Part shown: positions 1 to 23,909 of the stretch, piece after piece
Position numbering within the stretch: the stretch's first letter is position 1
How the letters are laid out: every line of letters starts with the position of its first letter
Virus record (IMG/VR): IMGVR_UViG_3300034198_003228
Span: 1-23,909 of that record
DNA from: a virus
DNA length: 23,909 nt
Direction: 5' to 3' (one strand)
Notes under the pieces: model-generated
The model's database searches: none
Seen by the model: the letters and a program-made list of their open reading frames with translations, nothing else
Told to the model about the DNA's origin: nothing
Position numbers and translations under genes: made by a program

Positions 1-21
1 AACGTTAAGATTGCTTCCTAA
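1..21 (+). CDS. C-terminal end of an upstream gene (possibly major capsid protein)
   Basis: Frame 1 reads six codons (NVKIAS) and then TAA at 19-21, directly before a strong terminator. In this gene order the gene before the neck genes is normally the major capsid protein, which is also typically followed by a terminator. The capsid identity is inferred from position only; six residues carry no family signal. The stop could also be a chance one. Confidence 0.4.
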   Translation, partial: NVKIAS

Positions 22-40
22 TTAGGAATTAATCCAAATA

Positions 41-75
41 GAGGCCCCCAATTAATTTTGGGGGCTTCTCATTTT
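41..75 (+). terminator. Rho-independent terminator after the upstream head gene
   Basis: The arm at 44-50 (GCCCCCA) pairs perfectly with 59-65 (TGGGGGC). The stem extends outward to 41/68 with one G-T pair, and a T-rich tail follows (tctcatttt). The stem core is the same seven bases as in the terminator at 4067-4092. It separates the upstream head gene from the next transcription unit. Confidence 0.85.
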
Positions 76-94
76 AATTTAGTAATGATATAAT
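66..94 (+). promoter_or_regulatory. Extended -10 promoter for the neck operon
   Basis: TGATATAAT at 86-94 is a perfect TGn-TATAAT extended -10. A partial -35 (TTCTCA, 66-71) lies 17 nt upstream and overlaps the tail of the terminator. The last base of the -10 is 27 nt before the start codon at 121, the same distance as in two other promoters here. Predicted transcription start is near position 101. Confidence 0.75.
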
Positions 95-120
95 TAAATA
101 ACCTAGACTAAGGAGAATAT

Positions 121-516
121 ATGTCATTTGAGACATTAAAATTAGCTGAGATTAAGAAGATCGCCGAAGACTTTGGCGTAGATATAAATGGCCTAAAGAG
201 CAAGACAGACATAATTGCAGCATTGTCAGAAGAAGGAGTAAACTGGTCAGTTTATTCTAAGACAATTAAAGACTTAGATGATGCAAAAGAGGAAATTGAA
301 GTTTTGCCAAAATTTGATCCTAAAAAAGCTCAAGATAAAGATTTGGTTTTAGTTAGAATGACTAGAGCAAACTTTAGATACGACACAATGGGATTTACAT
401 TTACAAATGATCACCCTTTTGTAGCAATGTCTGAAGAGGCAGCACAAGAAATTTTTGATAAGGAGGAGGGTTTTAGATTAGCCACACCAAAGGAAGCACA
501 AGACTTCTATAACTAA
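121..516 (+). CDS. Small head-associated protein with N-terminal SAP/Rho-N-like helical domain
   Basis: This 131-residue protein starts at ATG 121 behind a good ribosome site (AAGGAG, about 5 nt spacing). Residues 5-40 (LKLAEIKKIAED, then a lysine-containing turn and a second helix) look like the small helix-extended-helix fold of SAP/HeH/Rho-N domains, which often bind nucleic acid. The C-terminal half (about 70-131) is a mixed basic/acidic region that I do not recognise. Proteins like this sit between capsid and connector genes in many siphoviruses and are presumed head-completion or accessory proteins. The domain is judged by eye, and the head role is inferred from position. It is the first gene after its own promoter. 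Confidence 0.7.
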   Translation: MSFETLKLAEIKKIAEDFGVDINGLKSKTDIIAALSEEGVNWSVYSKTIKDLDDAKEEIEVLPKFDPKKAQDKDLVLVRMTRANFRYDTMGFTFTNDHPFVAMSEEAAQEIFDKEEGFRLATPKEAQDFYN

Positions 517-530
517 TTTAAAGCTTTAAT

Positions 531-1517
531 ATGGCAGAGATACACATAAATACAAACTCGTCAGTATCTACTAAAATTATATACGGCGGAGAAATTGTTA
601 ATGCAGACGGAGACCTTGTAACAGCAACCGTTTATGACATAACAGAGGATCCTGCGCTAGAGACTCCTGTAAACCCAGACAACCCTATATTTTCTTCACA
701 GGCTATAAAAATAGAAACTGATAACGGGTCCTATAAAATAAATATTCCATATCATCAAACATCAAGATTAAAGAATCTAAAGATAAGATGGAGTTATGCT
801 ATTAGCGGAACCTCCCAGCAACATTTTTCTAACGTAGATATTATTCAGCCATATTGCTCCCTATCAGAAGCTATAGAAGATTTAAATCTTGGAACAGACC
901 CATCTGACCCAAATTATAAAACATATCATGAGCTAGTCATGGCAGAAAAATATGCAAGAAGAATGATTGATGATTTTACTGGACAAAAATTTAGCTTATA
1001 TGATGATGTGCATGTAATTTACGGATCAGGCTATGACGTTTTACCTCTTTCATATAAATTAAATACTCTTTATAAGCTTTATGTAAACGACATACTGCTT
1101 ATTGACAGTACCCAAGAAATAAATAATTGGGGAAGATCAGTACGTATATCTGAAACTGGATTTGGTTTAAGAGTAAATAGAGCGGATGAGATAGATAACA
1201 GCGTTTACTCTGCTAACGGAATGGTGCCACCAAGCATTAATGATATTGGAAGTGGATCATTTATAAAAGATTACACATATCGTGTCGAAGGAAGATTTGG
1301 ATGGAGCGAGGTTCCAGATGAAGTTGAACAGGCATGCATAGAATTAATGGGACATTTTTTTGATAAAGATAGGGTATGGAAAGATCAGTATATGAAATCT
1401 ATATCTACTTTTGACTGGAAGTTTGAGTATGCCTCAAGTATAAATAGCGGTACTGGCTGCGCCTATGCGGACAAGCTGCTATCTCCATATGTTTTAAATC
1501 AAATGGTTGTGATATAA
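531..1517 (+). CDS. Head-tail adaptor (connector) protein with extra N-terminal beta domain
   Basis: 328 residues. From about residue 112 the protein looks like the gp6/gp15-type adaptor that docks under the portal. It has a helical stretch (SLSEAIEDLNLG, then a long helix with AEKYARRMIDDFTGQ), a beta segment around 160-200, and a C-terminal helix (VEQACIELMGHFFDKDR). Residues 1-105 form an extra beta-rich domain of the kind that opens some phage baseplate or neck proteins. At 328 residues it is much longer than the usual adaptor of about 100-180 residues, and the extra domain accounts for that. There is no clear ribosome site, and the gap to the previous stop is 14 nt, so translational coupling is likely. 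Family assignment rests on position and pattern. Confidence 0.7.
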   Translation: MAEIHINTNSSVSTKIIYGGEIVNADGDLVTATVYDITEDPALETPVNPDNPIFSSQAIKIETDNGSYKINIPYHQTSRLKNLKIRWSYAISGTSQQHFSNVDIIQPYCSLSEAIEDLNLGTDPSDPNYKTYHELVMAEKYARRMIDDFTGQKFSLYDDVHVIYGSGYDVLPLSYKLNTLYKLYVNDILLIDSTQEINNWGRSVRISETGFGLRVNRADEIDNSVYSANGMVPPSINDIGSGSFIKDYTYRVEGRFGWSEVPDEVEQACIELMGHFFDKDRVWKDQYMKSISTFDWKFEYASSINSGTGCAYADKLLSPYVLNQMVVI

Positions 1518-1946
1518 GTGTATTCTCTCATAGACTCAATATTGTCTATGAAGATGGACGTTTATAGGCAAACGGATAATCAAGACCCAAATACTGGTGC
1601 AATAGTAAAAGAATGGAATTACTATAAAACTGTAGATTGCCATGCAAAAGGAATGATAACAAATTCATCTACAATTAGATCAAGCGACAATCAAACATTT
1701 AATAATAAGTATATAAACGAACAAAATATACAAATTAGAACTATTGAAAGAATAACAACAAGAGACAAAATTACAAATATTAGAGATAGCAAGAATAACG
1801 TTATCTGGACAGAAATTAATTTTCCTACAGAGACTCCAACTGTTTTTGAGATAATAGGAACTACTCCAATTACAGACCCATTTGGAAATATAATAGGATA
1901 CAACTCTGCGGTAAAGAGATCGGAGAACCAGCAAATTGGACTCTAG
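1518..1946 (+). CDS. Head closure (stopper) protein, SPP1 gp16-like
   Basis: 142 residues. It begins at GTG 1518, immediately after the TAA of the adaptor gene, which implies coupled translation. The opening (a short helix, then MDVYRQT...DPNTGAIVKEW) and the following beta-rich stretch match the layout of small stopper proteins that seal the head after packaging. The C-terminus carries a beta hairpin around FGNIIGYNSAVKR. Its place, second after the adaptor, is where the stopper belongs in HK97/SPP1-type neck modules. Assignment is by size, position and pattern; a detectable sequence match was not tested. Confidence 0.65.
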   Translation: MYSLIDSILSMKMDVYRQTDNQDPNTGAIVKEWNYYKTVDCHAKGMITNSSTIRSSDNQTFNNKYINEQNIQIRTIERITTRDKITNIRDSKNNVIWTEINFPTETPTVFEIIGTTPITDPFGNIIGYNSAVKRSENQQIGL

Positions 1947-2724
1947 CGTAGCTTTATTACAAGCAGCATCTGGCCTAGAAAGATTAATGGTGGGGCAGTC
2001 TCAAAATGCTGCAATTAAAGATAGCAACGTTGCACAGATATCTGCAGCCCTATATTACGAGGCAAATGTCATTGCTAAATTTAATAAAAGCAAGAAGTTC
2101 AAAAAGGCATTTAAGCAAACAATCTTTACTCAGATAAATAAAGATTTTGGAGACCATATAGATTCACAGGCTAGGTCAAAGCCAAGGTCTCTTCATCACG
2201 TCTACGAGTGGAAAAAGGCTGGCAATAAGTCAGCTAGACTTTTTAAGTTAAGATCAATTGATGGTGACGGAATTTCTTTTAAAATAGACTACGACTTACA
2301 GCCGTCTAAATCATTTGTCCCAGCACCAGCAAGTAGAAGAAAACATGTATTTATCAATAAGGCTTCTGTGATGGAAGCTGGAATGCCTCTAGTAATTGCT
2401 CCACGCCATTCTGAGAGACTTGTGTTCGAATCCAATGGTATGACAGTCTTCATGCCCAAAGGGGCTACAGTGACCGTTAAAAGGCCTGGGGGACCTGGTG
2501 TAAAAAATCAATTTAGATTGTACTATTCTAGATTCTTTAGTGGCAATTTAGTTAATAATTCAATTAAGAAATCTGGATTTCAAAGACTGTTTAATTCAGA
2601 ACTCACAAAGGCTTTGATGGTTCCATCTACAATTAAAAGAGTACAATATTCTTTTTCCCCTAATTCAATTAGAGGCATGGCGGACTCAGCAGTAGAATCT
2701 TCATTTGGAGGGTCAATGATATGA
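1936..2724 (+). CDS. Neck / minor tail protein (HK97 gp10-like position)
   Basis: 262 residues, starting at TTG 1936, inside the end of the stopper gene (11-nt overlap), with GGAG at 1922-1925 upstream. The protein is basic, with an N-terminal helical part (to about residue 85), then a beta-rich middle (SFKIDYDLQPSKSFVPAP; VTVKRPGGPG around 178-187), and a C-terminal helix. This position, between stopper and tail terminator, is usually held by a gp10-like neck protein of about 110-200 residues, so this one is on the long side. The start codon is uncertain because it is a TTG. No catalytic motif was seen. Confidence 0.6.
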   Translation: MDSSVALLQAASGLERLMVGQSQNAAIKDSNVAQISAALYYEANVIAKFNKSKKFKKAFKQTIFTQINKDFGDHIDSQARSKPRSLHHVYEWKKAGNKSARLFKLRSIDGDGISFKIDYDLQPSKSFVPAPASRRKHVFINKASVMEAGMPLVIAPRHSERLVFESNGMTVFMPKGATVTVKRPGGPGVKNQFRLYYSRFFSGNLVNNSIKKSGFQRLFNSELTKALMVPSTIKRVQYSFSPNSIRGMADSAVESSFGGSMI

Positions 2725-3233
2725 CAGCAAATTATAAATTAGACGCCATGTTTGAAATAAGAAGGTACCTTTGGGACAATCTTGTGGAATATAATATTTT
2801 TGATGAAGATGAATATTACAGCGATAACTTAGGGCAGACCATAGTTCCCATAATCCCAGTTCAGCAGTCTGCAGAAATGAATCATTTTTTAAGCGGTAAA
2901 AAGCATATTGTTTACGACAAGGTAGGGCTATCGTATGAGGACAATTGGCTAATATGCTGCGAACAAATTTTATTTACAGTATATGCAACTGATGTCCTGG
3001 ATATATCAGAAATCAGAAACGCAATGACTGACCTATTTAGAAGAATGGACGATTCTGCCAAAGACATTAATAGATCAGGGGCAATAAGCGACAAATTTAA
3101 ATTCCACAGCATATATATAGCAGACATATCGCCAACTGAGCCTTCTCAAGAAATACAGGGATTTCTGTCTTCTGATATTACGCTAGAGGTTAAGTATTCA
3201 AGAATAACAGACCAAAACGGAAGGTTCTTTTAG
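2721..3233 (+). CDS. Tail terminator protein
   Basis: 170 residues, starting with an ATGA overlap of the preceding stop. The pattern fits the tail terminator/tail completion fold: an N-terminal helix (AMFEIRRYLWDNL), a beta strand with a PIIPVQQ segment, a strand (EQILFTVYATD) followed by a long helix (ISEIRNAMTDLFRRMDD), and a final strand (DITLEVKYSRI). It caps the tail tube and joins it to the neck. It is the last gene before the major tail protein, which is the expected place. Family assignment is by pattern and synteny. Confidence 0.65.
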   Translation: MTANYKLDAMFEIRRYLWDNLVEYNIFDEDEYYSDNLGQTIVPIIPVQQSAEMNHFLSGKKHIVYDKVGLSYEDNWLICCEQILFTVYATDVLDISEIRNAMTDLFRRMDDSAKDINRSGAISDKFKFHSIYIADISPTEPSQEIQGFLSSDITLEVKYSRITDQNGRFF

Positions 3234-3343
3234 ATTGCTTTATAGCCCGATATCCCGTATCATTGGATAAGAGGAAAGAAGCCTAGCCAGCTTTGGTATT
3301 AAAATATATATATATAGTTTAAAACACAGGAGGTAGTAAACAC
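3234..3343 (+). other. Gene-free leader upstream of the major tail protein gene
   Basis: This 110-nt gap is the longest between 121 and 4048. It contains a short run of alternating A/T (3304-3316) and a strong ribosome site, AGGAGGT (3328-3334), 9 nt before ATG 3344. TGGTATTAA at 3294-3302 resembles a weak extended -10 but has no matching -35. Only a weak four-base-pair hairpin (GATA/TATC, 3249-3261) was found. No terminator or full promoter was seen. Confidence 0.5.
3304..3316. repeat. Short (AT)n run
   Basis: Thirteen bases of strictly alternating A and T lie between the tail terminator and major tail protein genes. In an AT-rich genome this may be chance, but it sits in the leader of what is probably the most strongly expressed tail gene. 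The tract is self-complementary. Confidence 0.6.
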
Positions 3344-4048
3344 ATGGCACAAGTACAAGGTAATGCTAAAAATATTCTTGTTGGTGCGTCCCCACTGTTT
3401 CTTACAGTAGACGACTCAACAGTAACAGGTTATGCTGACAACATGGAACCAGGAATCGCTAAAGCGGGAACCGTAGGATCTGCATCAACAAAGGTACCAG
3501 CATATTCAGGATCAGCATCATACACAACAACATTAAATTCATTAGATACTAATGCAGCAGGTGGAGCAGATGCAGCAGCTTATCGTAACGTAGGTTTTAC
3601 AAATAACGGTCTTCAGATCACTTATAACCCAACATACGATTCAGTAACTGTAGATCAGCTACTTGATACAGCTAAGCTGTTCAAGTCTGCAATGGAAGTT
3701 ATGATTGCAACAGAAATGTCAGAAGGCACACTAGAAAATACTCTAGTTGTATTCGGACAGAAGAAGTCAACACTATCTGCAGGAACTCTAGGTCTAGCAG
3801 GTGGAGCACTAGGTGAGGCTCCAACAGAGCGTCAATTAATTGCAGTTGGACAAGCTCCAACCACAAGCTCCCCAAATTCAGAGCGTGTATACTATGCACG
3901 TCGTGTTCTTTCTGTTCAACAGTCACAGTTCTCTTTGGCTCGTACAACAGCAACAACATTCCCTGTAACATTCCGTCTGCTTCCAGACGCATCTTACAGT
4001 GGTTCAGAATACGGTAAGATCGTTGACCGCACATGGACACCAGCATAA
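3344..4048 (+). CDS. Major tail protein (tail tube subunit)
   Basis: 234 residues. The protein is rich in Ala, Thr, Ser and Gly, with alternating beta segments and few Lys or Cys, as expected for a tail tube subunit. It sits directly after the tail terminator and before the frameshifted chaperone genes, the standard place. The ribosome site is the strongest in the window (AGGAGGT, 9 nt spacing), and a GC-rich terminator follows the gene. All eight Arg codons are CGT (7) or CGC (1), whereas neighbours use mostly AGA. This fits selection for very high expression. It polymerises into the tube around the tape measure protein. I am confident of the role from synteny, expression signals and composition together. 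Confidence 0.85.
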   Translation: MAQVQGNAKNILVGASPLFLTVDDSTVTGYADNMEPGIAKAGTVGSASTKVPAYSGSASYTTTLNSLDTNAAGGADAAAYRNVGFTNNGLQITYNPTYDSVTVDQLLDTAKLFKSAMEVMIATEMSEGTLENTLVVFGQKKSTLSAGTLGLAGGALGEAPTERQLIAVGQAPTTSSPNSERVYYARRVLSVQQSQFSLARTTATTFPVTFRLLPDASYSGSEYGKIVDRTWTPA

Positions 4049-4066
4049 TTTAATTTATTAAATTAG

Positions 4067-4098
4067 AAAGGCCCCCAGAAATGGGGGCTTTTCATTTG
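4067..4098 (+). terminator. Rho-independent terminator after the major tail protein gene
   Basis: The arm at 4071-4077 (GCCCCCA) pairs with 4082-4088 (TGGGGGC) around a GAAA tetraloop. The stem extends outward through A-T pairs to 4067/4092, and a T-rich tail follows (ttttcattt). The core stem is identical to that of the terminator at 44-65. It would limit read-through from the abundant major tail transcript into the chaperone and tape measure genes. Confidence 0.9.
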
Positions 4099-4124
4099 TA
4101 GTGATAATATCTATATGTTATAAT
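4096..4124 (+). promoter_or_regulatory. Extended -10 promoter for chaperone and tape measure genes
   Basis: TGTTATAAT at 4116-4124 is a perfect extended -10 (TGn-TATAAT). A partial -35 (TTGTAG, 4096-4101) lies 17 nt upstream. The last -10 base is exactly 27 nt before the start at 4151, as at the promoters before 121 and 21656. The ribosome site AGGAGG (4140-4145) lies inside the predicted short leader. Confidence 0.75.
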
Positions 4125-4150
4125 AATTAAGACGATCCTAGGAGGATAAA

Positions 4151-4483
4151 TTGGCTACAACAGTATACAATGTAGAAGAAATTGAACTACAAAATGGTTC
4201 AAAGGTTAAGCTAAAGCCGTTAAGCATTAAGGCGCTACGCCTATTTATGGCAGAAATTCAAAAGACACAGTCGGCAGAAAATGAAGACCAAACATTAACA
4301 ATTCTAATTAACGCATGTGGAATTGCAATACAGTCACAGTTGCCAGACTTAGTAGCAGATAAAGATGCTTTAGAAGATGCTTTGGATATGCCAACAATTA
4401 ATCGCATTCTTGATGTTTGCGGAGGAATTAAACTTGACGACCCAAACCTACTAGCGGCAGCGGTTCTGGCTGGTCAGAACTAG
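4151..4483 (+). CDS. Tail assembly chaperone, short form (lambda gpG-like)
   Basis: 110 residues, starting at TTG 4151 behind a full AGGAGG (5 nt spacing). The usual layout of the G-type chaperone is present: an N-terminal beta region (EEIELQNGSKVKLKPLS), then an all-helical body. It is the product made when ribosomes do not shift frame. The gene lies between the major tail protein and tape measure genes, as in lambda and most siphoviruses. The shifted longer product shares its first 99 residues. These proteins bind the tape measure protein and guide tube subunits during assembly; they are not part of the finished virion. The TTG start is well supported by the ribosome site and the promoter spacing. 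Confidence 0.85.
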   Translation: MATTVYNVEEIELQNGSKVKLKPLSIKALRLFMAEIQKTQSAENEDQTLTILINACGIAIQSQLPDLVADKDALEDALDMPTINRILDVCGGIKLDDPNLLAAAVLAGQN

Positions 4484-4494
4484 ATTTAGCCGCT
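4441..4494 (+). promoter_or_regulatory. Programmed -1 ribosomal frameshift signal (slippery heptamer plus two-tier hairpin)
   Basis: CCCAAAC at 4441-4447 is a perfect X XXY YYZ heptamer, correctly phased with the upstream frame (C CCA AAC). After a 5-nt spacer, AGCGGC (4453-4458) pairs with GCCGCT (4489-4494). Inside that, GTTCTG (4463-4468) pairs with CAGAAC (4475-4480) around a six-base loop. The stop of the short product (4481-4483) lies within the structure. The -1 frame is open from 4438, so a shift here gives a continuous fusion. All parts are visible directly; shift efficiency cannot be judged. Confidence 0.9.
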
Positions 4495-4809
4495 TTGCTT
4501 GGGGAAGTTTTTCTTTTAGGTAATTGGAAAAATTACGAAGAACTAGAAGAAAGCCTTTCAATGCCAGAGTTAGTTCAAACGTTTAAGTCTATGCAAAAAA
4601 CAGAAGAAGAAAAAAGAAAGTTTTTAGCTTCTTTACAGGGTGTAGACTTAGGCACAGAAGAAAAAAAAGAAGGTCCTACCTTCGAAGATGTCCAAAGAAG
4701 GGCTTTAGGGATAGAAGCATCGTCAGACGATGTTGTTTCTTTACAAGGCCCACTTGCAGCACAACAAGGATTTGGTATCGGAGCTGGTTTAGGATACTCG
4801 AAGGAGTAG
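4447..4809 (+). CDS. Tail assembly chaperone, frameshift extension (lambda gpT-like part of GT)
   Basis: This -1 frame is read as a fusion: codons 4151-4447, then 4447-4809 with base 4447 read twice, giving about 219 residues. The junction encodes a Gly/Ser-rich linker (KPTSGSGSGW) and then helical T-domain sequence (LAALLGEVFLLGNW), as is typical of G-T fusions. A stand-alone start exists (TTG 4495), but it has no good ribosome site and would lose the linker, so separate translation is unlikely. The region ends in an acidic helix and a Gly/Ala-rich tail, 10 nt before the tape measure start. The T part recruits tube subunits while the G part holds the tape measure. Confidence 0.85.
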   Translation, partial: PTSGSGSGWSELDLAALLGEVFLLGNWKNYEELEESLSMPELVQTFKSMQKTEEEKRKFLASLQGVDLGTEEKKEGPTFEDVQRRALGIEASSDDVVSLQGPLAAQQGFGIGAGLGYSKE

Positions 4810-4819
4810 AATATAGTTA

Positions 4820-7800
4820 ATGGCTGAAGAACAAATAGTAACTAATATAGTTGCTAAATCTGATTTTTCAAATCTTATTACAGATCTTAATAAGGTATCT
4901 TCAGCATTAACTGGCCTACAAGAAAAGCTTCAAACTACTAACAAAACATTAGCAGCACAAGTTGCTGTAATGAATAGATCATTTGCTGAAACAATGAGAA
5001 GCACTGGTCAATTCTCTACCCATTTTGTAAGCTTAACTTCTGATGTTGATAAATTTGGAAATCAGCTAGACAGAGGTCAATTAAAACTTGGAAAATTTTT
5101 CCAAACATATAGCCAGCATGTTAAAACAAATGGCGGACTAATAAGAGATTTAGCAAAACAGCAAGTACAATTACAAAACTCTATACTACAGCCTTTAGGA
5201 AGAAATGCCGAAGGATTAATGCAATATAATGTGCATATCCCAAGAGGTCTTGATTTAGTAAAGAATAAAACTGCTATTGCAAAGCAAGAATTAATGATCA
5301 TGAACAAGGTCATTCAAGAGGGTGCAAATCAATTAATTAACTGGGGTAAAAACACACAGTGGGCTGGTCGTCAGCTAACAGTGGGATTAACAGTTCCTAT
5401 AGCAGCATTTGGAAAAGCATCAGCGGATGCATTTAAAGAGGCGGATCAGCAGCTAGTAAGATTAACAAAGGTTTATGGCGGACTATCAGCAGTATCATCA
5501 GAAGAACTTGCTAAAGTAAGAAAAGATGTAAGCAATACCGCCTCAGAACTTTCAAAATCTTACGGAACATCTTTCTCAGATACAATTGCACTTGCAGCGG
5601 ATATAGCTGCCACTGGACAACAAGGCAACGAACTTCTTGGCTCTATTAGAGAAACAACAAGACTTGCAGTGCTTGGTGAAGTTGACAGACAAGATGCAAT
5701 GAAGGCAACTCTTGCAATACAAACAGCATTTAAACAAAATACAGAAGAATTATCTCAATCAATTAACTTTTTAAACGCAGTAGAAAACCAAACCTCTACA
5801 ACACTAAATGACTTAGTGGAAGCAATTCCAAAAGCGGGACCAATTGTTAAAGGTCTTGGAGGAGACGTAAAGGATCTTGCTCTTTATTTAACAGCAATGA
5901 GAGAAGGCGGAATTAACGCATCAGAAGGTGCAAACGCATTAAAGTCTGGTTTAGCTTCTTTGATTAATCCAACAAAAGTTGCAAAAGCAATGTTTGAAGG
6001 ATTTGGAATTTCATTAACTGATATTGTTGAAAGAAACGCTGGAAATACAACAGCAACAATTTTAGAATTCCAGGCTGCTTTAGAAACTTTAAACCCACTA
6101 CAAAAGCAACAGGCTCTAGAGCAACTATTTGGTAAATTCCAATTTGCCAGAATGAATGCTCTTTTTGAAAATCTTGGAAAGCAAGGAAGCCAGACACTCC
6201 AGGTAATGGATTTAATGAAAGCCAGCTCAGAAGAGCTAACAGACTTAGCTGGTCGAGAATTAACTCAAGTCACAGAATCAGCTTCTGGTAAATATCGCAG
6301 AGCCGTAGAAGGATTAAAAGCAGACCTTGCTGGAATTGGAGAGCAATTTCTTAAAATTAATACTACTTTAATTCAAGTTGTAAATGGAATACTTAACTTT
6401 GTACAATCTCTTCCAAATCCAATTAAGCAAGCACTAGGTTTCCTAGGAATGATAACAGCAGCAGCTGGTCCACTTATCATGTTAACTGGTGTTCTTGGAA
6501 ACTTTTTTGGATATATAATAAAGGGAGCTTCTCACTTTAGATCTCTGTTTAAAGGCGGAGAAGGATGGAAACTTCTAACACCAGAAATTTTGGCTGCACA
6601 AAAAGCTGGAAATTTAGTAGAGCAAACATTTTATAGTGACGCAAAAGCAGCATCAGTATTAAAGCAATCCATAGCAACACTAGCTGCAGAATTTGCAAAT
6701 CTAGAACAGAAAGCAATGTCTGCTGCAATATCCGTGAACCCAGTTGTTTCAAGCGGTGGAACTATAGTTATGGATGCAGCAGGAAGAGGCGTTAATTCAT
6801 CTCACCCACTAATTGGAGCGCAGGGAACAAGAGCAGCGGCTCACCACAATCCAAGATCATTAATGACTCAAGGACAAAGAGATTCACAAACTATACACTC
6901 ATTCACACCAGCACCAATTCCATTAAACCAAAAAATAGGAGCGGTGCCACAAGTATTTATGGATGGAGATCTTCCAAGAATTGAAGGTCTAACAACATCT
7001 AGGGGATTTTCAACTGGTATTGTTGCTGGAGAAGCTGCTAAGTGGCATGCATTAATGGGAACATTATCTATGATGTCCAAGAAAGAAGTTGCAGATTTAA
7101 AGAAAGAAATTGCTAGAACTGGAACATTTAGCGCAGAAATAAATAGTACATTCGGACAGTTGCTTCCAGCTATGACAAAATTGACAAGTAATGCAGCATC
7201 ACAATCTGCTGCAATTGTTGCAGAGTTGCAAGCAGGTAAATTAACAGTAGATGCAGCTCGCACAAAAATTATTGCAATTAACGCAGAGCTAGAAAGAATG
7301 ATGGGGCAAACAACCACACAGGTTGCTGCTAGCCTTGGAAGAACAGCCAACTTAACTCAAGTTCCATTAGTAGATCAACCAATTGTAAGCAGCACAGGAA
7401 AGTCAAATATTAAAGAAATATTTAGACCAAAGAGAGCAGCATCTGGAATTATTGATAAAATAGCAAGAGGTCTTGGCGTAAGAACATGGGGCGGTGGATA
7501 TTCAACAGAAACTACAATGCCTAAAAAGTTTGCAGCTGGTGGAAAAATTTATGGACCAGGAACTGGAACATCTGACTCAATTCCAATTATGGCATCTGCT
7601 GGAGAGTTTATAGTTAACGCAAAATCAACTAAAGAAAACCTACCACTGTTAGCAGCAATTAACGGAGGAATGGGAAATCAAGACGGAAATTACGCAGAAG
7701 GCGGATTCTTGCCAGCAACAATGCTTTGGCAAGGAAGCAAGATGAATGCAATATTGGCACACCCAGATCAAGCTGGACGAAGAAAGTCTCTAAATCTTGA

Positions 7801-10800
7801 TACACCATTAGCAAGCGGTAATACAATTCCTGGTAAAATGTTTGCAGATGACTTTATGCAGATGCGTAGATCTGGCGTACACCCAGGCGGAATCTTATAT
7901 GAAATAGGATCACAGTTAGGATATTCCTCAAAAGATTTACAATTTGCAATAAATCCAATGGAAAAAGAAATAAGAGAGACTTTAATGAAGTCTGGAAATA
8001 TAACTCCAAAGCAATATGATGAAATTGTTTCTAGAATAATGCACAGGCATCTACAAAGAGTTACCAGAATGAGTGCTGCAAAGGGAAGAAGAGTTTCTCT
8101 AACAGAAGAGATTGGCTCACTAGGCTTTAAAAGAAATGCAAAAAATAAAGGTGTGTTAAAAGGTAGCGTAAGAAATATTGGTTTTGATGGACAAAAGGTA
8201 GCACAACCATTTGTTTCAACTGGTGGCGGAATACCTGCAGACTCAATGGCGGGTAAGCATTTTGAAAGAATGCAAGAGCTTTACCCAGAAGAGCAAAGAA
8301 AAGCAACACCAGCATTTGGTAGAGGAAAAACATTCAAATCAATTTTTGGAGCAGAACGAGGTCACGTTGGAGCATCTTTACCATTTGGAGGAATGCCTTA
8401 CAACACTGCAGCAAGAGGCATACACCCAGATAAATATTCAATAAATGCTCACGGAAGAAAAACATTTTTAAATATGCCATTGCAAAAGTTGGCAAAGGGT
8501 TGGGCTAACCCAAGATATGTAGCACCAGATCCAAGATCGATAGCTTTAAGACAAAAATGGATGCGTGGATATAAAAACGGCGGAATGGTTGGAGGCGGAT
8601 ACGCCCCAAGAAAATATGCACAAGGCGGAATAATTAGACAACAAATTGCTCCAATGTTAGGTGGAACTGCTGGCTGGATGGGTGGGCAAGCATTGGGATC
8701 AATGGTTGGCGGAGACATTGGCGGAATGGTTGGAGGAATAGCTGGCTCTATGGTTATTCCTGCAATGATAATGAGAACAGGAAAAGCTACCGATGAAACG
8801 CTACCAAAATTAGGAAGATTTAAATCTGCTATTACTGCTATAACAGTACTACCAGGTCCCGTTAAATTACTTGGAGCTGTACTAGCTGTAGGCGCAGCCG
8901 TTAAAACAGTTAACGATAAAATTAATGAACACCGCAAGATAATTAATTTAGCATTTGGACCCACAGAAGAGTCTGCACAAAGACTTGGCATAAAATACAA
9001 TTCATTAACAGAGCAAATGAAAGATTTTGCTGAGCAAACAAAATTAACTAAAGCAAAGATAGAAGAGTTCTATGCTGCAACACAAAATTCTGGAGTATCT
9101 GGATTAAACTTAACTATCAAGCAGTTAGCAGAATTGAAAAAAACAGTAGAAAAAGATTTCCCAGACTACGTAAAGATGTTTAATAAAGCAGGCCCTGAAG
9201 AAGTAATAGTAAAGGCACAGCAATTAAAAGCACAATTTGTTGCAGGTGGAATGAGCGCAGAAGAAGCAACTAAGAAAATATATGCAATGATTTCAGTTTC
9301 TAATAAAGCAAACCTAGCAGTACAGGCAATAGCTAATGAAGGATTTGCTAGCATCAAGGATAAATCTACAGCTGCAATTCAATCTGTTAAGGTGTTTAAT
9401 GCTCTATTAAAAGAAGGAAATACGGATCAGCTAGCAGTATCATTTGATACAGTTATAACATCTTTGCAAGAAGCTGAAAAATCTCTTGTCGGAACAAAAA
9501 ATGCCCAAGGAGAAGTAACAACAAGCGCAGAAGCATTTGACGCTACCTTAAAATCAATTAGCGGAACTAAACTCGGAAACCTCCAGTTAGATGAAGAAGG
9601 CGTAGAAGCCCTATCTAAGCAAAATGCAATAATGGGCCTTATTTTAAATAAGTCAGATACAGTTGCTGGGGCATATTCAAAAATGAAATTGTATTTAAGC
9701 GGAATAGATCTTGACTTAAAATCAATGGATTCAACTATGGCTAGTCTTGCAGTAAAAGCAGTAAACCTAGCAACTCAAAATTTAATTGGTGGAAAATATA
9801 AGGGAATATCTGATGAGATAAAGAGATTAACTGAAGCTGGAACGTCACAAAAATCAATAAAGGCACAACAGAACATCCAGAAAAACTTAGACGATCAAAT
9901 TAAAAAACATCAAAAGATAATTGATCAGATAAAAGAACAGGCTGATGCTAAGGTAGAGGCCCTAAACAGACAAAATGATGCAGAAGATTATAATCTTCAA
10001 ATCCAAAAGCTTCAAATACAGTATCAAGAAAAGCTTGCAGCTGGAGATATGTCTGGCGCTGCTCAGTCGCAAATAGATATACAGCTACTAAACTCATCTA
10101 GACAAAAAGATTTAGCAGTTAATGCTATTAGAGATAAAGAAAAAGCAGACGTAAAGGCACAAGAGTTAATCATTGAGGGCTTACAAAATAAGCTTGAGGG
10201 TTCTCAAAAGGCTGTAGAAAAGGCAACAGCTGCTGCGGATGTTTCCTTAAAGAAGGCCGCAGAACTCCAAACAACATTAAATAATTTAGTTACTGCAACA
10301 TTAAATGCTGCAAATGGTGGTGTTGATTATAAAGAAATAGCAAATCTTCAAACTCAATTAAAAAAGCTTGGGTTTACTAATGAGGCAAATGCAATTGGTG
10401 GAACAGGACCAAGAATACCGTTTGCAGATGGTCTAAGGCAAGGGTCGTACGGAATAGCTGGTATAGGACAAGACGCACTATCAGAAGTAATTAGGGGAAA
10501 TAAAACATTATCTACAAAAGATACAGCTCTCCTAAACTTTTTTATGAAAAATCCTGGAATGGGAGTAACTGGAAAAGCAATTACAAAAGATTATGGCAAT
10601 ATATCATACAACAAGTGGAACCCAGCAACCTGGGCAAATACTGACAATTTAGCAAAACTTGTAAAAGAAAACAATCTTAAGAAAAATGATGCCTTCACTT
10701 ATAAAGGAAAAACTTATAAGGTTACAAACACTTCTGGTTTAGTTACAGCAGATGAAATTAAAATGGCATCTGGAGGTTTTGTTTCTGGACCAGGTAGCGG

Positions 10801-11098
10801 AAAATCTGACTTGATCCCAGCAATGCTTTCAAATGGAGAATATGTAATAAATGCAGACTCTGTTAAGAAATACGGAATGGAAACATTCCATGCATTTAAT
10901 AGTAAAAAATATTCAATGGGCGGACCAGTTACAAGAATGCCTTATGCAAACGGAGGCCCAGTCACAAGTAGCGGATCAATGTATAATATAAATGTTACAC
11001 TTAATGGATCAAATCTTGATGCAAATGATGTAGCAAGAGCAATACATAGAGAAATGAAAATGAGAGAAATAGCCTCTGGAAGGAGTAGAACTGTATGA
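4820..11098 (+). CDS. Tape measure protein
   Basis: 2092 residues, by far the largest gene, directly after the chaperones. Residues about 1-190 are helical. About 190-400 match the TP901-type tape measure core (QQLVRLTKVYGG; ALAADIAATGQQGNELLGS; the YLTAMREGG region). A hydrophobic stretch lies at about 534-568 (LGFLGMITAAAGPLIMLTG). A Gly-rich hydrophobic segment follows at about 1275-1318 and another near 1350-1370; these may insert into the host membrane. A long coiled coil spans about 1674-1834. Two copies of a GPGxGxSDxIPxMxSxGExxVNA motif occur near 905 and 1984. Residues about 957-1254 form a His/Arg-containing insert I do not recognise. At about 1.5 angstrom per residue, the whole length would set a tail near 310 nm, less if the insert folds as a domain. 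The ribosome site AAGGAG (4801-4806) is rather distant, at 13 nt. Confidence 0.95.
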   Translation: MAEEQIVTNIVAKSDFSNLITDLNKVSSALTGLQEKLQTTNKTLAAQVAVMNRSFAETMRSTGQFSTHFVSLTSDVDKFGNQLDRGQLKLGKFFQTYSQHVKTNGGLIRDLAKQQVQLQNSILQPLGRNAEGLMQYNVHIPRGLDLVKNKTAIAKQELMIMNKVIQEGANQLINWGKNTQWAGRQLTVGLTVPIAAFGKASADAFKEADQQLVRLTKVYGGLSAVSSEELAKVRKDVSNTASELSKSYGTSFSDTIALAADIAATGQQGNELLGSIRETTRLAVLGEVDRQDAMKATLAIQTAFKQNTEELSQSINFLNAVENQTSTTLNDLVEAIPKAGPIVKGLGGDVKDLALYLTAMREGGINASEGANALKSGLASLINPTKVAKAMFEGFGISLTDIVERNAGNTTATILEFQAALETLNPLQKQQALEQLFGKFQFARMNALFENLGKQGSQTLQVMDLMKASSEELTDLAGRELTQVTESASGKYRRAVEGLKADLAGIGEQFLKINTTLIQVVNGILNFVQSLPNPIKQALGFLGMITAAAGPLIMLTGVLGNFFGYIIKGASHFRSLFKGGEGWKLLTPEILAAQKAGNLVEQTFYSDAKAASVLKQSIATLAAEFANLEQKAMSAAISVNPVVSSGGTIVMDAAGRGVNSSHPLIGAQGTRAAAHHNPRSLMTQGQRDSQTIHSFTPAPIPLNQKIGAVPQVFMDGDLPRIEGLTTSRGFSTGIVAGEAAKWHALMGTLSMMSKKEVADLKKEIARTGTFSAEINSTFGQLLPAMTKLTSNAASQSAAIVAELQAGKLTVDAARTKIIAINAELERMMGQTTTQVAASLGRTANLTQVPLVDQPIVSSTGKSNIKEIFRPKRAASGIIDKIARGLGVRTWGGGYSTETTMPKKFAAGGKIYGPGTGTSDSIPIMASAGEFIVNAKSTKENLPLLAAINGGMGNQDGNYAEGGFLPATMLWQGSKMNAILAHPDQAGRRKSLNLDTPLASGNTIPGKMFADDFMQMRRSGVHPGGILYEIGSQLGYSSKDLQFAINPMEKEIRETLMKSGNITPKQYDEIVSRIMHRHLQRVTRMSAAKGRRVSLTEEIGSLGFKRNAKNKGVLKGSVRNIGFDGQKVAQPFVSTGGGIPADSMAGKHFERMQELYPEEQRKATPAFGRGKTFKSIFGAERGHVGASLPFGGMPYNTAARGIHPDKYSINAHGRKTFLNMPLQKLAKGWANPRYVAPDPRSIALRQKWMRGYKNGGMVGGGYAPRKYAQGGIIRQQIAPMLGGTAGWMGGQALGSMVGGDIGGMVGGIAGSMVIPAMIMRTGKATDETLPKLGRFKSAITAITVLPGPVKLLGAVLAVGAAVKTVNDKINEHRKIINLAFGPTEESAQRLGIKYNSLTEQMKDFAEQTKLTKAKIEEFYAATQNSGVSGLNLTIKQLAELKKTVEKDFPDYVKMFNKAGPEEVIVKAQQLKAQFVAGGMSAEEATKKIYAMISVSNKANLAVQAIANEGFASIKDKSTAAIQSVKVFNALLKEGNTDQLAVSFDTVITSLQEAEKSLVGTKNAQGEVTTSAEAFDATLKSISGTKLGNLQLDEEGVEALSKQNAIMGLILNKSDTVAGAYSKMKLYLSGIDLDLKSMDSTMASLAVKAVNLATQNLIGGKYKGISDEIKRLTEAGTSQKSIKAQQNIQKNLDDQIKKHQKIIDQIKEQADAKVEALNRQNDAEDYNLQIQKLQIQYQEKLAAGDMSGAAQSQIDIQLLNSSRQKDLAVNAIRDKEKADVKAQELIIEGLQNKLEGSQKAVEKATAAADVSLKKAAELQTTLNNLVTATLNAANGGVDYKEIANLQTQLKKLGFTNEANAIGGTGPRIPFADGLRQGSYGIAGIGQDALSEVIRGNKTLSTKDTALLNFFMKNPGMGVTGKAITKDYGNISYNKWNPATWANTDNLAKLVKENNLKKNDAFTYKGKTYKVTNTSGLVTADEIKMASGGFVSGPGSGKSDLIPAMLSNGEYVINADSVKKYGMETFHAFNSKKYSMGGPVTRMPYANGGPVTSSGSMYNINVTLNGSNLDANDVARAIHREMKMREIASGRSRTV

Positions 11099-11568
11099 GT
11101 ATAGTAACAATGCCTAGAGGATCTATCCTTCAAATTCAAGGCTACGATGCATCTGCTAATGGCGGAGACGGTTCATTAAAGTATAACAAAGTATCAGAGC
11201 ATAATAGATCTCAATTTGATATAAGCAGTGAGCGTATAGAAAAACAACAGAGAATGGCAAATGGAACATTAAGAAAATTTTTTGTTGCAGACAAGAAGAC
11301 ATTTACCTTATCTTGGGACATGCTTCCGTCATATAGAACGTTTACAGCAGATGGAGCTTGGGGAGCCGAAGACCTAAGAACATTTTACAATAGTGCAGAA
11401 GGTCAGTCAGCTTTTAATATTAGAGTAAACCTGGCAAAAGACGGAACCAACCAGGAGTCAGCAAACTACGAATCCTATACAGTAGTCTTTTCCGATTGCA
11501 ACTTTACAGTTTTAAAAAGAGGCGCACAGCCATTTTGGAATGTATCAATAACAATGGTACAGGTATAA
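11095..11568 (+). CDS. Distal tail (Dit-like) minor tail protein
   Basis: 157 residues, beginning with an ATGA overlap of the tape measure stop. The protein is beta-rich and ends in the strand pattern common in distal tail proteins (NYESYTVVFSDCNF... then WNVSITMVQV). A middle segment (KTFTLSWDMLP) is typical of a ring-forming minor tail domain. Just after the tape measure is where the distal tail protein, which forms the ring joining tube and tip, is usually found. The assignment is by position, size and strand pattern. It lacks the second, carbohydrate-binding domain of larger distal tail proteins. Confidence 0.65.
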   Translation: MSIVTMPRGSILQIQGYDASANGGDGSLKYNKVSEHNRSQFDISSERIEKQQRMANGTLRKFFVADKKTFTLSWDMLPSYRTFTADGAWGAEDLRTFYNSAEGQSAFNIRVNLAKDGTNQESANYESYTVVFSDCNFTVLKRGAQPFWNVSITMVQV

Positions 11569-11569
11569 A

Positions 11570-13594
11570 ATGATAAATGCTTCAACTAATCTAAAAAACA
11601 CTCTTTATAACAACACCAGTATTAAGATAAGTGCTGGGTGCACCATTGAATATAACATGAACAATATGCTTGATAACATTTCTGCTGTTAATAATATTGC
11701 GGATTCATCGTATACTGGTCAAATAGTTAATTCGGTAAATCAGCCAGCATGGCCATCGGGAAGACCTAACCCATATAAAAAACTATTTCCAGTCGATTCT
11801 TTAATAAAACCTTTTAGGCCAATTAACTCTGGAATAAAATATTTTATCCTAGCAGATGCCGACACATATACAAATTCATTTTCACCATACAGATCAGTTA
11901 AGTATCCAGAGACACAACCTAGAATATACTATCCAGGCGTAGAAACATTTTATAAATATTGGGTTACTCCAATAAACACTGGGGCAAACGTAACAGTAAA
12001 CTATGCAACATCTGGAACTAAATATGCACTTACAAATAAAATTGTTTTAAAGTTTGAAAAAAATCATACCTTGCCATCAAACTACACTTTAGTAATAACA
12101 AAATCTGATAACACCCAAGTAACAATTGCAAGCGCATTAAGTATTCCATCTGACGGTAATGTTGTATTGCATTATAACGGATCTACATGGTCTTCCACAG
12201 AGCCAAGCGTATTTGCTTCTCCTATTTCAATTAAATCAATTACACTAACAACTCCAAGCGCAGGTGCTGGAAAAATAATTGGAGTCATAGAGATTTCAGC
12301 AAGATGGGTAAAGGATATATCAGAAGACGTAGTATCATTTACAATAAATAAAGAATCTTCAGCATCTTCTGAAGACATTCTTCCAGTTGGAAAAGTAACT
12401 GCAAATTCTTTAAATTTAAATTTAGCAAAGTATAACCAGTCGTCACCAGAGTATGTTTCATATAATAGAGATGTAGCAATGTCAAATTCTCTTTCTTATA
12501 TATATAAAAATGTTGTGTTAAATCCATACTTTAAGATATATCATCTAAACGGAACATACACAGACGGGTCAGAAAAATACGACAAAATATTTCAGGGTCA
12601 ATATTATGTAGATAGCTGGGACATAGACAATTATGGCGAAACTACATTAACTGCTTTGGATAATACAAAATATTTAATGGAAACCATAGCGCCAGACATC
12701 CTGTGTGAGTACTACCCAGCAACAGCAGTAATAAGAAGATTGCTAGACTCTGTTGGTTTTACCAACTATGCATTTAACCTGACATCAGAAACAGACTCAT
12801 CAATCCCGCTTATTAATTACTTCTGGACAGACGGCAGCAAAACAGTGTGGGAGCATATTCAAGAGCTATGCAGAGACATACAAATGAATGCTGTTATTGA
12901 TGAAAATAACATATTGCAATTCTATAGCAGAAACTATATGTACTCAAGAACTGATAAGAACTGGAATTTTTTCTACGACCAAAGCGGAAGCAATTTGCCA
13001 AATATTGTCGACTTCAATCAAAAGGATATAGCCTCAGCAAATCAGGTAAAGATTCTTTGGTCAACTCCAATATCATCAAGCTATATGGGAGGTTCTGGTC
13101 CATTGTGGCAGGCACCAACTTCATATTTAATTGCAGGTGGATTAAAAGAAACTCTAACTGCTTCAAGCAACAAGATATTGCTAGACCTGTCTACACCAGA
13201 CAACTACAGCAAATTTCAATCTGGATTTAATTTTAATGGATATTTTATGATAGACTCAGAAATTATAGAATTTGATGCAATAGGGTACCAGTATGTTCCA
13301 AAAAATTTAACTCCTTCAACAATTTATGATGCATTAACAGAAACAAACGTTGCAAATAACGGGTCAAATTTTATAAATATTTGGATAGAGAATTCCGCAG
13401 ATGTTAATAAATATAGAAACTTTTCAAAGGTTGGATCTTATGGAATAAACTCTGAAATATACTTTAAGCCAAATGGAGCATATAGAGTTAAGACAAGAGG
13501 AGCATTAGGAACTACTGCTGCAGCTCATAATGCTAGTGGAGTTCCATCCACAGATTATTTTTGGACGGGATCGCTGGTGACACAAAATGCCTAG
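11570..13594 (+). CDS. Tail hub / baseplate hub protein (Tal, gp27-like), N-terminal part of hub
   Basis: 674 residues, one base after the previous stop. Residues 1-250 are beta-rich and of unknown fold. From about 253 (DVVSFTINKE) to about 520 the protein resembles tail hub proteins of the gp27/Tal type, with a strand-rich part (GQYYVDSWDIDNYG), a helical turn with PATAVIRRLLDSVGF, and the hub segment VWEHIQELCRDIQMN followed by a beta hairpin (ENNILQFYSR). Such proteins form a trimeric ring under the distal tail protein. The usual final hub domain (the 'VGDIV...' strand block) is missing here but is present at the end of the next gene, so the hub may be built from two polypeptides. No peptidase motif was recognised. 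Confidence 0.7.
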   Translation: MINASTNLKNTLYNNTSIKISAGCTIEYNMNNMLDNISAVNNIADSSYTGQIVNSVNQPAWPSGRPNPYKKLFPVDSLIKPFRPINSGIKYFILADADTYTNSFSPYRSVKYPETQPRIYYPGVETFYKYWVTPINTGANVTVNYATSGTKYALTNKIVLKFEKNHTLPSNYTLVITKSDNTQVTIASALSIPSDGNVVLHYNGSTWSSTEPSVFASPISIKSITLTTPSAGAGKIIGVIEISARWVKDISEDVVSFTINKESSASSEDILPVGKVTANSLNLNLAKYNQSSPEYVSYNRDVAMSNSLSYIYKNVVLNPYFKIYHLNGTYTDGSEKYDKIFQGQYYVDSWDIDNYGETTLTALDNTKYLMETIAPDILCEYYPATAVIRRLLDSVGFTNYAFNLTSETDSSIPLINYFWTDGSKTVWEHIQELCRDIQMNAVIDENNILQFYSRNYMYSRTDKNWNFFYDQSGSNLPNIVDFNQKDIASANQVKILWSTPISSSYMGGSGPLWQAPTSYLIAGGLKETLTASSNKILLDLSTPDNYSKFQSGFNFNGYFMIDSEIIEFDAIGYQYVPKNLTPSTIYDALTETNVANNGSNFINIWIENSADVNKYRNFSKVGSYGINSEIYFKPNGAYRVKTRGALGTTAAAHNASGVPSTDYFWTGSLVTQNA

Positions 13595-15299
13595 AGACAT
13601 ATTCCCAACATCAGGGTCATATACAAATTTAACCTTTATTACCAATTTAGTAATAAAGCCAGTATCGTACACCTCAGTAGAAATAAATGTAGACACATAT
13701 AATTTTTCTGTTGAGCCAACATCTTATAAAATTTATATACAAAAAAAGATATCTTCTAACGGAGCATTTATAGATGACCCTAGCTCTTTAGAAGTAGAGT
13801 TAACTAAAACATCTGATCCATTTATTGTTGATAATTTAATAGCGGGTGGAATATATGATTTTAGAGTAGTACCGTATTTAAACTCCAGCATGGGATACGG
13901 AGTACAGCAATTAAACTATACAATGCCAACTGACGGAATATCTATACAAACATTATCTGCAAAGCCAAAAGACTTCAAAGTTGCAAAATCATACATGGCT
14001 CTCTCTGTTACAGAGCAAGACTATCTGGCAAAAAGGTATGCGATAGCCCACAGAGCTTTCCCAGCAATTGTTGTACCATCAACAAAAACTATTTCTAAAA
14101 CAAATGGAAATGAATATAATGTAGGTTATTTTTCTTATGGGACAAGCTTAGTTCTAGACAACATGATTGATAATCCAAAGCAGATGGGAGGGCTTGGATT
14201 TTTTGTAGACAATCTAGGTCAAACGGGATATTATATTATTATTGAATCTACAGCTTCGTCGGCAGCCTTAGATAAAAAATCTGTAAGAATTGTTAAGTTT
14301 GTTGGAAATAAAGTAAAGCCATTAAAGGAAATAGGTACAAGAACAGAGTCTACCGTAGAAGGAATATACGGAGGACGAATTTACAATATTGATGTTAAGG
14401 TAAAAATAGAAAATAGAATTGTTAATATAGATGCATATATTAATGGTTATAAAATCAGTTATCAAGATTCAACTGTAAGACAAAGCGGTGCAGTTGCATT
14501 GCCAGAAACATCTATACTTGCCCCAACAAATAGAGTGGCGGTATTGTGCGGAAGAGGAGAAGTGGCATTTGATTATGTATATGGTAATGAGCTTAAGGAT
14601 TACCAGTATGCAGACTCTGCTTTTGATTTAAACTTTTATCAAGGTCAATTTGGAAACGATTTAGTAAACACTTCTTTTGGTGATTTGTCATACATGTCAA
14701 ATTATTCACAAGACGAAATATCCCTTGCAAATAAAAAATTAACTGCCCTTGATGAATTTGGAACGGTTGTAAGAGAAATATTAAAGGTTGATATAAAGTA
14801 TGACTCAAGACCATCTTACCCAATTAAATGGAGTACTGGTATAAATAAATATGCCAATATTATTGGTCAAAAGGTTTCTAACTTTGGAGCACAGGCTTTC
14901 ATACTAAATAACACATCTACCAGCATACCAGTCTCCAATGGCCTAGAGGCAAGTCTTTATATATATGGAAATACTCTTGGAAGTTCTGGAGACCTTGAAT
15001 ATAAAACTGAAGGGTTAAATGAATACACAACAGTAGAGCCAATAATTTTTCAATCTACATGGCTTCAAAATGAGGCTGACGTAAAAAGTCTGGCGGAATG
15101 GATTAAAACCAATGTTGTAAATAAGGGTAAGCTGGTAACAATGTCAATATTTGGGAACCCCCTTATATCTGTAGGAGACATAGTTGGAATTAAATACTCT
15201 TACTATGGCTTAGCAGGAACCGAAAATTTTATAGTGACAAATGTAACACACTCATATTCTGGTGGATTGGAGACTGAAATTACCTGTAGAACTTTATAG
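13587..15299 (+). CDS. Minor tail protein with Fn3-like, lectin-like and hub C-terminal domains
   Basis: 570 residues, starting at ATG 13587, 8 nt inside the end of the hub gene. Domains by eye: Fn3-like, about 10-110 (SVEINVDTYNF; YDFRVVPYLNS). A laminin-G/concanavalin-like beta sandwich, about 165-335, has the typical strand order (GGLGFFVDN; IYNIDVKVKIEN; AFDYVYGNEL). A C-terminal hub-type domain at about 500-570 (LAEWIKTNV...NPLISVGDIVGIKY...FIVTNVTHSY) is like the last domain of gp27-type proteins. The lectin-like part may bind surface sugars. The arrangement suggests a hub interrupted by adhesin domains and split over two genes. Upstream in this frame a stop lies at 13578-13580, so a separate start is needed. 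Confidence 0.65.
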   Translation: MPRDIFPTSGSYTNLTFITNLVIKPVSYTSVEINVDTYNFSVEPTSYKIYIQKKISSNGAFIDDPSSLEVELTKTSDPFIVDNLIAGGIYDFRVVPYLNSSMGYGVQQLNYTMPTDGISIQTLSAKPKDFKVAKSYMALSVTEQDYLAKRYAIAHRAFPAIVVPSTKTISKTNGNEYNVGYFSYGTSLVLDNMIDNPKQMGGLGFFVDNLGQTGYYIIIESTASSAALDKKSVRIVKFVGNKVKPLKEIGTRTESTVEGIYGGRIYNIDVKVKIENRIVNIDAYINGYKISYQDSTVRQSGAVALPETSILAPTNRVAVLCGRGEVAFDYVYGNELKDYQYADSAFDLNFYQGQFGNDLVNTSFGDLSYMSNYSQDEISLANKKLTALDEFGTVVREILKVDIKYDSRPSYPIKWSTGINKYANIIGQKVSNFGAQAFILNNTSTSIPVSNGLEASLYIYGNTLGSSGDLEYKTEGLNEYTTVEPIIFQSTWLQNEADVKSLAEWIKTNVVNKGKLVTMSIFGNPLISVGDIVGIKYSYYGLAGTENFIVTNVTHSYSGGLETEITCRTL

Positions 15300-15313
15300 T
15301 TAAATGGTATAAT
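15285..15313 (+). promoter_or_regulatory. Extended -10 promoter giving a predicted leaderless mRNA
   Basis: TGGTATAAT at 15305-15313 is a perfect extended -10. A poor -35 (TGTAGA, 15285-15290) lies 17 nt upstream. The -10 ends 7 nt before the ATG at 15320, so transcription should begin at or next to the start codon. No ribosome site exists between the previous stop and the ATG, which agrees with leaderless translation. Confidence 0.65.
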
Positions 15314-15319
15314 AAAAAT

Positions 15320-16138
15320 ATGACTACTTCAAAAAGAATAGATGTTAAAGACCTGACAAGAGGAGCAGTAATTGCACTTCCAACAGATCACCCAGACGCC
15401 ATACATTTGCATCCAAATGACTATATAGCTGTTAAAGCTGGTTCAGTAGATTATTCTAGATATTTAAATTCAAACCCGTACGCATTTATTGTTACTCCAA
15501 ATACTCTTGAAAATGTAGATATTATACAGGGCCCTCCAACAGTAATAGACGAAGTGTTAGATATACCATCGTTAGCAGATATTGAAAGTGTTGTGTATGA
15601 GCCATACTACGACTCAATAAGCAAAAGACAAAAGGTTAGGGCTTTAATTAAAATAAGAAACTCTAGCGATAATCCAACAAATATTGCTGGAGTTGATGCA
15701 AGAATATTTAATCCAAGTACAGTTGTAGCAGTTGTCTCTCAGGCCGACCCAGCAACAGAAAAAGTTGTCACACAGTCTGTTCAATTTGTTACTCCAAGTC
15801 CAGGAATACCGCAGGTTACATTTAAAAGAGATGGCACAAGTATGTCTTGGGGCTGGAACAATGTTTCTGGTCTAGGATCCTACTCCTCGGTATCTTATGA
15901 ATGGATTGCTAGTGTTTCAAGTTCATCTTCAGCAGCAGCGCTTAACAGTGGTACAATATCATATACAAGTTCTGCTAATCGTCAAATAGGCACAAATGGA
16001 GTTATGAGAACGTACAGGGTTAGCTCCAGAGACGGTAACTTAACAGCCACATCTTCACCAAGGTGGCTAAGAGTAAGAACAGTAGTAGTTGGAACAAACG
16101 GAACAACTTATAGATCTGGATACTCTACCCCAATATAA
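15320..16138 (+). CDS. Tail-tip/fibre protein with C-terminal domain shared with the 811-residue fibre protein
   Basis: 272 residues. The N-terminal half (1-150) is of unknown fold. It includes TRGAVIALPTDHPD and a beta-rich segment (RQKVRALIKIRN) that could be an Ig-like strand pair. The C-terminal region, about 154-272, is clearly related to the last 110 or so residues of the protein at 19159-21594. Both have WGWNN, a GT-S-YT turn, a YR...DG strand, and a final TNG-TY-SG motif. Such a domain at the end of two tip proteins points to a common surface-binding or trimerisation role. It has its own promoter and no ribosome site. I do not recognise a named family. Confidence 0.75.
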   Translation: MTTSKRIDVKDLTRGAVIALPTDHPDAIHLHPNDYIAVKAGSVDYSRYLNSNPYAFIVTPNTLENVDIIQGPPTVIDEVLDIPSLADIESVVYEPYYDSISKRQKVRALIKIRNSSDNPTNIAGVDARIFNPSTVVAVVSQADPATEKVVTQSVQFVTPSPGIPQVTFKRDGTSMSWGWNNVSGLGSYSSVSYEWIASVSSSSSAAALNSGTISYTSSANRQIGTNGVMRTYRVSSRDGNLTATSSPRWLRVRTVVVGTNGTTYRSGYSTPI

Positions 16139-16148
16139 TAGGAGACTT

Positions 16149-17219
16149 ATGATAACAAAATTTGGAAAAAGATTTTTAACAAATCAAATTGCTGGCAATG
16201 TGCCTAACTTAAACAAGGACATAGCAATAGGAATTGATCTATCTGCTGAGTCTGAAAACGACACAAGACTCGGATTTGAGTTCTACAGAGTTCCAGTTTC
16301 ATTTGGCACAGTAGATATTCAAACATCTTCTGGTAATAGCACGTATTCAGTGATATTTAAAGCAACAGTTCCACAAGACGTGGAAGGACATATTAATGAA
16401 ATTGGTATATATCCATCTACAAGATCATCAATTAATAATTTTGATAGCAAGTTTATAACAGATTTTGGAACATACACAGACTGGACGGATGCAGAAGGAT
16501 TCAAGGCTGACTATCTAACAAACAACGTAAGAATTGGAAACAATATTTTAATAATGCAGTCCAATGGTAATGCTGCAAATGAATATAAATACGATATTGG
16601 AAACCTTGACCTATCTGGATATAGCATTAACGATACAATAAAGTTAGCATATTTTAAACAAGATAACAATTTATCTTCAATTAAAATTAGATTTTACAGC
16701 TCAAATACACAGTATTTTGAAACAACAATAACTCCGTCTGCTGGAACTGGAAATAAGTTGACTGCAGACATACCAATGTCAGATGTATTTAATGGTGCAA
16801 CATCCGTGTCACCAGATAAATCTGGAATTAATAAAATTGGAATAATCATAACTCCATCTGGATCTGAAACCACTTATGTTGGATTTGACGGATTAAGAAT
16901 TAATGACGAAGATACTTTTGATCCAATATTCGGACTAATTAGTAGATCAAGAGTTGTAACAAATACTAGCGTATCTGGAACAAGTGGTCAAAGCACAATT
17001 ACTGTTGGGTCTACTAAAGAATTATTTATAGGACAGCTAGTTGCTGGTACTGGAATCGCATCAGGAGCACTAATCACTTCAATTGTAGATAACATTGTGA
17101 CGCTATCATTAGCAAACTCTGGTGCTGTTTCTGGAACTGGAAGCTTTTATGGAATTAAAAAAATTGCTGGAAGATCTTTAGATATTGAGTATAAAATAGA
17201 TTTGGACTGGAATATCTAA
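16149..17219 (+). CDS. Minor tail protein, actinophage-type tail tip family
   Basis: 356 residues if started at ATG 16149, which has AGGAG just upstream (16140-16144). An open frame reaches back to 16089, but that part lies inside the previous gene and reads poorly. The opening (MITKFGKRFLTNQIAG...IAIGIDLSA) resembles a minor tail protein family frequent in actinobacterial phages, which begins with a tyrosine/phenylalanine-GK block and then an 'xIAIG' strand. Residues about 100-260 form a beta-rich jelly-roll-like region (TDWTDAEGF; FYSSNTQYFETTI), compatible with carbohydrate binding. About 280-330 hold a Gly/Thr-rich motif (GQLVAGTGIASGALITSI) seen in many phage structural proteins. Exact receptor role is unknown. 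Confidence 0.7.
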   Translation: MITKFGKRFLTNQIAGNVPNLNKDIAIGIDLSAESENDTRLGFEFYRVPVSFGTVDIQTSSGNSTYSVIFKATVPQDVEGHINEIGIYPSTRSSINNFDSKFITDFGTYTDWTDAEGFKADYLTNNVRIGNNILIMQSNGNAANEYKYDIGNLDLSGYSINDTIKLAYFKQDNNLSSIKIRFYSSNTQYFETTITPSAGTGNKLTADIPMSDVFNGATSVSPDKSGINKIGIIITPSGSETTYVGFDGLRINDEDTFDPIFGLISRSRVVTNTSVSGTSGQSTITVGSTKELFIGQLVAGTGIASGALITSIVDNIVTLSLANSGAVSGTGSFYGIKKIAGRSLDIEYKIDLDWNI

Positions 17220-17220
17220 T

Positions 17221-19155
17221 ATGGCCTATGAGGATCTGTTAAAAGATAATTCCGTTGCTGTAGAAAACGGAAATTATTTTATTGTAACTGTAACAGATCT
17301 TGAGCTAAATGAAAACTACCCAATACAGTTTAGGTGGAAATATCAAGACGGCAGCTACGGCTTGTGGTCGGTATCCAAACTACTAACAACGCCAGGAGAA
17401 ACTTTGCCTGGAAGCCCAAACCTATCTCTAACAGATGTTGTTGGCGGAGATGGATTTATTAAAATTACATGGAATGGAAATGATAAATCTGGGAAGCCAG
17501 TTACAGATATTGATAGAGTTGATATATTTGTAGACGGAGCTCCGTTCGATGGAACAAAACCAGCGGGTAGCTTTAAAACTGCTGGCACACAAACAATTGT
17601 AGCTCCAAGTGGACAATACGCTGTTGCATTGTATGCAATTTCAAATTATGGAAACAAGTCAGCAGTAAGCGATGCCCAAAGCGTTTTAGTTGTTAAGTCT
17701 GGTCAAAGCATTTTAAATCCAGAAAACCCTACAGTACCATCAGTAAAATCTGGACTAGCCTCAGTAATTGTTGAATGGGACGGAAAGAAAAATGATGGTG
17801 AAGGCGGTGCTGTAGATTTTACAGCAGGATCATTTGCTGGAGCAAAAATATTTATTGGGACTTCTCCAACATTTACTCCATCAGATAATAACTGGGTACA
17901 CACTTTAAACTTTGCAAACGGATCAAACAGAGCTTCAATTGGCGTAGGAACAGTAATTGATAAATCATCTGGAGACACACTACAATACAGTACGCCATAT
18001 TATGTAAAAATGGATACGGTAAATGCAATCGGCACAGCAAATGGACAGCCAGTCTCTGCATCTAATAATCCAGTAAGCGTATCTAAACTACCAGCAAGTG
18101 AAATTAGTACAGGTATATTAACAGCAGACGCCTCAATTACAGCAGGCGTTAGCGGAGGACAAAGAGTTGTTATATCAGGAAGCTCTTCTCCATTTATTAT
18201 TTATGGAACTGATGGCACAACAAAGCTATTAGAATACATAACAAGTGGAACTGCTGGAACTCTGGCAATTAAAGGATCTGGAACATTTACTGGAACTCTT
18301 GATATAGGTTCTGGTAACGATATATTTAAAGCAGACCCGTCTACAGGAATTTGGCTCGGAAACTCTAACTTCCTCAGTGCTCCGTTTGCAGTAAGCAAAA
18401 GCGGATACTTGACAGCTACATTTGGAGAAATTGGCGGATGGCAACTAGCAGCATCATATCTTCAAAACTCAACAGGCACCCTTAAAATAAACAGCGGAGC
18501 AGATCCATCTATTTATCTAGGTCCTGCTTCTGGGGGACACATACGACTAGCACCAGATTCAATCACACATTATAATGGTGGGTCCCCAAGCAATAAATTT
18601 ACATTAACAACATCAAATGGAAATATATCTTTATCTGGTGATATCACAGCAGGATCTACTATTACTGGTGCTAGAATCGAATCGTCTGTTATAAAATCTA
18701 GCGGAACTTCACCAGGAGGTTACACGGGAATTTTAACTATAGATAGTGGGTATATAACTCATACATCTGGATTTTATTTCGATGCCCCATTTTTAGCTGT
18801 AACAACAGGTGGAATAAGCATGACAGTTAGTAATGAAGGATTTTTTTATCTCGCAAATGACGGGTCTGTTATCTTGGGCCAGGGAAATGCACAAGGCGAC
18901 CTACAGATTAGAACTGTGACATCAAACAACGCAGAAGGCTGGGAGAGAGGATTTCATTTATCTGGAATAGACGACTTTCCTTTAAATTCTACCCAGAGAG
19001 GTAACGCTCCATTTTATAGAACAGTTTATCATGACATAGTTGGAAAACTAATGAGCGGAAGAGCCTTACTGTACGGTAGCTCTGGAACGTCCAGCGCAAT
19101 TCATGCAGAAGTTCCTAGTGGTAGAGTTGGAGACTTGTACTTTAGTACAAGTTGA
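17221..19155 (+). CDS. Tail fibre / central tip protein with N-terminal Fn3 domains
   Basis: 644 residues. The start follows the previous stop by one base and has only a weak ribosome site. Residues 1-290 hold about three Fn3-like units (PIQFRWKYQDGSYGLWS; GFIKITWNGND; TPYYVKMDTVNAIG). After about 295 the sequence turns into Gly/Ser/Thr-rich repeated strands of a fibre shaft. This part includes FGEIGGWQL near 400, a motif common in central tail fibre proteins and their triple-stranded beta regions. The C-terminal third continues this pattern and ends in GRVGDLYFSTS. It likely forms a trimer projecting from the tail tip. The last codons lie in a perfect inverted repeat (19133-19152). Confidence 0.75.
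   Translation: MAYEDLLKDNSVAVENGNYFIVTVTDLELNENYPIQFRWKYQDGSYGLWSVSKLLTTPGETLPGSPNLSLTDVVGGDGFIKITWNGNDKSGKPVTDIDRVDIFVDGAPFDGTKPAGSFKTAGTQTIVAPSGQYAVALYAISNYGNKSAVSDAQSVLVVKSGQSILNPENPTVPSVKSGLASVIVEWDGKKNDGEGGAVDFTAGSFAGAKIFIGTSPTFTPSDNNWVHTLNFANGSNRASIGVGTVIDKSSGDTLQYSTPYYVKMDTVNAIGTANGQPVSASNNPVSVSKLPASEISTGILTADASITAGVSGGQRVVISGSSSPFIIYGTDGTTKLLEYITSGTAGTLAIKGSGTFTGTLDIGSGNDIFKADPSTGIWLGNSNFLSAPFAVSKSGYLTATFGEIGGWQLAASYLQNSTGTLKINSGADPSIYLGPASGGHIRLAPDSITHYNGGSPSNKFTLTTSNGNISLSGDITAGSTITGARIESSVIKSSGTSPGGYTGILTIDSGYITHTSGFYFDAPFLAVTTGGISMTVSNEGFFYLANDGSVILGQGNAQGDLQIRTVTSNNAEGWERGFHLSGIDDFPLNSTQRGNAPFYRTVYHDIVGKLMSGRALLYGSSGTSSAIHAEVPSGRVGDLYFSTS
19133..19152 (+). repeat. Perfect inverted repeat at a gene junction
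   Basis: ACTTGTAC (19133-19140) and GTACAAGT (19145-19152) pair perfectly around a TTTA loop. The hairpin covers the last codons of the fibre gene and ends next to its TGA; the next start codon is 7 nt downstream, with no ribosome site between. There is no T run, so it is not a normal terminator. It could affect coupling or mRNA processing. Confidence 0.6.
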
Positions 19156-19158
19156 TAT

Positions 19159-21594
19159 ATGACTGTATGGAATAAAACTGGGAGCTCTACCTGGACAAAA
19201 ATCAATTCTATTTTTAATAAAACTGGATCTTCTTCTTGGACTGAAATTATTAGCGTGTGGGTTAAAACCGCATCTAACGCATGGACAAAAGTTTTTGCCA
19301 GAGTTTCTGTGCCAGCAAACACAGTGCCACCAGCAATTAGCGGAAGCACAAAGCTTTATGGCACACTAAGCGGAACTATTGGAACTTGGACCGCACCCAA
19401 TGGTACTAACTCTTATGCTAGACAATGGCAAAGCGCATCAAATACTAATGGGGTAGAAGGAATATTTGGATCATCACAAACTCCTGGCGAGACCTCATCA
19501 ACATACACAACAACCGACGCAGTAGACGGAAGGTGGGTTAGACTTAGAGTTACCGCAACAAATTTAAGCGGAGACGCAATAGCATTTTCAGATTCAGTTT
19601 TAATAACAAAGTATGCACCAGTAGCCCTAACGATACCAGTAATTAGTGGAGCTCCAGCTGTTAATTCAACATTAACGGCACAAACAACAGTTGGAACATA
19701 TTGGAAAAATACAACAACAAATAATGGAGACACATCGCCAACTACTTTTTCTTACAGGTGGTACTGGGGAGACACGGGGGATAACATCGGGTCAAATTCT
19801 CCTACGTATATCGTACAACCTGCAGACATAAATCATACAATAAGAGTAGACGTAACTGCTAAAAATACTGGTGGAGAAACTATGTCCACTAGTGCTCAAA
19901 CAGCTACAGTAGGTCAACAAATAGGTATATCAAATGTTACATTTACGGATTCAAATGGAAACAATGGATTTAACAATAGAGGCAATTTAGTAACAGCAAC
20001 ATCAACAAGACTATCATGGAAGGTTTCTGGGGTAAACTCCTCAACAACATTTAGAGTAAGATATAGAGTATTAAATAATCAAACTGGAGCTTATTGGAGC
20101 CCAGATAGCGAATCGGCAACAACAGCATCTGCAGCATGGCTTGTGTACGAATCAAATTATAATAATGTTGGAGGAATAAGCAATGTTACAATATCTGGAG
20201 GGGATGCTTTCGTATATGATATCTTTTCAATACCAGAAATATTTAATGGTTCAACATATGACGGTGGAATTTCAAGATGGACATGGGAGTATGAAATAAG
20301 TGCAGTAATAGGAGGAACTAGATATTACTGGTCTCCTGGAGATACAGTTTCCACTAGCTTCTCATTTGACTGGTGGGATATTGACCCAACTTCTTTGGGT
20401 ACTATTACCGCTACACCAACATCTGGAGGCCCAGGAACATCCGTAACGTTTTCGGGAATAATTCAGAGCTATCCTTCAGGATTAAATACTTATCCATATG
20501 CATATAGAGTTGTTTATGGAGACGGAAATAATAGTGGTTGGATTTACCCGTCATATGGAACCAACAAGCCAACGTATAGTTTATCAAATACTTATAACTC
20601 AACTGGAAACTACACCGCCTATGTAGAAACAATACCAAATTATTCATTCAATACAGCATCAGTATCAATTCAAAATGTCTTAACAGCACCATCTATTTAT
20701 AATGTAACTGCTGGTGATTCTAGTGGACAACCAGTGTCAGTTTACTTTACTGGAGGGTCTGGTCCTTTTTATCAAATGTACTGGACTACTGGAGTTGCAC
20801 CAACATTTGCAGTGACACCAGATGCTTCTGGATCATCAAATCCATTAACTGATAATACTGGACCTACTTCCCCTAGCACTGCTTGGTATGCATATGTTAG
20901 ATCCGTTGCTTCAGTTGGTGAAACAAGCGTGGGCCCTTCAGCATTAGCAAGCGCTTGGAGCGCTGGATATCAGTTTACTGTTACTCAAGCTCCAATTATT
21001 CCTACCATATCTGGACTTAACGCAACCTCAATAGGTACTACTAGTGCAACAATTTCTTGGTCTTCTACAAATCAATCGTCATACAGCATAAGCGGAGGCC
21101 CAACATTTTTAACTGGTACCACTTCTAAATCAGTAGTTTTAAGTGGTTTATCTTCAAGTACTTTTTATAATATTACAGTAACGGTAACATCTAGTACTGG
21201 AAACTCGGCTCAGGCTAGCGTTGGGTTTAATACAGCATCTTCTTTTGTTACTCCATCTATATCGTTAAGTACTAACCCACCAGCATTTGCTAGATCAGGA
21301 TCAACATTTAACTGGGGATGGAACAACGCTTTTTGGAGTGGAAGTACTTCTGGAAACCCTAGCTACCCATGGAGAATTCGTTCTGGAAGCTCTAGTGGAA
21401 CCATTATTGCCAGCGGAACTAGATCATACACAACAGGAACTAGAAACGTTGGAGGCACCCAGTATAATTACAGAATAGGAACAACAGATGGAGATACTCC
21501 AACAACTACATCTGGTAGATGGGGAAGTTATCAAGCAACAATATTAGGAACTAATGGTCAGACATATTCTTCAGGATTCTCGGCTAGCGTATAA
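19159..21594 (+). CDS. Large multi-domain tail adhesin (Ig/PKD/Fn3 domains)
   Basis: 811 residues, 3 nt after the previous stop. Residues 1-48 are three 15-residue repeats built on W/F...KT(G/A)S..WT, with WT at 12, 27 and 42. Two Ig-like repeats follow at about 54-152 and 154-252 (GTIGTWTAP; GRWVRLRVTATNLSGD; NHTIRVDVTAKNTGGE). A beta-rich domain of unknown type lies at about 255-405. About 412-508 looks PKD-like (GGPGTSVTFSG; RVVYGDGNNSGW). About 508-695 are Fn3-like units (SATISWSSTN; STFYNITVTVTSS). Residues about 697-811 form the domain shared with the 15320-16138 protein, including WGWNN. This is the most likely host-binding fibre. The absence of a ribosome site suggests coupling to the gene before it. 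Confidence 0.75.
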   Translation: MTVWNKTGSSTWTKINSIFNKTGSSSWTEIISVWVKTASNAWTKVFARVSVPANTVPPAISGSTKLYGTLSGTIGTWTAPNGTNSYARQWQSASNTNGVEGIFGSSQTPGETSSTYTTTDAVDGRWVRLRVTATNLSGDAIAFSDSVLITKYAPVALTIPVISGAPAVNSTLTAQTTVGTYWKNTTTNNGDTSPTTFSYRWYWGDTGDNIGSNSPTYIVQPADINHTIRVDVTAKNTGGETMSTSAQTATVGQQIGISNVTFTDSNGNNGFNNRGNLVTATSTRLSWKVSGVNSSTTFRVRYRVLNNQTGAYWSPDSESATTASAAWLVYESNYNNVGGISNVTISGGDAFVYDIFSIPEIFNGSTYDGGISRWTWEYEISAVIGGTRYYWSPGDTVSTSFSFDWWDIDPTSLGTITATPTSGGPGTSVTFSGIIQSYPSGLNTYPYAYRVVYGDGNNSGWIYPSYGTNKPTYSLSNTYNSTGNYTAYVETIPNYSFNTASVSIQNVLTAPSIYNVTAGDSSGQPVSVYFTGGSGPFYQMYWTTGVAPTFAVTPDASGSSNPLTDNTGPTSPSTAWYAYVRSVASVGETSVGPSALASAWSAGYQFTVTQAPIIPTISGLNATSIGTTSATISWSSTNQSSYSISGGPTFLTGTTSKSVVLSGLSSSTFYNITVTVTSSTGNSAQASVGFNTASSFVTPSISLSTNPPAFARSGSTFNWGWNNAFWSGSTSGNPSYPWRIRSGSSSGTIIASGTRSYTTGTRNVGGTQYNYRIGTTDGDTPTTTSGRWGSYQATILGTNGQTYSSGFSASV

Positions 21595-21601
21595 AATGAC
21601 C

Positions 21602-21629
21602 TTTACAGGTTATTTAAAAATGATATAAT
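21602..21629 (+). promoter_or_regulatory. Strong promoter for the first small helical gene
   Basis: TTTACA (21602-21607) lies 16 nt before TATAAT (21624-21629), which is extended by TGA (21621-21623). The -10 ends exactly 27 nt before the ATG at 21656, as at 89-94 and 4119-4124. It is one of the two best promoters in the window. Confidence 0.8.
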
Positions 21630-21655
21630 AGAACAAATATAAGAAAGGTAAATTA

Positions 21656-21877
21656 ATGACAAGCCCTGATTTAAATAATGAACAAAAAATAGCAATAATT
21701 AATGCCCATATTATGGAATTAAAAGCCGAACAATACAGTCACGAAATTAGAAAAGTAGAACTAGAAACAATATCAAGCACGGATAATGAAATTTATTCAA
21801 ATATTGTTAGAATAATTGGAGACTATAATTTACAAATTTCTACTCTAGAGTCTTTAAAATCTAACTTGCCAGCATGA
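21656..21877 (+). CDS. Small helical protein, paralogue A
   Basis: 73 residues, predicted almost entirely helical, with charged and hydrophobic residues spaced as in a coiled coil. It has no membrane segment and no signal peptide. By eye it aligns without gaps to the next protein from residue 6 on, sharing about 19 of 66 positions. Conserved points are L-xx-E-x-K, II-xx-HI-xx-L, Y-xx-EI near the N-terminus and QI-xx-LE near the C-terminus. The ribosome site AGAAAGG lies in a leader of about 20 nt. The pair is probably a tandem duplication. Function is unknown. Its place after the tail fibres would fit a fibre chaperone or accessory protein, but nothing in the sequence shows that. Confidence 0.75.
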   Translation: MTSPDLNNEQKIAIINAHIMELKAEQYSHEIRKVELETISSTDNEIYSNIVRIIGDYNLQISTLESLKSNLPA

Positions 21878-21893
21878 ATTTAAATGCTATAAT
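21866..21893 (+). promoter_or_regulatory. Promoter for the second small helical gene
   Basis: TTGCCA (21866-21871) lies 16 nt before TATAAT (21888-21893), which is extended by TGC (21885-21887). It overlaps the end of the previous gene. The -10 is only 16 nt before the ATG at 21909, so the leader would be about 9 nt and the ribosome site AAAGGAGG (21897-21904) would lie at or partly upstream of the predicted 5' end. Confidence 0.75.
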
Positions 21894-21908
21894 ACAAAAG
21901 GAGGAAAA

Positions 21909-22136
21909 ATGACTATTAACTTAACAAAAGAAGAAAAGGCTCAGATTATATCTTCGCATATCAAAAATTTAAATTATACAAAATATAATTTAGAAATTGA
22001 TATTATTCAGGAAAATGCTAGAGTATCTCCATCAGCAAGCGCATTAAGCAATTTTAATGCACAGATAGATGAGGCAGAAGATCAGATAGCAGCCCTTGAA
22101 GTAGAACTAACAGCGGTCAACGCCCTAACAGAATAG
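21909..22136 (+). CDS. Small helical protein, paralogue B
   Basis: 75 residues, starting at ATG 21909 after a full AAAGGAGG. It is acidic and helical, with heptad-like spacing at the C-terminus (AQIDEAEDQIAALEVEL). It is homologous to the gene just upstream (see that entry), with ungapped alignment and the same II-xx-HI and Y-xx-EI positions. The C-terminal half has diverged more. It has its own promoter, so the two copies can be expressed at different levels. No membrane or catalytic motif was seen, and the function is unknown. Confidence 0.8.
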   Translation: MTINLTKEEKAQIISSHIKNLNYTKYNLEIDIIQENARVSPSASALSNFNAQIDEAEDQIAALEVELTAVNALTE

Positions 22137-22143
22137 AGATAAA

Positions 22144-22323
22144 TTGGAAAAGGCAGAATTAGTAATAACAGCCCTGCAACAGCGTATAGGAGAACTTGTA
22201 TCTAATTATGAAACTCAGATTGCAGTATTACGGGCAGAAATTACTCAACTTATTAATGAAAAGCAGGAGCATGAAAAATCTATTCAAGAGTACTCAGACT
22301 CACTTAGTAACCTCTCCAACTAA
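22144..22323 (+). CDS. Short coiled-coil protein
   Basis: A 59-residue frame opens with TTG 22144, 7 nt after the previous stop, with a weak AGAGA ribosome site. The product is a single continuous helix with heptad spacing (LVITALQQRIGELV; IAVLRAEITQLINEK) and a Ser/Asn-rich end. It overlaps the next gene by 53 nt if that gene starts at 22271. It is the third small helical protein in a row but shows no clear sequence match to the two before it. Coding is supported by the good helix pattern and by filling an otherwise empty 130-nt gap. It could be an assembly chaperone or scaffold, but this is not shown. Confidence 0.65.
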   Translation: MEKAELVITALQQRIGELVSNYETQIAVLRAEITQLINEKQEHEKSIQEYSDSLSNLSN

Positions 22324-22669
22324 TTTCCCTTCTGGGATTGCGGTTAAGACAGACAAGGCCACTTACTGGATTAAAGACAATAAGAGGTACAAGTTGATTT
22401 CTGATAGGGCTTCTAAGTCTTGGGCATTCACAACAGTGAATGCAACAGAGGAATCTCTATCATTAATTAAGCTAGCTGGAAAGCTGGGGTTTAGGGATGG
22501 CGCCTTGATAAAAAACATAGCAGATGGTAAAATGTATTTAATATCTCAAAATAAAAAGAGGCATATTGTAGACCCAGACTCGTTTAACAAATACGGTTTA
22601 GATAGATCAAAAACCATAGAGGTAAGCGAAGCGGAATCAAATGCTCATGATCTAGGAGAAAGCTTATAA
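22271..22669 (+). CDS. Small surface-associated repeat protein
   Basis: I place the start at ATG 22271 (MKNLFKSTQ, about 132 residues). An open frame reaches back to 22196, but that part overlaps the 59-residue gene and reads poorly. AGGAG lies only one base before this ATG, which is too close, so the start is uncertain. The body has two copies of a motif seen in actinobacterial surface and phage tail proteins: a Gly-hydrophobic turn, a YW/YL-I strand, then K-R-Y/H and F...G. The copies are AVKTDKATYWIKDNKRYKL, and GALIKNIADGKMYLIS followed by KKRHI and DSFNKYG. The C-terminus has a conserved VSEAE block. It may bind the cell wall or decorate the tail; no lytic motif is present. Confidence 0.65.
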   Translation: MKNLFKSTQTHLVTSPTNFPSGIAVKTDKATYWIKDNKRYKLISDRASKSWAFTTVNATEESLSLIKLAGKLGFRDGALIKNIADGKMYLISQNKKRHIVDPDSFNKYGLDRSKTIEVSEAESNAHDLGESL

Positions 22670-23103
22670 TGGCAGAGACATGGAAATCGGTAACTTTTAA
22701 CGAAGGTGCCCCACTAGATCCAAACGATTTAAATCAATTACAAACTAATCTAACAAATGTATTTAATACATCAAAGTCATTACTAAATGCTACAAAAGAC
22801 TCTAGCGGAACAAATAGGGTTGCTATTGTAGACTCAAACACAGAAACAGTCCCATTGAGTGGCAAGGCAAATGTTCCGTCAGCTGCTTATGCAGTTACAT
22901 TTAGCTCTTCATTTAGCCCCGCTGTTGATATATCATTTACTGCCTCTGTTGGAGAAGCTTTAACTTCAAAAATGGGAACGGTTTCAGTAGCAGCAGTAGT
23001 TTCACCAAATACTTTAAGTGGCAAGATTTATGTGACAACAAGTCTTGCATACGCTGGATCTATTAAAATAAACTGGATTGCAGCACAACTAAAAGACATT
23101 TAA
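22669..23103 (+). CDS. Small tail fibre-like protein, possible H-type lectin fold
   Basis: 144 residues, overlapping the previous stop (TAATG), with AGGAGA at 22654-22659. The opening WKSVTFNEGAPLDPNDLNQLQTNL, quoted here as WKSVTFNEG then APLDPNDLNQL, is a common N-terminal attachment segment of small phage fibre proteins. Residues about 70-144 alternate in strands (YAVTFSSSFSPAV; SFTASVGEAL; KINWIAAQLK). The pattern resembles H-type lectin domains, which end in a W-x-A strand. A receptor-binding or fibre-tip role is plausible. The lectin call is by pattern only, so confidence is high for the gene and modest for the function. Confidence 0.7.
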   Translation: MAETWKSVTFNEGAPLDPNDLNQLQTNLTNVFNTSKSLLNATKDSSGTNRVAIVDSNTETVPLSGKANVPSAAYAVTFSSSFSPAVDISFTASVGEALTSKMGTVSVAAVVSPNTLSGKIYVTTSLAYAGSIKINWIAAQLKDI

Positions 23104-23106
23104 TAC

Positions 23107-23134
23107 TTGACGATATTTAACAATATGCTACAAT
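23107..23134 (+). promoter_or_regulatory. Strong promoter directly upstream of a terminator
   Basis: TTGACG (23107-23112) lies 16 nt before TACAAT (23129-23134), extended by TGC (23126-23128); each hexamer matches consensus at five of six positions. Predicted transcription start is near 23141, only 8 nt before the terminator stem begins. The gene at 23191 has no other recognisable promoter. Confidence 0.75.
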
Positions 23135-23148
23135 TCCATGTGGTATGC

Positions 23149-23173
23149 AAAGTCACGAAACCGTGACTTTTTT
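23149..23173 (+). terminator. Rho-independent terminator or attenuator before the phosphoesterase gene
   Basis: A perfect nine-base-pair stem, AAAGTCACG (23149-23157) with CGTGACTTT (23162-23170), encloses the loop AAAC and runs into six T residues (23168-23173). It would end the fibre-gene transcript. Because the promoter at 23107-23134 lies upstream, it would also stop that promoter's RNA after about 33 nt unless transcription reads through. Confidence 0.9.
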
Positions 23174-23190
23174 AATTTAAGGAACAAAGA

Positions 23191-23909
23191 ATGTCAAATG
23201 ATTTAAAATGGATGCTCTCATCAGATCAGCAATTCCCGTACCAAGATGATAAAATGATTGAGCTTTGGTTTAAAGTAATGAAATGGTTTAAGCCAGACGT
23301 TGTAGATTATCTTGGAGATACAGATGATCAGGCATGCTACAGCAAATATACTGATGGTAAACCAACAGAATTTTTAAAGGCATACAAGAACGATGATGTA
23401 ACTAATGACCTAGAGTTAATGTTAAAAGATATGAAAATTGAAGCAAGCGGTGCTAGAGAATTTTATGCTAGGACAAGGAAAATGCTTCCGAAGGCTCAAC
23501 TGTTTTCTGCTCTAGGAAATCACGATATAAGAATATTTGATTACCTAGATAAAAAGATTCCAGAGTATGCAAAGCACGTAACCCCAGAAGCTTTATGGAG
23601 TTTAGATTCTTTAGGATACGATTATATATATTATGATAGTTTGCCTAAGAAACGATTTGGAGATATCCATGTTCACCACGGACTTTCAATATCAGCAACT
23701 GGAGCAGTAAGAAAAGATATGGAAGATATGCAGGTTTCATTAATTAGAGGACATTCTCATAGAATTGCTTCTCATATGGTAACCTATGAACTTAGAAATA
23801 GCGGAAAAGGCGAAACTCTTAGAGGATATGAGATTGGTCACATGTGTGACGAAAAAGGTCCAGGAATGAAGTATACTCAACATCATGATTGGCAAAAGGG
23901 ATTTGCTAT
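23191..23909 (+). CDS. Metallophosphoesterase (calcineurin-like), 3' end outside the window
   Basis: 239 full codons are visible and the frame is still open at the window end. The two-metal phosphoesterase motifs appear in order: a degenerate first motif (SSDQQFPYQD, near residue 10), GDTDD (near 43), GNHD (near 108), H-H-G (near 164) and GHSH (near 190). This set identifies the calcineurin-like fold, which hydrolyses phosphomonoesters or diesters such as nucleotides or nucleic acid ends. The first motif has D-x-Q rather than the usual D-x-H, so one metal site may differ. The ribosome site AAGGAA (23179-23184) is 6 nt before ATG 23191. It stands apart from the tail genes behind a terminator, so it may start a different expression class. 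Substrate is unknown. Confidence 0.85.
   Translation, partial: MSNDLKWMLSSDQQFPYQDDKMIELWFKVMKWFKPDVVDYLGDTDDQACYSKYTDGKPTEFLKAYKNDDVTNDLELMLKDMKIEASGAREFYARTRKMLPKAQLFSALGNHDIRIFDYLDKKIPEYAKHVTPEALWSLDSLGYDYIYYDSLPKKRFGDIHVHHGLSISATGAVRKDMEDMQVSLIRGHSHRIASHMVTYELRNSGKGETLRGYEIGHMCDEKGPGMKYTQHHDWQKGFA

Follow-up and report, generated by a model that had tools for sequence, protein, structure and literature searches.

Paralogous small genes behind a phage tail fibre: one member of a predicted helical-hairpin family co-varies with the exchangeable fibre tip, the other remains with the genome backbone

The DNA analysed here (the window, by which we mean the full 23,909-nt, or 23.9-kb, IMG/VR virus record IMGVR_UViG_3300034198_003228; coordinates are window positions) contains a tail module comprising a tape measure gene with a PhageMin_Tail domain, tail protein genes and a fibre gene. 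At the end of this module the order is fibre, A, B, C, D, E and phosphoesterase, all features from the fibre gene to E and the hairpin behind it lying on the + strand. The tail-fibre gene (19159..21594) encodes an 811-aa protein with an Fn3-like stretch (residues 617-685, a match slightly under the Pfam cut-off) and an exchangeable tip made up of its last ~120 residues; the corresponding 118-aa C-terminal domain (21238..21591) co-travels with gene A. Genes A (21656..21877, 73 aa) and B (21909..22136, 75 aa) had been called in an earlier note on this DNA, and both reading frames were found where the note placed them. They are followed by C (22144..22323; a 59-aa coiled coil matching phrog_10610), D (22271..22669; 132 aa, phrog_9616), which overlaps C, and E (22669..23103; 144 aa, weak match to phrog_10025), the last gene of a predicted B-C-D-E operon. 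Genes C, D and E succeed B with a 7-nt gap or with overlaps, as far as a terminator-like hairpin at 23149..23170.

Gene D matches 134 phage records, 127 from Streptomyces phages and seven from Rhodococcus phages. Four of the Streptomyces records were examined; all belong to Stanwilliamsviridae and present the order fibre (minor tail protein), small coiled coil, phrog_9616 and, further on, phosphoesterase. Gene C is the orthologue of this small coiled coil, which in Stanwilliamsviridae comes right after the fibre and overlaps the phrog_9616 gene; conservation of C in this family is not accompanied by A or B, neither of which was found there, and the two constitute additional genes in the window. 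From these relatives, our guess is that the phage infects an actinobacterium. The sole GTDB match, L114, is a contig in a metagenome-assembled genome labelled as a cyanobacterium; since phage contigs are not binned reliably, we did not use it to infer the host.

The proposal that A and B arose by duplication, made in the earlier note from 19 identities over 66 positions, was upheld. Aligned without gaps in the best register, the two proteins are identical at 20 of 72 positions, and the local alignment score lies 6.2 standard deviations over shuffled sequences, none of 1000 shuffles matching it. Profile-profile comparison places the two together rather than in unrelated families (homology probability 96%, E 1.6e-9; 98.9%, E 1.9e-17 with larger sets). 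AlphaFold2 predicts both proteins to be two-helix hairpins (mean pLDDT 94.0 for A and 96.5 for B), and both are acidic (net charge -5 and -7). Against C, B aligns no better than chance and A only weakly; phrog_10610 is matched by C alone, not by A or B. Searches of Pfam, PHROGs and NCBIfam assigned A and B to no family, these libraries and a PDB sequence search returning coiled-coil noise, with no DNA-binding or toxin family match of any worth in the libraries. Fold searches with the B model yielded generic helical hairpins, none under E 0.001, and tblastn of A and B against 50,697 phage records gave no credible match. The family was unreported in a literature search that mostly lay outside subscription journals, and an earlier description is possible. 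A receptor-blocking lipoprotein resembling T5 Llp was considered and dropped because the A and B sequences have no signal sequence; they lack a hydrophobic N-terminus as well as cysteine.

Relatives of the locus were collected using gene C as anchor, yielding 80 loci among 508 gene-C relatives. In nearly all of the 80, a B-type gene precedes C; in loci where B comes soon after the end of a large fibre gene, the space between them often holds a second, more variable A-type gene. Members share the motif L-T/S-N-x-E-K-I-x-I-I, one lysine of which is invariant in all aligned A and B sequences. Copy number varies, with four tandem members in one locus (L019). Some loci (e.g., L044 and L105) have no A-type gene, and A is therefore not required by every fibre. 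In 15 contigs of 84-130 kb the family is confined to the fibre locus, matches elsewhere being marginal and partial. As side observations, three loci (L074, L093, L106) have a fibre ending in PPYF repeats, followed by a small Cys-rich protein (C-x-SCPEF..CKxCGCFM) replacing the helical A gene; in L017, a 303-aa ORF (5460-6371) is inserted between C and D, and ORFs with a similar end (LGxxRTLxxYexxAgidF) precede B in several other loci.

Across 31 distinct loci, similarity between A proteins follows similarity between fibre tips with a correlation (r) of 0.91, as against 0.42 for tip and B and 0.42 for the tip and the 100 fibre residues adjoining it; the bootstrap interval for the difference between tip-A and the latter control is 0.18 to 0.78. 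Along the fibre, co-variation with A falls from 0.90 to 0.36 once the distance to the fibre end exceeds 120 residues or so. The tip-A correlation persists when the window's tip clade is removed (r = 0.75, 0 of 5000 shuffles) and in a partial Mantel test given C (0.87, 0 of 2000), although these permutation tests overstate significance somewhat, the sequences being related. Because unrelated pairs predominate, rank correlations are weak. We give the permutation tests less weight than the within-fibre control and the matching breakpoints. A distant phage (L009, GC 44%) has DNA in common with the window just at 20694-21879, that is, the fibre end plus A to its stop codon, and in two loci with other tips (L017 and L018) similarity to the window restarts at 21878 and 21881. 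The A gene is found in nine of nine contigs with the window's tip, and A differs in all 13 pairs that have near-identical B and C but differing tips. A fresh scan provided two additional tip types, in both of which tip and A identities drop together: in one, tips are 84-92% and A proteins 82-91% identical, and in the other a tip identity of 87% goes with 89% in A, and 70% with 62%. Three pairs constitute exceptions (L047/L107, L048/L068 and L048/L088), having partly similar tips but dissimilar A. The gene at 15320-16138, which encodes a related tip domain, lacks a neighbouring A gene and is retained in phages that differ in both the main fibre tip and the type of A. The two tip domains concerned (15779-16135 and 21238-21591) are about 40-44% identical across relatives. 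Gene A is both fibre-adjacent and matched to the fibre C-terminal domain; B is not matched to the tip and remains with the genome backbone.

Both genes had been credited with a TGnTATAAT promoter and a -35 element of their own, and such elements are indeed there: TTTACA-16-TATAAT before A (21602..21629) and TTGCCA-16-TATAAT before B (21866..21893), each with the TG extension, the B -35 falling within the last codons of A. These are the top two sigma-70-type sites of a 10-kb scan (ends at 21629 and 21893, 11/12 each), a scan that overall found 35 sites against 36 expected and is not in itself proof of a promoter. At the corresponding sites in relatives, -35 and -10 are conserved and spacers have diverged. 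The idea that single promoters are unusual here is not supported in the form proposed, as extended -10 promoters recur over the late region (86, 4116, 15305, 21621 and 21885). Each is immediately 5′ of a gene, and all five TGnTATAAT sites of the window are on the + strand, where 0.98 would be expected (p 0.003), with none on the - strand. The motif is mostly on one strand in 86-130 kb relatives, too; one of these has 19 of its 23 sites between genes, and the tail-module sites before the counterparts of B and of the genes at 121, 4151 and 15320 recur there. This recurrence at several genes, in the window and in relatives, indicates that the predicted A and B promoters are of a phage-wide type.

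The notion of one promoter per 220-base gene fails for B, whose promoter heads the four-gene B-C-D-E operon. The short B leader with a ribosome-binding site at its predicted 5′ end was confirmed and is conserved: AAAGGAGG (21897..21904) straddles the predicted transcript start. Among 63 distinct sequences upstream of B, 48 contain TGnTATAAT, together with a TTGAC-like -35 and AAAGGAGG, and 46 of these place it 15-18 nt from the ATG; the comparison sets gave 12 of 40 upstream of gene A, none of 76 upstream of gene C and 0.7% of random 60-mers. Of 26 loci, 21 have the B -35 embedded in the 3′ end of A. The B promoter is deeply conserved as sequence and, presumably, active. That of A is mostly restricted to the window's clade, in which CTTTACA and TAAAAATGATATAAT are kept and the spacer is variable.

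Our preferred interpretation, held with modest confidence, is that A and B are paralogous cytoplasmic helpers of fibre assembly, A being matched to, and exchanged with, the tip and B being tip-independent. The A gene and the C-terminal tip would be swapped as a single module. Most likely, A would bind the nascent tip, promoting its folding, trimerisation or protection in the way of intermolecular fibre chaperones, and would not be retained in virions. B would stay in the backbone, its own conserved promoter driving transcription of C, D and E as well; it could be a general helper or combine with A in mixed coiled-coil assemblies. The constancy of B and its promoter fit a general helper, a role for which support is much thinner than for that of A, and other roles within the B-C-D-E operon are possible. 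More speculatively, one family might furnish a two-tier system, with B as a fixed common platform, A proteins as adaptors swapped with the tips, and the B promoter, its -35 embedded in the end of A, as the exchange junction; we put this forward as a tentative suggestion.

In phage T4, gp38 (22 kDa) is the gp37-specific chaperone and gp57A (79 residues) a general fibre chaperone absent from the final particle (PMC3004832). As proposed for A and B, a tip-specific helper adjoining the fibre is combined with a second small, general one. The arrangements differ in that A and B are paralogues in one cassette and gp38 is no small hairpin. The size and predicted helicity of B would suit a small, oligomeric general chaperone such as gp57A; no match to gp57A emerged from library or phage-genome searches. 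Tfa-type proteins, which include Mu Tfa, Pam3 gp25 and the chaperones V22 gp27 and A5 gp9 of Alteromonas phages (PMC10579305), are, like A, encoded directly 3′ of the fibre, act on its C-terminus and are co-shared between distant phages. Pam3 gp25 has 162 aa, with an N-terminal beta-sandwich and a helical trimerisation domain (PMC9608196); this beta-sandwich fibre-binding domain sets it apart from A and B, with their 73-75 aa and all-helical prediction. No Tfa or gp38 family match to A or B was obtained in Pfam, PHROGs or NCBIfam. The failure to find homology to known chaperones counts against the chaperone reading and, together with the simpler predicted fold, makes the likeness one of working rather than of membership.

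Co-variation of A with the tip would be equally expected if A (perhaps also B) were a structural component of the virion, remaining on the particle as a fibre-tip cap or adaptor instead of acting transiently as a chaperone. Strong predicted promoters and the tight late-operon setting among tail genes would suit such a component; the acidic, 73-75 aa predicted hairpins, free of adhesin-like or beta domains, argue weakly against it, and we judge it unlikely. It could also be that A merely hitch-hikes, carried along by recombination with no functional link, as it sits immediately 3′ of the fibre in a region where mosaic breakpoints are frequent. If so, the upstream part of the fibre, at a similar distance, should follow the tip as A does, whereas the correlations are 0.42 and 0.91 and the bootstrap interval excludes zero. 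The breakpoints directly past the A stop codon, and the family motif retained in A despite divergence elsewhere, similarly make simple hitch-hiking quite improbable.

Regulators and anti-host genes are common among small phage genes that have their own promoters and no assigned function, and both roles had been suggested for A and B alongside that of fibre chaperone. The conserved, predicted strong B promoter would agree with a regulatory or anti-host function having no fibre connection. The presence of the family solely behind the fibre, the tracking of tip type by A and the lack of a worthwhile DNA-binding or toxin match render this very improbable. Of the suggested roles, the comparative evidence favours that of a fibre partner, in the case of A.

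Host range in phages is set by fibre tips, many of which need a dedicated folding helper. The findings point to A and B as members of a fibre-helper family from environmental phages that had not been named before. A family of ~75-residue hairpins that tracks the tip could serve to pair tips with helpers in metagenomes, to aid production of soluble fibres from these phages and to flag sites of tip cassette exchange; the co-variation of A and tip amounts to a directly testable pairing rule.

Some features of the late region deserve mention. At 15305-15320, TGGTATAAT, which recurs in L118 at 18929, is so near the ATG at 15320 that the predicted transcript would be leaderless. GC-rich terminator-like hairpins (GGCCCCC..GGGGGC) at 42-94 and 4070-4124 stand immediately 5′ of TGnTATAAT promoters, and these pairs would split the late region into transcription units. 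Between E and the phosphoesterase gene, at 23107-23170, a conserved promoter-like sequence (TTGAC...ATATGyTAmAAT) is followed ~15 nt later by the conserved terminator-like hairpin (AAAGTCACG..CGTGACTTTTTT); the pair could give rise to a very short transcript, form a stem-loop at a 5′ end or act as an operator. In the counterparts from several relatives, the -10 overlaps an inverted repeat, TGCTAC..GTAGCA, which in L018 reads TGTTAC..GTAACA.
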